Below the pieces are notes generated by a model. That model was not told where the DNA came from. It saw only the letters and a list, made by a program, of their open reading frames with translations, and made no database searches. Below are positions 1-64,000 of a stretch of DNA of 64,000 nt, piece after piece. Origin of the DNA: Lysobacter changpingensis. GTDB lineage: Bacteria > Pseudomonadota > Gammaproteobacteria > Xanthomonadales > Xanthomonadaceae. Position 1 is the stretch's first letter, and each line of letters begins with the position of its first letter. The translations under genes and the position numbers were made by a program. The stretch lies in the NCBI RefSeq assembly GCF_017308985.1, contig NZ_JADWPE010000002.1:310001-374000 (forward strand), written 5' to 3'.

Positions 1-1694
1 CTCGCTTCGAAAAGACCGTTGCGGTCGCGGAAGGGCCAGTCATCCAGATCGCCCGACACCACCGCGCGGCCGTCGTGCAGGCGCCCGCCGAGCAGCGCGT
101 TGTCGAGCCATGCCACGACTTTCGGCGCCATCACGTGGCGGATCCAGAAGCCCTTCGCGACCGGCACCTGCGCTTCGTCGATGTCGGCGGCCAGGTCGAT
201 GCGCGGACGCGAGCCGTCGCCCTGCCACCACAGCCCGCCGCGCGCGTGCACGCCGAAGCCCTGGCCCTTCACCGCCAGCGAGGACGTGCCGATGCGCCAG
301 CCCTCTCCTTCGCGCCAGCCGCCGACCGAACCCTGCAGCGTCACCGCATGCGACATGCCGAAACCGCGCGGCCAGTCGAAGCGCATCGGCGAGGCGGGAT
401 CGAACTGGAGCGCGAAGCCGTCCGCATCGCCGAGGAATTGCCCGGCCAGTCCGTTCAGGCCGGGCGAATTGCCGACCGCATCGAAACCGAACGCATCGAT
501 GTGTGCCTGCGCGCGCAGCGCACCGCCGCGCACGCCGGTGACTTCGACCTCCCGCAGCGAAGCGCGCGGACGGGTGTTGTGCAGCCACACGCGCAGGCCC
601 GGCGCGAGACGGTCGCTGAGCGAGGCGGCGGTGAGCAGCGGGCCGGCGTCGATGCGGTCGGCCAGCAGCGCGTAGCGCGTGCCGCCGGCAACGACGAGGC
701 CGTCGAGCTTCTGCGCGTCCTTGCCGGTTTCGATGCGCAGGGTCTTCGCGTCCACGCGCCAGCCGCCGTCGATCGTGCGCCAGCGCGCGAGCGCCGCTAC
801 GCGCGCGAACTGCACGCGCGGGACCGCGCCGCCGGCGAGCGGCGCGCCGCGCAGGCCGACGCGATCGAGCGCGACGTCGGCGATCACCTGCGTGATGCGG
901 TGGTCGCGCAGGTCGGCCCAGGCTTCGGCGCGGCCTTCGCCGGATTCGCTGCCGACGCCGGCGATCTGCAGCAGCGGCGCCCACGCGGCCAGATCCGCGC
1001 GGCGTGCGCCGATATAGGCGCGGCCGTCGCCCTTCACGCGATCGAAGTCGAGCACCGTGTCCAGCGGCGAGGACGCGGCGCCGGGCACGTTCACGCTCGG
1101 CCACGCACGCACGCCGGCACGCACGCGCGGACCGTCCACGCGCAGGCGCAGGTTGATGCGCGGCACGTGCGCGTCGATGCCCAGGCTCGGCGCGATCACG
1201 GTGATCTTGCCGTCGATGACCTGCAGTTCGCCCAGCCCTTCCAGCGCGGCGAACGGATCGGCCTGCTGCGGCTGCGCCTGTCCGGGCAGGCCGCGCACCT
1301 GCCAGCGACCGTCGCCGGCGCGTTCGAGGGTCAGGTCGAGCCCGCGCAGGCGCAGTTCGGAAAACGCATGCCCCGGCAGCAGGCCGGCGTAGACGGACAC
1401 GAGCATTTCCGTGTCGCCGATCGTGAAGGCCCGATCCCCGGCGCCCACGCGCAGGTTGTCCAGGCGCAACAGCGGGCCGCGACGGGTCCAGGCGGTTTCC
1501 ACGCGATCGAACGCGACCGGTCGCCCGGCGCGCTCGCTCAGCCAGGCGGCGACGCGCTGCGGATTGCTCTCGGCCAGCGGCAACACCTGGCTGGCCACGG
1601 CCAGCACCAGCGCGATGAGCACCAGCGACAGCGCGACCAGATAGCCCAGTCCACGACGGGCCATGCGCATGCGGCGACGCAGCGGGGTGGGCAT
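1..1694 (-). CDS. yhdP: YhdP-family AsmA-like envelope protein, N-terminal part (C-terminus beyond window)
   Basis: Very large inner-membrane-anchored protein of the AsmA-like/TIGR02099 family, implicated in E. coli in phospholipid movement to the outer membrane. The start is ATG at 1694. The first 35 residues hold a basic stretch (MPTPLRRRMRMARRG) and one hydrophobic membrane anchor at about residues 16-33. After that comes a long beta-rich region with repeated 'G.L..G' strand patterns typical of bridge-like lipid-transfer proteins. About 564 codons are visible and the frame runs off the left edge; family members usually have well over 1,200 residues. It lies downstream of rng on the same strand with a gap of about 200 bp, as in E. 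coli (maf-rng-yhdP). The family assignment rests on architecture and gene order; the role in this organism is inferred. Confidence 0.9.
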   Translation of the reverse strand, partial: MPTPLRRRMRMARRGLGYLVALSLVLIALVLAVASQVLPLAESNPQRVAAWLSERAGRPVAFDRVETAWTRRGPLLRLDNLRVGAGDRAFTIGDTEMLVSVYAGLLPGHAFSELRLRGLDLTLERAGDGRWQVRGLPGQAQPQQADPFAALEGLGELQVIDGKITVIAPSLGIDAHVPRINLRLRVDGPRVRAGVRAWPSVNVPGAASSPLDTVLDFDRVKGDGRAYIGARRADLAAWAPLLQIAGVGSESGEGRAEAWADLRDHRITQVIADVALDRVGLRGAPLAGGAVPRVQFARVAALARWRTIDGGWRVDAKTLRIETGKDAQKLDGLVVAGGTRYALLADRIDAGPLLTAASLSDRLAPGLRVWLHNTRPRASLREVEVTGVRGGALRAQAHIDAFGFDAVGNSPGLNGLAGQFLGDADGFALQFDPASPMRFDWPRGFGMSHAVTLQGSVGGWREGEGWRIGTSSLAVKGQGFGVHARGGLWWQGDGSRPRIDLAADIDEAQVPVAKGFWIRHVMAPKVVAWLDNALLGGRLHDGRAVVSGDLDDWPFRDRNGLFEA

Positions 1695-1900
1695 GGGATC
1701 AGCGGCTTTCCAGATGGCGCGGGATGCGGGTGCGAGGGCGGGAACCGGGGAACGCCCCGGCCGCGCGATCCGGCGATGCGGACGCGCACGGGCGGCGGGA
1801 CATCGCACGGCGGGACGGATGGCGCCCGCCATTGTCCGACCGGCCGCGCCAACGCAGCGTTACTGGACCGTCCTCTCCCGCCTCGCCGTTACCGTTCCGC

Positions 1901-3394
1901 TCAGAGCAGCACGACATCGAACTGCTCCTGCGCGTACTGGTCGTCCGCCTGGAAGCGGATCGACTTGCCCAGGAATTCCTCCAGCTCGGCCACCGCCGCC
2001 GACTCCTCGTCGGTGATGCGCGCGACCACCTTGGACGACGCGATCACCATCAGCCGCTGCGCGTCGAACTGGCGCACCTGGCGGACGATGTCGCGGAAGA
2101 TCTCGTACGTCACCGTTTCCGGCGTCTTCAGCGTGCCGCGACCGCCGCATTCGTGGCATGGCTCGCACAGCTGGCGCTCCAGGCTCTCGGTGGTGCGCTT
2201 GCGCGTCATCTCCACCAGGCCCAGCGGCGAGAAGTCGTACACCGTGGTCTTGGCGTGGTCGCGCGCGAGCGACTTCTCCAGCTGACGCAGCACCTGCCGC
2301 TTGTGCTCGGCGTCGGTCATGTCGATGAAGTCGATGATGATGATGCCGCCCAGGTTGCGCAGGCGCAGCTGGCGCGCGACCGACTGCGCGGCTTCGAGGT
2401 TGGTGCGGTACACCGTCTCCTCGAGGTTGCGCTGGCCGAGGAACGAACCGGTGTTGATGTCCACCGTCGTCATCGCCTCGGTCTGGTCGATCACCAGGTA
2501 GCCGCCGGATTTCAGCGGCACTTCCTTGTCGAGGGCACGCTGGATTTCGTCCTCGACGCCGTACAGGTCGAAGATCGGACGCGCACCGGTGTAGTGCTCG
2601 ATCTTCTCGTCCAGCCCCGGCATGTACTGCGCGGCGAACACGCGCAGGCGCTCGCAGGTCTCGCGCGAATCCACGCGCACCTTCTCCACGTCCTTGCGCA
2701 TCAGGTCGCGCACCGCGCGCAGCGGGAGGTTGAGATCCTCGTACACGCGCTCGCCGACTTTCGCGCTGCGGGCGCGTTCTTCGATCAGCCCCCACACGCG
2801 GCCCAGGTACGCGACGTCCTCGGCGAGCTGCTCCTCCGGCTGGCCCTCGGCGTTGGTGCGCACGATGTAGCCGTGGGTTTCCCCCGAGGGCGAGAGCGAG
2901 GTGATGTGGTTCTTCAGGCGCGCGCGCTCGGCTTCGTCCTCGATGCGCGCCGACACGCCGACCACGCGCGTGCGCGGCAGAAGCACCAGGTACCGCGAGG
3001 GAATGCTCAGCTGCGTGGTGAGCCGCGCGCCCTTGCTGCCGATGGGGTCCTTCACCACCTGCACGACGATTTCCTGGCCTTCGCGCAGCAGTTCGGCGAT
3101 GGGCCGCGTCGGCGCGGGCGGCAGCGGGGCTTCCTCGCCGGCGTTCTCGCCTTCGGCGACGGGCACGGGCTTGACGATGTCGGCCGCGTGCAGGAACGCC
3201 GCGCGTTCCAGCCCGATGTCGACGAACGCCGCCTGCATGCCGGGCATGACGCGCTGCACCTTGCCCTTGTAGATGTTGCCCACCACGCCGCGACGCCAGC
3301 CGCGTTCGATGTGCAGTTCCTGCAGCATGCCGTTCTCGACGACGGCGACGCGCGTCTCGCGCGGGGTGACGTTGACGAGGATCTCTTCGCTCAC
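1901..3394 (-). CDS. rng: Ribonuclease G
   Basis: Endoribonuclease of the RNase E/G family, involved in 5'-end maturation of 16S rRNA and mRNA turnover in the cytoplasm. The 497 residues match a normal RNase G length. An S1-like RNA-binding domain covers about residues 38-128 ([20 protein letters not shown]), with an acidic/proline insert at 80-98. The catalytic core carries the magnesium-binding aspartates in [10 protein letters not shown] (D312) and IIIIDFIDM (D355), followed by the Zn-link cysteine cluster [11 protein letters not shown] (C410, C413, C416). It starts with GTG at 3394, and the last three of the four bases GTGA form the maf stop codon, so the two genes are translationally coupled. 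There is no RNase E-like C-terminal scaffold, which supports RNase G over RNase E. Confidence 0.97.
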
Positions 3395-3975
3395 TCGATG
3401 ACCCCGAATTCGCGCAGCAGCGTGGCCGTCTCGTACAGCGGCAGGCCCATCACACCCGAATAGCTGCCCGACAGCCGCACGGTGAAGGCTTCGGCCAGGC
3501 CCTGGATCGCATACGCGCCGGCACGCCCGTGCGGCTCGCCGCTGGCGACGTAGGCGTCGATCCGTGCCGGCGTGAGTTCGGCGAAGGTGACCTCCGAACG
3601 CGACACGGCGTGCAGTTCGCGCGAGGCCGAGACCACGTACACGGCCGAGACGACCTCGTGCGTGCGGCCGGACAACCGGCGCAGCATCGATGCGGCATCG
3701 GCGTCGTCGACGGGTTTTCCGAAGACCTCGCCGTCGAGCACGACCTCGGTGTCGGAGCCGAGCACGACGGCCGACGGGTTGGACATCACCCGCAGCAGGC
3801 CGGCGCCTGCCTTTTCGCGCGCGACGCGGCGCACGTAGTCCTCGGCGGGCTCGCCGGGCTGCGGATGTTCGGGGATGTCGATGTCGAGCAGGCCGAATTC
3901 GGCACCCGGCCGGCCGGACAGGAGCCGGCCCAGCAGTTCACGACGACGAGGGGATTTGGAGGCGAGATACAGCAT
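3391..3975 (-). CDS. maf: Maf/YhdE-type nucleotide pyrophosphatase
   Basis: Maf-family nucleoside triphosphate pyrophosphatase, 194 residues. The family hydrolyses non-canonical or pyrimidine NTPs (dTTP/UTP in the YhdE subgroup) to monophosphates. Signature motifs are [11 protein letters not shown] at the N-terminus, [10 protein letters not shown] with the catalytic aspartate in the middle, [13 protein letters not shown] and [11 protein letters not shown] near the C-terminus. The frame is open upstream, but the ATG at 3975 ([11 protein letters not shown]) is chosen because the conserved N-terminal strand starts directly there. Its TGA overlaps the rng start codon. The next upstream gene is divergent (SIMPL), so maf heads a maf-rng-yhdP unit here, whereas in relatives rlmH normally precedes it. 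Confidence 0.95.
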
Positions 3976-4115
3976 CGGCGAAGCATAACCCGCGCTGACT
4001 GGGGCACAGGGTGGGGCATCATCTGCAACCCCGACGAAGCTCACGAATCGTTCACCGGATCGTCCAGACCCTAGGGTCCGTCACGCAGACGGCCCTTCCA
4101 ACCCAAGGAGTTGTC

Positions 4116-4862
4116 ATGCCCCAGCTGTCCCGCCTCTCCCTGCGTCCGCTCGTCCTTGCCGCCGTCCTCGCCCTCGGAGCCGTCCCCGCCGTGAGCCCCG
4201 CCCAGACCACGCCCTACGTAGCCACCGAAGGCACGCTGCTCAACGTGTCCGCCCAGGCCGAGGCCCGCCGCGCGCCCGACATCGCCACGCTGTCCACCGG
4301 CGTGGTCACGCAGGCCGCCGACGCCAACGCCGCCATGCGCGCCAACGCCGAGCAGATGGCGAAGGTCGTCGCGGCGATCAAGGCCGCCGGCATCGCCGAG
4401 CGCGACGTGCAGACCAGCGGCGTCAACCTCAACCCGCAGTACAAGTACGGCGAGAACCAGCCGCCGACGATCACCGGCTACCAGGCGATCAACAACGTCA
4501 ACATCACCGTGCGCGACATCGCCAAGCTCGGGAAGATCATGGATGCGCTGGTCGCCACCGGCGCCAACCAGATCAACGGCCCGACCTTCGACCTGGACGA
4601 CGCCAAGAAGGAAGCCGCCTACGACGAAGCCCGCCGTGCGGCGGTCGAAAAGGCCCAGGCCCGCGCCGAGATGTACGCCAAGACGCTGGGCAGGAAGGTG
4701 CGCCGCATCGTCAGCATCAGCGAGGGCGGCAGCTTCGCCCCGCCGCGTCCGATGCCGATGATGGCGATGAAGGCGATGGATCGCGCCGAGTCCACGCCGA
4801 TCTCACCCGGCGAAAACGTCCTTTCGGTCAATCTCGACGTCGTGTTCGAACTCGGAAACTGA
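4116..4862 (+). CDS. Secreted SIMPL-domain (DUF541/YggE-like) protein
   Basis: Periplasmic protein of the SIMPL/DUF541 family, related to E. coli YggE, for which protection against oxidative or thermal stress has been reported; the molecular activity is unknown. The 248-residue product begins with a signal peptide (MPQLSRLSLRPLVLAAVLA, cleavage near VSPAQT). A SIMPL domain fills the rest: LNVSAQAEARRAPDIATLSTGVV, then the internal helix AQARAEMYAKTLGRKV and a C-terminal strand ending VNLDVVFELGN. The ATG at 4116 is preceded by a clear AAGGAG ribosome binding site at 4104-4109, so an in-frame upstream extension to 4011 is rejected. It is followed two bases later by a small ORF and then a strong terminator, forming a short unit divergent from maf. 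Confidence 0.93.
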   Translation: MPQLSRLSLRPLVLAAVLALGAVPAVSPAQTTPYVATEGTLLNVSAQAEARRAPDIATLSTGVVTQAADANAAMRANAEQMAKVVAAIKAAGIAERDVQTSGVNLNPQYKYGENQPPTITGYQAINNVNITVRDIAKLGKIMDALVATGANQINGPTFDLDDAKKEAAYDEARRAAVEKAQARAEMYAKTLGRKVRRIVSISEGGSFAPPRPMPMMAMKAMDRAESTPISPGENVLSVNLDVVFELGN

Positions 4863-4864
4863 CG

Positions 4865-5062
4865 ATGTCCCCGCTGCGAAGAAACGCGTCCGGAAAAAAC
4901 GCTCCGCCCGCTGCCGATCCGAAATCCGGCCGCAATCCCGGCTACGCCGAGACCGAGCCGCGCGATCGCGACGACGCGCATTACCCGAAGCGTCGCGAGA
5001 AGCCGAACCCGGATGAGGGCGGCGGCAACGACGACCTGAGCGAGCGACCGACGCCGGACTGA
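4865..5062 (+). CDS. Small hydrophilic hypothetical protein (65 aa)
   Basis: Unrecognised 65-residue protein, strongly charged and rich in Pro, Arg, Asp and Glu (for example NPGYAETEPRDRDD), with no hydrophobic segment and probably largely disordered. It starts with ATG two bases after the stop of the SIMPL gene (TGACGATG) and ends just before a rho-independent terminator, so it would share that transcript and be translated by coupling. Whether it is expressed is inferred from position and frame; the composition is simple and a spurious ORF cannot be excluded. Confidence 0.55.
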   Translation: MSPLRRNASGKNAPPAADPKSGRNPGYAETEPRDRDDAHYPKRREKPNPDEGGGNDDLSERPTPD

Positions 5063-5085
5063 GCGGCACACATCGCGCCTCACGA

Positions 5086-5116
5086 ATGGACCCGCCTCGG
5101 CGGGTCCATTTTTTTT
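5086..5116 (+). terminator. Rho-independent terminator after the SIMPL/small-ORF unit
   Basis: A perfect 10-bp stem ATGGACCCGC / GCGGGTCCAT with a CTCG loop is followed by eight T residues (5109-5116). It closes the SIMPL-small ORF unit and separates it from the TonB-like gene downstream. Confidence 0.9.
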
Positions 5117-5192
5117 GCGTCGATACACACGCGGAACCCCGACGGACGCCTCCGCGCGTTCGACGCCATGGCACACCCCAGGAGGTTCCGCC

Positions 5193-5864
5193 ATGGCACA
5201 CGCGATCCACCTTCCTTCCGCTGCCCATGAGTCCATCGACGGCGGACGCATCGCCGCGAACACCGGCACGCTGCTGATCAACGGCGCGTTGCTGCTCGCG
5301 CTGCTGGTGCCGCTCTCGCAGCGCGCGCCCGACGCGCCCGCCACACCGCACGAAGCGATCACGATCATCCAGTTGCCGAAGATCCGTCCGGTCGATCCGC
5401 CACCGCCGGAACGCGTCGAGATCACGCGCAGGCCACCGACGCCGGTGACGCGCCCCTCGCCGCAGACGCGGCCCGTCGTCGCGCAACTCGAACAACCGGT
5501 GGTCGATGCGCAGCCGGGCGACATGGCGATCGAGGCGCCCGCGAACGTTGTCGATGAAGGACCCGCCACGATCGAACCTGCGACGACTTCGCCCATCGCG
5601 CAACTGCAGGCATTGCGCGCACCGCCGCCGCCCTATCCCGCCGAAGCGATGCGCGCTGGCCTGAGCGGCACGGTCGAGCTGGAAATCCTCGTCGGCACCG
5701 ACGGCCGTGCACTCGATGTGCGCATCGTGCGCAGCAGCGGCCATCGCATGCTCGACCAGGCGGCACGTCGCACCGTGTTGTCGAAGTGGACCTTCGTGCC
5801 GGCGATGCGGGACGGACGTGCGGTGGAGGCACTGGGGCGGCTGCCGGTGGTGTTCACGCTGTAG
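5193..5864 (+). CDS. TonB-family energy transducer-like protein
   Basis: Inner-membrane-anchored TonB-type protein of 223 residues. It has a short cytoplasmic N-terminus, one membrane helix at about residues 30-46 (TLLINGALLLALLVPL), a proline-rich periplasmic spacer at about 55-120 (VDPPPPERVEITRRPPTPV), and a TonB C-terminal domain from about 140 to the end (PPPYPAEAMRAGLSGTVELE, SSGHRMLDQAARRTVLSKW, FVPAMRDGRAVEA). The family couples the proton motive force via ExbB/ExbD to outer-membrane transporters, but no exbB/exbD or receptor gene is adjacent, so the partner is unknown. The ATG at 5193 follows AGGAGG at 5180-5185. An ATG at 5168 is out of frame and in-frame upstream starts lack a ribosome binding site. 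Confidence 0.88.
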   Translation: MAHAIHLPSAAHESIDGGRIAANTGTLLINGALLLALLVPLSQRAPDAPATPHEAITIIQLPKIRPVDPPPPERVEITRRPPTPVTRPSPQTRPVVAQLEQPVVDAQPGDMAIEAPANVVDEGPATIEPATTSPIAQLQALRAPPPPYPAEAMRAGLSGTVELEILVGTDGRALDVRIVRSSGHRMLDQAARRTVLSKWTFVPAMRDGRAVEALGRLPVVFTL

Positions 5865-6062
5865 AAACTGCATCGGAAAGGCCGCAGAACCGCTGTCAGA
5901 AAATCCTTACTCATGAATCTTTCTCGCTGATCTTTTCTTATTTCGCAGCATTCCGACGACTTTCAGACTGCGCGACCGGACGTCGGCACGACGTCCATCG
6001 CGCACGCCTGGCTTCCCGTGTTGGGGCGTGCACCTCTCGTCCTAACTCACCAGGAAGTGTCA

Positions 6063-9000
6063 ATGAAGCTTCATCCCCTGAGGCAGCGGCCTCTCGCTCT
6101 CGCGTTGCATCTGGCCATCGCTGTCGGCGCGCCTTCCGTCGCTTATGCGGAACAACTGATCGTTATTGGCGAACCGGCCGCCAATGCCGACGGCAAGACG
6201 TTCGATACCGGGATCGAGGCCGAGGACGCTGGCGTCGCGGTGCTCGCATTGTCCGGCGGCAAGATCACCGGCAGCGATGTCGTCGCGCGCTCCGGTGGCG
6301 AGAACACCGCTACCGTCGTGGTGGCAGATGATGGAAGCACCATCGAACTGAGCGACTCCCAAATCGTCGCGAGCGGCCCATCCAGCTTTGGTGCGATCGC
6401 CGCAGATGGCGGATCGCTGAAGCTTCGCGACACCAGGGTCACGACCACCAACACCGGTACGGCGTCCATTGTGGCGCTGGGCGGCAGCGTGCTGGTCGAA
6501 GGCGGCACGGTACGCAGCTCGCAGGGAACCGCTCTTGTGGCGTCGGGAGCCGGCAGCCTGATCACGACCCAGGACACGACAATCGTGGGCAGCGGCAACG
6601 GACAGGCGGTCGTGTCGAGCGTCGACTCAGGCCGCGTCACGATCAACGGGGGCTCCATCGAGTCGAACGGCAGCAACTACGCCGCGGTCCTGCACGCCGC
6701 AGGCGAAGGCAGCCGCATCGATGCGAACGGCGTCGCCATCGAGGCGTTCGGGAGCGGTACGCTCGAGGCGCCCAACGCCGTCGCCGTCGCCCAGTCCGGT
6801 GGACAGGTGGCGCTCGAGGGCGCCAACGCGCACACCTATGGCAGCTACGCGAATGGCCTGTGGTCTGAAGGCGGCGGCAGCCGGATCACGGCGTCCGGAA
6901 CCACGATCGCGACCGAGGGCGCAAGCGCGGTCGGCGTCCTTGCGCGTGACGAAGGCACCGTCGTACTCGATGACGCGACCCTTTCCACCAGTAACGCCGA
7001 TGCGGACGGTCTCCGTGCGTTCGAGGGCGGTAGCATCGAGGCTGACGGAACCACCGTTTCGACCTCGGGAGAAACCGCGTATGGCGTGTATGCCACGCAA
7101 TCCGGCAAGGTCGACTTCCAGGGTGGGAGCATTGCCACCAGCGGCGACCATTCCGACGGCGTCCACTCGACGGACTCGGCGCAGGTGACCTTGACCGGGA
7201 CGAAGATCACGACTTCGGGCGTACTCGCAGACGCCGTGCAGGTCGGCGGGAAGGCGGTCGTGAACGGCACGGACCTGACGCTCGAGACGAGCAAGGACGA
7301 CGCCTATGGCGTGTACGTTTACGACGCGGGCTCGGCAACCCTCGACAACACCAACATCGCGACGCAGGGTGAGCTCGCATACGGCATCGGTGCTGTCGAC
7401 CCTGACAGCCGCGTCGCGATCACCGGCGGCAGCATCACTACCGCAGGAAAGACAGCCAACGGCCTGGACGCCTACCTCGGCGCCACGGTGACGGCGAACG
7501 ATGTCACCGTCACCACGCATGGCGAGCAATCGATGGCGGTCTCGGCCTTTGGTGCTGGAAGCCGCATCGACGTCGACGGCGCCACCATCGTCACCGATGG
7601 CCCGCTGGCAGACGGTGCGACCGCGAACACCGGCGGCGAAGTGCGCATCCGCAACAGCAGTGTGACCACCAGCGGCGAAGCGGCGGATGGTCTCAGCGCA
7701 GTTCGTCAGAACAGCCTGGTGGAAGGCGATAACGTGAACGTGAAGGTGTCGGGCGCCGATGCGGCCGGCGCCACCGCCGTGTCGGGAGGCACCGTCCGCG
7801 TAAGCAATGGTTCGCGAATCGAGAGCACCGGCAGCACGCCCTACAGCCACGCTGCCATGGCCATCACCACCGCGGCCAACGCACCCGGCGGCACGTTCGA
7901 AGCAACCGATTCCACGCTCGTCAGTGCCCATGGCGCCGGTGTCGCGATCAACGGCGGCGCCACCGCGCGGCTGACGAACACGACCGTCGAGGCGGGTCGC
8001 AACGCCCTCGGCTACGAAGCTCCGCCGGCACCGCTCGATGCCCCCGCCACCATCACCGTCGATGGCGGCCGCCTGCATTCGGCCGAAGCCACGATCGGCG
8101 TGGTGTCGGGCAAGGGCTCGGTGACGCTCTCCAACGGCGTGAAGATCACCAGCGACAACGGCGTGCTCGCGCAGGTCAACCCGGATGCGGCCCTTACCCT
8201 GAACATGGACAACGTACGGACGGCAGGCGATCTGATCGCCGGTCCTTCCGCAACGCTGGACTTCAATCTGTCGAACGGCTCGGCGCTCACGGGCACGGCG
8301 ACGAACGCGGGCCACGCCACCATCGATTCGACGAGCCTGTGGACGCTGACCGGCAACTCGGTGGTCGCTTCCATGCGCAATGGCGGCACCATCGGGTTCG
8401 CCGCACCGGCAGGCGCGGGCTTCAAGACGCTGGAAGTCACCGGCGATTACGTGGGCGACGGCGGTCGCCTGGTGCTGAACACCGCCCTCGGCGGAGACGC
8501 GTCCGCCACCGACAAGCTCATCGTCCACGGCGATACCGAAGGGGCCACTGCCGTCACCGTCAATAACGTGGGCGGCGCCGGCGCGCAGACGTCGAATGGC
8601 ATCCAGGTCGTGCAGGTCGATGGTGCATCGAACGGCACCTTTGCGCTCGCGAAGCGTGCGACCGCCGGCGCGTACGAGTACCTCCTCTACAAGGGCGGTG
8701 TCGCGACGCCGACCGACGGCGACTGGTACCTGCGCTCCGAGGTGCAGGTCGTTCCGACTCCGGTGGTCCCGACGCCGGTAACGCCCGATCCGACCGATAC
8801 CAACGATCCGGCTCCCGGTCCCGCGCCGGTCGCCCCCGTCGTCCCGACCGCCCCGCTCTACCGCCCCGAACCCGCCGCCTACCTTGCCAACCAGGCCGCG
8901 GCCGTGGGCATGTTCGAGCACTCCATGCACGATCGCATGGGCGAGCCGAACCTCGGCGCGCCTGGCGACGACGGGCGCACGTCGGCGGCGTGGGTGCGCG

Positions 9001-9803
9001 TGGTGCGCAACCAGATGGACGGCGTCACGGGCGAAGGCCAGCTCGATGCCGGCACCGATACCTCGGTGCTGCAGATCGGCGGCGAGATCGCACGCGGGAC
9101 CGGTGACCGCCGCTTCCATGTCGGCCTGATGGGCGGCACCGGTCGCGCGAACACCGACGTGACGTCGAACCCGCTGCCCTGGCGCGCCAAGGGCAAGGTC
9201 GTCGGCTACAACCTGGGCCTGTACGGCACGTGGTTCGCGAACGCGAATACGACCACCGGCTTGTACCTCGACGGCTGGCTGCAGTACGGCCGCTACGACA
9301 ACAAGGTGCAGGGCGATTACCTCGCGTCGGAGCGTTACGACTCGTCGACCTGGGCGGGCTCGATCGAAGCCGGTTACGCGTTCGCGCTGAACGACGGCGA
9401 CAGCACGCGCTTCTTCGTGGAGCCGCAGGCGCAGGCGATCTTCACCGACTACACCATGTCGCAGCACCGCGAGGAGAACGGCACGCTGATCGACGACGTG
9501 GATGCCGGTGGCCTGACCACGCGTTTGGGCGTGCGGTTCTACGGGCATGCGGCCAGTGCGCAGCGCAACCTCGTGCAGCCGTTCGTCACGTTGAACTGGT
9601 GGCACGACGACGACCGCAACCGCATGGCGTTCAACACCACCACGCTCGAACTGCAACTGCCGCGCGACCGCTACGAAGCCAAGCTCGGCCTGCAGACGCA
9701 GCTCGGCAGCGGCTGGACGGGTTGGGGCAACCTCGGCCTCGCGTACGGCGCAGGCGACTACCACGATGTCACCGGCCAGCTTGGGCTGAACTATCGCTGG
9801 TAA
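6063..9803 (+). CDS. Type V autotransporter with repetitive beta-helix passenger
   Basis: Outer-membrane autotransporter of 1,246 residues. A signal peptide occupies about residues 1-29 (LALALHLAIAVGAPSVAYA). The passenger up to about residue 880 is Gly/Thr/Ser/Ala/Asp-rich and, to about residue 610, built from roughly 20 degenerate repeats of about 26 residues with the pattern G[GS].[IV]......[IV].T.G..A.G..A. This predicts a parallel beta-helix. A pertactin-like section (residues ~640-880) precedes a Pro/Thr-rich linker (~897-930) and a C-terminal beta-barrel (~970-1246), which begins near AAWVRVVRNQMDG and ends in the aromatic QLGLNYRW. Passenger cysteines are absent, as usual for this class. 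The ATG at 6063 is preceded by AGGAAG. No protease or lipase motif was found, so an adhesin-like role is inferred. It is monocistronic, with a terminator immediately downstream. Confidence 0.92.
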   Translation: MKLHPLRQRPLALALHLAIAVGAPSVAYAEQLIVIGEPAANADGKTFDTGIEAEDAGVAVLALSGGKITGSDVVARSGGENTATVVVADDGSTIELSDSQIVASGPSSFGAIAADGGSLKLRDTRVTTTNTGTASIVALGGSVLVEGGTVRSSQGTALVASGAGSLITTQDTTIVGSGNGQAVVSSVDSGRVTINGGSIESNGSNYAAVLHAAGEGSRIDANGVAIEAFGSGTLEAPNAVAVAQSGGQVALEGANAHTYGSYANGLWSEGGGSRITASGTTIATEGASAVGVLARDEGTVVLDDATLSTSNADADGLRAFEGGSIEADGTTVSTSGETAYGVYATQSGKVDFQGGSIATSGDHSDGVHSTDSAQVTLTGTKITTSGVLADAVQVGGKAVVNGTDLTLETSKDDAYGVYVYDAGSATLDNTNIATQGELAYGIGAVDPDSRVAITGGSITTAGKTANGLDAYLGATVTANDVTVTTHGEQSMAVSAFGAGSRIDVDGATIVTDGPLADGATANTGGEVRIRNSSVTTSGEAADGLSAVRQNSLVEGDNVNVKVSGADAAGATAVSGGTVRVSNGSRIESTGSTPYSHAAMAITTAANAPGGTFEATDSTLVSAHGAGVAINGGATARLTNTTVEAGRNALGYEAPPAPLDAPATITVDGGRLHSAEATIGVVSGKGSVTLSNGVKITSDNGVLAQVNPDAALTLNMDNVRTAGDLIAGPSATLDFNLSNGSALTGTATNAGHATIDSTSLWTLTGNSVVASMRNGGTIGFAAPAGAGFKTLEVTGDYVGDGGRLVLNTALGGDASATDKLIVHGDTEGATAVTVNNVGGAGAQTSNGIQVVQVDGASNGTFALAKRATAGAYEYLLYKGGVATPTDGDWYLRSEVQVVPTPVVPTPVTPDPTDTNDPAPGPAPVAPVVPTAPLYRPEPAAYLANQAAAVGMFEHSMHDRMGEPNLGAPGDDGRTSAAWVRVVRNQMDGVTGEGQLDAGTDTSVLQIGGEIARGTGDRRFHVGLMGGTGRANTDVTSNPLPWRAKGKVVGYNLGLYGTWFANANTTTGLYLDGWLQYGRYDNKVQGDYLASERYDSSTWAGSIEAGYAFALNDGDSTRFFVEPQAQAIFTDYTMSQHREENGTLIDDVDAGGLTTRLGVRFYGHAASAQRNLVQPFVTLNWWHDDDRNRMAFNTTTLELQLPRDRYEAKLGLQTQLGSGWTGWGNLGLAYGAGDYHDVTGQLGLNYRW

Positions 9804-9827
9804 GCCGTCGCGTCATCGCGGCATCGA

Positions 9828-9857
9828 AGCCACCCCGAGCGATCGGGGTGGCTTTTT
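9828..9857 (+). terminator. Rho-independent terminator of the autotransporter gene
   Basis: An 11-bp perfect stem AGCCACCCCGA / TCGGGGTGGCT with a GCGA tetraloop is followed by five T residues. It lies 24 bp after the autotransporter stop codon. Confidence 0.9.
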
Positions 9858-9967
9858 GTCGGGCTTCAACGCATCACGCATGCGCTCCCATCGCGAACGT
9901 CCGCTTCACTCCGTCATGCAGGCGAAGCCGGAGGCCCGGCGGGATTCGCTTCAGAACCGAAGCGGCA

Positions 9968-10438
9968 TCACGCCCGGTGATACGGATGATTGGCCAGCAA
10001 CGCCGCCGCGCGATACAACTGCTCCGCGGCGACCAGCCGCACCAGCATGTGCGGAAGCGTGAGCGGGCCGAGCGACCAGGACTCGTCGCCGCGCGCGATC
10101 ACGTCCGGTGCGTGGCCTTCGGGTCCGCCGATGAGGAACGCCAGGTCGCGCCCCTGCGCGCGCCAGTGTTCGAGGCGCTGCGCCAGCTGTTCGGACGACC
10201 AAGGCTTGCCGCGTCCGTCGAGCGTCACCACCAGCGCGTTCTTCGGCAGCGCGGCGATCACGCGCGCGCCTTCGTCCTGCATGGCGCGTGCGGCATCGCG
10301 ACCCTTTCCGCGCAGGCCGGGTTCGACCTCGACCAGTTCCAGCGGCAGCCAGTGCGACAGGCGCTTCTGGTACTCGCCGAAACCTTCGGCGACCCAGCGC
10401 GGCGCGCGTTCGCCCACGGCGATGAGCTTGGCTTTCAT
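9968..10438 (-). CDS. rlmH: 23S rRNA (pseudouridine1915-N3)-methyltransferase RlmH
   Basis: SPOUT-class methyltransferase that methylates pseudouridine 1915 in helix 69 of 23S rRNA on the assembled 70S ribosome. The 156-residue length is exactly that of the family. Diagnostic motifs are the N-terminal MKAKLIAVGERAP, LDGRGKPWSSEQLA, the trefoil-knot SAM-binding loop FLIGGPEGHAPDV, and the C-terminal LPHMLVRLVAAEQLYRA with the conserved YHRA ending. The ATG at 10438 is chosen from a frame open further upstream because the family starts there. It normally follows rsfS directly; here a PhoX-like gene on the other strand intervenes. Confidence 0.97.
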   Translation of the reverse strand: MKAKLIAVGERAPRWVAEGFGEYQKRLSHWLPLELVEVEPGLRGKGRDAARAMQDEGARVIAALPKNALVVTLDGRGKPWSSEQLAQRLEHWRAQGRDLAFLIGGPEGHAPDVIARGDESWSLGPLTLPHMLVRLVAAEQLYRAAALLANHPYHRA

Positions 10439-10568
10439 CGTTTCGCTTCCATCGGTGAGATGGTAACCGCGCACGGTCACGATCCGGCGCGCTGACGCGC
10501 AGGTGTCATCGAACGGCCATGCCGCGCTCCCAGCATTCGGGCTTCCCCCAGCCCCGCAGGAGACGCAG

Positions 10569-12110
10569 ATGGACGCATTCGGTTCCTCCCGCCGCCAGGT
10601 CCTCAAAGGCAGCGCCGCCGCGATGGCGGTCGGCGCCATCGGCAGCCTTGGCGCGCTCTACACGCGCCAGGCGCTCGCCGGTGGCGATCCGACCCGCCTG
10701 GCCCCGATCCCCAGCCGCTACGGCCCGCTCGCGCCGGTCGCCGATCGCAGCACGGGCCTGCCGCTGCTGCAGTTGCCGCGCGGCTTCAGCTATCGCTCCT
10801 TCGGCTGGTCGGGCGACGTGATGAGCGACGGCCAGCCCTGCCCCGACCGCCACGACGGCATGGCCGTGGTCGCCGTGCGCAAGCCCGGCCGCGGCAGGTT
10901 CGATCGTCATCCGGGCCGTGGCCACGGGCACGAGCTCGTGCTCATCCGCAACCACGAGCGCGGCGGCGCCACGCCGATCAACGCGCCGGGCATGTACGAC
11001 ACCGGCGACATCGGCGGCGGCCAGCGCGCGGGCGGCGGCACCACCACGCTGATCCATCGCAACGGCGACTGGCACAGCATCGAGGCCAGCCTCGGCGGCA
11101 CGCTGGTCAACTGCGCCGGCGGCCCGACGCCGTGGGGCACGTGGCTGAGCTGCGAGGAGATCAAGACCGACGACGCGTCCAGCACCGGCCGCAAGCACGG
11201 TTACGTGTTCGAAGTGCATGCCGACGCGGAACGCACCAGCGGGCGTCCGCTGGTCGGACTGGGACGCTTCAGCCATGAGGCGGTCGCGGTCGATCCGCGC
11301 ACCGGCATCGTTTACCTGACCGAGGACGACCGGAACAAGGCCGGCCTGTACCGCTTCATCCCGAACGATCGCGCCGGCCGCTACGGCTCGCTCGAACACG
11401 GCGGTCGCCTGCAGGCCGCGCGCGTGCGCGGCAGGCGCAACGCGGACCTCACGGTGGCGAAGATCGGCGACGAATACGCGCTGGAATGGATCGACATCGC
11501 CGATCCCGACCTCGACACCATCGCGGCTCCGGCGGGCTTTCCCGACATCTCCGCGGGCGAAACGCTCAGCGGCCCGTTCGCCCAGGCGTGGGCCGATGGC
11601 GCGCTGCGCATGAGCCGCGGCGAAGGCATCTGGCACAGCTACGGGAAGATGTTCATCGTCGACACCAGCACCGGCGTGGACGATCAGGGCCGCCGTGGCC
11701 GCGGCAACGGCGCGGTGTGGGTGCTCGACCTGCTCACGCAGCGCATCCGCGCGTTGTTCGTCAGCGGCAACCAGTTGGCCGCGCACAATCCCGACAACAT
11801 CACCGTGAGCGCGCGCGGCGGCGTGCTGCTGTGCGAGGACGGCGGCGAGAGCCCGGACGAATACGGCCCGGGCGCGCGCCTGATCGGGCTGACGCGACGC
11901 GGCGAGTCGTTCTACTTCTGCAAGAACAACATCGAGCTGACGTCCACGCAGATCGCCAACGCGGACAAGACGATCGCCGAAGGCGACTACCGCGAAAGCG
12001 AGTTCTGCGGCGCGTGCTGGGATCCGTGGAGCCGGACGCTGTTCGTGAACATCCAGACGCCGGGAATCACGTTCGCGATCACGGGGCCGTGGGAGCGTGG
12101 GCATCTGTGA
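10569..12110 (+). CDS. Tat-exported PhoX-like (DUF839) phosphatase-family protein
   Basis: Secreted protein of 513 residues of the PhoX/DUF839 family, whose characterised members are calcium/iron alkaline phosphatases. A twin-arginine signal is visible at residues 7-13 (SRRQVLK), followed by AAAMAVGAIGSLGALY and a cleavage region near QALAGG, so it is exported folded. Family-like motifs are IRNHERGG, the Cys-Glu pair in GTWLSCEEIK, GRFSHEAVAVDP.TGIVYLTEDD and the C-terminal GACWDPW...LFVNIQTPG. ATG 10569 has an AGGAGA ribosome binding site at 10558-10563; a start at 10503 would place the signal too far inside. It is divergent from rlmH and separates it from rsfS. Phosphatase activity is inferred from the family and not all metal ligands were checked. 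Confidence 0.85.
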   Translation: MDAFGSSRRQVLKGSAAAMAVGAIGSLGALYTRQALAGGDPTRLAPIPSRYGPLAPVADRSTGLPLLQLPRGFSYRSFGWSGDVMSDGQPCPDRHDGMAVVAVRKPGRGRFDRHPGRGHGHELVLIRNHERGGATPINAPGMYDTGDIGGGQRAGGGTTTLIHRNGDWHSIEASLGGTLVNCAGGPTPWGTWLSCEEIKTDDASSTGRKHGYVFEVHADAERTSGRPLVGLGRFSHEAVAVDPRTGIVYLTEDDRNKAGLYRFIPNDRAGRYGSLEHGGRLQAARVRGRRNADLTVAKIGDEYALEWIDIADPDLDTIAAPAGFPDISAGETLSGPFAQAWADGALRMSRGEGIWHSYGKMFIVDTSTGVDDQGRRGRGNGAVWVLDLLTQRIRALFVSGNQLAAHNPDNITVSARGGVLLCEDGGESPDEYGPGARLIGLTRRGESFYFCKNNIELTSTQIANADKTIAEGDYRESEFCGACWDPWSRTLFVNIQTPGITFAITGPWERGHL

Positions 12111-12322
12111 GGCGGTTGGAGCGGCCTGCAGGGGCGGGCCGCTCTTCTCCATGCCGGTGACGCGCGCCGCTTTGGCGTTGCGGTCTTCGCCTGCGTGCTG
12201 CTTCGAGAAGTGAAGTTGCGCGGGCTGATGGGAGCGCGTGGCGCTACGGGCACTCCGCTACCGATAAAACAGCCACCATCATTCCAGCGAAAACTGCAAG
12301 ACAGGTTGTTGTGGTCGTTGCC

Positions 12323-12404
12323 CTTGTAGCCCGGGTAAGCGAAGCGCACCCGGGAGCGCGGTCGCCTCCCTCCCCGGGTGCGCTTCGCTTACCCGGGCTA
12401 CAAG
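12323..12404. repeat. Dispersed palindromic element, copy 1
   Basis: Two near-perfect 32-bp arms, beginning CTTGTAGCCCGGGTAAGCGA and its complement, are separated by an 18-bp GC-rich spacer. This is the best-preserved of seven copies in the window (others at 15611, 20097, 21823, 31205, 46887 and 53047). Such REP-like elements in Xanthomonadaceae can form mRNA hairpins. Confidence 0.9.
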
Positions 12405-12515
12405 AGAGCATCGTCGTCCGAGAACATCGTCGCCGCGACGACACCGTCATCGACGGTGAAATTGGTCACCGATGAGGGAGTGCCCGCGCGTTACTCAAAC
12501 ATCCACCAGAACGCA

Positions 12516-12537
12516 GACGGCGCCCGAAGGCGCCGTC
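12516..12537 (-). terminator. Hairpin downstream of rsfS, possible terminator
   Basis: A 9-bp stem GACGGCGCC / GGCGCCGTC with a CGAA loop lies about 60 bp past the rsfS stop. The downstream tract on the minus strand (TGCGTTCTGG) is only weakly T-rich, so intrinsic termination is uncertain. Confidence 0.45.
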
Positions 12538-12595
12538 CAGAATCCGCATCGTTTCAACCGCGACCAAACGCGGCCGACGTAAGAGAGGCAGCGAA

Positions 12596-13027
12596 CTAGA
12601 ACCGCTCTTCCGCGTCCGTTTCGACCTCATCGTCCTCATCCGCTTCCGGCGGCTGGTCGCCCACCGTCCACAGGCGCTCCAGGGCGTAGAACTCGCGCAC
12701 GCGCGGCAGCATGACGTGGACGACCACGTCGCCCAGGTCGACCAGCACCCATTCGGCCTCGCGCTCGCCTTCCACGCCCAGCGGCTGGACGTCGAGGTTC
12801 TTGGCGAACTTGACGACTTCGTCGGCGATCGACTTCACGTGACGGGTCGAGGTGCCCGAAGCGATGACCATGTAGTCGGTGACGCTGCTCTTGCCGCGTA
12901 CGTCGATTTCGGTGACGTCGCGCGCCTTGAGTTCCTCCACGGCCGCATGCACGGTTTTCAGCAGGGCATCCACCGGCGGCGGCGGGTTGGGCAGGCGGGT
13001 CTTGATGACTTGCGCTTCGGTACTCAA
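12596..13027 (-). CDS. rsfS: Ribosomal silencing factor RsfS
   Basis: RsfS/Iojap protein that binds ribosomal protein uL14 and blocks joining of 30S and 50S subunits under starvation. Family motifs are ELKARDVTEIDVRGKSSVTD, YMVIASGTSTRHVKSIADEV, GEREAEWVLVDLGDVVVHVM and FYALERLW, with an acidic C-terminal tail (ADEDDEVETDAEERF). No ATG lies near the family start. The best-fitting initiator is TTG at 13027 (TTG-AGT-ACC-GAA), giving 143 residues, with GAGAG about 12-15 bases upstream. The longer open frame to 13156 would add non-conserved basic/proline residues. It lies 38 bp after nadD, as in other gammaproteobacteria. Confidence 0.93.
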   Translation of the reverse strand: MSTEAQVIKTRLPNPPPPVDALLKTVHAAVEELKARDVTEIDVRGKSSVTDYMVIASGTSTRHVKSIADEVVKFAKNLDVQPLGVEGEREAEWVLVDLGDVVVHVMLPRVREFYALERLWTVGDQPPEADEDDEVETDAEERF

Positions 13028-13065
13028 GGGGCGGGGACTCTCTGGGGGATTGCGGTGCCCGGGGA

Positions 13066-13743
13066 TTATAACGAAGCCGGCGTGACGCCCCGGACGCCGT
13101 ACAGGCCATGGCGGCGGATGTATTCGGCGACGGCCGGTGCGACGCCGTCCTCCCACGATTCTCCGGTGGCGATGCGCCGGCGCAGCTCCGTGGACGACTC
13201 CGGGCGTTCACGCTGCAGCGGGAAAATCGCCAGCCCGCCCGCCGCGCTGCTGTTCAGGTCGGCCGGAGCGCGACGTCGTGGCCCGATCTCCGCCTCCACC
13301 TCCGGGGCCAGCGCCGCCACCGCGACCGGCTCCAGGTGCGATCCCGGACGCGCCACCGCCAGTACGTGCGCCAGCTGGAACAGCTCGCGCCACCGGTGCC
13401 AGGTGTGCAGTTGCAGCAGCGAATCGCCGCCGATCATCCACACCAGCGGCACGTCGCGGCCGGCTTCGGCGCGCAGTTCGCGCAACGTGTCGACGGTATA
13501 GGACGGGCCTGCGCGATGCAGTTCGCGGCGATCGACCTTGAGCCCGGGCTCGCCCGCGATGGCAAGGTCGAGCATGCGCGCACGCGCGTCGGCGTCGGCA
13601 TGCGTGGCGTCCTTGTGCGGCGGATCGGCGGCCGGCACGAAGAACACCTGCGCCTGCAGCGCATCGCGCACCTCGCGCGCAACCGACAGATGTCCCGCGT
13701 GCACCGGGTCGAAGGTGCCGCCGTAATGGATGCGCAGTGCCAT
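13066..13743 (-). CDS. nadD: Nicotinate-nucleotide adenylyltransferase NadD
   Basis: Converts nicotinate mononucleotide and ATP to deamido-NAD in NAD biosynthesis. The 225-residue protein shows the nucleotidyltransferase signature GGTFDPVHAGHL (HxGH) at residues 8-19 and the C-terminal ATP-binding motif ESSTELRRRI, plus VFFVPAADPPHK in the substrate pocket region. ATG 13743 (MALRIHYGG) is preferred over an upstream in-frame start at 13827 that would overlap holA. The gap to holA is 14 bp and to rsfS 38 bp, consistent with one transcript. Confidence 0.97.
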   Translation of the reverse strand: MALRIHYGGTFDPVHAGHLSVAREVRDALQAQVFFVPAADPPHKDATHADADARARMLDLAIAGEPGLKVDRRELHRAGPSYTVDTLRELRAEAGRDVPLVWMIGGDSLLQLHTWHRWRELFQLAHVLAVARPGSHLEPVAVAALAPEVEAEIGPRRRAPADLNSSAAGGLAIFPLQRERPESSTELRRRIATGESWEDGVAPAVAEYIRRHGLYGVRGVTPASL

Positions 13744-13757
13744 GCGCCGCCCGCGCG

Positions 13758-14825
13758 TCAGCCGGCGAGCAGCCGCGTCGCGCGCGGTTCGGCGACGGCG
13801 AGCAGCAGGCGTTCCAGCGCCAGCCACGCGTCCGCCGGTTCTTCGCCGTAGCGCACGCGCCCCTTGGCGATGCGGTCCACGCGTCCGGCTTCGGCGACGA
13901 ACGCGTCCCAGCGCGGCGACGCATGGCGCGCCAGCGCGCGCTTGTACATCGGCTGCTTGGAATCCCAGATCCGCTGGGCCTTGAACTCGGCCGAAAGATT
14001 GCCGCCGCGCGCCTGCACGCGCGCCAGCGAGGCGGCGCGCTGCAGTTCCATCACGATCATGCCGAGCAGGCCCGGCACGGCTTCGCCTTCGGCGCGCAAT
14101 CCGGCGAGCATGCGCGAGACCTGGGCGCCCTGCCCGTTCATCGCCGCATCGACCAGGCGGAACACGTCGAACCGCGCCGCATCGGCGACGAGTTCGGCCA
14201 TGCGATCGCGATCGAGCGATTGCCCATCGGACAGCAAGGCGAGCTTGTCGATTTCCTGCGCGGCGGCGAGCAGGTTGCCTTCCACGCGCTCGGCCAGGCT
14301 CTGCACGGCATCGAAGTCCGCACGCAGTCCGCGCGCGCGCAGGCGACGCTCGATCCAGTCGGGCAGTTCATGCGGCTTGATCTGCCACGCGATGGCGATC
14401 TGGCCGATCCGGCCGATCGCCTCGCTCCACTTGCCGCCGTGCTGCTTGCTCCACTCGCCGGCGGTGATGAGCAGGGTCACGTCGGACGGCGGGTCGGCGC
14501 AGAAATCGGCGATCACCTCCGCGCCTTCCTTGCCCGGCTTGCCGCTGGGCAGGCGCAGCTCGACCAGGCGCCGGCTGGCGAACAGGCTCGGGGCGCGGAA
14601 GCTGGCGGACATCGCGTTCCAGTCCGGTTCGCGCTGGTTGCCTTCGGCCTCGAACACTTCGCGTTCGGCGATGCCGGCACGACGCGCCGCGGCGCGCACG
14701 GCGTCGGCCGCTTCGAGCACGCGCAGCGGTTCGGGGCCGGCGATCAGGTAGGCCGGATGCAACGATGCGGGCTCGGGCCGATCCAGGCCGAGCTGGGCGA
14801 CGAGTTGCTCCGGACGCAGTTCCAT
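13758..14825 (-). CDS. holA: DNA polymerase III subunit delta HolA
   Basis: Delta subunit of the clamp-loader complex, which opens the beta sliding clamp. The 355 residues match the family. The N-terminus is MELRPEQLVAQLGLD followed by YLIAGPEPLRVLEAADAVR, typical of delta domain 1 (degenerate AAA+). Family-like segments include KWSEAIGRIGQIAIAWQIKP and the C-terminal helical collar (LARHASPRWDAFVAEAGRVD). Its ATG shares one base with the lptE stop codon (TGATG), so translation is coupled. Confidence 0.95.
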   Translation of the reverse strand: MELRPEQLVAQLGLDRPEPASLHPAYLIAGPEPLRVLEAADAVRAAARRAGIAEREVFEAEGNQREPDWNAMSASFRAPSLFASRRLVELRLPSGKPGKEGAEVIADFCADPPSDVTLLITAGEWSKQHGGKWSEAIGRIGQIAIAWQIKPHELPDWIERRLRARGLRADFDAVQSLAERVEGNLLAAAQEIDKLALLSDGQSLDRDRMAELVADAARFDVFRLVDAAMNGQGAQVSRMLAGLRAEGEAVPGLLGMIVMELQRAASLARVQARGGNLSAEFKAQRIWDSKQPMYKRALARHASPRWDAFVAEAGRVDRIAKGRVRYGEEPADAWLALERLLLAVAEPRATRLLAG

Positions 14826-15457
14826 CAGGGCGTGGTGGTGTCCGAGGTCGGCGGCGGCGTCAGCTCGGCCGGCGTTGCAGTCGGATCGTCGGGCGCTGCT
14901 TCCGCTCCCGGCGCGACGGCCTGATCGGCCTGGGTGGCGGCCTGCTCGGTGGCGCGACGCGCGACCGCGTCGAGGCGGCGCAGCACCGAGGCGACCATCT
15001 CGCGGCGCATCTCGCCCTGCAGGATCTCGCGCTCGCCTTCGGTGCCGATGGCCTGCACCGGGTTGGACACGTAATCGCGTGCCAGTTCGATGGTCTGGCG
15101 CGGCACGATCGCGCTCCCATCGGGTCGACGCAGTTCGAAGGTGACCGCGTAGCGCAGCGAGTACTCCTGCGCGCGGCCGAGTTCGTCGAGGCTGATCGGG
15201 CGGTCGCCCCAGCGCTCGGCGATCAGGTCGAGCACGGTGGCATCGGTCGTTTCCTCGGTGGCCGGCACGGCGCCGGCGCGGGTCAGCGCCTGCGCGAGCG
15301 ACTCGGCGAGCGGGCTGTAGCGATCGACGGACACGACGCGGACCGGGCCGAGGTCTGGCGGCAGGACGAGCGCGCTGCGCAGATGGAAGCCGCAGGCCGT
15401 CAGGGTCAGCGCGAGGGCGACGGGGATGGCGCGCTTGAGCAGGGTGCGAAGGGTCAT
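14825..15457 (-). CDS. lptE: LPS-assembly lipoprotein LptE
   Basis: Outer-membrane lipoprotein that plugs the LptD barrel in lipopolysaccharide export. The 210-residue precursor has a lipoprotein signal peptide with lipobox LTAC (Cys22) followed by GFHLR, the classic LptE start. The body contains REYSLRYAVTF-type strands (here AQEYSLRYAVTFELRRPDG) and ALTRAGA, and ends in an Ala/Pro/Thr-rich tail (about residues 175-210) that looks disordered. ATG 15457 is chosen because the signal peptide begins there; an upstream in-frame ATG at 15517 would bury it. The order leuS-lptE-holA is conserved. Confidence 0.95.
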   Translation of the reverse strand: MTLRTLLKRAIPVALALTLTACGFHLRSALVLPPDLGPVRVVSVDRYSPLAESLAQALTRAGAVPATEETTDATVLDLIAERWGDRPISLDELGRAQEYSLRYAVTFELRRPDGSAIVPRQTIELARDYVSNPVQAIGTEGEREILQGEMRREMVASVLRRLDAVARRATEQAATQADQAVAPGAEAAPDDPTATPAELTPPPTSDTTTP

Positions 15458-15610
15458 GCGGGAAGTCTGGAGGACGCCGCCAGCGCGGGCAAGCCGCGGA
15501 GGGGCGGTTTCATTCATTCACATGGGCACGACAGACACATGGGTCGGACAGAGCGCACGCGACCCGGCCGATGCGCTGAGCGCATCCCGCGTGGACAGCA
15601 ACGGCCGCCC

Positions 15611-15686
15611 TTGTAGCCCGGGTAAGCGAAGCGCACCCGGGTGAGCGTGACAGCCCCCGGGTGCGCTTCGCTTACCCGGGCTACAA
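15611..15686. repeat. Dispersed palindromic element, copy 2
   Basis: Arms TTGTAGCCCGGGTAAGCGAA and the complement ending GGGCTACAA are nearly identical to copy 1, with a short, different spacer. Confidence 0.9.
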
Positions 15687-15713
15687 AAGCAGCGGTGCAC
15701 GTGCGGTACGGGC

Positions 15714-15740
15714 CTGGATCCCGGCCTTCGCCGGGATGAC
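15714..15740. repeat. Short inverted repeat (CTGGATCCCGGCCTTCGCC type)
   Basis: A palindromic core CCCGGCCTTCGCCGGG is flanked by CTGGAT and ATGAC. A related but degenerate version lies at 53154-53179. It is a different family from the 80-bp palindrome. Confidence 0.7.
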
Positions 15741-15802
15741 GGTGAGGGGATGACGGTGAGGGGATGACGGTGAGGGGGAGACGGTGAGGGGGAGACGGCG
15801 CC
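15733..15802. repeat. 14-bp tandem repeat, five units
   Basis: Three identical units of GGGATGACGGTGAG are followed by two variants (GGGGAGACGGTGAG, GGGGAGACGGCGCC), directly next to the leuS 3' end. The first unit overlaps the end of the preceding inverted repeat, which suggests that the array grew out of it. Confidence 0.9.
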
Positions 15803-15815
15803 TCGCCGCACGCGG

Positions 15816-20178
<4,363 letters not shown>

Positions 20179-20198
20179 AGGCGCCGTGCGGATCGCGA

Positions 20199-20819
20199 TC
20201 ACGCGATGCGGATGATTCCGCCGCAACGCGAAGCGACCACCACGCACGCCAGCCATGCCAGCAGCACCACGCGCTGCGCGATCGGCCCGGCGATTACCGG
20301 GAAGACGTTCAACAACACCGCGATCGCGCCTGCGACGACGAACGCGATCGCCCCATTCCGCCATGCCCGGTCCCGCAACAGGCCGAGCCCCAGCATCAGC
20401 GCACCGGCTGCGAACGCCAGCCACCACAGCAGCCACATCGTGGCGTGACGCTGGCTGATTGGGCCATCCAGGTCCGACGGATCCAGCCGCCACACGCCCT
20501 GCGCCGCGAACGCCAGCGCCGAGAGCGCCAGCATCCAGCAGCCGATGCCCGCCCACCGCTCGGCGCCCACCGGCAACCGCCCGCGCACGCGCACGAACAC
20601 CCACGCCGCCAGCAGCCCCGGCACCACGAAGCCCAGCACGTTGAATGGCGCCGCACCTGGAACGCCGGCCGCTCCCAGCAATCCGAGCGGATGCAGCGCG
20701 TGCGAGAACTCCGGCAGCGCCGCGCCGAAACCCAGCGCCGCGAGCACGCAGCATGCGGCGGCCAGCCAGCCGGCATGGCGATCGAACGCGGCGAGGCGCG
20801 ACGGGAACGGACGGTTCAT
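20199..20819 (-). CDS. DUF998-family membrane protein
   Basis: Integral membrane protein of 206 residues with about six hydrophobic helices (near residues 16-34, 54-77, 86-108, 124-147, 152-175 and 180-198). The loop HPLGLLGAAGVPGAAPFNVL after the first helix fits the DUF998 pattern. Function is unknown for the family. Its start (ATG 20819) is about 100 bp from that of the divergent thioredoxin gene. No charged active-site motif was found. Confidence 0.75.
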   Translation of the reverse strand: MNRPFPSRLAAFDRHAGWLAAACCVLAALGFGAALPEFSHALHPLGLLGAAGVPGAAPFNVLGFVVPGLLAAWVFVRVRGRLPVGAERWAGIGCWMLALSALAFAAQGVWRLDPSDLDGPISQRHATMWLLWWLAFAAGALMLGLGLLRDRAWRNGAIAFVVAGAIAVLLNVFPVIAGPIAQRVVLLAWLACVVVASRCGGIIRIA

Positions 20820-20921
20820 CCCGGCATGCTAGCGTGACGACCCGCTCTGCGCCCGCTTGGCAGGCGCGCGCGCCGCCCCCATCTCCCCAGCATCGCCGAA
20901 CGAGCCCCGCGAGCCATCCGA

Positions 20922-21797
20922 ATGACGATTTCCGACGCCACCGCCAACGCCCACGTCTTCGACGCCACGGCCGACAACTTCGAGACCGAAGTCCTGCAGA
21001 AATCGCTGCAGACGCCGGTGCTGGTGGACTTCTGGGCCGAATGGTGCGGGCCGTGCAAGACGCTGGGCCCGATCCTGGAGAAGCTCGCCGCCGACTACCA
21101 CGGCGCGTTCCGCTTGGCGAAGGTCGACGTGGACAAGGAGCCGCAGCTAGCCGGCGCCTTCCAGGTCCGCTCGATCCCGACCGTGTTCCTGGTGAAGGAC
21201 GGGCAGCTGGTGGACGGTTTCCCCGGTGCGCTGCCCGAGGGCCAGCTGCGTGAATTCCTGACGCATCACGGCATCCAGCCGGCCGAAGCCATCGAAGAGG
21301 TGCCGGAAGCCGCTACCGCGCCGCTCGATCCGCACGCCGAGGTCGTGCGCCTGCGCCACGAATCCGAAGCCGCGCCGGACAACGCCGAACTGCGCCTGGA
21401 CCTCGCCCTCGCCCTGCTGCGCATCGGCGCGGCGCAGGAAGCCGAGCAACTGCTCGACGCGCTTCCGGCGAACCTCGCCACCGACGACCGCTCGGTCCGC
21501 GCCCGCTCGCGGCTGGGCTTCGCGGCGCTGCTGAAGGATGCGCCGCCGGCGGAGGTGCTCGAGGCGGCCATCGCCAGCAACCCGGACGACTTGCGCGCCC
21601 GTCACCTGCTCGGCGCGCTGAAGCTGGTGGATGGCGACGCCGAAGCGGGGCTGGAGCAGTTCCTGGAGATGCTTCGCCGCGACAAGACCTACGAGGACGG
21701 CCTGCCGCGCAAGACGCTGATCGACGCCTTCCGCGTGGTCGAGGACCAGGACCTGGTGGGGCGGTATCGGCGGAAGATGTCGTCGTTGTTGTTCTGA
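20922..21797 (+). CDS. CnoX/YbbN-like thioredoxin-TPR protein
   Basis: Cytoplasmic 291-residue protein with an N-terminal thioredoxin domain (about 10-118) and a C-terminal tetratricopeptide-like half (about 135-285). The redox motif is intact, FWAEWCGPCKTLGP (C42, C45), with the cis-proline loop RSIPTVFLVKDGQ. This architecture is that of CnoX/YbbN, a holdase-type chaperedoxin that works with DnaK or GroEL; in E. coli YbbN the active site has lost a cysteine, whereas both are present here. Repeat-like helices such as LDLALALLRIGAAQEAEQLL and EVLEAAIASNPDDLRARHLL support the C-terminal assignment. It starts with ATG 20922 and is divergent from the DUF998 gene. Confidence 0.9.
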   Translation: MTISDATANAHVFDATADNFETEVLQKSLQTPVLVDFWAEWCGPCKTLGPILEKLAADYHGAFRLAKVDVDKEPQLAGAFQVRSIPTVFLVKDGQLVDGFPGALPEGQLREFLTHHGIQPAEAIEEVPEAATAPLDPHAEVVRLRHESEAAPDNAELRLDLALALLRIGAAQEAEQLLDALPANLATDDRSVRARSRLGFAALLKDAPPAEVLEAAIASNPDDLRARHLLGALKLVDGDAEAGLEQFLEMLRRDKTYEDGLPRKTLIDAFRVVEDQDLVGRYRRKMSSLLF

Positions 21798-21822
21798 TTT
21801 TCGGGATTCGGCATTGATGCTC

Positions 21823-21900
21823 TTGTAGCCCGGGCAAGCGAAGCGCACCCGGGGACGTCGCGCCGCTCCTCCGGGTGCGCTTCGCTTACCCGGGCCACCA
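21823..21900. repeat. Dispersed palindromic element, copy 4
   Basis: Begins TTGTAGCCCGGGCAAGCGAA 25 bp after the thioredoxin stop and ends in a diverged arm (CTTACCCGGGCCACCA). It is followed at about 21950-21980 by a second small inverted repeat (CCTCCCCTGC.../GCAGGAGAGGG). Confidence 0.85.
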
Positions 21901-22044
21901 GGGCTCGCCACCACGTCGTATCCGGCGTCTACGTCGCTCTCTCCCCCCCCAACCCTCCCCTGCATTCGCAGGAGAGGGAGCGCCGGCCTGGATCAATACG
22001 CATCCGTATGGCAGGCTGTGCATCCCTCACGCACGCCCCACCGC

Positions 22045-22515
22045 ATGAAAGCCAGCGTCCTGCGCCGCGGCCTGAACCTCTGGCCGCCGTTCCTCTTCAG
22101 CGGCATCCACGTCACCACGATTTCCGACGACTACCGCCACGCGCACGTCGAACTGCGCATGCGGCCCTGGAACCGCAACTACGTCGGCACGCACTTCGGC
22201 GGCAGCCTATTCGCGATGACCGATCCGTTCTGGATGCTCCTGGCGATGCAGTCGCTGGGTCGCGAGTACTGGGTGTGGGACAAGGCCGGCGCGATCGAGT
22301 TCGTCAAGCCCGGCCGCGGCACGGTGCACGCCGACTTCCGCCTGGGCGGGGACGTCCTCGACGAACTTCGCGCCGCGACCGCCAACGGCGGGAAGGCGCT
22401 GCGCTGGTTCGACACCGATGTCACCGACGCGCAGGGCGAGGTCGTCGCGCGCGTGCGCAAGCAGCTGTACGTGCGTCGAAAGCCGGCGCATCGCGACAAC
22501 GGCAACGGCGATTGA
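22045..22515 (+). CDS. DUF4442 hotdog-fold thioesterase-like protein
   Basis: Cytoplasmic protein of 156 residues fitting the DUF4442 family, a hotdog-fold group related to acyl-CoA thioesterases. Typical features are the N-terminal LNLWPPFLFSGIHV, the central helix region NYVGTHFGGSLFAMTDPF that lines the active-site cleft in this fold, and alternating beta strands (HAHVELRMRPW, VARVRKQLYVRRK). ATG 22045 is chosen because conservation appears to begin with MKASVLRRGLNLW; an upstream start at 22018 adds only nine residues. The substrate is unknown. Confidence 0.8.
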   Translation: MKASVLRRGLNLWPPFLFSGIHVTTISDDYRHAHVELRMRPWNRNYVGTHFGGSLFAMTDPFWMLLAMQSLGREYWVWDKAGAIEFVKPGRGTVHADFRLGGDVLDELRAATANGGKALRWFDTDVTDAQGEVVARVRKQLYVRRKPAHRDNGNGD

Positions 22516-22594
22516 GCGTGGCCGATGGCCGTGAACACGGCCCAAAACAAGCCAATTCCGGCAAAAACTGACACAACGCGTCATCACGCTGAAC

Positions 22595-22617
22595 CAACGA
22601 TTGTGCGCACATCGTTG
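22595..22617. promoter_or_regulatory. Inverted repeat upstream of the kinase gene (possible operator)
   Basis: A 7-bp perfect inverted repeat CAACGAT...ATCGTTG with a 9-base centre lies 70 bp upstream of the kinase start, in a locally less GC-rich stretch. It could be a dimeric regulator site or a small hairpin; nothing here identifies a binding protein. Confidence 0.35.
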
Positions 22618-22686
22618 TTGTGATGGGCACGTCGTGAGCTTTCCCCTCTCACGGCGTATGCTCCTGCTTCGCGACAGGGGGCCGCG

Positions 22687-24699
22687 ATGTCCGGTTCTGC
22701 AAGCAACAACGACAACGCATCGCCATTGCCGGAGATCGCCGGTTATCGCCTGCACAAGGTGATCAACCACGGCGGCATGTCGACCGTGTACCTGGGTCAC
22801 CAGCTTGCGCTCGCGCGCGAGGTGGCGATCAAGGTCATGCTGCCTGTCGCACTCGCGGACGAAGTCAGCCGTCGCCGCTTCGAGAACGAAGTGCGCACGA
22901 TCGCGCGCCTGGAACACCCCAACATCGTCGGCATCTTCGAAGTCGGCCGCACCTTCGACGGCCTGCCCTACTACGCGATGCCGTACCTGCCGCGCGGCCA
23001 TCTCGGCCAGCGCGACCTGAGCCGCGACGAGCCGCGCGCGATCGAGATCGCGCTGACGCTGCTGTCGGCGCTGGAATACGCCCACGCGCGCGGCGTCGTG
23101 CATCGCGACGTGAAGGCCGAGAACGTGCTGTTCGACGAAAGCGAACGCGTGCTGCTGGCCGACTTCGGCATCGCGCTGCGCCGCGGCTTCGGTCCGCGCG
23201 TGACCACGGCCGGACTGGCGGTGGGCAGCACCGCGTACATGGCACCCGAACAGGCGCGCGGCGAGGACGTCGACGGCCGCGCCGATCTTTACAGCATGGG
23301 CGTGCTGCTGTGGGAAATGCTCACCGGGCGCCTGCCGTTCGAAGCCGCCGACGCGCTGTCGATGGCGGTGATGCACGCGCAGGATCCGATTCCGAAGCTG
23401 CCGCACCCTTTGCGCCACTGGCAGCGCTTCATGAATCGCGCGTTGTCGAAGCAGGCGGCCCACCGCTTCCAGGACGCCGCGCAGATGGCCGACGCGATCC
23501 GCGCGGTGCAGCAGCGCAAGCCGTGGACGCCCGCGCTGGAAGCCGTGCGGCGCCTGCGCCCCGCACAGCGCTGGGCGATGCCGGTGTGGGCGAGCGTCGG
23601 CGTGACCGCGGTGACGCTGGTGGTGCTCGCCTTCAGTTTCAATCGCGACGATGACGGCACGCCCGCGCCCGTGCCGGCCGTGCCGATGGCGACCGCGCCG
23701 GAAGCGACGCCGTCGGTCGATCCGACCGCCGCGATGTTGCAGCCACTGCCCGAGGCGCCGCTGCAGCACGCGCTGGAAGACGCGCGCCAGCAGATCGCAC
23801 GTGGCCGCCTGACCGAACCGCAGGACGCCAACGCCTTCGACAGCGTGCTGCTCGCCTGGCACACCGACAGCACGCATCCGGACGTCGCCAAGGCCATCGA
23901 CCAGCTCACCGGCGCGTTCTCCGAGCACATCGTGCGCGCGGTGAAGGATGGCAAGGACGAACGCGCACGCGACCTGCATTCGCGCGCGATCGCGCTCGGC
24001 CAGCAGACCGGCACCGCGAATTCGCCCGCGCAGCAGAAACTGCGCGAGGCCACCGGCGACGCGGTGGAAGCGCGCCTGCAACTGGCCGTGAAGCGCCGCG
24101 ACGGCGCCGACGTGCAGCGCCTTACCGCGCTGGCCCATCAGCTGGACCTGCCGCGCAACAAGTTCGACGCCCGCCTTCTCGCGCAGGCCAAGGCGATGCC
24201 GAAGGGCCTCGCGCGCGGCGCGACGCTCGACACCACTTCGCAGAGCAGCGCGAAGGTCAGCGTCGCGCTGACGCCACGCCCGGTGAGCCGTCGCGAGTAC
24301 GCGCGCTTCGCCGCCGCCAATGGCCGCGAGCCGGCGCTGTGCCGCGAACGCGCCTCGCTGCTGCGCGTGCTCGATCCGCGCGACTGGCAGCAGCCCGGCT
24401 TCAAGCAGGCCGACAACGACCCGGTGGTGTGCATCTCGCTGGAGGATGCGCAGGCGTACGCGCGGTGGTACAGCGCGCAGACCGGCCGCCGTTATCGCCT
24501 GCCCAGCGCCGAGGAAATCGGCCAGTCGCCTGTCGAGATCGACGGTCGCACGGTGTCGCTGTGGCTGCGCGACTGCGGCCAGAACTGCCAGCAGCGGCAG
24601 GTCGCCGGCAGCTCGTGGCGCAACCGCGAGGACCAGCGCACGCTGGCCGCTTCGCGCGGCTACGACGACGTGGGGTTCCGCCTCGTCCGCGAGCGCTGA
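22687..24699 (+). CDS. Membrane Ser/Thr protein kinase with C-terminal SUMF1-like domain
   Basis: Hanks-type Ser/Thr kinase of 670 residues. The kinase domain (about 20-275) has a Gly-rich loop NHGGMSTVYLG, invariant lysine in VAIKVM (K49), catalytic loop HRDVKAEN (139-146), ADFG (158-161) and MAPE (185-188), so it looks active. A single transmembrane helix spans about 297-318. The extracytoplasmic part is helical (about 350-500). It ends in a formylglycine-generating-enzyme/SUMF1-like domain (about 532-668): DPVVCISLEDAQAYARWYSA, GRRYRLPSAEE, GSSWRNRE and DDVGFRLVRER. The usual VSW and EAEWE positions are altered and the domain is short, suggesting ligand binding rather than catalysis. ATG 22687; apparently monocistronic. 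Confidence 0.92.
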   Translation: MSGSASNNDNASPLPEIAGYRLHKVINHGGMSTVYLGHQLALAREVAIKVMLPVALADEVSRRRFENEVRTIARLEHPNIVGIFEVGRTFDGLPYYAMPYLPRGHLGQRDLSRDEPRAIEIALTLLSALEYAHARGVVHRDVKAENVLFDESERVLLADFGIALRRGFGPRVTTAGLAVGSTAYMAPEQARGEDVDGRADLYSMGVLLWEMLTGRLPFEAADALSMAVMHAQDPIPKLPHPLRHWQRFMNRALSKQAAHRFQDAAQMADAIRAVQQRKPWTPALEAVRRLRPAQRWAMPVWASVGVTAVTLVVLAFSFNRDDDGTPAPVPAVPMATAPEATPSVDPTAAMLQPLPEAPLQHALEDARQQIARGRLTEPQDANAFDSVLLAWHTDSTHPDVAKAIDQLTGAFSEHIVRAVKDGKDERARDLHSRAIALGQQTGTANSPAQQKLREATGDAVEARLQLAVKRRDGADVQRLTALAHQLDLPRNKFDARLLAQAKAMPKGLARGATLDTTSQSSAKVSVALTPRPVSRREYARFAAANGREPALCRERASLLRVLDPRDWQQPGFKQADNDPVVCISLEDAQAYARWYSAQTGRRYRLPSAEEIGQSPVEIDGRTVSLWLRDCGQNCQQRQVAGSSWRNREDQRTLAASRGYDDVGFRLVRER

Positions 24700-24765
24700 G
24701 GTCCATCGCGCTTCCACGGCGCATGGGCCGCGATTGCGCGCCCGTTCGGTTCTACAATCCGCGCC

Positions 24766-25473
24766 ATGCCCAATGCCCCCGAATCGCCCGCCGTCGCGCC
24801 ACGGCCCGCGGCGCCCAAGCCGAGCCTGCAGAAGCTCTTCCTCACCGGCCTCCTGACCCTGTTGCCGATCTGGCTGACGTGGGTCGTGGTCAAGTTCGTG
24901 TTCGTGCTGCTGTCGGACATCAGCGCGCCGCTGATCGGCCCGGTGCTGCAGAACCTGGCGGACAGCTATCGCCAGCTGGGCTGGCTCGACGAACCATGGG
25001 TGCGCACCGTGCTGGCGTTGCTGGCGACGGTCGCCGTGATCCTGTTCTCCGGCATGATGGCGCGCCGCGTGATCGGCCAGCGCCTGCTGCGCTGGTTCGA
25101 GGCGTTGATCCAGCGCATTCCGCTGGCGAGCATCGTGTATTCCAGCGCGCGGCAGCTCCTCGACATCCTGCAGACCAAGCCCGACGGCACGCAGCGCGTG
25201 GTGCTGGTGGATTTTCCGCACAGGGAGATGAAGTCCATCGGCTTCGTCACGCGCGTGATCCGCGAACACGGCACCGGCCGCGAACTCGCTGCCGTGTACG
25301 TGCCGACCACGCCGAATCCGACGTCGGGCTACCTGGAAATCGTGCCGGTGGAGAAGATCACGCCGACCGACTGGAGCGTCGACCAGGCGATGAGCTTCAT
25401 CATTTCCGGCGGCGCGGTGTCGCCGGAGAGCATTCCGTTCTCGCCGCCGCCGGTCGGAGACGACCGTCCGTGA
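24766..25473 (+). CDS. DUF502-family membrane protein
   Basis: Membrane protein of 235 residues matching DUF502. Two membrane helices near the N-terminus (about 24-48, LFLTGLLTLLPIWLTWVVVKF, and 73-95, VLALLATVAVILFSGMMA) are followed by a soluble region with SIVYSSARQLLDIL, RVVLVDFPHREMKSIGFVTR and VPTTPNPTSGYLEIVP, all characteristic of this family. Function is unknown in bacteria. It starts with ATG 24766, 66 bp after the kinase stop. Confidence 0.9.
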   Translation: MPNAPESPAVAPRPAAPKPSLQKLFLTGLLTLLPIWLTWVVVKFVFVLLSDISAPLIGPVLQNLADSYRQLGWLDEPWVRTVLALLATVAVILFSGMMARRVIGQRLLRWFEALIQRIPLASIVYSSARQLLDILQTKPDGTQRVVLVDFPHREMKSIGFVTRVIREHGTGRELAAVYVPTTPNPTSGYLEIVPVEKITPTDWSVDQAMSFIISGGAVSPESIPFSPPPVGDDRP

Positions 25474-25527
25474 TCCGCCATTCCTGATCCGCACCACCGC
25501 GTCCGCGCCGAAGGGGAGAAGCGCACC

Positions 25528-26331
25528 GTGAACGAAGCCGCGTCGCCGTCCATCGCCCCCATGCCCGCTCGCACCATCGACGACCGCGCGCTGCGGTTGT
25601 TCATCGTGCTCAGCGCGTTCTTCTGCGTGAACGCGGTACTGGCGGAGTTCATCGGCGTGAAGATCTTCGCGCTTGAGGAAACCCTCGGCATCGCGCCGCT
25701 GCACTGGAACCTGTTCGGCCAGACCGGTTCGCTGAGCTTCACCGCGGGTACGCTGCTGTGGCCGGTGGTGTTCCTGATGACCGACGTCATCAACGAATTC
25801 TTCGGCCGGCGCGGCGTGCGGATGATCTCGTGGCTCGCCGCCGTGCTGATCGTGTACGGCTTCCTGTTCGCCTTCGCGGCCATCGCGATCGCACCGGCGG
25901 ACTGGTGGGTGAAGGCCGCGCAGGCGCAGGGCGTGGCCGATTACCAGGCGGCGTTCGCGGCGGTGTTCGGCCAGGGCATGTGGACGATCGCCGGCTCGCT
26001 GGTCGCCTTCATCATCGGGCAGCTGATCGACGTGGCGGTGTTCCACCGCATCCGCAGCGTCACCGGCGAGAAGCACGTGTGGCTGCGCGCGACCGGTTCG
26101 ACCGCCGTTTCGCAGCTGGTGGACAGCTTCGTCGTGCTCTACATCGCCTTCGTGCTGGGGCCGCAGAAGTGGCCGACCTCGCTGTTCCTCGCGGTGAGCA
26201 CGGTGAACTACGCGTACAAGATGCTCGCGGCGATCGCGTTGATCCCGCTGATCTACCTGGTGCGCGCGGGCATCACGCATTACCTCGGGGAAGCGCGTGC
26301 GCGGGAGCTGCGCGAACAGGCCGCGGCCTGA
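25528..26331 (+). CDS. VUT/YhhQ-family transporter (putative queuosine precursor uptake)
   Basis: Polytopic membrane protein of 267 residues of the VUT/YhhQ family; E. coli YhhQ imports the queuosine precursors preQ0/preQ1. It has about six hydrophobic helices and the family motifs LSAFFCVNAVLAEFIGVKIF, PVVFLMTDVINEFFGRRGVR and YKMLAAIALIPLIYLV near the C-terminus. The start is GTG 25528 with AAGGGGAG at 25511-25518; an internal ATG at 25561 is possible. It follows the DUF502 gene by 54 bp and may be co-transcribed. The substrate is inferred from the family. Confidence 0.87.
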   Translation: MNEAASPSIAPMPARTIDDRALRLFIVLSAFFCVNAVLAEFIGVKIFALEETLGIAPLHWNLFGQTGSLSFTAGTLLWPVVFLMTDVINEFFGRRGVRMISWLAAVLIVYGFLFAFAAIAIAPADWWVKAAQAQGVADYQAAFAAVFGQGMWTIAGSLVAFIIGQLIDVAVFHRIRSVTGEKHVWLRATGSTAVSQLVDSFVVLYIAFVLGPQKWPTSLFLAVSTVNYAYKMLAAIALIPLIYLVRAGITHYLGEARARELREQAAA

Positions 26332-26334
26332 GGG

Positions 26335-27120
26335 TCACGGCGTCGAGCACAGGCCCAGCATGCCTCGCACGCGTTCGCGATAGCGCGTGCCGGTGCCCAC
26401 GCGCAGGCCGCCGTGCAGGCGCAGCAGGTAGCGGCCGCCGCCGAGCACCTCGACGTCGCGGATCGCCTGCAGGCGCACCAACCGCGAGCGGTGCACGCGC
26501 ACGAAACTGCGCGGGTCCAGGCGCGTTTCCAGCGCGGTGAGCGTTTCGCGCAGGCGATAACGCTGCGGACCGACGCACAGTTCGACGTAGTTCGATTGCG
26601 CCAGCACGCAGTCGATCTCGTCCACGTTCAGCATCTGCAGGCGCGCGCCCACCGGCACCGCGATGCGTTCGACGCATTGCGTGGGCCGCTCCGTCGGCGT
26701 TCCCGCGAACGCCTGCACGCGTGAGGCGTCGATCCCGCTCGGCAACGCATCGCCCAGCGCGCGCCGCACCCGTGCCAGCGCCGCGCGCAGGCGTTCGGCA
26801 GAGAAAGGTTTGAGCAGGTAATCCGCGGCGTCCGCGTCGAAGGCGCGCAGCGCGTGTTCGGCGTGCGCGGTGACGAACACCACGCGGGGCCGCACGTCCG
26901 CCGGCAGCGCCTCGATCACGCCGAATCCGTGCAGGGCCGGCATGCGCACGTCGAGGAATGCGACATCCGGTCGCAGCCGGCGGATCGACGCGACCGCCGC
27001 GTCGCCATCGGCGCATTCGGCGACGACGTCCACGTCGGTCATCTGGCCGAGCAGCCGGCACAGCCGCGCGCGCGACATCGCTTCGTCGTCGGCCACGATG
27101 GCGCGCAGGCGTGCGGTCAT
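26335..27120 (-). CDS. LytTR-family response regulator
   Basis: DNA-binding response regulator of 261 residues. The receiver domain (about 5-120) has the acidic pair D11/D12, phospho-acceptor D57 in VAFLDVRMP, and K104 in YLLKPF. A LytTR DNA-binding domain lies at about 155-255 (IDCVLAQSNYVELCVG, RLRETLTALETRLDPRSFVR, RVHRSRLVRL). This is the AlgR/LytR pattern, in which the regulator binds direct repeats upstream of its targets. ATG 27120 overlaps the stop of the histidine kinase (ATGA), so both proteins come from one message. Targets are unknown; the divergent PD40 gene is one candidate. Confidence 0.95.
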   Translation of the reverse strand: MTARLRAIVADDEAMSRARLCRLLGQMTDVDVVAECADGDAAVASIRRLRPDVAFLDVRMPALHGFGVIEALPADVRPRVVFVTAHAEHALRAFDADAADYLLKPFSAERLRAALARVRRALGDALPSGIDASRVQAFAGTPTERPTQCVERIAVPVGARLQMLNVDEIDCVLAQSNYVELCVGPQRYRLRETLTALETRLDPRSFVRVHRSRLVRLQAIRDVEVLGGGRYLLRLHGGLRVGTGTRYRERVRGMLGLCSTP

Positions 27121-28196
27121 GGCGCGACACCCGCCGCGCGATAGGGAAGATCCAGCCGCACCAGCGTTCCGCCGGCGACCAGCGCGACGATCTCCAGCAG
27201 ATGGTCGGCGCCGTACAGGCAGGCCAGCCGCGCACGCGTGTTGCGCAGACCGATGCCCGCGCCGTGCGGCGTCGGATGCGCACCGCCGTCGTCGCGGACT
27301 TCGAGGATCAGGCGATCGGCATTGCGCTCGGCGCGCACCGACAGCGCGCCTGGCGTGGTTCGCGTGGCGATCGCGTGCCGGATCGCGTTCTCGACCAGCG
27401 GCTGCAGCACCAGGTGCGGCACGCGTGCATCGAGCGAGGCCGAATCGATGCCCCATTCGATCCGCAGCCGTTCGCCCAGGCGGAGTTTCTCGATGCCGAG
27501 GTAGTGGTCGAGCGCGACCAGCTCCTCGCGCAGTGCGACTTCCTGTTGCTGCGACGCGCCCAGGCTGTGGCGCAGCAACGCGCCGAGGTCGACCAGCATG
27601 CGGTCGGCGACTTCGGCGTCGCGGTGGATCATCTCGGCGATCGAATTGAGCGCGTTGAACAGGAAATGGGGGTTGAGCTGCGCCGACAGCGCTCCCAGCC
27701 GCGCCTGCGCGAGGCGCGATTCCAGCTCGATCGCCTGCCGTTCGCGATGCCGCGCGCGCTCGGCGTACACCAGCGCGTGCGCGATGCCGACGATCATCCA
27801 CGACATCAACAGGTTGTTGAGCGCGCTGGTCGCCAGCACCGCGCCGAACGACGGCAGCGTCGCGTACCAGCCGATGAAGCCGTTCAGCGCGACCACCGCC
27901 AGCGCACGCGCGACGATCACCAGCGCGACCGCCAGCGCATGCACGAACAGCGCCTTCGCGATGCGTCCGCGCGCGCCCGGCCATTCGATCGGCCAGCGCC
28001 GGACGCACCAGAACAGGCCGAACGTGATCGGAATCCACAACCACGCGCTCGCCAGTTCGAGCCGCAGGACCTGCGCCACATCGAGCGCCTGCCCCGTCGC
28101 CTCGCGCATGTTCAGCACCTGGCCGGACCACACCAGGGCGTTCAAGGTCCACCAGGCCGTCACCAGCAGCACGAGCAGGGGCGATCGGATGCGCAT
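27117..28196 (-). CDS. LytS-type sensor histidine kinase
   Basis: Membrane histidine kinase of 359 residues, partner of the LytTR regulator with which it overlaps by 4 bp. Four hydrophobic helices (about 6-26, 47-65, 82-105 and 117-141) form the sensor part; there is no PAS, GAF or HAMP domain. The His_kinase domain has the phospho-acceptor in AQLNPHFLFNALNSI (H177), followed by the N-box LQPLVENAIRHAI, an ATPase G-box (LEVRDDGG, HGAGIGLRNTRARL) and a C-terminal strand. ATG 28196 begins MRIRSPLLVLLV; the frame stays open to 29282 only because it is antisense to the next gene. The ligand is unknown. Confidence 0.94.
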   Translation of the reverse strand: MRIRSPLLVLLVTAWWTLNALVWSGQVLNMREATGQALDVAQVLRLELASAWLWIPITFGLFWCVRRWPIEWPGARGRIAKALFVHALAVALVIVARALAVVALNGFIGWYATLPSFGAVLATSALNNLLMSWMIVGIAHALVYAERARHRERQAIELESRLAQARLGALSAQLNPHFLFNALNSIAEMIHRDAEVADRMLVDLGALLRHSLGASQQQEVALREELVALDHYLGIEKLRLGERLRIEWGIDSASLDARVPHLVLQPLVENAIRHAIATRTTPGALSVRAERNADRLILEVRDDGGAHPTPHGAGIGLRNTRARLACLYGADHLLEIVALVAGGTLVRLDLPYRAAGVAP

Positions 28197-28343
28197 GGAC
28201 AGCGAAGCTAGACCCGCGCGGGGGCGCTTGCAATCGCAGGCGGCGCGTTCGTCCCGCGATCCGGCGGGTTCGTCCCGCATGTGCGCATCGCATCGCGCGG
28301 ACGCGGCACAGTCGCCCCGCCATCCCCGACGAAGGAGTCCGTC

Positions 28344-29270
28344 ATGCCGCAACGCACACCGCATTCGCGCACGTCCGCCCTGGTCTTCGCCCTGCTCGCC
28401 TGCATCGCCCTCCCCGTTCACGCGGGCGACGGCGGGGATCGCTGCCCGCCCGTTCGCAAGTACGCCGAAGGGACGATTTCCACCGATCGCTGGGAATGGC
28501 GGCTGAGCTTCGCCCCGAACCGGCTGCGCGCATACTGGTCCACGACCGCCGGCTGGTGGCCGGGCACCCGCGAGCAGGCGACGATCCTCACCGCGCGATG
28601 GTCGCCATGGGGCTGGGGCGAACCGGAAGTCGCCCCGTTCTCCGGCATCCACAGCGACATGGACCCGCACGTCTCGCCGGACGGGCGCACGATCGTGTTC
28701 TCCTCCGAACGCCCGTCGCCCGACAACAGCGGCGGCCGGATGGACCTGTGGAAGGTCGAACGCACACGTCGCGGCTGGAGCCAGCCGATGTACCTGGGCG
28801 CGGCGGTGAACAGCGCGGGCGATGAGCTGTACGCCAGCACCGATCGTCACGGCAACCTGTACTTCGGCAGCGACCGCAGCGGCGAATGGAACATCTATCG
28901 CGCGCGCCGCCTCGCCAACGGCCTCCATGCGCCGGCGGAGCCGCTCGGCGACGGCGTCAACAGCGCCGAGCGCTGGGAGTTCAATCCGGAGATCTCGCCC
29001 GACGGACGCACGCTGGTGTTCACGCGTCTGGATTTCCCCGGCGACCCGCTGCCGGACCTGGGCTACGGTTTCGGCGATCTGCACGTCAGCCGCCTGCGCG
29101 ACGGAACGTTCACGCCGGCGCGGAACCTCGGCCCCTGCGTGAACACCGAATGGGACGAGTTCCATCCGACCGTGCTGTGGGACCGGGGCCTGCTGTTCTA
29201 TGCCCGCGACATCGGCCAGCCGAGCGATTTCTACGTCACGCCACTGCGCCTGCCAAAGCTGGACGACTGA
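28344..29270 (+). CDS. Secreted TolB-like PD40 beta-propeller protein
   Basis: Exported 308-residue protein with a signal peptide (RTSALVFALLACIALPVHAG) and at least two WD40-like PD40 repeats: SDMDPHVSPDGRTIVFSSER and the matching WEFNPEISPDGRTLVFTRLD, separated by further blades (ELYASTDRHGNLYFGSDRSG, WDEFHPTVLWDRGLLFY). It therefore forms a small beta-propeller as in TolB-type proteins. No catalytic residues were recognised. ATG 28344 follows GAAGGAG at 28331-28337. It is divergent from the LytS/LytTR genes across 147 bp. Confidence 0.85.
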   Translation: MPQRTPHSRTSALVFALLACIALPVHAGDGGDRCPPVRKYAEGTISTDRWEWRLSFAPNRLRAYWSTTAGWWPGTREQATILTARWSPWGWGEPEVAPFSGIHSDMDPHVSPDGRTIVFSSERPSPDNSGGRMDLWKVERTRRGWSQPMYLGAAVNSAGDELYASTDRHGNLYFGSDRSGEWNIYRARRLANGLHAPAEPLGDGVNSAERWEFNPEISPDGRTLVFTRLDFPGDPLPDLGYGFGDLHVSRLRDGTFTPARNLGPCVNTEWDEFHPTVLWDRGLLFYARDIGQPSDFYVTPLRLPKLDD

Positions 29271-29354
29271 CGCCCCGCGCATGACCTTCGGCCCATGCCG
29301 CCCCCGGGTGGGCGGGCGAGCCTTCGGGGTCGCCCGTCAACCCGGATTTTTCCC

Positions 29355-31181
29355 ATGCCGCACCCTGCGCGTCCGATCCTCCACCTTCCGCTCGCCATTG
29401 CCCTGGTCCTCGGCGCCGCCACCGCCCTGCCCTCCGCTGCGTTCGCGCAGGCGCCCGTCGCCGCTGATGCAGTCCAGGATGCGAAAGCCGCGCGCCTGAA
29501 CCGGATGTACGAGCAGTACTGGGAAGAGCTGCTCAAGCTCAATCCGCTGCAGGCGACGTTCCAGGGCGACAACCGCTACAACGACCAGCTGCCGAACACG
29601 CTTTCGGCGCAGTACCGCCAGCGGATGCACGATTTCAACACGCGCTGGCTCAAGCAGGTGAAGGACGTCGGCAGCGACGGCCTGAGCGGGCAGGATCTGC
29701 TGAGCTACGAGATCTTCGTGCGCGATCGCGAAGATTCGCTGGAAGCGGAGAAATTCCCGACCTGGCAGCAGCCGATCAACCAGTTCTACAACTTCGCCTC
29801 GACGTTCGTGCAGCTGGGCTCGGGCACCGGCGCACAGCCGTTCAAGACCGTCGCCGATTACGACAACTGGCTCAAGCGCGCCGCGCAGGCGCCGGCGATC
29901 TTCGACCAGGCCATCGCCAATTCGCGCGAAGGCATGGACAACGGCGTCGTGCAGCCGCGCGCGCTGATGGTGAAGGTGATCCCGCAGCTGGACGCGCTGA
30001 TCAAGGACAAGGCCGAGGACACGCTGTTCTGGGGGCCGATCAAGAACTTCCCGGCCGGCTTCAGCGATGCGGACAAGCAACGCCTCACCACGCAGTACCG
30101 GCAGGTGATCGAAACGCAGTTGATGCCGTCGTATCGCGAACTCCGCGATTTCGTCGCCAACGAATACCTGCCGAAGACGCGCACGACGTCGGGCCTGGAC
30201 GCGCTGCCGAACGGCGCGGCGTGGTATGCGTTCAACGCGCGCAATTCGACGACCACCGACCTGACGCCGGCGCAGATCCACCAGATCGGACTGGACGAGG
30301 TGAAGCGCATCCACGGCCAGATCGAGGGCGTGATGAAGCAGGTCGGTTTCAAGGGCTCGATGCAGGACTTCTTCAAGTTCATGCAGACCGACCCGCGTTT
30401 CTCCTTCGCCGACGAGCCCGCGCTGCTGGCGCACTACCGTGGGCTGGAAGAGAAGATCAACCGCAGGATCCCCGAGCAGTTCTCGCTGATCCCGAAGGCG
30501 GCGTTCGAGATCCGTCCGGTGGAACCGTTCCGCGCGCAGTCCGCCGCGGGCGGTTCGTACATGCGTCCGAGCCAGGACGGTTCGCGCCCGGGCATCTTCT
30601 ACGTCAACACCTACGACCTGCCGACGCGCAAGACGTGGGACGCCGAAGACCTGTACCTGCATGAAGCGATTCCGGGCCATCACTTCCAGCTCGCGCTGCA
30701 GCAGGAGCTGACGGGCCTGCCGAAGTTCCGCCGCTTCGGCAGCGAGATCGCCTTCAGCGAAGGCTGGGGCCTGTACGCCGAATCACTCGGCAAGGACCTG
30801 GGCGTGTATACCGATCCGTACAACTACTTCGGTTACCTGCAGAACGAGCTGTGGCGCGCGATCCGCCTGGTCGTCGACACCGGCCTGCACAGCAAGGGCT
30901 GGACGCGCGAACAGGTCATCAAGTACATGCTCGACAACTCGGCCGAGAGCGAAACGCAGTCCACCGCCGAAGCCGAGCGCTACATGGCGATTCCGGGCCA
31001 GGCGCTGGCATACAAGATGGGCGAGCTGAAGATCAAGCAGGTGCGCGCGAAGGCCGAGAAGGCATTGGGCCCGAAGTTCGACGTGCGCGAATTCCATGCC
31101 GAAGTGCTGAAGGACGGGTCGGTGCCGCTGGAGATCCTGGAGCGCAAGATCGATCGTTGGATCGGGGAGAAGCAAGGCTGA
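29355..31181 (+). CDS. Secreted DUF885-family metallopeptidase-like protein (first of pair)
   Basis: Exported protein of 608 residues in the DUF885 family, related to M32-like or gluzincin peptidases by its zinc motif. A signal peptide (about 1-30, LPLAIALVLGAATALPSAAFA) ends in AQA. The zinc motif HEAIPGHH is at H436-E437 to H442, followed by a conserved EIAFSEGWGLYAESLGKDLG block that probably supplies the third ligand. The start is ATG 29355. It is closely similar along its whole length to the next gene downstream (for example both contain RPVEPFR, RPGIFYVNTYDLP, NELWRAIRLV), so the two arose by tandem duplication. The substrate is unknown. Confidence 0.9.
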   Translation: MPHPARPILHLPLAIALVLGAATALPSAAFAQAPVAADAVQDAKAARLNRMYEQYWEELLKLNPLQATFQGDNRYNDQLPNTLSAQYRQRMHDFNTRWLKQVKDVGSDGLSGQDLLSYEIFVRDREDSLEAEKFPTWQQPINQFYNFASTFVQLGSGTGAQPFKTVADYDNWLKRAAQAPAIFDQAIANSREGMDNGVVQPRALMVKVIPQLDALIKDKAEDTLFWGPIKNFPAGFSDADKQRLTTQYRQVIETQLMPSYRELRDFVANEYLPKTRTTSGLDALPNGAAWYAFNARNSTTTDLTPAQIHQIGLDEVKRIHGQIEGVMKQVGFKGSMQDFFKFMQTDPRFSFADEPALLAHYRGLEEKINRRIPEQFSLIPKAAFEIRPVEPFRAQSAAGGSYMRPSQDGSRPGIFYVNTYDLPTRKTWDAEDLYLHEAIPGHHFQLALQQELTGLPKFRRFGSEIAFSEGWGLYAESLGKDLGVYTDPYNYFGYLQNELWRAIRLVVDTGLHSKGWTREQVIKYMLDNSAESETQSTAEAERYMAIPGQALAYKMGELKIKQVRAKAEKALGPKFDVREFHAEVLKDGSVPLEILERKIDRWIGEKQG

Positions 31182-31204
31182 GGTTCGTCCACTTCGTCGC
31201 GCTT

Positions 31205-31276
31205 TTGTAGCCCGGACAAGGCCGAAGGCCGCATCCGGGGCGCTTCCCCGGGTGCGCTTCGCTTACCCGGGCTACA
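31205..31276. repeat. Dispersed palindromic element, copy 5 (diverged)
   Basis: The right arm (GGGTGCGCTTCGCTTACCCGG...CTACAGG) is canonical, but the left arm reads CCCGGACAAGGCCGAAGGCC, so the hairpin is imperfect. It separates the two DUF885 genes. Confidence 0.8.
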
Positions 31277-31382
31277 GGAGCCTGGAGGCAATGCGATCTT
31301 TGCTCCCATCGCCCGCCCGCCGTACGCTCCGCCACGTGCCCGCTCCATCGGCCAGACGCACACCATCCACCAGGAGAACCGC

Positions 31383-33200
31383 ATGAAGCTCCGCCCGCTG
31401 TTGCTCGCCCTCGCCGTCTCCGCCGCGGTTGCCGGCTGCTCCAAGCCCGCCACCGACACCGCCGCGACCGACAAGCCCGCCGCCGCGCAGACCGCGCAGG
31501 CCAAGGCCGACCAGCTGAACAAGCTCTACGCCGATTTCTGGGAGGCGTACCTGAAGCACAACCCGGTGCTGGCGACCTACACCGGCGACACGCGCTACAA
31601 CGCCGAACTGCCCGACTTCGGCTCGCAGCAGTATCGCGACGAGTCGAAGAAGTTCCTGCAGGACTGGCTGGCGAAGGCCGAGGCCATCGGCTCCGAAGGC
31701 CTGGCCGGGCAGGACCTGCTGAACTACGAGATCTTCACCAAGGACGCGAAGGACCAGATCGAATCCTTCCAGTTCCCGGGCTGGATGGTGCCGGTGAACC
31801 AGATGGACAGCACCGCGAGCCTCGCCGTGCAGTTCGGTTCGGGCGGCGGCGCGCAGCCGTTCAAGACCGTGCAGGACTACGACAACTGGCTCAAGCGCGG
31901 CGCGCGCATCCCGGTGCTGTTCGACACCGAGATCGCCAACATGAAGCAGGGCATCGCCGCTGGCGTCGCGCAGCCGCGCGTGCTGATGGAGAAGGTCGTC
32001 CCGCAGCTGGACGCGCTGATCAAGGACAAGCCCGAGGACACGCTGTTCTGGGGCCCGATCACCAACATGCCCAAGGAGTTCAGCGACGCCGACAGAAAGC
32101 GTCTGACGGACGCCTACCGCACGATGATCGCCGACCAGCTGATGCCCGCGTACAGGAAGCTGCGCGCCTTCATCAACGACGAATACCTGGCCAAGACGCG
32201 CGATACCTTCGGCCTGGACAAGCTGCCCAACGGCCAGGCGTGGTACGCCTTCAACGCCAAGCAGAGCACCACCACCGACCTCACGCCGGCGCAGATCCAC
32301 CAGATCGGCCTGGACGAAGTCGCGCGCATCCATGGCGAGATGCAGAAGGTGATGACGGACGTGGGCTTCAAGGGCTCGCTGCAGGACTTCTTCAAGTACG
32401 TGCAGACCGACAAGAAGTTCGAGTTCAAGAGCCAGGAAGAACTGCTCAAGTACTACCGCGGCCTGGAAGCGAAGATCAACGAGAAGATCCCGACGCAGTT
32501 CTCGCTGATTCCGAAGTCGCCGTTCGAAATCCGTCCGGTGGAACCGTTCCGCGAGAAGTCCGCGGCCGGCGGCCAGTACTACCCGCCGAGCGAGGACGGC
32601 ACGCGCCCGGGCATCTTCTACGTGAACACCTACGACCTGCCCTCGCGCAAGATCTGGGACGCGGAAGACCTGTACCTGCATGAAGCCATTCCGGGCCATC
32701 ACTTCCAGATCGCCACGCAGATCGAGCTGAAGGACCTGCCGGCATTCCGTCGCTGGAGCATCCAGAGCGCGTTCGCCGAAGGCTGGGGCCTGTACGCCGA
32801 ATCGCTCGGCAAGGACCTGGGCGTGTACACCGATCCGTACTCGTACTTCGGCTACCTGCAGAACGAGCTGTGGCGCGCGATCCGCCTGGTCACCGACACC
32901 GGCCTGCACAGCAAGGGCTGGACGCGCGATCAGGTCATTTCGTACATGAAGGAAAACTCGGCCGTCAGCGACACCACGGCCGTGGCCGAAGCCGAGCGTT
33001 ACATCGCGTGGCCGGGCCAGGCGCTGGCGTACAAGATCGGCGAGTTGAAGATCAAGGAACTGCGCGCGAAGGCTGAGAAGGAACTGGGCGGCAAGTTCGA
33101 CGTGCGCGAGTTCCACGCCGAAGTGCTGAAGGACGGCGCCGTACCGCTGGCGGTGCTGGAGCAGAAGATCGATCGCTGGATCGCGTCGAAGAAGGGCTGA
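31383..33200 (+). CDS. DUF885-family metallopeptidase-like lipoprotein (second of pair)
   Basis: A 605-residue paralogue of the preceding protein. Instead of a cleavable Sec signal it has a lipoprotein signal with lipobox VAGC (Cys19: MKLRPLLLALAVSAAVAGCS), then an Ala/Thr/Asp linker. The zinc motif is HEAIPGHH at H433-E434 to H439, followed by SAFAEGWGLYAESLGKDLG. ATG 31383 is preceded by CAGGAG. A strong terminator follows 24 bp after the stop. Anchoring one paralogue and releasing the other suggests the same chemistry at two sites (membrane surface versus periplasm or medium); that is an inference. Confidence 0.9.
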   Translation: MKLRPLLLALAVSAAVAGCSKPATDTAATDKPAAAQTAQAKADQLNKLYADFWEAYLKHNPVLATYTGDTRYNAELPDFGSQQYRDESKKFLQDWLAKAEAIGSEGLAGQDLLNYEIFTKDAKDQIESFQFPGWMVPVNQMDSTASLAVQFGSGGGAQPFKTVQDYDNWLKRGARIPVLFDTEIANMKQGIAAGVAQPRVLMEKVVPQLDALIKDKPEDTLFWGPITNMPKEFSDADRKRLTDAYRTMIADQLMPAYRKLRAFINDEYLAKTRDTFGLDKLPNGQAWYAFNAKQSTTTDLTPAQIHQIGLDEVARIHGEMQKVMTDVGFKGSLQDFFKYVQTDKKFEFKSQEELLKYYRGLEAKINEKIPTQFSLIPKSPFEIRPVEPFREKSAAGGQYYPPSEDGTRPGIFYVNTYDLPSRKIWDAEDLYLHEAIPGHHFQIATQIELKDLPAFRRWSIQSAFAEGWGLYAESLGKDLGVYTDPYSYFGYLQNELWRAIRLVTDTGLHSKGWTRDQVISYMKENSAVSDTTAVAEAERYIAWPGQALAYKIGELKIKELRAKAEKELGGKFDVREFHAEVLKDGAVPLAVLEQKIDRWIASKKG

Positions 33201-33223
33201 GTTCGAATCCTCGACGCAGCATC

Positions 33224-33260
33224 GAAAGGCCGGGTCCTTGCGGACCCGGCCTTTCCTTTT
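33224..33260 (+). terminator. Rho-independent terminator of the DUF885 pair
   Basis: A perfect 14-bp stem GAAAGGCCGGGTCC / GGACCCGGCCTTTC with a TTGC loop is followed by CTTTT. Confidence 0.92.
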
Positions 33261-33773
33261 GCCGAGCTTCATTTCGTGTGCGCGACGGCGTTGACCTCAC
33301 GACTGGGCTTCCCGCGCGTGGCGTTGCTCGCGACGGCGCATCACGCCCACGTCGTCGTTGGTCGATGTCGGCAGTAGACCCGTTGTGCAACGCTTGCGAT
33401 GCGCGTTCGCGATGCGGCGCAGGCCGTCGACCGGGGACGTTTCTTGTCGGAGTCGTTCGGTGAAGCTCGCACGGGTTTTGTCCCTTCTCTACATGCTTGC
33501 CATCGGATGCGAGGCATTCGAACAGAGCGTGCGCAAGGAGAGCATCGAAGCTGCGGAATGCGTCCGGCACGGAGGTGCAGCGGAACGAGCGGGGCCGATC
33601 CGCACGGCCCCCGCGCATAGGGTCTGAGCTGAACGTGCCCGGGGCGACGCCCCCCTTCCGGGTTGTTTCGGATGCCGCGCGCCCTATATTCGGAAGGTCT
33701 CTGCGCCTGGGCGGCTGCCCGCATCGGGTGCCCCGCCGGATCGCCGATCCGGCCCCGCACTTCCGAAGCCGCC
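33261..33773. other. Gene-free stretch upstream of the L,D-transpeptidase gene
   Basis: About 510 bp in which no gene was recognised. Several short overlapping open frames exist, for example 33358-33627, but none has a ribosome binding site or recognisable motifs. The only supported element is a promoter candidate at 33663-33690. The base composition is slightly less GC-rich than the flanking genes in the first half. Confidence 0.6.
33663..33690 (+). promoter_or_regulatory. Putative sigma-70 promoter of the YkuD_2-type gene
   Basis: A TTGTTT box (33663-33668) and a TATATT box (33685-33690) with a 16-bp spacer, about 85 bp upstream of the ATG. TATATT stands out in this GC-rich region. Sequence-only prediction. 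Confidence 0.4.
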
Positions 33774-34550
33774 ATGTCCGCCGTCCTGCGCATCGCCACC
33801 GTCGCCGCCCTGATGCTCTCCGTCCCCGCGGTGGTGCAGGCGGACCGACCTGCCCGGTCGCGCGCCGTCGCCATATCGACGCCTTCGCACGCGTCCTCCG
33901 TGCCTGATGCCGGAGGACGCTGGCTGGCGCGCCTCGCTCCCGCGGCAAATCCACAGGTGCTCGGCATGGCCGTCGCGGCGATGGAGTGCGCGCAGGCCAG
34001 CGGTGTCGGTACGGATGCGAAGCGCCTGGCTGTCATCGATTACAGCCGGCCGTCGCTGATGCCACGGCTGTGGGTGTTCGATCTTGCCGCGGGCCGGCTG
34101 CTGTACGAGGAAGTCGTCGCGCATGGGCAGGGTTCCGGCGAGAACATGGCGACGCGGTTCTCCAATCGTGATGGCAGCCATCAGTCGAGCCTGGGCCTGT
34201 TCGTCACGGCCGATACCTACGTCGGCAGGAACGGCTACTCGCTGCGCATGCGTGGGCTGGAGCCCGGCGTGAACGATGCCGCCGAAGCGCGCGCGATCGT
34301 CATGCACGGCGCGCCTTACGTCGATCCGTCGCAGGGCCAGCGCATGGGTCGTCTGGGGCGAAGCTGGGGATGCCCGGCGGTACGAAGCGCGGTCGCGCGG
34401 CCGATGATCGACCTGCTCAAGGACGGCCAGTTCGTTTTCTCGTACTACCCCGACCAGGCGTGGCTGTCGCGTTCGGCGCTGCTCAAGTGCCCGGCGGCTC
34501 GCAAGGCACTCGCACGCGAACCCGCTGCGGGAACGTCCGCTTCTGGGTGA
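33774..34550 (+). CDS. Murein L,D-transpeptidase catalytic-domain (YkuD_2-type) protein
   Basis: Exported 258-residue protein of the YkuD_2 group, related to L,D-transpeptidases that crosslink or modify peptidoglycan. The signal peptide is about 1-23 (VLRIATVAALMLSVPAVVQA). The catalytic region runs from LAVIDYSRPSLMPRLWVFDL through H178 in AIVMHGAPYV to the active-site cysteine in GRSWGCPAV (C200). ATG 33774 is used; the frame is open upstream without a ribosome binding site. Together with the YkuD gene at 38700 it flanks the methyltransferase/TPR pair. Confidence 0.87.
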   Translation: MSAVLRIATVAALMLSVPAVVQADRPARSRAVAISTPSHASSVPDAGGRWLARLAPAANPQVLGMAVAAMECAQASGVGTDAKRLAVIDYSRPSLMPRLWVFDLAAGRLLYEEVVAHGQGSGENMATRFSNRDGSHQSSLGLFVTADTYVGRNGYSLRMRGLEPGVNDAAEARAIVMHGAPYVDPSQGQRMGRLGRSWGCPAVRSAVARPMIDLLKDGQFVFSYYPDQAWLSRSALLKCPAARKALAREPAAGTSASG

Positions 34551-34649
34551 TCGACCGGCTGCCGTTGGCGCCGGTTGGTTGATGGCGCGTTCCGATCAAA
34601 CGAACGCGCCCGACTGCGCAAACGAGCGGGCCGACCGGCCTGCGTCGGC

Positions 34650-37600
34650 TCAACTCGCCGAACGCAGGCTCTGGCGGTTGGCGAGCCACGCCGGATCCTT
34701 CTGGCTGTGAAGCGTCGCGCTCCACTGGCGGCTCGCCTGATCCCACAACTGCACCAGCGCCTGGTCGAGGCGCGCGCCCGAACGCGCCGCCGCTTCGCAA
34801 TGCACGCACGCATCACGCGGTGCGCCATTGCGCAGTGCGGCCTGCGCCAGCAGCCCGCGCGAACGGGCGTCGTTGCCCGCGAGTTCTTCAAGGCGACGAT
34901 ACAACGCAGGATCGACCGCAGCCGACGACTGGCCCAGCCGCGCCTGCATCACGCAGCGCAGCGCCGCCAGCGAGAACGCGGGGTGCTGCAGCAGTCCGGA
35001 CGCCATCGACTCGGCACGCGCGTATTCGTCGCCGGCCTGCGCCGTCGGCAGGGATGCGGCACGTTCGAGCAGCAACTCGGCGGCTTCGATCCGCAACTGC
35101 GGGGCATCGCCGCGTTCGACCAGCGGCAGGAGGCCGGCGATCGCATCGCCCAGCGCGGCAGGACGCGACACCGCGTTGGACTGCGCGGCACGACGCCGCA
35201 GCATCCGCGAGCGCGCCATCGCGACGTGCGTGTTGCCGGGCAACAGGTCGTCCAGGCGTTTCAGGATCGCCTCGCCTTCATCGAAGCGCGAGCGCGCGGC
35301 GTCGCCGCGCAGGTGCGCGGTTTCCAGCGCCAGCAGTTCCAGCCAGCTGAGCAGCAGTTCCGGTGCCGCATCGGGACCGGTCAGCACGTCGCGATAGCTT
35401 TCGCGGAACGTGCGCAGGTGCAGCGTGCGCGTCGCGCCTTCGGCGAGTTCGGCGTGCGCGAGTTCGTTCTCGACCTTCGCCGCGTACCACGCCGGTCGGT
35501 CCTGCTCGCTGGCGGCATCCACGCCGGCGGCGAGCACGGCGTCGGCATCCAGGCGCACCTTCGATGCCTGCGTGTTCGACAACAAGCGCGCCTGCGCCTG
35601 CAATGCCTGTTGCAGCTTCCACGCCGCCATCGAAGCAGGATCGCGAGCGACGCGGGCGGCATCGCGCAGCACGTGCACGGCTTCGGCCATGCGCTTTGCG
35701 CGCGACGCGGTGTCTTCGTCGGTTGCGGCAAGGGCACGTTCGAACAGTGCATCGCCCAGCGTCGTGCCGCGCAGCGGATCGGCCTGCCCGCCTTCCATGG
35801 CCGCACGGCGCAGCGCGGCGATGGCGAGATCCAGCGTGGCGCGTTGTGCCGCGCCGCGTTCGCCCGCCGCCTGCAGCAGGCGGCAGCTGCCCGCGCGGTA
35901 CCAGATGTCTTCCTGCGAGGGATCGCGTTCGAGCAGGCGTTCCATGGCCTCGGCCGCGTTGGCGTAGGCTTTCGGACCACCGTCCGCGCGCGCGATCTGC
36001 CACCAGCACAGCGCCGCCAGCACCCAGACCTCGACCGGCGGGCGCGCGGAGTGCATCGCCTCGTCCAGGTGCGTCAGCGCTTCGGCGTACGCACCGGCTT
36101 CGACGAGCTTGCGGGCGTGTGCGATCGCGTCATGCCTGCTCGCGACCGGGGGCTGTTCCCGGCGCGGTTCGGTCGTCGCGACCGGTACCGGTTCGCTGGC
36201 AGGCGCGGCGGCGCGCGTTTCGACGGAAGGCGCGCTCGCCATGTTCGGGGAGAGCCCCATTTCGGCGGGATGCAGCATCGCCACACCGGTCGGCTGCATG
36301 ACCACCGGCGGCGACGATGCATTGGTGACCGTCGCTTCGCGGTGGGTGCCGGCGATCGCGCCCAGTGCGGCGATGGCGGCTTCGGCCGGAAGCAGCGGCG
36401 CGCCGGCGTTCGGCAGGATTTCGGCGTGAGGCGGGGGCGACTCGGCGTTGGACGACCCTTCGGTCACCAGGTGTCGTATCGGCAACACGGACGTTCCCCT
36501 GGCGCCACCATCGTCGTGGGGCGTCGCTGCGATCGGCACCACGGGTTCGACCGGGAACACCGGCGCCATCGCAGCGCCTTCGCTCGTGACCTGCGCTTCC
36601 GCAAGTGTTTCCGCCTCTCCGGAGGCATTCACGGGCACGCCATCGCCGTGGAACTGCGGCGCCATCGCCAGCGACGCCGGATCGGCCCCGTGCGGCAGGA
36701 ACGCTGCAGGACTCAATCCGAAGTCACGGCCCGCTTCGAAGCCGGATTCGAATTCGGACTCGGGAACGAACAACAGCCCATCCCCGACCTCATCGCCGAG
36801 CTGGTAACGATGCGCGAAACCGCCGTCCATCGTCACCGGCGCCTCCCACGGCGCGCGATGCAGGGCGTGCGTGGGCGCGTAGATCTCGTACGCGGAGAAC
36901 ATGCGAACCTGCGGCTTCTCGCTGGCGCACAGGCGCTGGGGCGATGCCGGCGGCAGCGGCCCGACCGGTTCGGCTCGATGCGTGTTCATCTTGATGACCC
37001 TCTGCGGTCGGCGCTTGCGCCGGCCCACGGTGAATAACAGCAGCAGCACTGCGGCGATGCCGGCCAGCCACCATGCGGCGCGCGCGTCGATCTCCTCCTT
37101 GGTGGGACGCCCGGATGCGATCGCGCCCGCGCCGAAGACCGACGCCGCGACCGGCCGGGACAACGCCCGTTGCCCGGCGGATGACACCTGGACTTCCTGG
37201 ACTTCGGCGACCGGTGGCCGCTCGGCTCCGCCCGACGCGAAGGATCCCGCTTCGGCTCCCATCGCTTCGTCCCGCCCGGCGACGGCCGCCGACGAGCGGT
37301 CCATCTCATCGCCAGCGACGCCAGCGACGCCCGCAGTGTCCACGGCATCCGCGGCACCCGGCGGCGCCGCCGACGCGCCTGCGCCCACGGCGGTATTCGC
37401 GGACCGCGCATCCGGTGCGCCAACAGGGACGCCCCGCTTCGACGCGACGCCATCGCCGACGCCGCCGCGTCCACGCGCAGCACCGGACGAGCGCAAACCG
37501 TCGGTGTGATCGACCTGCGTTGAGGCAACCGACGTCGGGGCGGCAACGCCCGGCGCATGCGGCACCCGGGACTTCGCAACCAGCTGCGGCGCTGCATCGG

Positions 37601-37733
37601 CCGGCGACACGCCCGGCAGCGGCATCGGCCAGCGCGCGCACGCGGCGAGCAGCACGACCGCCACGGCCGACAACCGCCAGCGGAGGATGCGTCCGCGCGC
37701 GGCACCGGTCGCGCGCCTGCTCTCCCGGTTCAT
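34650..37733 (-). CDS. Large membrane-anchored TPR protein of unknown function
   Basis: Unrecognised 1,027-residue protein. The N-terminus (MNRESRRATGAARGRILRWR) leads into a hydrophobic stretch with lipobox LLAAC (Cys32). A low-complexity Ala/Gly/Val/Ser-rich segment (about 40-215) is followed by a second membrane helix (about 222-242, WWLAGIAAVLLLLFTVG) with a basic stop-transfer sequence GRRKRRPQR. After Met249 comes a Pro/Glu-rich linker (to about 400), then a helical TPR-like region to the C-terminus (ASRHDAIAHARKLVEAGAYA, AEAMERLLERDPSQEDIWYR). The plan resembles FimV: exported N-terminus, one helix, long cytoplasmic TPR tail. There is no LysM motif. ATG 37733 is 32 bp after the methyltransferase gene, so both probably share a transcript. 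An internal start at 36989 would give only the cytoplasmic part. Confidence 0.75.
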   Translation of the reverse strand: MNRESRRATGAARGRILRWRLSAVAVVLLAACARWPMPLPGVSPADAAPQLVAKSRVPHAPGVAAPTSVASTQVDHTDGLRSSGAARGRGGVGDGVASKRGVPVGAPDARSANTAVGAGASAAPPGAADAVDTAGVAGVAGDEMDRSSAAVAGRDEAMGAEAGSFASGGAERPPVAEVQEVQVSSAGQRALSRPVAASVFGAGAIASGRPTKEEIDARAAWWLAGIAAVLLLLFTVGRRKRRPQRVIKMNTHRAEPVGPLPPASPQRLCASEKPQVRMFSAYEIYAPTHALHRAPWEAPVTMDGGFAHRYQLGDEVGDGLLFVPESEFESGFEAGRDFGLSPAAFLPHGADPASLAMAPQFHGDGVPVNASGEAETLAEAQVTSEGAAMAPVFPVEPVVPIAATPHDDGGARGTSVLPIRHLVTEGSSNAESPPPHAEILPNAGAPLLPAEAAIAALGAIAGTHREATVTNASSPPVVMQPTGVAMLHPAEMGLSPNMASAPSVETRAAAPASEPVPVATTEPRREQPPVASRHDAIAHARKLVEAGAYAEALTHLDEAMHSARPPVEVWVLAALCWWQIARADGGPKAYANAAEAMERLLERDPSQEDIWYRAGSCRLLQAAGERGAAQRATLDLAIAALRRAAMEGGQADPLRGTTLGDALFERALAATDEDTASRAKRMAEAVHVLRDAARVARDPASMAAWKLQQALQAQARLLSNTQASKVRLDADAVLAAGVDAASEQDRPAWYAAKVENELAHAELAEGATRTLHLRTFRESYRDVLTGPDAAPELLLSWLELLALETAHLRGDAARSRFDEGEAILKRLDDLLPGNTHVAMARSRMLRRRAAQSNAVSRPAALGDAIAGLLPLVERGDAPQLRIEAAELLLERAASLPTAQAGDEYARAESMASGLLQHPAFSLAALRCVMQARLGQSSAAVDPALYRRLEELAGNDARSRGLLAQAALRNGAPRDACVHCEAAARSGARLDQALVQLWDQASRQWSATLHSQKDPAWLANRQSLRSAS

Positions 37734-37765
37734 GATGCCCGCCCGTCCCGACGCCGCGCGCGAGA

Positions 37766-38527
37766 TCAGAGCTCGATCAGCCGGTCGAAGGCGACTCCAC
37801 CTTCCTGCGGCGTCGCGATCACGTTCTGGTACACGCGGCCGGGGAAGATGTTGTTGGCATTGCCGACCTGGTTGTTGCGCGAGTACAGGTACGGCAGGTG
37901 CGACCAGACGCGATAGCCCAGGTCCTTCACGCGACGCACTTCCTCTTCCGCGACGTCCTGTTCGCCCATGCGGAAGTACAGGTTCGGACGCAGGCGACGG
38001 ATGGTGCCGGCGGCGCCCTCCAGCACCGGCATCGTTTCGCCGGGGTAGTTGATCTTGACCAGGTGCAGCGCTTCCAGGTCGAGGTCGTCGAGCGTGCGCA
38101 CCGGCACGCGCTCCTTGCGCTCGGTCGCGCTTTCCAGACCCGGCAGCACCGACCCGAGTTCGACCATGCCGCTGCTGCGGCCCAGCCACATCGGATGCGT
38201 GTGCACGTTCTGCAGGCCGTTGAGGGCCACGTTGGCGCACAGCTGCTGCATCACCATGCGGCGCGGTTCGATCACGTGCACCTTGCCGCGATCGCCCACG
38301 GCGCGCGCGAACCACAGCGCGTGCGCGCCGTATTCGCTGCCGAATTCGAGCACGTGCTGGTCGTCGGCGACGATTTCGCTGAGCTGGTCGAGTTCCTGTT
38401 CGATCCACTCCCCGTACTGCGCGAGCGAGCGCGAGGCAGGGCAGCGACCGGGCACGGAATTCATGACGCCGTAGCGGGTCTTCCACAACTGTGGGACCAC
38501 CTCGGCCGGATTGTGCAGGTTGTTCAT
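37766..38527 (-). CDS. FkbM-like SAM-dependent methyltransferase (degenerate motif)
   Basis: Cytoplasmic protein of 253 residues with a Rossmann-type methyltransferase fold: VLEFGSEYGAHALWFARAVG (about 59-78) is the SAM-binding loop, and VHVIEPRRMVMQQLCANVAL is motif II. The FkbM-family signature, normally like KIDVEGxE..VL.G, reads VKINYPGETMPVLEG (157-171), so the usual acidic residue is replaced. ATG 38527 (MNNLHNPAEVV) follows GAGG; an in-frame start at 38584 adds 19 residues. It is divergent from the YkuD L,D-transpeptidase gene and directly upstream of the TPR membrane protein. The substrate is unknown; sugar or lipid methylation is only a family-level guess. Confidence 0.75.
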   Translation of the reverse strand: MNNLHNPAEVVPQLWKTRYGVMNSVPGRCPASRSLAQYGEWIEQELDQLSEIVADDQHVLEFGSEYGAHALWFARAVGDRGKVHVIEPRRMVMQQLCANVALNGLQNVHTHPMWLGRSSGMVELGSVLPGLESATERKERVPVRTLDDLDLEALHLVKINYPGETMPVLEGAAGTIRRLRPNLYFRMGEQDVAEEEVRRVKDLGYRVWSHLPYLYSRNNQVGNANNIFPGRVYQNVIATPQEGGVAFDRLIEL

Positions 38528-38699
38528 GATGATGCGCCTCGATTGAAAGCCACTGGAAGACAGAGCCCACAAGCCCTGCGTCATGTGTGGAATCTTGGCG
38601 GCCGGTCTCGTCCCGCAGAATGAGAACCGTCTGAAAAAACCTCACTCGCCCGATGGCGGGGCGGCTTCTCTTCAGGCTAGGCTGGATCGGACCCTGAGA

Positions 38700-39749
38700 A
38701 TGGATTCCGCAATGACCCGCCTCCTGTTGACGCTGTCGCTGTCGTTGCTGTGCGGCATCGCCGATGCCGCGGTCCCCGTCTGGGGAGCCCGCCAATCCAG
38801 TCCGGCGAATACGCCGCCGTCGCAGCTCAAGCCCGGGGAGTGGATCTGGGGCGGGGACAACCGCGCGGGACCTCTGGCGGTGATCGTGAGCCTGACCGAG
38901 CAACGCGCCGTAGTCTATCGCAACGGTCTGCCCATCGGCGTCACGACCGTCAGCACGGGGCGCAAGGGCTACGAGACGCCGACCGGCGTCTTCACGATCC
39001 TGCAGAAGGACAAGGACCACCGCTCCAACAAGTACAACGCCGCGCCCATGCCCTACATGCAGCGGCTCACCTGGGATGGCGTGGCGCTTCACGCGGGCGG
39101 CCTGCCCGGATATCCCGAGTCTCACGGCTGCGTGCACCTTCCGTCGGAATTCGCGCGCCTGCTGTTCGATTCGTCGAACATGGGCATGGTCGTGGTGGTC
39201 TCGCAGGAAGGCAGATCGCCGGAGGACATGACGCATCCGGGCGCGCTGATCCCGATCGATCCCCACACTGGCGCCGAAGCCGCGATCCCACCGCTGGAGG
39301 CCGGGCAGAAGTACCGCTGGCGGCCGGAGCTTTCGACCGAAGGGCCGGTGTCGATCCTGCTCAGCGCGGCGGACGGGGAGATCATCGTGTTCCGCAACGG
39401 CATCGAGATCGGCCGCTCGCGCGTGCTGGTGCGCAATCCCGGCCAGCCGCTGGGCACGCGCGCCTACATCGTCAAGGACGGTTTCATCGACGGCGACAAT
39501 CCGCTGCTGCCCGGCACGCGGATGCCCAACTGGAGCACCATCGGCATTCCCGGCAGCGGGCCGGACGCCGGTCGCCTGCTCGGGCCGGAGACGATCGACC
39601 GCGTGGTGATCCCGCACGATTTCGTCGCCGCCGTGCTGCCGCTGCTGACGCCGGGCGTCGTCATGCTGGTCACCGACGCGCGCGTGCGCCCGGAGACGAC
39701 CGGCGGCGCGCCCGTGCAGGTGCTCGATTCCGATCCTCCGCAGACCTGA
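38700..39749 (+). CDS. YkuD-domain L,D-transpeptidase
   Basis: Exported L,D-transpeptidase of about 349 residues. A signal peptide (TRLLLTLSLSLLCGIADA) precedes a YkuD domain (about 58-170): LAVIVSLTEQRAVVYRNG, TGRKGYETPTGVFTI, H131 in GVALHAGG, and SHGCVHLP with the catalytic C144. The C-terminal 170 residues contain a second strand-rich module with EIIVFRNGIEIGRSRV, which mirrors the beginning of the YkuD fold but lacks a Cys motif. The start is ATG 38700; ATG 38712 is equally possible. Substrates are tetrapeptide stems of peptidoglycan by family inference. Distinct from the YkuD_2-type protein at 33774. Confidence 0.9.
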   Translation: MDSAMTRLLLTLSLSLLCGIADAAVPVWGARQSSPANTPPSQLKPGEWIWGGDNRAGPLAVIVSLTEQRAVVYRNGLPIGVTTVSTGRKGYETPTGVFTILQKDKDHRSNKYNAAPMPYMQRLTWDGVALHAGGLPGYPESHGCVHLPSEFARLLFDSSNMGMVVVVSQEGRSPEDMTHPGALIPIDPHTGAEAAIPPLEAGQKYRWRPELSTEGPVSILLSAADGEIIVFRNGIEIGRSRVLVRNPGQPLGTRAYIVKDGFIDGDNPLLPGTRMPNWSTIGIPGSGPDAGRLLGPETIDRVVIPHDFVAAVLPLLTPGVVMLVTDARVRPETTGGAPVQVLDSDPPQT

Positions 39750-39763
39750 TTCCGGGAACCGCC

Positions 39764-40189
39764 ATGAACGATCCGTTCGTCCAGATGCTCGACGGCTACC
39801 GCGACGCGGTGTTCGCGCGGGATGTCGATGCGTTCGCCGCGTTGTACGACCAGGACGTCCACGTGTTCGACATGTGGGGCGAGTGGTCGCTGCGGGGCAT
39901 CGCGGCATGGCGACGCATGGCGGAAGGCTGGTTCGGATCGCTGGGCGACGAACGCGTGCGGGTGACGTTCGACGACGTCGAATCCATCGTCGGCGACGCG
40001 ATGACCTGTGGGCATGCGACGGTGACCTACAGCGCACAGTCAGCCGATGGCGCGATCCTGCGCTCGCTGTCGAACCGGATGACCGTGGTCCTGCAACAGC
40101 ACGGCGATGGTTGGAAGGTCGTGCACGAGCACACCTCGGCGCCGATCGAACACGCCACGCTGAAGGCCGTGCTGAACTGGCCCGCCTGA
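39764..40189 (+). CDS. NTF2-like/SnoaL-type small protein
   Basis: A 141-residue protein with the NTF2-like cone fold typical of SnoaL/DUF4440 proteins: MLDGYRDAVFARDVDAFAAL, then LYDQDVHVFDMWGEWSLRG, and near the C-terminus RMTVVLQQHGDGWKVVHEHT. No catalytic residue set identifies an activity. ATG 39764 is 14 bp after the transpeptidase stop and has GGGAA upstream, so the two are likely co-transcribed. A terminator follows. Confidence 0.85.
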   Translation: MNDPFVQMLDGYRDAVFARDVDAFAALYDQDVHVFDMWGEWSLRGIAAWRRMAEGWFGSLGDERVRVTFDDVESIVGDAMTCGHATVTYSAQSADGAILRSLSNRMTVVLQQHGDGWKVVHEHTSAPIEHATLKAVLNWPA

Positions 40190-40192
40190 AAA

Positions 40193-40223
40193 GACGAAAG
40201 CCCCGGCTGGGCCGGGGCTTCGT
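40193..40223. terminator. Hairpin terminator between convergent NTF2-like gene and rhlE
   Basis: Stem GACGAAAGCCCCGGC / GCCGGGGCTTCGTT with a short loop and T-rich edges on both strands (CTTTCGTC on minus). It is probably bidirectional. Confidence 0.7.
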
Positions 40224-40270
40224 TCTGGAGCTGATGTCGACGCAGGTGCCGAACCGTGCGATGTCGAACG

Positions 40271-41578
40271 TCAGCCGTTGGCGACGCCGCTGCGCGAACC
40301 GCGACCCTGACCGCCGCCGCGATGCTGCTTCGGACCGGCATGCGCGTGGCGCTGCGCCGGCTTGCCGTGCGGACGGTTCGTGGGACGGCGGGCCGGTGCC
40401 TTCTGGCGCGGATTCGGCAGCGGCGCGTTGAGCTGGATCGGACGGCTCGGCGCGAAGCCTTCCACTTCCACCATCTCCACGTCGGCCTTCAACATGCGCT
40501 GCACCTGGCGCAACAGGCCGCCCTCTTCCGGCGCGACCAGCGACAGCGCTTCGCCGCTGGCGCCGTTACGGCCCGTACGGCCGATGCGGTGCACGTAGTC
40601 CTCGGCCACCATCGGCAGCTCGAAGTTGATCACCAGCGGCAGGTTCGGGATGTCGAGGCCGCGCGCGGCGACGTCGGTGGCGACCAGCACGCGGGCCTTG
40701 CCGGCCTTGAACGCGTTGAGCGCCTTCTGCCGCTGCGCCTGGCTCTTGTTGCCGTGGATGGCGACCGCGGCGAGGCCGGCTTCTTCCAGCTGTTCGGCCA
40801 GGCGGTTGCAGCCGTGCTTGGTGCGGCCGAACACGATCGCCTGGTCCGTATGGCGCGAGCTCAGCACGCTCACCAGCAGATCGCGCTTGCGACCGGCATC
40901 GACCACGTGCACGCGATGGCTGATGGTCTGCGCGATGGTGTTCTGCGCGGCCACCTGCACCTGCTTCGGCTCGCGCATGAATTCCACCGCCAGCGCCTTG
41001 AGCTGCGCTTCGAAGGTGGCCGAGAACATCATCGTCTGGCGATCGCGCGGCAGCTTGCCGAGGATGCGCTTCATCGCCGGCAGGAAGCCCATGTCGAGCA
41101 TGCGGTCGGCTTCGTCGAGCACCAGCAGCTCGACGGCGTCGAGCTTCGCGGTGCCGCGATCGAGATGGTCGATCAGGCGGCCCGGCGTGGCGACGAGCAC
41201 GTCGATGCCACGGCGGAACATCTCGACCTGCGGGCCCATGCCGGCGCCGCCGAAGATGACGCTGACGTTCATGCGCAGGTGCTTCGCGTACGAACGCAGG
41301 TTGTCGCCGACCTGCACGGCCAGTTCGCGCGTGGGCACGAGCACCAGCGCGCGCGGGCGGCGGTAACCGTTCGGCGCGGTCTGCTTCGAAAGGCGGTGCA
41401 GCAGCGGCAGGCCGAACGCAGCGGTCTTGCCGGTGCCGGTCTGGGCGCCGCCCAGCAGATCGTGGCCGGCCAGCGCCAGCGGGATGGCCTGCGCCTGGAT
41501 CGGGGTCGGGGTGGTGTAGTTCTGCTCCGCCAGGGCGCGCAGCAGCGCGGGCGAAAGCCCGAGAGTTTCGAACGTCAT
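40271..41578 (-). CDS. rhlE: DEAD-box ATP-dependent RNA helicase RhlE
   Basis: RhlE-type RNA helicase of 435 residues, linked in the family to ribosome assembly and RNA turnover at low temperature. All motifs are present: Q motif PTPIQAQAIP, motif I AQTGTGKTAAF, PTRELAVQV, GGAGMGPQ, TPGRLIDHL, DEADRMLDMGF, SATF, VLVATDVAARGLD and YVHRIGRTGRNG. A basic C-terminal tail (RQKAPARRPTNRPHGKP to GQGRGSRSGVANG) gives RNA affinity. ATG 41578 has a strong AAGGAG 11 bases upstream and matches the RhlE start MTFETLGLSP; the open frame to 41644 is not used. It is divergent from the antiporter gene across about 340 bp. Confidence 0.95.
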   Translation of the reverse strand: MTFETLGLSPALLRALAEQNYTTPTPIQAQAIPLALAGHDLLGGAQTGTGKTAAFGLPLLHRLSKQTAPNGYRRPRALVLVPTRELAVQVGDNLRSYAKHLRMNVSVIFGGAGMGPQVEMFRRGIDVLVATPGRLIDHLDRGTAKLDAVELLVLDEADRMLDMGFLPAMKRILGKLPRDRQTMMFSATFEAQLKALAVEFMREPKQVQVAAQNTIAQTISHRVHVVDAGRKRDLLVSVLSSRHTDQAIVFGRTKHGCNRLAEQLEEAGLAAVAIHGNKSQAQRQKALNAFKAGKARVLVATDVAARGLDIPNLPLVINFELPMVAEDYVHRIGRTGRNGASGEALSLVAPEEGGLLRQVQRMLKADVEMVEVEGFAPSRPIQLNAPLPNPRQKAPARRPTNRPHGKPAQRHAHAGPKQHRGGGQGRGSRSGVANG

Positions 41579-41922
41579 GCGGGTGTTGCTCCTTGTCGCG
41601 CGCCATCGCGTCGCACCGCCACGGAAAGGCGGCGACGAAGTCATGTCGCGTGATGGCCCCGGCGTTCCCTCGAACCGCGCCGGCGGCGATCTGATTGGAC
41701 GGCGACCGGACGATCCGGGCCGTGTCTGCGCTACGAAAGACGTGCGGGATAGAAGCCGTTGGCTCGGACCGGACTGCGGTCCACGGCGGGCATACCTGGG
41801 AAACGTACCCTTGCGGGGAGGCAGCCGTGCGCTGAACGGGGCGGACTCTACGCGAAACCGTCCGTTCTTGCCAGCCGTGTAGGCTTTGTCGGCCGGTGCG
41901 GTTCATGCGATTGGGGACGGAA
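41579..41922. other. Divergent promoter region between rhlE and the antiporter gene
   Basis: About 340 bp with no gene. It must hold both promoters; no convincing -35/-10 pair was seen. The long leader on the rhlE side would be compatible with cold-shock control of a DEAD-box gene, but nothing in the sequence proves it. Confidence 0.5.
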
Positions 41923-43749
41923 ATGGCGGATGCGGGATCGAACGATCTGGTCAAGGTGGTCGCGCTGCTCGGCGCGGCGGTGGTGGCGGTGCCGGTGTTC
42001 AGGCGCTTGGGCCTGGGATCGGTGCTGGGCTATCTGGCCGCCGGCCTGGCGATCGGGCCGTTCGGGCTGGGCTGGTTCTCCGACCCGCAGGCGATCCTGC
42101 ATGTGGCCGAACTGGGCGTGGTGATGTTCCTGTTCGTGATCGGCCTGGAAATGCGCCCCTCGCACCTGTGGAGCCTGCGCCGGCAGATCTTCGGCCTGGG
42201 CACGCTGCAGATCGCCGCCTGCACCGCGGCGCTGACCGGCGTCGGCCTGCTGTTCGGCTACGAGCCGGTCGTCGCATTCATCGGTGCGATGGGTTTCGTG
42301 CTGACCTCCACCGCGATCGTCATGCAGCTGCTGTCCGAACGCGGGGACACCGCCCTGCCCCACGGCCAGAAGATCGTCTCGGTGCTGCTGTTCGAGGACC
42401 TGCTGATCGTGCCGCTGCTGGTGCTGGTGGCGCTGCTCGCGCCGGGCGAGGCGAGCAGCACCGCGTCACGCTGGGCGTCGATCGGCATCGCCGCCGGCGT
42501 GCTGGTCGCGCTGGTCGCCGCGGGCATCTGGTTGCTCAATCCCCTCTTCCGCCTGCTCGCCGCCGCGCGGGCGCGCGAGGTGATGACCGCCGCCGCGTTG
42601 CTGGTCGTGCTCGGATCGGCACTGCTGATGCAGCTGGGCGGATTGTCGATGGCGATGGGCGCGTTCCTCGCGGGTGTGCTGCTGTCCGAATCGACGTTCC
42701 GCCATCAACTCGAAGCCGACGTCGAACCGTTCCGCGGCCTGCTGCTCGGCCTGTTCTTCCTCGGCGTGGGCATGGCATTGGACCTGTCGGTGGTGGCCGC
42801 GAACTGGCTGCCGATCCTCGGTGCGGTGCTGGCGATGATGCTGGTCAAGGCGCTGTGCATCTACGCCGTCGCGCGCCTGACCGAGTCCAGCCACCGCGAA
42901 GCGCTCGACCGCGCCACCCTGATGGCGCAGGGCGGCGAATTCGCCTTCGTGCTGTATTCCACGGCCGCCGCGAGCGGCGTGATCGCCGCCGCGCAGAACG
43001 CCAACCTCACCGCGATCGTCGTGCTGTCGATGGCGCTGACGCCGCTGGTGGTGTTGTCGGTGCGTCCGTGGCTCAAGCGCGCGATGGAAAAAACCGACGA
43101 CCTCGACGTCGCCGAAGGCCTGTCCGGCAACGTGCTGATGATCGGCTTCGGCCGCTTCGGCCAGGTCGTGAGCCAGTCGCTGCTCGCGCGCGGCGTGGAC
43201 GTGACGATCATCGACAACGACGTGGAAATGATCCGCAGCGCCGGCACGTTCGGCTTCAAGATCTACTACGGCGACGGCACGCGGCTGGACGTGCTGCGCG
43301 CGTCCGGCGCGCACGATGCGCAGGTGATCGCCGTGTGCATCGACAACAAGCACGCCGCCAACCGCATCGTCGAACTGGCGAAGTCCGAGTTCGCGCAGGC
43401 GAAGCTGCTGGTGCGTTCGTTCGATCGCGAGCATTCGCTGGAGCTGATCAACGCCGGCGTCGACGTGCAGGTGCGCGAGACCTTCGAATCGGCGATGAAG
43501 TTCGGCCACCACGCGCTGTGCCAGCTCGGCGTGCCGAAGGACGAGGCGCTGGAGATCGTCGAGGACGTCCGCCGCCGCGATGCCGAACGCGTGCAGCTGG
43601 AGTTGTCCGAAGGCCTGACGGCGGGGACGCGGCTGCTCATCGGCAACCTCGCGCCGGGCCCGACGCCGACGCCGTTCACGCGACCGCGCCATGCGGCTAC
43701 GCCGTTGTCGGCGGAAACGGCCGAAGCGACGCACGGCAGGAACGAGTGA
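41923..43749 (+). CDS. CPA2-family (KefB/KefC-like) cation:proton antiporter
   Basis: Integral membrane antiporter of 608 residues with 12-13 hydrophobic helices (about 10-390) and a cytoplasmic TrkA-N/RCK domain (about 405-525), the layout of glutathione-gated K+ efflux systems KefB/KefC. Motifs: GLGSVLGYLAAGLAIGPFGL in the first helices, FVIGLEMRPS, ALLMQLGGLSMAMGAFLAGV, and the nucleotide-binding VLMIGFGRFGQVVSQSLL with acidic IIDNDVEM. ATG 41923 (MADAGSND) is preceded by GGGGACGG; upstream starts at 41896 (GTG) and 41905 are less well placed. The KefF/KefG-type ancillary subunit is not adjacent. Ion specificity is not determined. Confidence 0.9.
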   Translation: MADAGSNDLVKVVALLGAAVVAVPVFRRLGLGSVLGYLAAGLAIGPFGLGWFSDPQAILHVAELGVVMFLFVIGLEMRPSHLWSLRRQIFGLGTLQIAACTAALTGVGLLFGYEPVVAFIGAMGFVLTSTAIVMQLLSERGDTALPHGQKIVSVLLFEDLLIVPLLVLVALLAPGEASSTASRWASIGIAAGVLVALVAAGIWLLNPLFRLLAAARAREVMTAAALLVVLGSALLMQLGGLSMAMGAFLAGVLLSESTFRHQLEADVEPFRGLLLGLFFLGVGMALDLSVVAANWLPILGAVLAMMLVKALCIYAVARLTESSHREALDRATLMAQGGEFAFVLYSTAAASGVIAAAQNANLTAIVVLSMALTPLVVLSVRPWLKRAMEKTDDLDVAEGLSGNVLMIGFGRFGQVVSQSLLARGVDVTIIDNDVEMIRSAGTFGFKIYYGDGTRLDVLRASGAHDAQVIAVCIDNKHAANRIVELAKSEFAQAKLLVRSFDREHSLELINAGVDVQVRETFESAMKFGHHALCQLGVPKDEALEIVEDVRRRDAERVQLELSEGLTAGTRLLIGNLAPGPTPTPFTRPRHAATPLSAETAEATHGRNE

Positions 43750-43822
43750 GGAGGAGTGAGAAACGAGCAGGAGCCAAGCGGCCTTTACTAGCCTCTCGCT
43801 TCTCTCCGCTCGTTTCCCGCGT
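43743..43822. repeat. Imperfect inverted repeat downstream of the antiporter gene
   Basis: Arms around GAGAAACGAGCAGGAG and CTCTCCGCTCGTTTCCCGC pair imperfectly across a CCTTTACTAGCC loop. A similar element in inverted orientation lies at 45273-45350, so the two flank the beta-CASP gene. Confidence 0.55.
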
Positions 43823-45211
43823 CTAGGCATCCAGCACAAGCCCAGGCCGCGCCAGCACCGCCTGCACGCCGAAGCTTTCGCCGATCTCGCCGGCCAGCGC
43901 CTCGCGTGCGCGATCCTCGCCGTGCACCAGCGCGAGGGGTGGATGCGCGGCGCCATCGCTGCCGCCGATCCCGCCGTACCACGCCATCAGGCCGCGCTGG
44001 TCGGTATGCGCCGACAGGCCGCCCACGGTGTGGCGCTGCGCGTTCACGCGCACGTCGTGGCCGTGGATGCGCACCCACTTCGCACCGTCGACCAGGCGCC
44101 GCCCGAGCGTGCCTTCGGCCTGGTAGCCGACGAACACCACGTGCGTCTGCTTCCGGTCCAGCCGGTGACGGAAGTGGTGCAGGATGCGCCCCGCATTCGC
44201 CATGCCCGAGCCGGCGATCACTATCGCGCCGCGTTCGATGCGGTTGATCGCCATCGATTCCTCGCGCGTCTGCGTGAAATGCAGGTTCGGCAGGCGGAAC
44301 GGATTGGGCTTGTCGCGCCAGACCCGTTGCGCGTCCTCGTCGAACAGGTCGGCGTGGCGGTCGTAGATCGACACCACTTTCGCCGCCATCGGGCTGTCGA
44401 GGAAGATGCGCCAGCGCGACAGGTGCCATTCGTCCCAATGCCGCGCGAACCAGTACAGCAGTTCCTGGCTGCGGCCCACCGCGAAGGCGGGAATCAGCAC
44501 GTTGCCGCCGCCGCGCCATGCGGCATCGAGAATCTCGCCGAGTTCGCGGATCGTCTCGGCGCGATCGCGATGCAGGCGGTCGCCGTACGTGGATTCCATC
44601 ATCACCAGGTCGGCGCGGTCGATGCTGGCCGGATCGCGCAGGATCGGCGTCCCCTTCGGCCCGAGGTCGCCCGAGAACACCAGCTTTCGGTCATCGGCCC
44701 ACAGCTCCACGCTGGACGAACCCAGGATGTGGCCCGCTTCGCGGAACGCGATCTCCACGCCCGGCAGGATCGCCGTGCGCGTGTCGTAGGGCAGCGGACG
44801 CACGAGGTCGAGCGCCGCCGCCACGTCCTCGCGCGTGAACAGCGGCTGCGCCTCGGGCTCGCCCGCGCGGCGGTAGCGGTTGTGGCGTTCGGCATCGCTT
44901 TCCGAGATCGACGCGGCATCCATCAGCATCACCGGCATCAGGTCGGCGGTGGCCTGCTGCGCATAGATCGGCGAACGGAATCCGCGTCGGACCAGCAGCG
45001 GCACGCGGCCGATGTGGTCGATGTGCGCGTGGCTGACGACGAGCGCGTCGAGCGATGCGGGCTCGAACGGGAACGGATCGGTGTTGCGGCGTTCGGCTTC
45101 CGGACTGCCCTGGATCATCCCGCAATCGAGCAGCACGCGACGACCCGCCGCCTCGACTTCATGCAGGGAACCGGTGACTTCGCCGGCCGCACCGTGGAAA
45201 TGGACGCGCAT
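43823..45211 (-). CDS. Metallo-beta-lactamase/beta-CASP RNA nuclease
   Basis: Bacterial Ysh1/CPSF-73-like beta-CASP protein of 462 residues; the family processes RNA with endo- or exonuclease activity. The metal-binding motif 2 is SHAHIDHIG (H61, H63, D65, H66), with GAAGEVTGS (motif 1), EAGHILGSSSV (motif 3), FSGDLG (motif 4), then the beta-CASP part with MMESTYGDRLH, IPAFAVGRSQELLY, AGSGMANAGRI (motif B) and GGLSAHTDQ (motif C). The start is ATG 45211. It is convergent with the antiporter gene. Physiological RNA targets are unknown. Confidence 0.92.
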   Translation of the reverse strand: MRVHFHGAAGEVTGSLHEVEAAGRRVLLDCGMIQGSPEAERRNTDPFPFEPASLDALVVSHAHIDHIGRVPLLVRRGFRSPIYAQQATADLMPVMLMDAASISESDAERHNRYRRAGEPEAQPLFTREDVAAALDLVRPLPYDTRTAILPGVEIAFREAGHILGSSSVELWADDRKLVFSGDLGPKGTPILRDPASIDRADLVMMESTYGDRLHRDRAETIRELGEILDAAWRGGGNVLIPAFAVGRSQELLYWFARHWDEWHLSRWRIFLDSPMAAKVVSIYDRHADLFDEDAQRVWRDKPNPFRLPNLHFTQTREESMAINRIERGAIVIAGSGMANAGRILHHFRHRLDRKQTHVVFVGYQAEGTLGRRLVDGAKWVRIHGHDVRVNAQRHTVGGLSAHTDQRGLMAWYGGIGGSDGAAHPPLALVHGEDRAREALAGEIGESFGVQAVLARPGLVLDA

Positions 45212-45272
45212 GGGATTCCTCCTCGTGCGCGCACGCTAGCAGGAAGCCGGGGACGTGGGGAGTGGAGGCGGC

Positions 45273-45350
45273 GCAGAAACGAGTGGAGAGGAGCGGGAAA
45301 CGCGTCGATGAGGCATTACTCGTTTCTCGTTCCTGTCTCTTCCCGTTCCT
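45273..45350. repeat. Imperfect inverted repeat upstream of the beta-CASP gene
   Basis: Left arm GAAACGAGTGGAGAGGAGCG, right arm CTCGTTTCTCGTTCCTGTCT. It is related to the element at 43743-43822 in opposite orientation. Confidence 0.55.
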
Positions 45351-45365
45351 GCCTTCCAGTTCCGC

Positions 45366-45671
45366 TTACCGCGGCGGAACGACGCGCTCCTCGCGCACCA
45401 CCGTGCCATCCGGGCGCACGTCGCGATAGACGACGCTTTCGCCCGCGCGGCCGTAATCGCGCGGCGTGTCGCGCCATGCGGCGAGCAGGTCGACGTTCTG
45501 CTTCTCGATGACTTCCAGGCTGCGCGCGATGCGTCGCAGCAGACCCTTGATGCCGAACACCGCGAACGGCACCAGGATCCACAGGATCGACAGGATCAGG
45601 CCGAAGGCGAAGATGCAGAACCACAGGAACGTATTGGCGCCATAGGCGGCATTGGCGACGGTGCTGTCCAT
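45366..45671 (-). CDS. Small membrane protein of unknown function (101 aa)
   Basis: Unrecognised 101-residue protein. One long hydrophobic segment (about 13-46: NTFLWFCIFAFGLILSILWI and onwards) could form one or two helices, followed by a basic amphipathic helix GLLRRIARSLEVIEKQN and a polar C-terminus SVVYRDVRPDGTVVREERVV. It resembles small inner-membrane stress proteins only in architecture. It starts with ATG 45671 and lies downstream of the ROK-type gene on the same strand, about 90 bp away. Confidence 0.75.
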   Translation of the reverse strand: MDSTVANAAYGANTFLWFCIFAFGLILSILWILVPFAVFGIKGLLRRIARSLEVIEKQNVDLLAAWRDTPRDYGRAGESVVYRDVRPDGTVVREERVVPPR

Positions 45672-45761
45672 CGTGCGCTCCGAGTTGGATGACGACGGAA
45701 GTCTTGGCGAGCCGGCGTGATTCCGATGTGGAGTTTCGCGTGATACGCGCGTGACGGCGCG

Positions 45762-46838
45762 TCATCCGCCCAGGTTGGTGAAACTTGCGTTGCCCAGGCC
45801 GGTGCCGATCGTGAGCACGCCCCACCGCTCCGCGTTGCGCATGCGCGGGCGTTCGCTCAAACCCTGCACGACCGCATCGTTGTGCATCGCCACCGTGATC
45901 GCGCGCCCCGCAACGCGATCGAGCCGCCTGGCCAGTTCGTCCGGCAGGTGGAATGGCGCCTCCCAGTCGCCCGGCAGGTTCTGCGCGCCCTGCGGGATGC
46001 TGCCGTCCGCCTCGATCAGCCCCGGACACGCGATGCCGACGAACGGCGCCAGCCGCAGCCCGAGCGTGCGCGAGAACGCCGACAGTCCGTTGAGCATCGC
46101 CGACAGGCGCGCGATCGCTTCGCCGCGTTCGGGGTCGTCCTCGGCGTGGCGCCACTGCATGCTTTCGATCACGCGCGCCTTCGCGCCGTCGTCGGACGCA
46201 TCCCGGCGCGGCTCGACGATGCCGCAGCGGATGTTCGTGCCGCCGACATCCACCGCGAGGAACGCATCGAAACGGCGGAAACGCGCCGGCAGCAGCTGCG
46301 TCCAGCCGATCAGGCCGGCTTCGTCGGGATCGTGGCTGATCACGTGCAGCTCCACGCCGCTGCGCGCGCTCCGCAGCATGCGCTGCGCGCGACGGATCGC
46401 GAGCTGGCCGAACTGGCTTTCCGGAAGGCCGCCGCCGAGCACGATGCGCTTCACGTCCTGCCACGACGGCTGCGCTCGGAAGCACTGCACGACGTGCACG
46501 AGCCTGCGCGAGAACTCCTCCACTGCAAGGTGCGTCACGTGCGAGGCGTCGGCGTCGCCTCCCACCAGCACCAGGTCGATGTCCTTCTTCGACAGCTCGT
46601 CGCTGCGTGCGCGGCCGAACGGATCCTTGCCGGTCGCGTGCACCTTGCGCACGGTGTCGAGCACCTGCCGGAACGCGGTCTGGCTCGCGCGATCGCCGAG
46701 GAACCCCTCGCCGTCGGGATCGGGAATCGCGAGGTTGTAGCTGTCGATCGTCAGGCCCGTGATGCGCGAAACGCCGTGCGGGCCGCTCGTGTTCGTGCGG
46801 CGGGATGCTGGGCGTTTTCGAGCGGATTTGTCGGCCAT
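45762..46838 (-). CDS. ROK/ASKHA-type sugar kinase-like protein with apparently permuted motif order
   Basis: A 358-residue protein with ROK-family motifs in an unusual order. The phosphate-binding start of a ROK kinase, LAVDVGGTNIRCGIVE, is at about 194-209 rather than at the N-terminus. It is followed by GIACPGLIEADGSIPQG (268-284), the catalytic-region AMHNDAVVQGLSE (317-329), and TIGTGLGNASFTNL at 343-356, where the protein stops. The half that normally follows (adenosine motif IVIGGG... with flanking helices) seems to lie before it: VKRIVLGGGLPESQFGQLAI (129-148) and DEAGLIGWTQLLP. No ROK zinc Cys motif is visible. This looks like a circular permutation rather than a truncation, since no remaining lobe lies downstream. 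Start ATG 46838. Substrate unknown. Confidence 0.8.
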   Translation of the reverse strand: MADKSARKRPASRRTNTSGPHGVSRITGLTIDSYNLAIPDPDGEGFLGDRASQTAFRQVLDTVRKVHATGKDPFGRARSDELSKKDIDLVLVGGDADASHVTHLAVEEFSRRLVHVVQCFRAQPSWQDVKRIVLGGGLPESQFGQLAIRRAQRMLRSARSGVELHVISHDPDEAGLIGWTQLLPARFRRFDAFLAVDVGGTNIRCGIVEPRRDASDDGAKARVIESMQWRHAEDDPERGEAIARLSAMLNGLSAFSRTLGLRLAPFVGIACPGLIEADGSIPQGAQNLPGDWEAPFHLPDELARRLDRVAGRAITVAMHNDAVVQGLSERPRMRNAERWGVLTIGTGLGNASFTNLGG

Positions 46839-46886
46839 GCGCCATTTTCCGGCGCGCGACGGTTACGCCACGTCAAAGCAGACGCT

Positions 46887-46971
46887 TTGGTAGCCCGGGT
46901 AAGCACAGCGCACCCGGGGTGACGTGACGGAAGCGTTCCCCGGGTGCGGCTTCTCTTACCCGGGCTACCAA
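46887..46971. repeat. Dispersed palindromic element, copy 6
   Basis: Arms TTGGTAGCCCGGGTAAGCAC and the complement ending CGGGCTACCAA, with diverged centres. It lies between the ROK-type and thioredoxin genes. Confidence 0.85.
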
Positions 46972-46981
46972 GGCGGATTAT

Positions 46982-47305
46982 TCAGCCGACTGCCGCCAAC
47001 GCCTGCCTGACTTCTTCCGCATTCGAAGGCCGCACGACGCGCGCGACCTCCTCGCCGTCGCGCAGCACGACCAGCGTCGGCCAGAGTTTGATGCGATAGG
47101 AGCGACCGAGTGGCCGACCGGGGCCGTCCTCGACCTTCACATGGCGCACGTCGTCGCGCGGCGCCAGCACCGCTTCGATCGCCGGCTGCGCGCCGGTGCA
47201 GAAGCCGCACCAGTTCGTGCCGAATTCCAGCACCGAGATGCCCGCCCACGCGTCCACGTCGGCGCGGGCGGGTTCATCGGCAGTGTAGGTACGCGCGTAA
47301 GCCAT
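46982..47305 (-). CDS. Thioredoxin-fold protein
   Basis: A 107-residue thioredoxin-like protein with active site FGTNWCGFCTGAQP and the cis-proline strand RIKLWPTLVVLRDGEEVARV, ending in EEVRQALAAVG. The central dipeptide GF differs from the GP of classical thioredoxin. There is no signal peptide, so it is cytoplasmic. ATG 47305 gives MAYARTYTADEP; the open frame to 48496 is antisense/shadow. It follows the alpha/beta hydrolase gene by about 25 bp on the same strand, so the two may be co-transcribed. Confidence 0.88.
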   Translation of the reverse strand: MAYARTYTADEPARADVDAWAGISVLEFGTNWCGFCTGAQPAIEAVLAPRDDVRHVKVEDGPGRPLGRSYRIKLWPTLVVLRDGEEVARVVRPSNAEEVRQALAAVG

Positions 47306-47331
47306 CGGCGCAAAGCAGACGCGATGCGGCG

Positions 47332-48444
47332 TTACTTCGCCGTGACGTCCGATGGCTCCGCCGCGAGCGGACGCACGTACTGCACGAGGCTCACCAGCAG
47401 CTTGCCGGGCTCTTCCCACGGCACCATGTGCGAGGCGTGCTCGAACCACACGCCCTGCTTGTACGGCGCCTTCACCTGCCCGAGCCACGCGTCGGTCGGC
47501 TCGGACGGCGTGGTGTAGTCGTGGCGGCCCATGAACATCAGCACCGGGATCGGGAATTCGCGCACGCCCGACATGTCCACCTCGAGGAACTCCGGCAGGA
47601 TGCGCCCCAGCGTGAACACGTTGCCGCCGTCCACGGCGCAGCGTTCGGCGTCGGTGTATTCGGGCGACAGCAGCGGCGCGCGGTAGAAGTACGTGGATTC
47701 GTCGCGATACGCGGTGAGTCCACCGTAATGCTGCGCCCACTTGCGCGCGGCGATGATGCGTTCGCGCGTGATCGGCGTGTTGCCGGGATACGGCGCGATC
47801 GCTTCCATCTCGCGCACCGCCTCGGCGTTGCCCTTCGTCTTCGCCGTCGCCATCGCGAAATCGAAGCTGATGCGTTCGTTCTCGCGCACGTTGATGACCT
47901 GGCCGATGCCGATGTACGCGTGGAAGAGATCCGGCCGCTTGAGCGCCGCCTGCATCGCGATGATCGTGCCCCAGCTGTGGCCCATCAGGATCAGCTTGCG
48001 CTTGCCGTAGCGCGTGCGGACGTCTTCGGCCATCGCGATGACGTCGTCGACGAAGTTGGGAATGTGGATGGTGTCGGCGACCTTCGCTGCGTCGTTGGCG
48101 ACGAAGGTCCTGCCGGCGCCGCGCTGGTCGTACGTCACCATCGTGAAGTACTCCTCCAGTGGACGCTGGAACTGCCACAGCGTCGGCGTCAGCGGCGAGG
48201 CCGGCCCGCCGTGCACGAACAGGACGACCGGATTGGCGCGATCCTGGCCGCGCACGTTCACCCACTGGTCGATGCCGTTGAGGTGGACCTTGTAGGACTC
48301 CTGCACGCCGTTCGGTGTCTCGATGCGGCCCAGGTCCGCGATGATCTTCCGTGCCGGCTCGTAGGCGGCGGTGTCCTTGCAGGTCTGTGCGTTCGCGGCG
48401 AAGGCGCTCACGGCCAGCAGCAGTGTCATGAGAAATTTGTTCAT
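47332..48444 (-). CDS. Secreted alpha/beta hydrolase (proline iminopeptidase-like)
   Basis: Exported hydrolase of 370 residues. A signal peptide (MNKFLMTLLLAVSAFAANA) is followed by an alpha/beta hydrolase domain with an oxyanion HGGPASPLTPTLWQ, YDQRGAGRT, the nucleophile elbow MGHSWGTI, the acid in FMGRHDYTTP and a C-terminal histidine in FEHASHMV. The HGGP and DQRG motifs are those of the proline iminopeptidase (S33) group. ATG 48444 is chosen for the signal peptide; in-frame upstream codons lack one. Divergent from the M13 peptidase gene across about 290 bp. Confidence 0.9.
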   Translation of the reverse strand: MNKFLMTLLLAVSAFAANAQTCKDTAAYEPARKIIADLGRIETPNGVQESYKVHLNGIDQWVNVRGQDRANPVVLFVHGGPASPLTPTLWQFQRPLEEYFTMVTYDQRGAGRTFVANDAAKVADTIHIPNFVDDVIAMAEDVRTRYGKRKLILMGHSWGTIIAMQAALKRPDLFHAYIGIGQVINVRENERISFDFAMATAKTKGNAEAVREMEAIAPYPGNTPITRERIIAARKWAQHYGGLTAYRDESTYFYRAPLLSPEYTDAERCAVDGGNVFTLGRILPEFLEVDMSGVREFPIPVLMFMGRHDYTTPSEPTDAWLGQVKAPYKQGVWFEHASHMVPWEEPGKLLVSLVQYVRPLAAEPSDVTAK

Positions 48445-48734
48445 GCGGTCCCCTTTTTGATCGGCGGAGCCTGGCGATCGCTCCGACCTTGCGCAAGGGA
48501 TACCCCCAGCGGCCGGGCGGTTGCAGCGCGGGCCCGTGCGCCGCGAGGCCGCGCCGCGCGGCCCCCGCGCCCGACTTTGCCGTTCCGGGCCAACCGGTCC
48601 CGAACGGGAGTTGCTGCCGGCCCCGTCAACGTGACCTTCGACACCCTCGGGTTGGGACAATCGGGTCTAATGTCGCCCGATGCCCCGTCCGGGGTTGTCC
48701 CAACTCCCATACGCCTTCCGGCTGGAGCCCTTAC

Positions 48735-50834
48735 GTGAGCCTCAAGAAACCCCAAGTCCTCGTCCTGTCCCTGGCCGTCGCCGCCGCGCTGACCGCGTGC
48801 GGCAAGAAGGAAGACGCCGCGCCGGCCGCCGACGCCGCCAAGCCGGCCGAAACCGCGTACAAGCTCGACGAGAGCAAGCTCCCGGGCGTGAACCGCTTCA
48901 CCGTCGCCGACCTGGACACCTCCAAGAACGCGTGCGACGACTTCGGCGGCTACGTCAACGGCAAGTGGCTGGCGGCCAACGCGATCCCGGGCGACCGCAC
49001 CTCGTGGGGCGCGTTCGAGATGCTCGATGAGCGCTCCACCGCCATCCAGCGCCAGCTCGCCGAGCAGGCCGCCGCCGACACCGGCGCCAAGGGAGTGGAG
49101 AAGATCGTCGGCGACTTCTGGGCCACCGGCATGGACGCGGCGAAGATCAACGAACAGGGCATCAAGCCGATCCAGGGCAAGCTCGACGCGATCGCCGCGC
49201 TCGACACCCCGGAGAAGATCGCCGACTACATCCGCACCAGCGCCGCCAAGGGCGAGAACTACCTGTTCGGCTTCGGCGCCGAAGCGGACTTCAAGGACTC
49301 CAGGAACAACATCGCCTACGCCTCGCAGGGCGGCCTGGGCCTGCCGGACAAGGAGTACTACACGAAGGCCGACAACAAGGAGAAGCTCGATGCCTACCAG
49401 GCGCACGTCGCCAAGGTGCTCGAACTGTCGGGCGTGCCGGCCACCGATGCCGCCAGGCAGGCGCAGGACGTGATCGCGTTCGAAACCCGCCTGGCGAAGG
49501 TGTCCAAGTCGAGCGAGGAACTCTCGCGCGACGTCTCGCTGTACTACCACCCGGTCAGCCCGGCCGACGCCGACAAGCTCGCGCCGAACTTCCCGTGGAC
49601 GAAGTTCTTCGAATCGCAGGGCGTCGCGGTGCCGGCGATGTTCTCGCTGTCGATCCCCGAATTCCACGCCGAAGTCAGCAAGATGCTGGCCGAAGTGCCG
49701 GCCCAGCAGTGGCAGAGCTACCTGCGCTTCCACACCGTGGACAGCGCCTCGCCGTTCCTGTCTGACGCCTTCGTGCAGGAGAACTTCAACTTCTACAACA
49801 AGACCCTGCGCGGCCAGTCCGAGCTGAAGGAACGCGGCAAGCGCGTGCTCGACACGATCGAGAGCGAAGCCGGCGAAGCGATGGGCCAGATGTACGTGAA
49901 GGTCGCCTTCCCGGCCGAATCGAAGGCGCGCATGGAGGAGCTGGTGAAGAACCTCTCCGCCTCGCTCAAGACGCGCATCGAGAACCTCGCCTGGATGTCC
50001 GACGACACCAAGAAGAAGGCGATGGAGAAGTGGGCCGCCTTCACGCCGAAGATCGGCTACCCGGACAAGTGGCGCGACTGGACCGGCCTTGAGACCAGCC
50101 GCGACAGCTACATCGGCAACGTGCTGGCGGCCAACGAGTTCAACTACAAGTGGAACCTGGGCAAGATCGGCAAGCCGGTCGACCGCACCGAATGGGGCAT
50201 GCCGCCGCAGATGGTGAACGCCTACTACAACCCGCTGCAGAACGAGATCGTCTTCCCGGCCGCCATCCTGCAGCCGCCGTTCTTCGATCCGAACGCCGAC
50301 GACGCCACCAACTACGGCGGCATCGGTGCGGTCATCGGCCACGAGATGACGCACGGCTACGACGACCAGGGCAGCCGCTTCGGTGCCTCGGGCAACTTCG
50401 AGAACTGGTGGACCGATGCCGACGCGAAGGGCTTCACCGGCCGCACCGACAAGCTGGTGCAGCAGTTCAACGGCTACGAGGCGCAGCCGGGCGCGCACGT
50501 CAACGGCAAGCTGACGCTGGGCGAGAACATCGCCGACCTCGGCGGCCTGGCGACGGCCTACGACGCGATGAAGAAGGCGACCGAAGGCAAGGAAGACCCG
50601 AAGACCGACGGCCTGACCCGCGACCAGCGCTTCTTCCTCAACTGGGGCACCGTGTGGCGCCGCAACTTCAAGCCGGAAGAACTGCAGGTCCGCCTGAAGA
50701 CCGACCCGCACGCGCCGGCCAACTTCCGCGCGATCGGTGCGCCGTCGAACATGCCGGCGTTCGCCGCGGCGTTCGAGTGCAAGCCGGGCCAGCCGATGGT
50801 GCGCGAAGGCGACAAGCAGGTGGTGATCTGGTAA
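48735..50834 (+). CDS. M13-family metalloendopeptidase, lipoprotein (first of pair)
   Basis: Neprilysin/PepO-type zinc peptidase of 699 residues. It is a lipoprotein: VSLKKPQVLVLSLAVAAALT then AC with lipobox LTAC (Cys22). The zinc motif is GHEMTHGYDDQG (H536, E537, H540), the third ligand E597 is in GENIADLGG, and the substrate-binding NAYY is present (VNAYYNPLQNEIVFPAAI). The start is GTG 48735 with GGAG upstream; the frame is open to 48489 but that part lacks a signal. A terminator lies 50 bp after the stop. It is a paralogue of the next gene. Confidence 0.93.
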   Translation: MSLKKPQVLVLSLAVAAALTACGKKEDAAPAADAAKPAETAYKLDESKLPGVNRFTVADLDTSKNACDDFGGYVNGKWLAANAIPGDRTSWGAFEMLDERSTAIQRQLAEQAAADTGAKGVEKIVGDFWATGMDAAKINEQGIKPIQGKLDAIAALDTPEKIADYIRTSAAKGENYLFGFGAEADFKDSRNNIAYASQGGLGLPDKEYYTKADNKEKLDAYQAHVAKVLELSGVPATDAARQAQDVIAFETRLAKVSKSSEELSRDVSLYYHPVSPADADKLAPNFPWTKFFESQGVAVPAMFSLSIPEFHAEVSKMLAEVPAQQWQSYLRFHTVDSASPFLSDAFVQENFNFYNKTLRGQSELKERGKRVLDTIESEAGEAMGQMYVKVAFPAESKARMEELVKNLSASLKTRIENLAWMSDDTKKKAMEKWAAFTPKIGYPDKWRDWTGLETSRDSYIGNVLAANEFNYKWNLGKIGKPVDRTEWGMPPQMVNAYYNPLQNEIVFPAAILQPPFFDPNADDATNYGGIGAVIGHEMTHGYDDQGSRFGASGNFENWWTDADAKGFTGRTDKLVQQFNGYEAQPGAHVNGKLTLGENIADLGGLATAYDAMKKATEGKEDPKTDGLTRDQRFFLNWGTVWRRNFKPEELQVRLKTDPHAPANFRAIGAPSNMPAFAAAFECKPGQPMVREGDKQVVIW

Positions 50835-50881
50835 TCCGCTAGCGACACCGCAGGACACGGCCGCTCTCGTCGTCGGCCGCC

Positions 50882-50915
50882 GAAGGCCCGGGTTTCCCCG
50901 GGCCTTCTTTCTTTG
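50882..50915 (+). terminator. Rho-independent terminator after the first M13 gene
   Basis: An 11-bp stem GAAGGCCCGGG / CCCGGGCCTTC with a TTTC loop is followed by TTTCTTT. Confidence 0.88.
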
Positions 50916-50999
50916 GCCTTGGCCCATCGCCGTGAGCGCGGATCCTCACGTCGGCGTTGCTAGACTCCGGCCACCCTGCCCCCCAGGTCCGGAGCCGCC

Positions 51000-53015
51000 A
51001 TGAACCGTACCGTCATGAACCTGCGTCCGCTCGCCTGTGCGCTGATCGCCTGCCTGATCGCCGTGCCCCATGCCGAGGCGCAGAAGAAGCGCGCCCGATC
51101 CAAGGCGCCGGCCGCCCCGACCGCGTGCAGCGATTTCTACGCCAGTGCCAACGCCGACTGGCTGCGCGCCAACACGACGCCGCCCGCGTCGGGTTCGACG
51201 TCCGCGCTGGAGCAGCTCACCGCGCGCTCGCGCCAGCAGCAGCTCGACCTGCTCGATGCAGCATCCAGGTCGCCGCAGAACAACGTGCAGAAACTGCTTG
51301 GCGATTTCTGGGCGAGCGGCCTGGACGAAGCGGCGGTCGAGCGCGATGGCGCGCAGCCGGTCGCGCCACTGATCTCGCGCATCGACGCGATAAAGAATGC
51401 GAAGGACATCCCGCCGTCGATCGCCGCGTTGCACCAGGTGGGCATCCCGGTGGTGTTCAACTTCGGCGCGGACGTGGACCTGCAGGATTTCGACCGCCAT
51501 ATCGGCTATTTCGCGCAGGGCGGCCTGGGCCTGCCCGATCCGGCGTACTACACGCGCAACGATGCGGATACGCAGGCGCTGATGGGGCGTTATCGCAATT
51601 ACATCGAGAAGATCCTCGCGCTGACCGGCACGCCGGAAGCGCAGATCAAGACCGATGCGCAGGCGGTGCTCGACCTGGAAGCGCGCATTGCGCGTGCGTC
51701 AAAACCGCTGGTGGACCTGCGCGATCCGCGCGCGAACTACGCGCCGGTCGAGACGAAGACGCTCGCCAAGCAGTACAAACGCCTGCAGCTGGGCGATTTC
51801 CTCAAGGTGCAGGCCGTCGCCGACGATCGCGTTTCGATGGCGAACCCGCAGTTGTTCGCGCAGCTCGACACGCTCATCGGCGGCCTCAAGCCCGCGCAGT
51901 GGAAGGCGTACCTGCGCTGGCGCGTGGGCGATGCGATGGCGCCGTATCTGGCGAAGTCCTTCCGCGACGCGGAGTTCGAATTCCGTGGCCGTGTGCTGCG
52001 CGGCCTTGCCGCGCCGCCGTCGCGGCCGCAGCAGGTGCTGGATGCGATCACGCTGGCGGCCGGCCCGATGGTCGGCCACGAGTACGCCGCGCGCCATTAC
52101 TCGCCCGCGACCGACAAACGCGCCGAGGACATCGCCGCGCAGGTGCGCGACGCGCTGGGACAGGCGCTCGATCGCGATACGCGTTTCAGCGCGGCGGCGA
52201 AGGCGGAAGCCAAGGCGAAGCTGGAGAAGGTCAAGATCGAGGTCGGCACGCCGAACCGCGATCTCGACTACACCGTGCAGCCGATGGGTCGCGGCAGCTT
52301 CGGCAGCAACATGCTGATCGCCTCGACGTGGCGCCATCGCGAGGAAATGAAACGCATCGGCCGCGGCAACGCCGACCGCCGCTGGGACGTGCTGCCGCAG
52401 GATCCGTCGCTGGCCTACGACATCACGCAGAACCGCCTGATCGTGACCGCCGCGATGCTGCAGCCGCCGGTGTTCGACACGACCAAGGATGCCGCGTGGC
52501 TGTACGGTTCGTACGGCGCGCTGGTCGGGCACGAACTCAGCCACGGCTTCGACAATCGCGGGCGTTACGTCGATGCGAAGCAGGAACTGCGCGACTGGTG
52601 GACGCCGACCGAAACGACCGCGTGGGACGGGCTGAGCCGGAGCGTCGCGACGCAGTATTCCGCCTTCGACTATCCGGAACTGAAAGGCGTGAAGGTCAAC
52701 GGTTCGCAGACGGCGGACGAGAACATCGCCGATCTCGCCGGCGTCGAACTGGCGTGGTCCGCCTTCCGCGCGGCCGAACCGGCTGCCGCGAAGCCGGCGC
52801 AGCAATCGTTCTACAAGGGCTGGGCCTCGCTGTGGCCGCAGCGCATGACCGAGGACATCGCACGCCAGCGCGCCGCCACGAGCGTGCATGCGCCGGGGCA
52901 ATGGCGCACCAATGGACCGCTGCGGAACCAGGCGTCGTTCGGCGAAGCGAATGCGTGCAAGGCGGGCAATGCGATGCAGCTCGCGGCGGACCAGCAGATA
53001 CGGCTGTTTCCGTGA
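51000..53015 (+). CDS. M13-family metallopeptidase, secreted (second of pair)
   Basis: A 671-residue paralogue with a Sec signal peptide (about 6-28, LRPLACALIACLIAVPHAEA) instead of a lipobox. The zinc motif is GHELSHGFDNRG (H511, E512, H515) with E574 in DENIADLAG. The region that should hold the substrate-binding NAY/F reads LAYDITQNRLIVTAAMLQ, so this motif is altered compared with the upstream paralogue. The start is ATG 51000; ATG 51015 is possible. The preceding terminator implies its own promoter. The pair probably arose by duplication and now differs in location and specificity; the latter is inferred. Confidence 0.9.
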   Translation: MNRTVMNLRPLACALIACLIAVPHAEAQKKRARSKAPAAPTACSDFYASANADWLRANTTPPASGSTSALEQLTARSRQQQLDLLDAASRSPQNNVQKLLGDFWASGLDEAAVERDGAQPVAPLISRIDAIKNAKDIPPSIAALHQVGIPVVFNFGADVDLQDFDRHIGYFAQGGLGLPDPAYYTRNDADTQALMGRYRNYIEKILALTGTPEAQIKTDAQAVLDLEARIARASKPLVDLRDPRANYAPVETKTLAKQYKRLQLGDFLKVQAVADDRVSMANPQLFAQLDTLIGGLKPAQWKAYLRWRVGDAMAPYLAKSFRDAEFEFRGRVLRGLAAPPSRPQQVLDAITLAAGPMVGHEYAARHYSPATDKRAEDIAAQVRDALGQALDRDTRFSAAAKAEAKAKLEKVKIEVGTPNRDLDYTVQPMGRGSFGSNMLIASTWRHREEMKRIGRGNADRRWDVLPQDPSLAYDITQNRLIVTAAMLQPPVFDTTKDAAWLYGSYGALVGHELSHGFDNRGRYVDAKQELRDWWTPTETTAWDGLSRSVATQYSAFDYPELKGVKVNGSQTADENIADLAGVELAWSAFRAAEPAAAKPAQQSFYKGWASLWPQRMTEDIARQRAATSVHAPGQWRTNGPLRNQASFGEANACKAGNAMQLAADQQIRLFP

Positions 53016-53046
53016 GCCTGCGGATCGCGGGCGGTCGATGTTGACG

Positions 53047-53125
53047 TTGTAGCCCGCGTAAGCGAAGCGCACCCGGGACGCGGTCGCCTCTTCAACCCGG
53101 ATGCGTTCGCTTGCCCGGGCTACAA
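53047..53125. repeat. Dispersed palindromic element, copy 7
   Basis: Arms TTGTAGCCCGCGTAAGCGAA and the complement ending GCCCGGGCTACAA, with some mismatches. It lies between the convergent M13 and rhomboid genes and is followed at 53154-53179 by a degenerate copy of the second inverted repeat type (CCCGGCGAAAGCCAGG). Confidence 0.87.
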
Positions 53126-53213
53126 GAGCGGCATCGTCTTTCCGAGCAAATCCGTCATCCCGGCGAAAGCCAGGATGACGAGCAACAGCAACATCCCACC
53201 CATCCCAATCAAA

Positions 53214-53870
53214 TCACCTCACCACCCGCATCCGCGGCGGCCCGCCCTTGCGCCGGAACGGCGGCTGCCCGCGCCAGTAACGGATCAGCAACCAGCCGAA
53301 CAGCATGCCGCCCAGATGCGCGAAATGCGCCACGCCCGGCATCGTGTTGGTGACGCCCAGCAGCAGCTCGATCGCGCCGTAGACGATCACCAGCGTGCGC
53401 GCCTTCATCGGGATCGGCGGGATCAGCAGCATCACGCGCTGGTTCGGGAACAGCATGCCGTAGGCGAGCAGCAGGCCGAAGATGCCGCCGGACGCACCGA
53501 CCGTGGGGTACGCCGCCGAGCCCTGCGACACCGTCCACATGCCCACCGCCAGCTGGCACAGCGCCGCGCCGACAATGCACACCAGGTAGTACGTGAGGTA
53601 ACGGCGGTCGCCCCAGACGTGTTCCAGCGGCGCGCCGAACATCGCCAGCGCGAGCATGTTGAACAACAGGTGCGCGAAACCGCCATGCATGAAGCCGTAG
53701 GTGACCAGCTGCCACGGCATGAAGCCGACGCCGTACAGGTCGGCATCGCTGTTCGGCGGCCAGAGCATGAACTGCGCGAGTGCGACGTCACCGATGATCA
53801 GCTGCAGCACGAACACGAGTCCGTTCGCGATCAGCAGGGCCTTGGTGACGGGGGGAAGGTTGGAGAACAT
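53214..53870 (-). CDS. Rhomboid-family intramembrane serine protease
   Basis: Polytopic protease of 218 residues with six hydrophobic helices. The catalytic dyad is visible: the serine in VGASGGIFG (S127) and the histidine in AHFAHLGGML (H185). The HGGFAHLLFNM motif at 62-72 supplies the oxyanion-region histidine and asparagine. The C-terminus is basic (GQPPFRRKGGPPRMRVVR). ATG 53870. Substrates are not predictable from the sequence. Confidence 0.94.
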   Translation of the reverse strand: MFSNLPPVTKALLIANGLVFVLQLIIGDVALAQFMLWPPNSDADLYGVGFMPWQLVTYGFMHGGFAHLLFNMLALAMFGAPLEHVWGDRRYLTYYLVCIVGAALCQLAVGMWTVSQGSAAYPTVGASGGIFGLLLAYGMLFPNQRVMLLIPPIPMKARTLVIVYGAIELLLGVTNTMPGVAHFAHLGGMLFGWLLIRYWRGQPPFRRKGGPPRMRVVR

Positions 53871-53969
53871 CGCGACTCCTTCAAGTGCGCTACATGGTAG
53901 CCGCCGCGACGGGCGACTGCGTTCGCGCGCGATACACGCACCGCGCCCTGGACCGTCGGGCGCGACCGG

Positions 53970-54416
53970 TCAGCGGCCGGCGCCGCGCCGTGCCGCGCCC
54001 CTGGCGGGCGGCTTGCGCGCGGCTCCCGCGGACTTCGGCGTGGAAGCTCGGCGCTTGCGCGCGTCGGGCGGCGACATCGGCATGCCCCACATCTGCTCGT
54101 CCAGCGTCGCCGCGGCGCGCTGGCCCTTCACGCGGCCGGCTTCCACATGCACGCCTTCGGCGCGCAGCCGCTGGCTCTGTTCGCGGAAGCCGCGCGAGCC
54201 CTCCGGGAAGGCGATGCGGCCATCCGAACGCAGCACGCGATGCCACGGCAGGCGCGGGTCGTCGTTCTGGCCGAGCAGGCGCGCGACCAGGCGGGCCCGA
54301 CCCGGCAGGCCCGCGCGACGGGCGACCTCTCCGTAGCCTGCGACCTCGCCCGCCGGGATCGCCCGGATCGCGGCGAGAATCCGTCCATGTGCGTCGTCGG
54401 CAGCGGGCTTGCTCAT
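53970..54416 (-). CDS. Alkyltransferase-like (ATL/MGMT) DNA-damage protein
   Basis: A 148-residue protein with an O6-alkylguanine-DNA-alkyltransferase DNA-binding domain (about 8-95). The methyl-accepting cysteine of the PCHR motif is replaced by tryptophan: DPRLPWHRVLRSDGRIAF (W58). It therefore cannot transfer alkyl groups but should bind and flip damaged bases and hand them to nucleotide excision repair, as known for ATL proteins. An arginine-rich, Ala/Pro tail (about 120-148, KSAGAARKPPARGAARR) follows. ATG 54416. It is divergent from the YbjN/CesT-like gene with only 38 bp between the starts. Confidence 0.92.
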   Translation of the reverse strand: MSKPAADDAHGRILAAIRAIPAGEVAGYGEVARRAGLPGRARLVARLLGQNDDPRLPWHRVLRSDGRIAFPEGSRGFREQSQRLRAEGVHVEAGRVKGQRAAATLDEQMWGMPMSPPDARKRRASTPKSAGAARKPPARGAARRGAGR

Positions 54417-54454
54417 CGCGGTAGCATACCGGTCTCCCCCGGAAGGAGCCGCCC

Positions 54455-54865
54455 GTGCGCAACTTCGACTCTATCCGCCGCCATCTGCAGGCCGCGAAAT
54501 TCCGCCTGACCGACCACGACGTCGATGTGCTGTGCATCGAACTGTCGCTCGAACACGGCACCCGCCACCAGGCGATCTTCCTGTCCGAACTGGACGACGA
54601 CGACGGCCGCCCCTACCTGCGCGTGAGCACCGCGGTGTCGCCGATCACCGGCCTGGACGCGAAACGGGCGCTCATCTTCAATTGGCAAAGCCGCGTGGGC
54701 TACCTCGCGATCGGCGACCTCGACGGCGTGCCGCACCTGCAGCTGTGCGAGAACCGTCCGTACGACGGGCTCGATCCGGCCGAAATCGACCGCCTCGTGC
54801 TGGAGATCGGCGGGCTGGGCGACCGGATGGAACGGATGCTGTCGGCGGGTGGTGATCTGTTCTGA
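54455..54865 (+). CDS. CesT/YbjN-like small protein of unknown function
   Basis: A 136-residue protein not firmly recognised. Its helix-strand pattern (FDSIRRHLQAAKFRLTDHD, then LIFNWQSRVGYLAIGDLDGV, and the C-terminal helix LDPAEIDRLVLEIGGLGDRM) recalls the type III chaperone/YbjN fold, in which a small protein binds a partner. The start is GTG 54455 with a strong GGAAGGAG at 54441-54448. A terminator follows. The fold assignment is tentative and no secretion genes are nearby. Confidence 0.7.
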   Translation: MRNFDSIRRHLQAAKFRLTDHDVDVLCIELSLEHGTRHQAIFLSELDDDDGRPYLRVSTAVSPITGLDAKRALIFNWQSRVGYLAIGDLDGVPHLQLCENRPYDGLDPAEIDRLVLEIGGLGDRMERMLSAGGDLF

Positions 54866-54975
54866 TTCGGGATTCGGGATACGAAAAGTCGTGGAAACAA
54901 GAAGGCCCGCCGATCGGCGGGCCTTTGCTTTTGCTTGTGATCCTGCGAATCACGAATCCCGAATCACGAATCCCG
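54864..54975. repeat. Nested imperfect inverted repeat around a terminator
   Basis: Outer arms of GATTCGGGATTCGGGAT (54864-54880) and CGAATCACGAATCCCGAATC with CACGAATCCCGG (54947-54975) enclose a perfect GC hairpin (54902-54925). Confidence 0.65.
54902..54934. terminator. Terminator between convergent CesT/YbjN-like and PiT genes
   Basis: A perfect palindrome AAGGCCCGCCGATCGGCGGG with completing CCTT is followed by TGCTTTTGCTT on plus and flanked by TTCTTGTTT on minus, so it can work both ways. Confidence 0.85.
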
Positions 54976-54980
54976 GCTAC

Positions 54981-56108
54981 TCAAGCCCAGCCGAAGAACC
55001 GGAACAGCTCGAAGAACGCGTAGGCGATGCCGCCGGCCGCCGGGATCGTGAGGATCCACGCCCAGATCATCTTCTCCACGACCGTCCACTTGATCGCGTT
55101 GAAGCGCTTGGCCGTGCCAACGCCCATGATCGCCGAGGAGATGTTGTGCGTGGTCGAGACCGGGATGCCCAGCGTCGAGGCGGCCATGATCACCGAGGCC
55201 GCGCTGGTTTCGGCCGCGAAGCCGTTGATCGGATGCAGCTTCACCAGCTTGTGGCCCAGCGTCTTGATGATGCGCCAGCCGCCCGCGGCGGTACCGGCGG
55301 CCATCACGATCGCGCAGGTGAGTTTGATCCACAGGTCGATGTCGTTGTTCTCCAGCGCCGCCGGCGAGGGATGCAGGAACGCCAGCCACGACGGCAGGTT
55401 GTCCAGCGTGCCGGCCGACTGCGCGCCGACCAGCGCCAGCGCGATGATGCCCATGGTCTTCTGCGCGTCGTTCATGCCGTGCGCGAAGCCCATGCCGGCC
55501 GCGGAGGCCAACTGCGCCTTGCCGAAGAACGCGTTGACCCAGCGCGGACGCGCCATGCGCGCCAGCACGCCGCCGCTGCGCGCCATGAAGGAGATGATCG
55601 CGAACAGGATGCCCATCACCAGGAAGCCCGCCGCGAAGCCCAGCAGCGGCGAGGACACCATCGGCACGATCACCTTCCACAGCACGCCGGCGCTCTTGTA
55701 GAGGGGCTCGGTGGGCTTGGACCAGATCACCGAATGGAAGTTGTTGCTCGCCGCGGCCACGGCCGCGCCGCACAGGCCGCCGATCAGCGCGTGCGAGGAC
55801 GAGGACGGCAGGCCCTTCCACCACGTGATCAGGTTCCACACGATCGCGCCCAGCAGCGCGCACAGGATCAGCTGCGAGGTGACTTCGACCACGCCGGTGT
55901 CGAGCAGGCCCGAGGCGATCGTCTTGGCCACCGCGGTGCCCCACAGGGCGCCAAGCAGGTTGGTGGTCGCCGCGAGCATCACCGCCTGCATCGGCGAGAG
56001 CACCTTGGTCGCCACCACCGTGGCGATCGAGTTGGCGGTGTCGTGGAAGCCGTTGATGTACTCGAACGCGAGCGCCGCGAACACCACGACCAGGACCAGG
56101 GTCAGCAT
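54981..56108 (-). CDS. PiT-family inorganic phosphate transporter
   Basis: Low-affinity phosphate/proton (or metal-phosphate) symporter of 375 residues with about ten helices. The duplicated PiT signature is present: FEYINGFHDTANSIATVVAT near the N-terminus (residues ~15-34) and GMGFAHGMNDAQKTMGIIAL in the middle, plus GLCGAAVAAA and STTHNISSAIMGVG near the C-terminus. ATG 56108. It follows the DUF47 gene by 12 bp, forming the typical pit accessory pair (DUF47-PiT). Confidence 0.95.
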   Translation of the reverse strand: MLTLVLVVVFAALAFEYINGFHDTANSIATVVATKVLSPMQAVMLAATTNLLGALWGTAVAKTIASGLLDTGVVEVTSQLILCALLGAIVWNLITWWKGLPSSSSHALIGGLCGAAVAAASNNFHSVIWSKPTEPLYKSAGVLWKVIVPMVSSPLLGFAAGFLVMGILFAIISFMARSGGVLARMARPRWVNAFFGKAQLASAAGMGFAHGMNDAQKTMGIIALALVGAQSAGTLDNLPSWLAFLHPSPAALENNDIDLWIKLTCAIVMAAGTAAGGWRIIKTLGHKLVKLHPINGFAAETSAASVIMAASTLGIPVSTTHNISSAIMGVGTAKRFNAIKWTVVEKMIWAWILTIPAAGGIAYAFFELFRFFGWA

Positions 56109-56120
56109 CGGCCCGGCCCC

Positions 56121-56747
56121 TTACGAGTTCTTCAACACGATTTCGTAGGCGACCACGCCGGCTTCGCGGCAACGGTCGATGGCCTTCTCCAGGATCTCGA
56201 AGAACTCCTTGAGCAGGAACATCTGCAGGTTGTCGAGCTGGCCGGAGTAGATGTCGCGGTACAGCTCGAGCATCAGGCGGTCGGCTTCGTTCTCGATCGC
56301 CCGCAGCTGGTCGTTGAGCGCCTTCATCGGCTCCAGCTTCAGGTTGCGCAGCTCGTGCACCATCTTCACCACCACCGCCGACGCCTGCTCGAGCATCGCC
56401 GCGCGCGGCGCGAAGTCGATGTGCTCCAGGTGGCGCGTGGCCAGGGAATAGCGGTCGGCGAACTTCTCGACCTGCTTGGGAATCTTGTACAGCGCCGAGG
56501 CCAGGGCCTCGATGTCCTCGCGCTCGATCGGCGTGATGAAGCTGTTGACCAGCTCGTGGCTGATCTTGTCGGACGCCTCGCGTTCGCGCTGGCGGGCCAG
56601 CTTGAAGGCGTCCAGCGCGGGCTGGCGATCGGCGGCCTTGAGCATGGCGTGCAGGGCCTTGGTGCTGTCGTGGGCGGCGACGGCGGCCTCCTCCAGCAGC
56701 GTGTAGAACTGGTTGCCTTGGCCGAAGATCGTTTGCAGGGAGAACAT
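56121..56747 (-). CDS. DUF47/PhoU-like phosphate transport accessory protein
   Basis: A 208-residue all-helical cytoplasmic protein of the DUF47 (TIGR00153) family, related to PhoU. It starts MFSLQTIFGQGNQFYTLLEE, contains REREASDKISHELVNSFITP and REDIEALASALYKIPKQVEK, and ends in LEKAIDRCREAGVVAYEIVL. These fit the metal-cluster helical bundles of PhoU-type regulators, and DUF47 genes generally sit next to pit. ATG 56747 is preferred over an upstream in-frame start at 56867. Probably controls the neighbouring PiT transporter. Confidence 0.93.
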   Translation of the reverse strand: MFSLQTIFGQGNQFYTLLEEAAVAAHDSTKALHAMLKAADRQPALDAFKLARQREREASDKISHELVNSFITPIEREDIEALASALYKIPKQVEKFADRYSLATRHLEHIDFAPRAAMLEQASAVVVKMVHELRNLKLEPMKALNDQLRAIENEADRLMLELYRDIYSGQLDNLQMFLLKEFFEILEKAIDRCREAGVVAYEIVLKNS

Positions 56748-56998
56748 GCGGAGGGGGCCTCGTGTTGCCGGAACGCCCGGCTCGGTGGGTCTGCGGGGCG
56801 AATTATGACGGTTTGGCGACGAAGTCGCGCGCCCGGTACGGGTTGATTTCGGTCGGGCTGCTACCATCCTGAGGCCTGATCCCCCATTTCACCCTGCCTC
56901 CACGCAATGGACGACGACCCGGAAAGGCCGCCCGCCCCCGCCTTCGCATGCCCTCACGGCCCCTGCACCCCAGCCTGCCATCCTGACGGACTGAGCGC

Positions 56999-58339
56999 AT
57001 GCTGGAACTATTGATCGTCATTGCCCTGATCTTCCTCAACGCCTTCTTCGCGATGTCGGAGATGGCGCTGATGACCTCGCGCAAGATCAAGCTCAAGCAG
57101 ATGGCCGAGTCCAGCCGCGGCGCGCAGGTCGCGCTGGAGCTGGCCGAGCACCCCGACAACCTGCTGTCCACCGTGCAGGTGGGCATCACGCTGATCGGCG
57201 TGCTGACCGGCCTGTTCGGCGGCGAAGCGATCGGCCTGGCGATCGCCGGCTGGCTGGAAGGCGTGCTGCCCAACGCCCGCGAATACGCGCGCGGCATCGG
57301 CATCGGCACCGCCGTGGGCCTGATCACCGCCGCGCAGGTCATCTTCGGCGAGCTGATCCCCAAGCGCCTGGCGCTCACCGCGTCCGAACGCATCGCGTGC
57401 ACGGTGTCGATCCCTCTGTACTGGCTGTCGCGCATCGCGCGGCCGATCGTCGCCATGCTGGGCATGATCAACCGCTTCTTCCTGCGCCTGCTGGGCGTGA
57501 AGGACGACGCCCGCAGCGCCATCAGCGAAGAGGAAATCCGCCTGCTGGTGAGCGAAGGCCACGAGCAGGGCGTGATCGACGCCGACGAGCGCAAGATGAT
57601 GAACCGCGTGCTCGGGCTGGGCGACCGCACCGCCGACAGCCTGATGACCCCGCGCACGCGCATCACCTGGCTGGATGCGGCGGTGGAGTTCGCCGAGAAC
57701 CTGGCGACCATGCGCGAGACGCCGTTCTCGCGTTATCCGGTCTACCGCGAGAACGACAGCGAGGTGCTGGGCATCCTGGAGGTGAAGTCGCTCCTCGACC
57801 GCCTCGACGAGAAGGCGCCGGACCTGTTCAAGGAACTGCGCGAGCCGCTGTTCGTGTCCGAATCCACGCATGCGATGAAGCTGCTGGAGATCTTCCGCGA
57901 GGAGCAGCAATCGCTCGCGCTGGTGGTTGACGAATACGGCGACGTCACCGGCATGGTCACCGTCGCCGACCTGATGGATGCCATCGTCGGCCGCGTGCAC
58001 GCCATCGGCGGTGTGCTCGGCGAGGCCGAGGACGACAGCCATGCGCCGGTGGTGGAGCGCGCGGACGGCTCGTTCCTGATCGACGGCTCGCTGCCGGTGG
58101 AAGACCTGCGCGAACTCATCGGCGGCGGGCGCCTGCCCGACGAGGACGAGCACGACTTCCATACCGCCGCCGGCATGGTCATCGCGCATTTCGGCCGCAT
58201 TCCCTACGTCGGCGAGCATTTCGACTGGGCGCAGTGGCGCGTGGAAGTCGTGGACCTGGACGGTCCGCGCATCGACAAACTGCTGCTGTACAGGCGGCCC
58301 GAGCCGGAGCCGGTGACGGATGACGCCACCTCCGGCTGA
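56999..58339 (+). CDS. CorC/HlyC-CNNM-family membrane protein
   Basis: A 446-residue protein with an N-terminal DUF21/CNNM membrane domain (about 1-190, four hydrophobic segments: LIVIALIFLNAFFAMSEMAL first), a pair of CBS domains (about 205-325; LMTPRTRITWLDAAVEFAEN and VDEYGDVTGMVTVADLMDAI), and a C-terminal CorC_HlyC domain (about 340-425; GSFLIDGSLPVEDL, TAAGMVIAHFGRIP). Proteins of this type are implicated in Mg2+/Co2+ efflux. The start is ATG 56999. Its last 20 bp overlap the start of the exoD-like gene, so they are co-translated. Confidence 0.93.
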   Translation: MLELLIVIALIFLNAFFAMSEMALMTSRKIKLKQMAESSRGAQVALELAEHPDNLLSTVQVGITLIGVLTGLFGGEAIGLAIAGWLEGVLPNAREYARGIGIGTAVGLITAAQVIFGELIPKRLALTASERIACTVSIPLYWLSRIARPIVAMLGMINRFFLRLLGVKDDARSAISEEEIRLLVSEGHEQGVIDADERKMMNRVLGLGDRTADSLMTPRTRITWLDAAVEFAENLATMRETPFSRYPVYRENDSEVLGILEVKSLLDRLDEKAPDLFKELREPLFVSESTHAMKLLEIFREEQQSLALVVDEYGDVTGMVTVADLMDAIVGRVHAIGGVLGEAEDDSHAPVVERADGSFLIDGSLPVEDLRELIGGGRLPDEDEHDFHTAAGMVIAHFGRIPYVGEHFDWAQWRVEVVDLDGPRIDKLLLYRRPEPEPVTDDATSG

Positions 58340-58964
58340 CCACGACCGCGACAAGCCCCGCGAGGCGGGAACGCGCCTGCTGCTGGACGTGTTCGCGGCG
58401 GGCGATCCCGACGAACAGCTGCGCATGGGCGACGTGCTGCACGGCCTGGGCGACCGTTCGTTCGGGATGCTGCTGTTCGTCTCGACCATTCCGGCGTTCA
58501 TTCCGATTCCCGGCGTCGGCGGTGCGATCAGCGGACCGCTGGTGATCCTGATCGGACTGCAGTTGCTGATCGGACTGCGCCAGCCGTGGCTGCCGAAGTT
58601 CCTCGCCCGGCGCGGGCCGCATCGCCACGCGATGAAGCGCTTCCGCGACCTGCTCGCGCCGTGGCTGACCCGGCTGGAGAAGGTCGTGAAACCGCGCCTG
58701 CCGGTGCTGCTCGACCATCGCCTGGCGGACTTCTTCACCGGCGCGCTGCTGGTGCTGCTCGGACTGCTGCTTTCGCTGCCGATTCCGTTCACCAACTACC
58801 TGTTCGGCGCGTTGCTGCTGCTGTTCGCCTTCGCGCTGCTGGAGCGCGACGGCTGGCTGATGGCCGTCGCCTGGGCAGCGGGCGCGGTGGCGATCACCGT
58901 GTTCGGCGTGCTGTCGGGAAGCCTTGCGACGGCGGCTGCGGGTTGGATCGACATGCTGTTCTGA
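58320..58964 (+). CDS. ExoD-family membrane protein
   Basis: A 214-residue membrane protein of the ExoD family (associated with exopolysaccharide synthesis in rhizobia, biochemical role unknown). Family-like features: GDVLHGLGDRSFGMLLFVST followed by PAFIPIPGVGGAISGPLVIL and two later hydrophobic pairs (LLVLLGLLLSLPIPFTNYL; LLLLFAFALLERDGWLMAVA). ATG 58320 lies inside the end of the CorC/HlyC gene (20-bp overlap, different frame). Confidence 0.88.
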   Translation: MTPPPADHDRDKPREAGTRLLLDVFAAGDPDEQLRMGDVLHGLGDRSFGMLLFVSTIPAFIPIPGVGGAISGPLVILIGLQLLIGLRQPWLPKFLARRGPHRHAMKRFRDLLAPWLTRLEKVVKPRLPVLLDHRLADFFTGALLVLLGLLLSLPIPFTNYLFGALLLLFAFALLERDGWLMAVAWAAGAVAITVFGVLSGSLATAAAGWIDMLF

Positions 58965-58979
58965 GGCGCGGTGACGCGC

Positions 58980-59180
58980 TCAGGCCAGAACCAGATCCGC
59001 CCACTCGAAGAAGTGCGCATCGCCGTCGAAGCACACCTCGATCATCGTCGGGTGCGTGTCGGCATGGATGCTCATCACCTGGCCGGTCTGGCCGAACTGG
59101 TCGCGGCGCGGATTCGTCACCCGTACGTCGCCGCCGATGATCAGATCGGCGTCGCTGAACTCGATCACGGCACTCTCCAC
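58980..59180 (-). CDS. Small hypothetical protein (66 aa)
   Basis: Unrecognised 66-residue soluble protein, acidic, with alternating beta-like segments (SAVIEFSDADLIIGGDVRVT, then QVMSIHADTHPTMIEV and AHFFEWADLVL). It looks like a small compact beta domain. It starts with ATG 59180 and has normal codon use for the region. It lies on the minus strand between two plus-strand genes, 15 bp after the stop of exoD. Confidence 0.7.
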   Translation of the reverse strand: MESAVIEFSDADLIIGGDVRVTNPRRDQFGQTGQVMSIHADTHPTMIEVCFDGDAHFFEWADLVLA

Positions 59181-59417
59181 CTGATGGACTGCCGGCAGGG
59201 TCGCGCGCCGCGGACGGCGCGGTGATGCGCCGGGTCAAATAACGGTCGGGAAAAAGTCGCTTGGCTCCGGCTGTCGGGCGTGGCCTGACAGGCCGTACCG
59301 CGACGCGCGCTTGCCGCGCGAACTGAACAGCGCACACGCCTCAAGACGCAACATTCCGCGCCGATAGAAGCATCGCGGGGAACGGAGGTCCCGCGTCCCT
59401 TGGCCTCCGGAACTCCC

Positions 59418-61526
59418 ATGTCCACCTCACGTTCGACCAGCGTGCAAACCAAGCTGCTGGGCGCGCTCGCGCTCGGCCTCACCGTCATCCTCTTCTGCGC
59501 GCTCGGCGGTCTCGCCTCCGCGTGGCTCAGCCTGTCCACCGAAGTGCCGCCACAGGTGCAGCGCGCCGCCGACGCCGAACGCGTCGGCCGCGAGTTCCGC
59601 GCGCAGGTGCAGGAATGGAAGAACGTGCTGATCCGCGGCAATGACCCGGCGATGCTGGAAAAACACCTAAAGGCCTTCAAGGACAACGGCGCGCAGGTGC
59701 AGACGCTCGCGACCCAGCTGGCCGACGGCATCGACGATCCGGACGCGGCGAAGATCGCCCGCGAGTTCGTGCAGCAGCACGCGGCGTTGCAGGCGAATTA
59801 CCTCGACGCGCTGGAGGCGTTCGCCGAATCCGGTTACGACACGCACGTCGGCGACGCCGCGGTGCAAGGCATGGATCGCGAGCCCACGCGCGTCCTGGAG
59901 TCGCTGATCGATCGCACCAAGACGCTCGCCGACGCGGCGGTGTTGAAGACCTCGCAGGACGCCCGTCGCGGGCTGGTCGTCGCCGCCGCGCTCACCGTGC
60001 TCGCCGCGCTGGCGCTGGTGATCGCCATCGCCTGGTGGGTGCGCCGCTCGATCGTGCAGCCCATCGTGCAGGTCGCGCTCGCCGCGCAGGCGGTGTCGCG
60101 CGGCGAACTGGATTCGCGTCTCTCGGTGACCACGCGCGACGAGATCGGCACCCTCGCCCGCGCGATGCTCGACGTCACCGGCACGCTGACCGCGGTCTCC
60201 GCCGCGCAGGCCGACATGGCCGCGCGCCACGACGCCGGCGAAATGGGCTTCCGCATGGATGCCGCGCGTTTCCCTGGCGCCTACGGCCGCATGGTCGAGG
60301 ACACCAACGCGCTCGTCGGCGCGCAGGTGTCGTTGATCGAACGCATGCTCGGCGTGATGCAGCGCTACGCGGTGGGTGACCTGTCGGTCGACATGGACGA
60401 ACTACCGGGCGAAAAGGCTTCGATCACGCGCGCGATGGCCGCCTCCAAGCGCAACCTCGGCGCGATCAACGCGGAAATCCGCCGCCTGGTGGCCTGCGCG
60501 GCCGAAGGCGATTTCGCCACGCGCGGCGACGAAGCGGCGTTCCAGCACGATTTCCGCGACATGGTAGCGGGCCTCAACCGCCTGATGGCCGGCACCCACG
60601 GCAACCTGCAGCAGCTCTCGACGTTGCTGCGCGCGATCGCCGACGGCGACCTCACCGCGCGCATGCAGGGCGAACACCACGGCGTGTTCGCGACGATGCG
60701 CAACGACGCGAACGCGACCGTCGAACGGCTGCTGGAAATCGTCGGCGGCATCGTCGAGGTGACGCGCGCGATCAACGGCGCCGCCGCCGAAATTTCCGCC
60801 GGCAACAACGACCTGGCGCAGCGCACCGAACAGCAGGCGGCGAGCCTGGAGGAAACCGCGGCGTCTATGGAGGAACTGACCACCACCGTGCGCCAGAATG
60901 CGCAGAGCGCGCGCGAGGCCAGCCAGCAGGCCGGCGAAGCGGCCGACGTGGCGCGCGACGGTGGCCGCGTCGTCGGCGACGTCGTCGCGACGATGGAAGG
61001 CATCGAGAAGTCGTCGCGCCGCATCGCCGAAATCATCGGCGTGATCGACGGCATCGCCTTCCAGACGAACATCCTCGCGCTCAATGCGGCCGTGGAAGCG
61101 GCGCGCGCGGGAGAACAGGGCCGCGGCTTCGCGGTGGTCGCCGGTGAAGTGCGCGCGCTCGCGCAGCGTTCGGCGAGCGCGGCGAAGGAGATCAAGGGCC
61201 TCATCGAGGATTCGGTGAGCCAGGTGACGACCGGTTCGGCGCTGGTGTCGCAGGCCGGCGGCACGATGCAGCGCATCGTCGAGTCGGTGCAGCGCGTGAC
61301 CGGACTGGTGACCGAAATCGCCGCGGCCTCGCAGGAACAGGCCGCCGGCATCGAGCAGGTCAGCCGCACCGTCGTCCACATGGACGAGGCGACGCAGCAG
61401 AACGCCGCGCTGGTGGAGGAAGCTTCGGCGACGGCGAAGTCGATGGTCGACCAGGCGGCGCAGCTGGGCGGCGCGGTGTCGGTGTTCCGCACGCAGGGCA
61501 CCCACGCATTCGCCGCGGCAGCGTGA
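59418..61526 (+). CDS. Methyl-accepting chemotaxis protein
   Basis: Chemoreceptor of 702 residues. Two membrane helices (about 13-36 and 185-208) border a periplasmic helical sensor domain. HAMP domains follow ([20 protein letters not shown] and at least one further HAMP-like segment, [20 protein letters not shown]), then the signalling domain with the hairpin-tip signature [20 protein letters not shown] and [20 protein letters not shown]. There is no C-terminal CheR/CheB-binding pentapeptide (the end is [13 protein letters not shown]). ATG 59418 is preferred over TTG 59400. No che genes are adjacent. The ligand is unknown. Confidence 0.95.
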
Positions 61527-61610
61527 CACGTCGAAGCGACCGCTTCGGCACGTTCGCGCGACGGGAGCGCGAGGCATCATGATCGCCTCCTTTCCGCACG
61601 ACGTGCCTGC

Positions 61611-62009
61611 ATGAACACGCCTGCCCCCACCCCGGACTTCGCCGTCGGCCAGCTCTGGCGCTGCACTGGCCGCTCGCTCGTCGAGACGCCGAAGCTGCTG
61701 ATCAACCGCATCGACGAGCATCCGCTCGGCGGCCAGATCTTCCACGCGACCGTCTACGGCGTGCGTGTACGTAATCCGCGCCTGCCGGGCGGAATCATGG
61801 ACAAACTGATGCACGTGCCGGTCACGCGCGACGTGCTCGAACAGAGCACCACGGCGCTGGAAGGCACGCGACCGATCGACCCGATCTTCCAGCAAGGTTA
61901 CCGGGAATGGAAGCAGGCCTTCGATGCGGGCCGCGCGGGCTCGTTCGGCGTGCCGTTGGCCACGATCCTGGAGATCATCGAGCGCGGCATGAACGGTCAA
62001 GGGCGCTGA
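61611..62009 (+). CDS. Hypothetical protein (132 aa)
   Basis: Unrecognised 132-residue soluble protein. It has an N-terminal beta-rich part (FAVGQLWRCTGRSLVETPKL, LINRIDEHPLGGQIFHATVY), a PRLPGGIMDKLMHVPVT loop, and a C-terminal helix LATILEIIERGMNGQ. It starts with ATG 61611, 84 bp after the chemoreceptor stop, and is followed by a terminator. Codon use is normal for the window. Confidence 0.75.
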   Translation: MNTPAPTPDFAVGQLWRCTGRSLVETPKLLINRIDEHPLGGQIFHATVYGVRVRNPRLPGGIMDKLMHVPVTRDVLEQSTTALEGTRPIDPIFQQGYREWKQAFDAGRAGSFGVPLATILEIIERGMNGQGR

Positions 62010-62049
62010 TCCGACGTCCTCTTCACGCCTCGCCGAGGGGACGGAAGCG

Positions 62050-62079
62050 AAAAGGCCCCGCGGTGCGGGGCCTTTTCCT
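62050..62079. terminator. Bidirectional terminator between the hypothetical gene and purA
   Basis: A 12-bp stem AAAAGGCCCCGC / GCGGGGCCTTTT with a GGT loop is flanked by T tracts on both strands. Confidence 0.9.
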
Positions 62080-62098
62080 TAGACGTTGAAACTGCGTA

Positions 62099-63565
<1,467 letters not shown>

Positions 63566-63631
63566 TCACCCTGGCCGGCCCAGGCCGCGATCAACGTCCA
63601 ATGGCCTCGATCGGCACGCTCCGGGCGTGAC

Positions 63632-63820
63632 TCAACCGCGAACCAGCCACAGCGAGAGCAGTCCGATCCCGACCACCACCCCGCCGACCACGCGCAGCTG
63701 CCGGTCCGGCAGGGCGTGGAGCTGCTCGGCGGCGCGCTTCCAGCCGCGCGGCGCGGCGAAGAGGAACAGGCCCTCCAGCACCGCGACCAGGCACAGGGCC
63801 GACACCAGTTGTTCCAGCAT
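63632..63820 (-). CDS. DUF2065 small membrane protein (YjeT-like)
   Basis: A 62-residue inner-membrane protein with two hydrophobic helices (about 6-25, VSALCLVAVLEGLFLFAAPR; and 43-60, LRVVGGVVVGIGLLSLWLV) and a short polar loop. Length, helix pattern and its position between hflC and purA match DUF2065/YjeT, whose role is not known. ATG 63820; eight bases after the hflC stop codon. Confidence 0.92.
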   Translation of the reverse strand: MLEQLVSALCLVAVLEGLFLFAAPRGWKRAAEQLHALPDRQLRVVGGVVVGIGLLSLWLVRG

Positions 63821-63828
63821 GCGGGCGG

Positions 63829-64000
63829 TCAGCGATCCGAACGCAGGTACTGCAGGAACGGGTCGTCCTTGCTCAGCACGATCACGCCGTCGCCATTGGC
63901 GAACGACTTGCGGTACGCATCCAGGCTGCGCTGGAACGCGAAGAAGCCCGGATCCTTGTTCGCCGCCTCGGCGAACAGGCGCGTGGCCTCGGCATCGCCT
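63829..64000 (-). CDS. hflC: HflC protease modulator, C-terminal end
   Basis: The last 56 residues of HflC, an SPFH/band-7 membrane protein that with HflK regulates the FtsH protease. The visible part ends in GDGVIVLSKDDPFLQYLRSD, the typical HflC C-terminus, and includes EATRLFAEAANKDPGF further upstream. The rest lies beyond the right edge. The order hflC-DUF2065-purA confirms the call. Confidence 0.93.
   Translation of the reverse strand, partial: GDAEATRLFAEAANKDPGFFAFQRSLDAYRKSFANGDGVIVLSKDDPFLQYLRSDR

Follow-up and report, generated by a model that had tools for sequence, protein, structure and literature searches.

Proteins of the ROK family (PF00480), a branch of the ASKHA fold, share a fixed succession of motifs, which in a consensus of 30 ordinary members runs DxGGT, ND, GTGxG, ExGH, zinc motif, GGG and a last segment. 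The zinc motif, CxCGxxGC, is typical of the family without being universal, and repressors exist among ROK proteins. The ordinary order is also found in the polyphosphate-glucose phosphotransferases (NCBIfam model NF045942, solved structure 1woq) and in a group of short, zinc-less ROK-like proteins of about 240 amino acids, as well as in the Glucokinase (PF02685) and Hexokinase_1 (PF00349) families.

The passages of the published accounts that bear on the question present circular permutation in other proteins or as a rule general to kinase fold groups, not in ROK or ASKHA proteins (PMC1079889, PMC2213659, PMC12667903). One of these, a permutation-search preprint, reports an RNase H-like pair, and its main text does not use the words ROK, kinase, hexokinase or actin (PMC12667903). 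Among the full-text literature matches listed, no permuted ROK or ASKHA protein appeared, and two ambiguous matches proved to have no bearing on it.

The window analyzed here, a stretch of 64,000 nucleotides from Lysobacter changpingensis, carries a gene whose product is homologous to PF00480 in both halves and retains DxGGT, an NLPG-like segment, ND, GTGxG, GGG and the last segment, but in which the family order of segments is swapped and both ExGH and CxCGxxGC are missing. As in natural circular permutants of other folds, complementary segments have changed places and a new junction lies between the old termini. The features of the gene are as follows, with conservation given for 102 aligned family rows, 99 of them distinct.

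45762..46838, minus strand: whole coding sequence, 358 amino acids plus stop, ATG start (open reading frame list).
46776..46778, minus strand: H21, first invariant residue of the family, close after the new N-terminus (His in 102/102 rows).
46275..46778, minus strand: counterpart of the C-terminal portion of ROK proteins, residues 21-188, matching ROK 199-297 (Pfam, profile-profile comparison).
46683..46706, minus strand: GFLGDRAS, residues 45-52, near-invariant (F46 and G48 102/102; D49 101/102; A51 99/102; S52 100/102).
46428..46445, minus strand: IVLGGG, residues 132-137, ADENOSINE motif (GGG in 102/102 rows; pairs with the ROK GGG in the profile-profile comparison).
46302..46316, minus strand: GLIGW, residues 175-179, equivalent of the last ROK segment, GVRGAA (L176 and G178 102/102; G175 98/102; profile-profile alignment).
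46260..46289, minus strand: junction of the former C-terminus to the former N-terminus, residues 184-193 (profile-profile comparisons).
45765..46274, minus strand: counterpart of the N-terminal portion of ROK proteins, residues 189-358, ROK 2-140 (Pfam, profile-profile comparison, solved-structure matches).
46233..46250, minus strand: DVGGTN, residues 197-202, PHOSPHATE1 (D197, G199 and G200 102/102; T201 97/102, with Ser in 5/102).
45969..45980, minus strand: NLPG, residues 287-290, presumably a sugar-side motif (N287, P289 and G290 102/102; L288 101/102).
45876..45884, minus strand: HND, residues 319-321 (102/102 rows), with D321 the presumed catalytic base, as in ROK enzymes.
45792..45806, minus strand: GTGLG, residues 345-349, PHOSPHATE2, nine residues from the new C-terminus (102/102 rows).

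An earlier note on this DNA had placed DVGGTN from residue 197 and IVLGGGLPESQFG at residues 132-144, followed by EAGLIGW, and these positions are correct. It had also put GTGLG near the end of the protein, which holds, at residues 346-350, which is one residue too far along. The next listed minus-strand open reading frame (ORF) downstream begins at 45671, and 45672-45761 therefore cannot hold a missing lobe, in agreement with the note.

The gene is under purifying selection. A relative in Lysobacter arvi, found in a scan of genome contigs, is 87% identical across residues 1-356, the two closest relatives give dN/dS values of about 0.17 and 0.20, and third codon positions hold most of the differences. 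An antisense ORF of 346 amino acids (45882-46922, plus strand) overlaps the gene; since the substitutions lie mostly at third positions of the minus-strand frame, this pattern suggests a GC-rich shadow.

Against Pfam ROK, the whole protein scored 28.8 bits in two stretches, above the curated cut-off of 22.9. The second half alone matched positions 2-139 (E 0.0014). The first half alone (residues 1-190) matched positions 179-291 of 294 (E 0.024), the C-terminal region that the earlier note had predicted for it, at 14.6 bits and thus below the cut-off. Eight of the 23 members of the first-half alignment matched the same model (best E 0.00015). In profile-profile comparison of family alignments of 23 rows with 21 ordinary ROK proteins, the first half matched ROK 199-297 (E 1.7e-5, hhalign probability 78%), reaching the last profile column (297), and the second half matched ROK 2-140 (E 8.5e-8); the ROK rows were trimmed to the Pfam match, and the true chain ends may lie slightly further out. 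Solved-structure matches of the second half (E 0.0005-0.1) comprised N-acetylmannosamine kinases, glucokinases, a ROK family protein, 1woq (E 0.0026), a beta-glucoside kinase and hexokinases. The Glucokinase and Hexokinase_1 families gave weak second-half matches in 14 and 13 of the 23 members, respectively, and the window protein's own matches to them were below the cut-offs.

The similarity of the first half to ROK proteins is modest, and it bears on another proposal of the earlier note, that an unrelated N-terminal domain was fused to a truncated first ROK lobe. The sub-threshold Pfam score of the first half and its best solved-structure match, a nonsignificant E of 0.71, would fit such a fusion. 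Pfam, the profile-profile comparison and the gain on rotation described below all assign this half to the C-terminal part of ROK, however, and GGG, L176 and G178 are invariant in 102 rows. Other Pfam families were matched by at most 2 of the 23 members, the case in point being baeRF_family10. As the first half matches the C-terminal ROK region, and no normal-order relative with an additional lobe was seen among the relatives examined, we consider an unrelated domain very unlikely.

To compare segment orders, the 102-row family alignment was rotated and each rotation was aligned with the 30 ordinary ROK proteins. In the native order, the comparison gave 51.4 bits for ROK 2-112 and a separate 40.3 bits for ROK 193-252. 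Rotations starting at residues 141, 153, 165, 177 and 189 each gave a single collinear match of 77-79 bits spanning ROK 2-252. Starts at 117, 129 and 201-261 gave 54-65 bits, and 60 column shuffles averaged 17.1 bits with a maximum of 30.2. The reference sample is not a broad one, since the 30 proteins were the top Pfam matches in 60 genomes and most belong to a single fructokinase-like type.

The two orders were told apart by this profile-profile scan only. Pfam scores of rotated sequences (29.2, 34.6 and 41.7 bits) were almost unchanged from those of the native ones (28.8, 34.2 and 41.8), presumably because HMMER adds the stretches together. The family's two-stretch Pfam pattern was reproduced by rotating an ordinary ROK protein at a comparable position. 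The permuted gene of the window went undetected when its genome was searched with PF00480 at E 0.001; this search returned two other loci, L106 on contig C6 and L107 on contig C1, with 30.2 and 23.0 bits over profile positions 57-292 and 127-293.

The earlier note had explained the gene by a circular permutation of the ASKHA fold with its two lobes exchanged. The permutation is supported, in that the halves match complementary ROK parts in swapped order; the cut lies immediately behind the GTGxG segment in the second lobe, rather than at the boundary of the two lobes. ROK 141-198, the stretch that falls at the cut and includes ExGH and the zinc motif, has no recognizable counterpart in the family. 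Its place is taken by residues 21-79, which are similar in length and without detectable similarity in the profile-profile comparison. ExGH was found in none of the 102 rows, as against 30 of 30 ordinary ROK proteins compared, and CxCGxxGC in none of 102 as against 27 of 30. GFLGDRAS corresponds approximately in position to the close of the ROK zinc segment and the helix after it. H21 does not align exactly with the ExGH His: in the alignment from the rotation scan it is offset by two residues toward the N-terminus, within a weak stretch. Across the 81 family ORFs examined first, the tail after GTGLG is 7 to 55 residues long, and at most 20 in 74 of them.

Judged from its sequence, the gene very probably encodes a protein of the ROK branch of the ASKHA fold that has undergone natural circular permutation. 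Its chain would have been opened directly behind GTGxG in the second lobe, with about 10 residues now linking the old C-terminus to the old N-terminus. The simplest route may have been a tandem duplication followed by loss of the outer parts.

A different history, in which two separately inherited ROK/ASKHA half genes were fused in reverse order by domain shuffling, deserves consideration in view of the short zinc-less proteins (L149-L161). Like the window family, these have NDAxxQ and GTGxGxA-like features. The second half scored 83-87 bits against them in hhalign (3, then 13 sequences), compared with 51-56 bits against ordinary members of the ROK family. The first half, by contrast, matches those ordinary members and none of the short proteins, against which rotated alignments scored no higher (13 sequences, 85-86 bits). 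The halves favor different ROK sets and so might differ in origin. With its 3, then 13 sequences, the short set is limited in size and diversity, though, which may inflate its score; the two pieces are complementary and end at both ends of the ROK profile; and the matches listed for 396 genomes, with at most nine candidates scored in each, include no strong half standing alone. On balance, we regard a fusion of separate halves as improbable, if somewhat less so than an unrelated N-terminal domain.

The short proteins were also considered as the direct parent of the family. Only the second half matches them and the first half does not, so this parentage is not established. Among the short type (L147, L149-L161; about 240 amino acids), CxCGxxGC was found in 0 of 13 and E[L/I][A/G]H in 13 of 13, and the type co-occurs with the permuted gene in genomes G091, G139, G200, G217 and G289. 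The two best short proteins scored 110.6 and 104.5 bits against NF045942, below its cut-off of 250. This model was matched by most members of the second-half alignment (17 of 23, best E 1.5e-7); the window protein itself scored far below the cut-off, with 18.6 bits for the whole and 21.1 for the second half. NF045942/1woq and the short proteins are all of ordinary order and about 240 amino acids, unlike the window family.

The scan of genome contigs yielded 429 relatives among 560 candidate stretches; 80 were kept, and all 80 are proteobacterial by their record titles. On plasmids, 206 records contained a match, mostly from Rhizobium and Sinorhizobium, and the annotated rows among the matches listed were mostly named "ROK family protein," with a few "hypothetical protein." The phage collection gave no match to the family. 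The full profile found matches in 22 of 398 genomes sampled from the phylum and in 16 of 149 sampled from the bacterial family, one of the latter with the gene in two pieces. Beyond the contig scan and the plasmid and phage collections, sampling covered one phylum.

The order GGG, DxGG[T/S], HND, GTGLG was found in 102 of 102 aligned rows, in which D197, G199, G200, N287, N320, D321, GTGLG and GGG are all kept. As for a misassembly, frameshift or wrong gene boundary, broken frames occur in a few relatives (L016, L021, G493), but no sign of one was found for the window's gene; against such an artifact stand the one order in every row, from many assemblies, the purifying selection and the 206 plasmid records with a match. 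We give such an artifact practically no weight. Because the order is kept in all 102 rows and the tails after GTGLG are short, chance, misassembly and a truncated gene are ruled out as the source of the swapped order.

In a tree of the 102 rows, gamma-, beta- and alphaproteobacterial sequences each formed a single clade; the permutation is therefore probably old. When the half profiles were searched separately in 396 genomes, 24 strong first-half matches were found, each directly before a strong second-half match; these pairs are largely the same proteins as the genome matches of the full profile. Other first-half matches amounted to two weak stretches. The second-half profile gave 19 further weak matches (E 3e-6 to 9e-5) in ORFs of 303-413 amino acids, a length usual for ordinary ROK proteins. 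No tandem-duplicated or ordinary-order intermediate was listed in this half-profile search of 396 genomes from one phylum with at most nine candidates scored per genome. One stretch of 28 residues, at G200:C151:167219-167302, resembles the start of the first half (E 7.7e-4); it lies about 3.6 kb from an intact permuted gene and is perhaps a remnant of a second copy.

All parts of the ATP site (DxGG[T/S], GTGxG, GGG and the catalytic Asp) are present in 102 of 102 rows. The permuted protein keeps PHOSPHATE1 (DxGGT), PHOSPHATE2 (GTGLG), the ADENOSINE motif (GGG) and the presumed catalytic Asp321, and it most likely moves phosphate from ATP, or possibly polyphosphate, to a hydroxyl of a sugar or sugar-like solute. 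Since the ATP site is complete, we read the protein as a phosphotransferase with D321 as the base, and its motifs point most likely to an ATP-dependent sugar kinase. Of the usual sugar site, the ExGH and zinc segments, which lie at the cut, are gone. They may have been replaced by conserved residues near the new N-terminus, H21 and GFxGDxAS, with H21 a candidate for the lost ExGH function. Our best guess for the substrate is a hexose or a sugar-like compatible solute.

A permuted ROK fold could instead serve as a nucleotide- or sugar-sensing regulator without kinase activity, which is compatible with the permutation itself. The absence of the ExGH and zinc motifs and the existence of repressors among ROK proteins lend this some credit. 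The invariance of D197, G199, G200, D321, GTGLG and GGG in 102 of 102 rows argues against it, as does a Pfam search of the whole window protein up to E 10, in which ROK and Glucokinase were the only families and no DNA-binding domain appeared. A regulator is thus unlikely, although less so than either fusion, and it is probable that the protein is both permuted and a kinase.

In some rhizobia and Variovorax, the permuted gene probably has a link to osmotic or general stress. Variovorax-type loci have a divergent neighbor cluster, found in 47 of 85 loci, and the one representative of it that was tested carried OpuAC and BPD_transp domains, indicative of glycine-betaine transport. The trehalose-phosphatase gene otsB was the divergent neighbor in four of the seven annotated plasmid records viewed (Rhizobium sp. 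Pop5, R. lentis, Shinella and one labeled Roseateles). In S. meliloti, where the gene of strain 1021 lies at pSymB 477080-478090 (minus strand), the divergent neighbor is the M42 peptidase of the NAGGN osmoprotectant system. Bradyrhizobium and Phyllobacterium plasmid records had other neighbors. No neighbor cluster was common to all lineages, and the 20 ORFs around the Rhodoplanes, Rhodovulum, Bradyrhizobium and Luteimonas loci and those of two metagenome-assembled genomes (MAGs) showed no common theme. Eight neighbor ORFs were searched for families, giving one osmotic family, two other families and five without any, with the reservation that many GC-rich ORFs among the neighbors may be shadows.

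The pattern GGAAC-N16..18-GTT, which we take to be the consensus of the EcfG-type general-stress promoter, was present upstream of the gene at 13 of 34 alphaproteobacterial loci, with 0.6 expected from windows of the same loci; the 13 include one S. meliloti site three times (L111, L142, L143), and the pattern had been narrowed after a first look. It was absent from the other 21 alphaproteobacterial loci and from all 79 other loci. The first, slightly wider pattern found the same 13 loci of 113 (1.5 expected from shuffles). Relaxed in a different way, the pattern matched at nine of the 34 alphaproteobacterial loci, where 0.8 are expected, and at two of the remaining 79, where 0.7 are expected. 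One of the 34 had a match to GGAAC-N16..18-GTT on the opposite strand. This promoter test is not applicable to the window's own lineage.

The sequences of the family are known, under the name ROK family protein, and their permuted order was found nowhere in the searched literature. Hundreds of proteobacterial relatives seem to share the swapped halves with the ATP-handling parts kept, which would amount to a natural circular permutation within a very large enzyme superfamily. In an enzyme whose two lobes close around ATP, such a permutation would mean that the ASKHA halves need not follow one another in a set order and that a break in the chain next to the active site is tolerated. With the zinc and ExGH motifs lost at the cut, the family lends itself to directly testing how permuted enzymes rebuild a sugar site. 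As the records listed say only ROK family protein or hypothetical protein, the substrate would likely be guessed wrongly from them, and the promoter and neighbor evidence provides a concrete starting place. The fullest reading is that these proteins form an entire ancient family of ROK kinases, circularly permuted and free of zinc, whose sugar site was rebuilt at the new termini and which serves osmotic and general stress in rhizobia, Variovorax and Lysobacteraceae, and that this would be the first natural circular permutation reported in ASKHA kinases as far as our searches show; we advance it tentatively, at somewhat under an even chance.

The window's own neighbors, like those of several other lineages, displayed no stress theme. 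Within 12 kb of the gene, matches to almost all of them were confined to the two nearest Lysobacter loci, the exception being ORFs near 41 kb, which were also matched in L019. Downstream on the same strand is a small ORF of 101 amino acids with a hydrophobic N-terminal part (45366-45671, minus strand), and beyond it an ORF that by eye resembles a metallo-beta-lactamase-fold hydrolase (43823-45211, minus strand); of 84 loci compared, the two nearest Lysobacter loci alone gave matches to them. Close upstream of the gene, at 46883-46975, is a 42-nucleotide imperfect inverted repeat, 74% complementary, that contains GTAGCCCGGGTAAGC(A)CAGCGCACCCGGG. With at most two mismatches, GTAGCCCGGGTAAGC(A)CAGCGCACCCGGG has 168 forward and 168 reverse matches in the genome, compared with none for a control, and the upstream repeat looks like a member of a REP-type repeat family.
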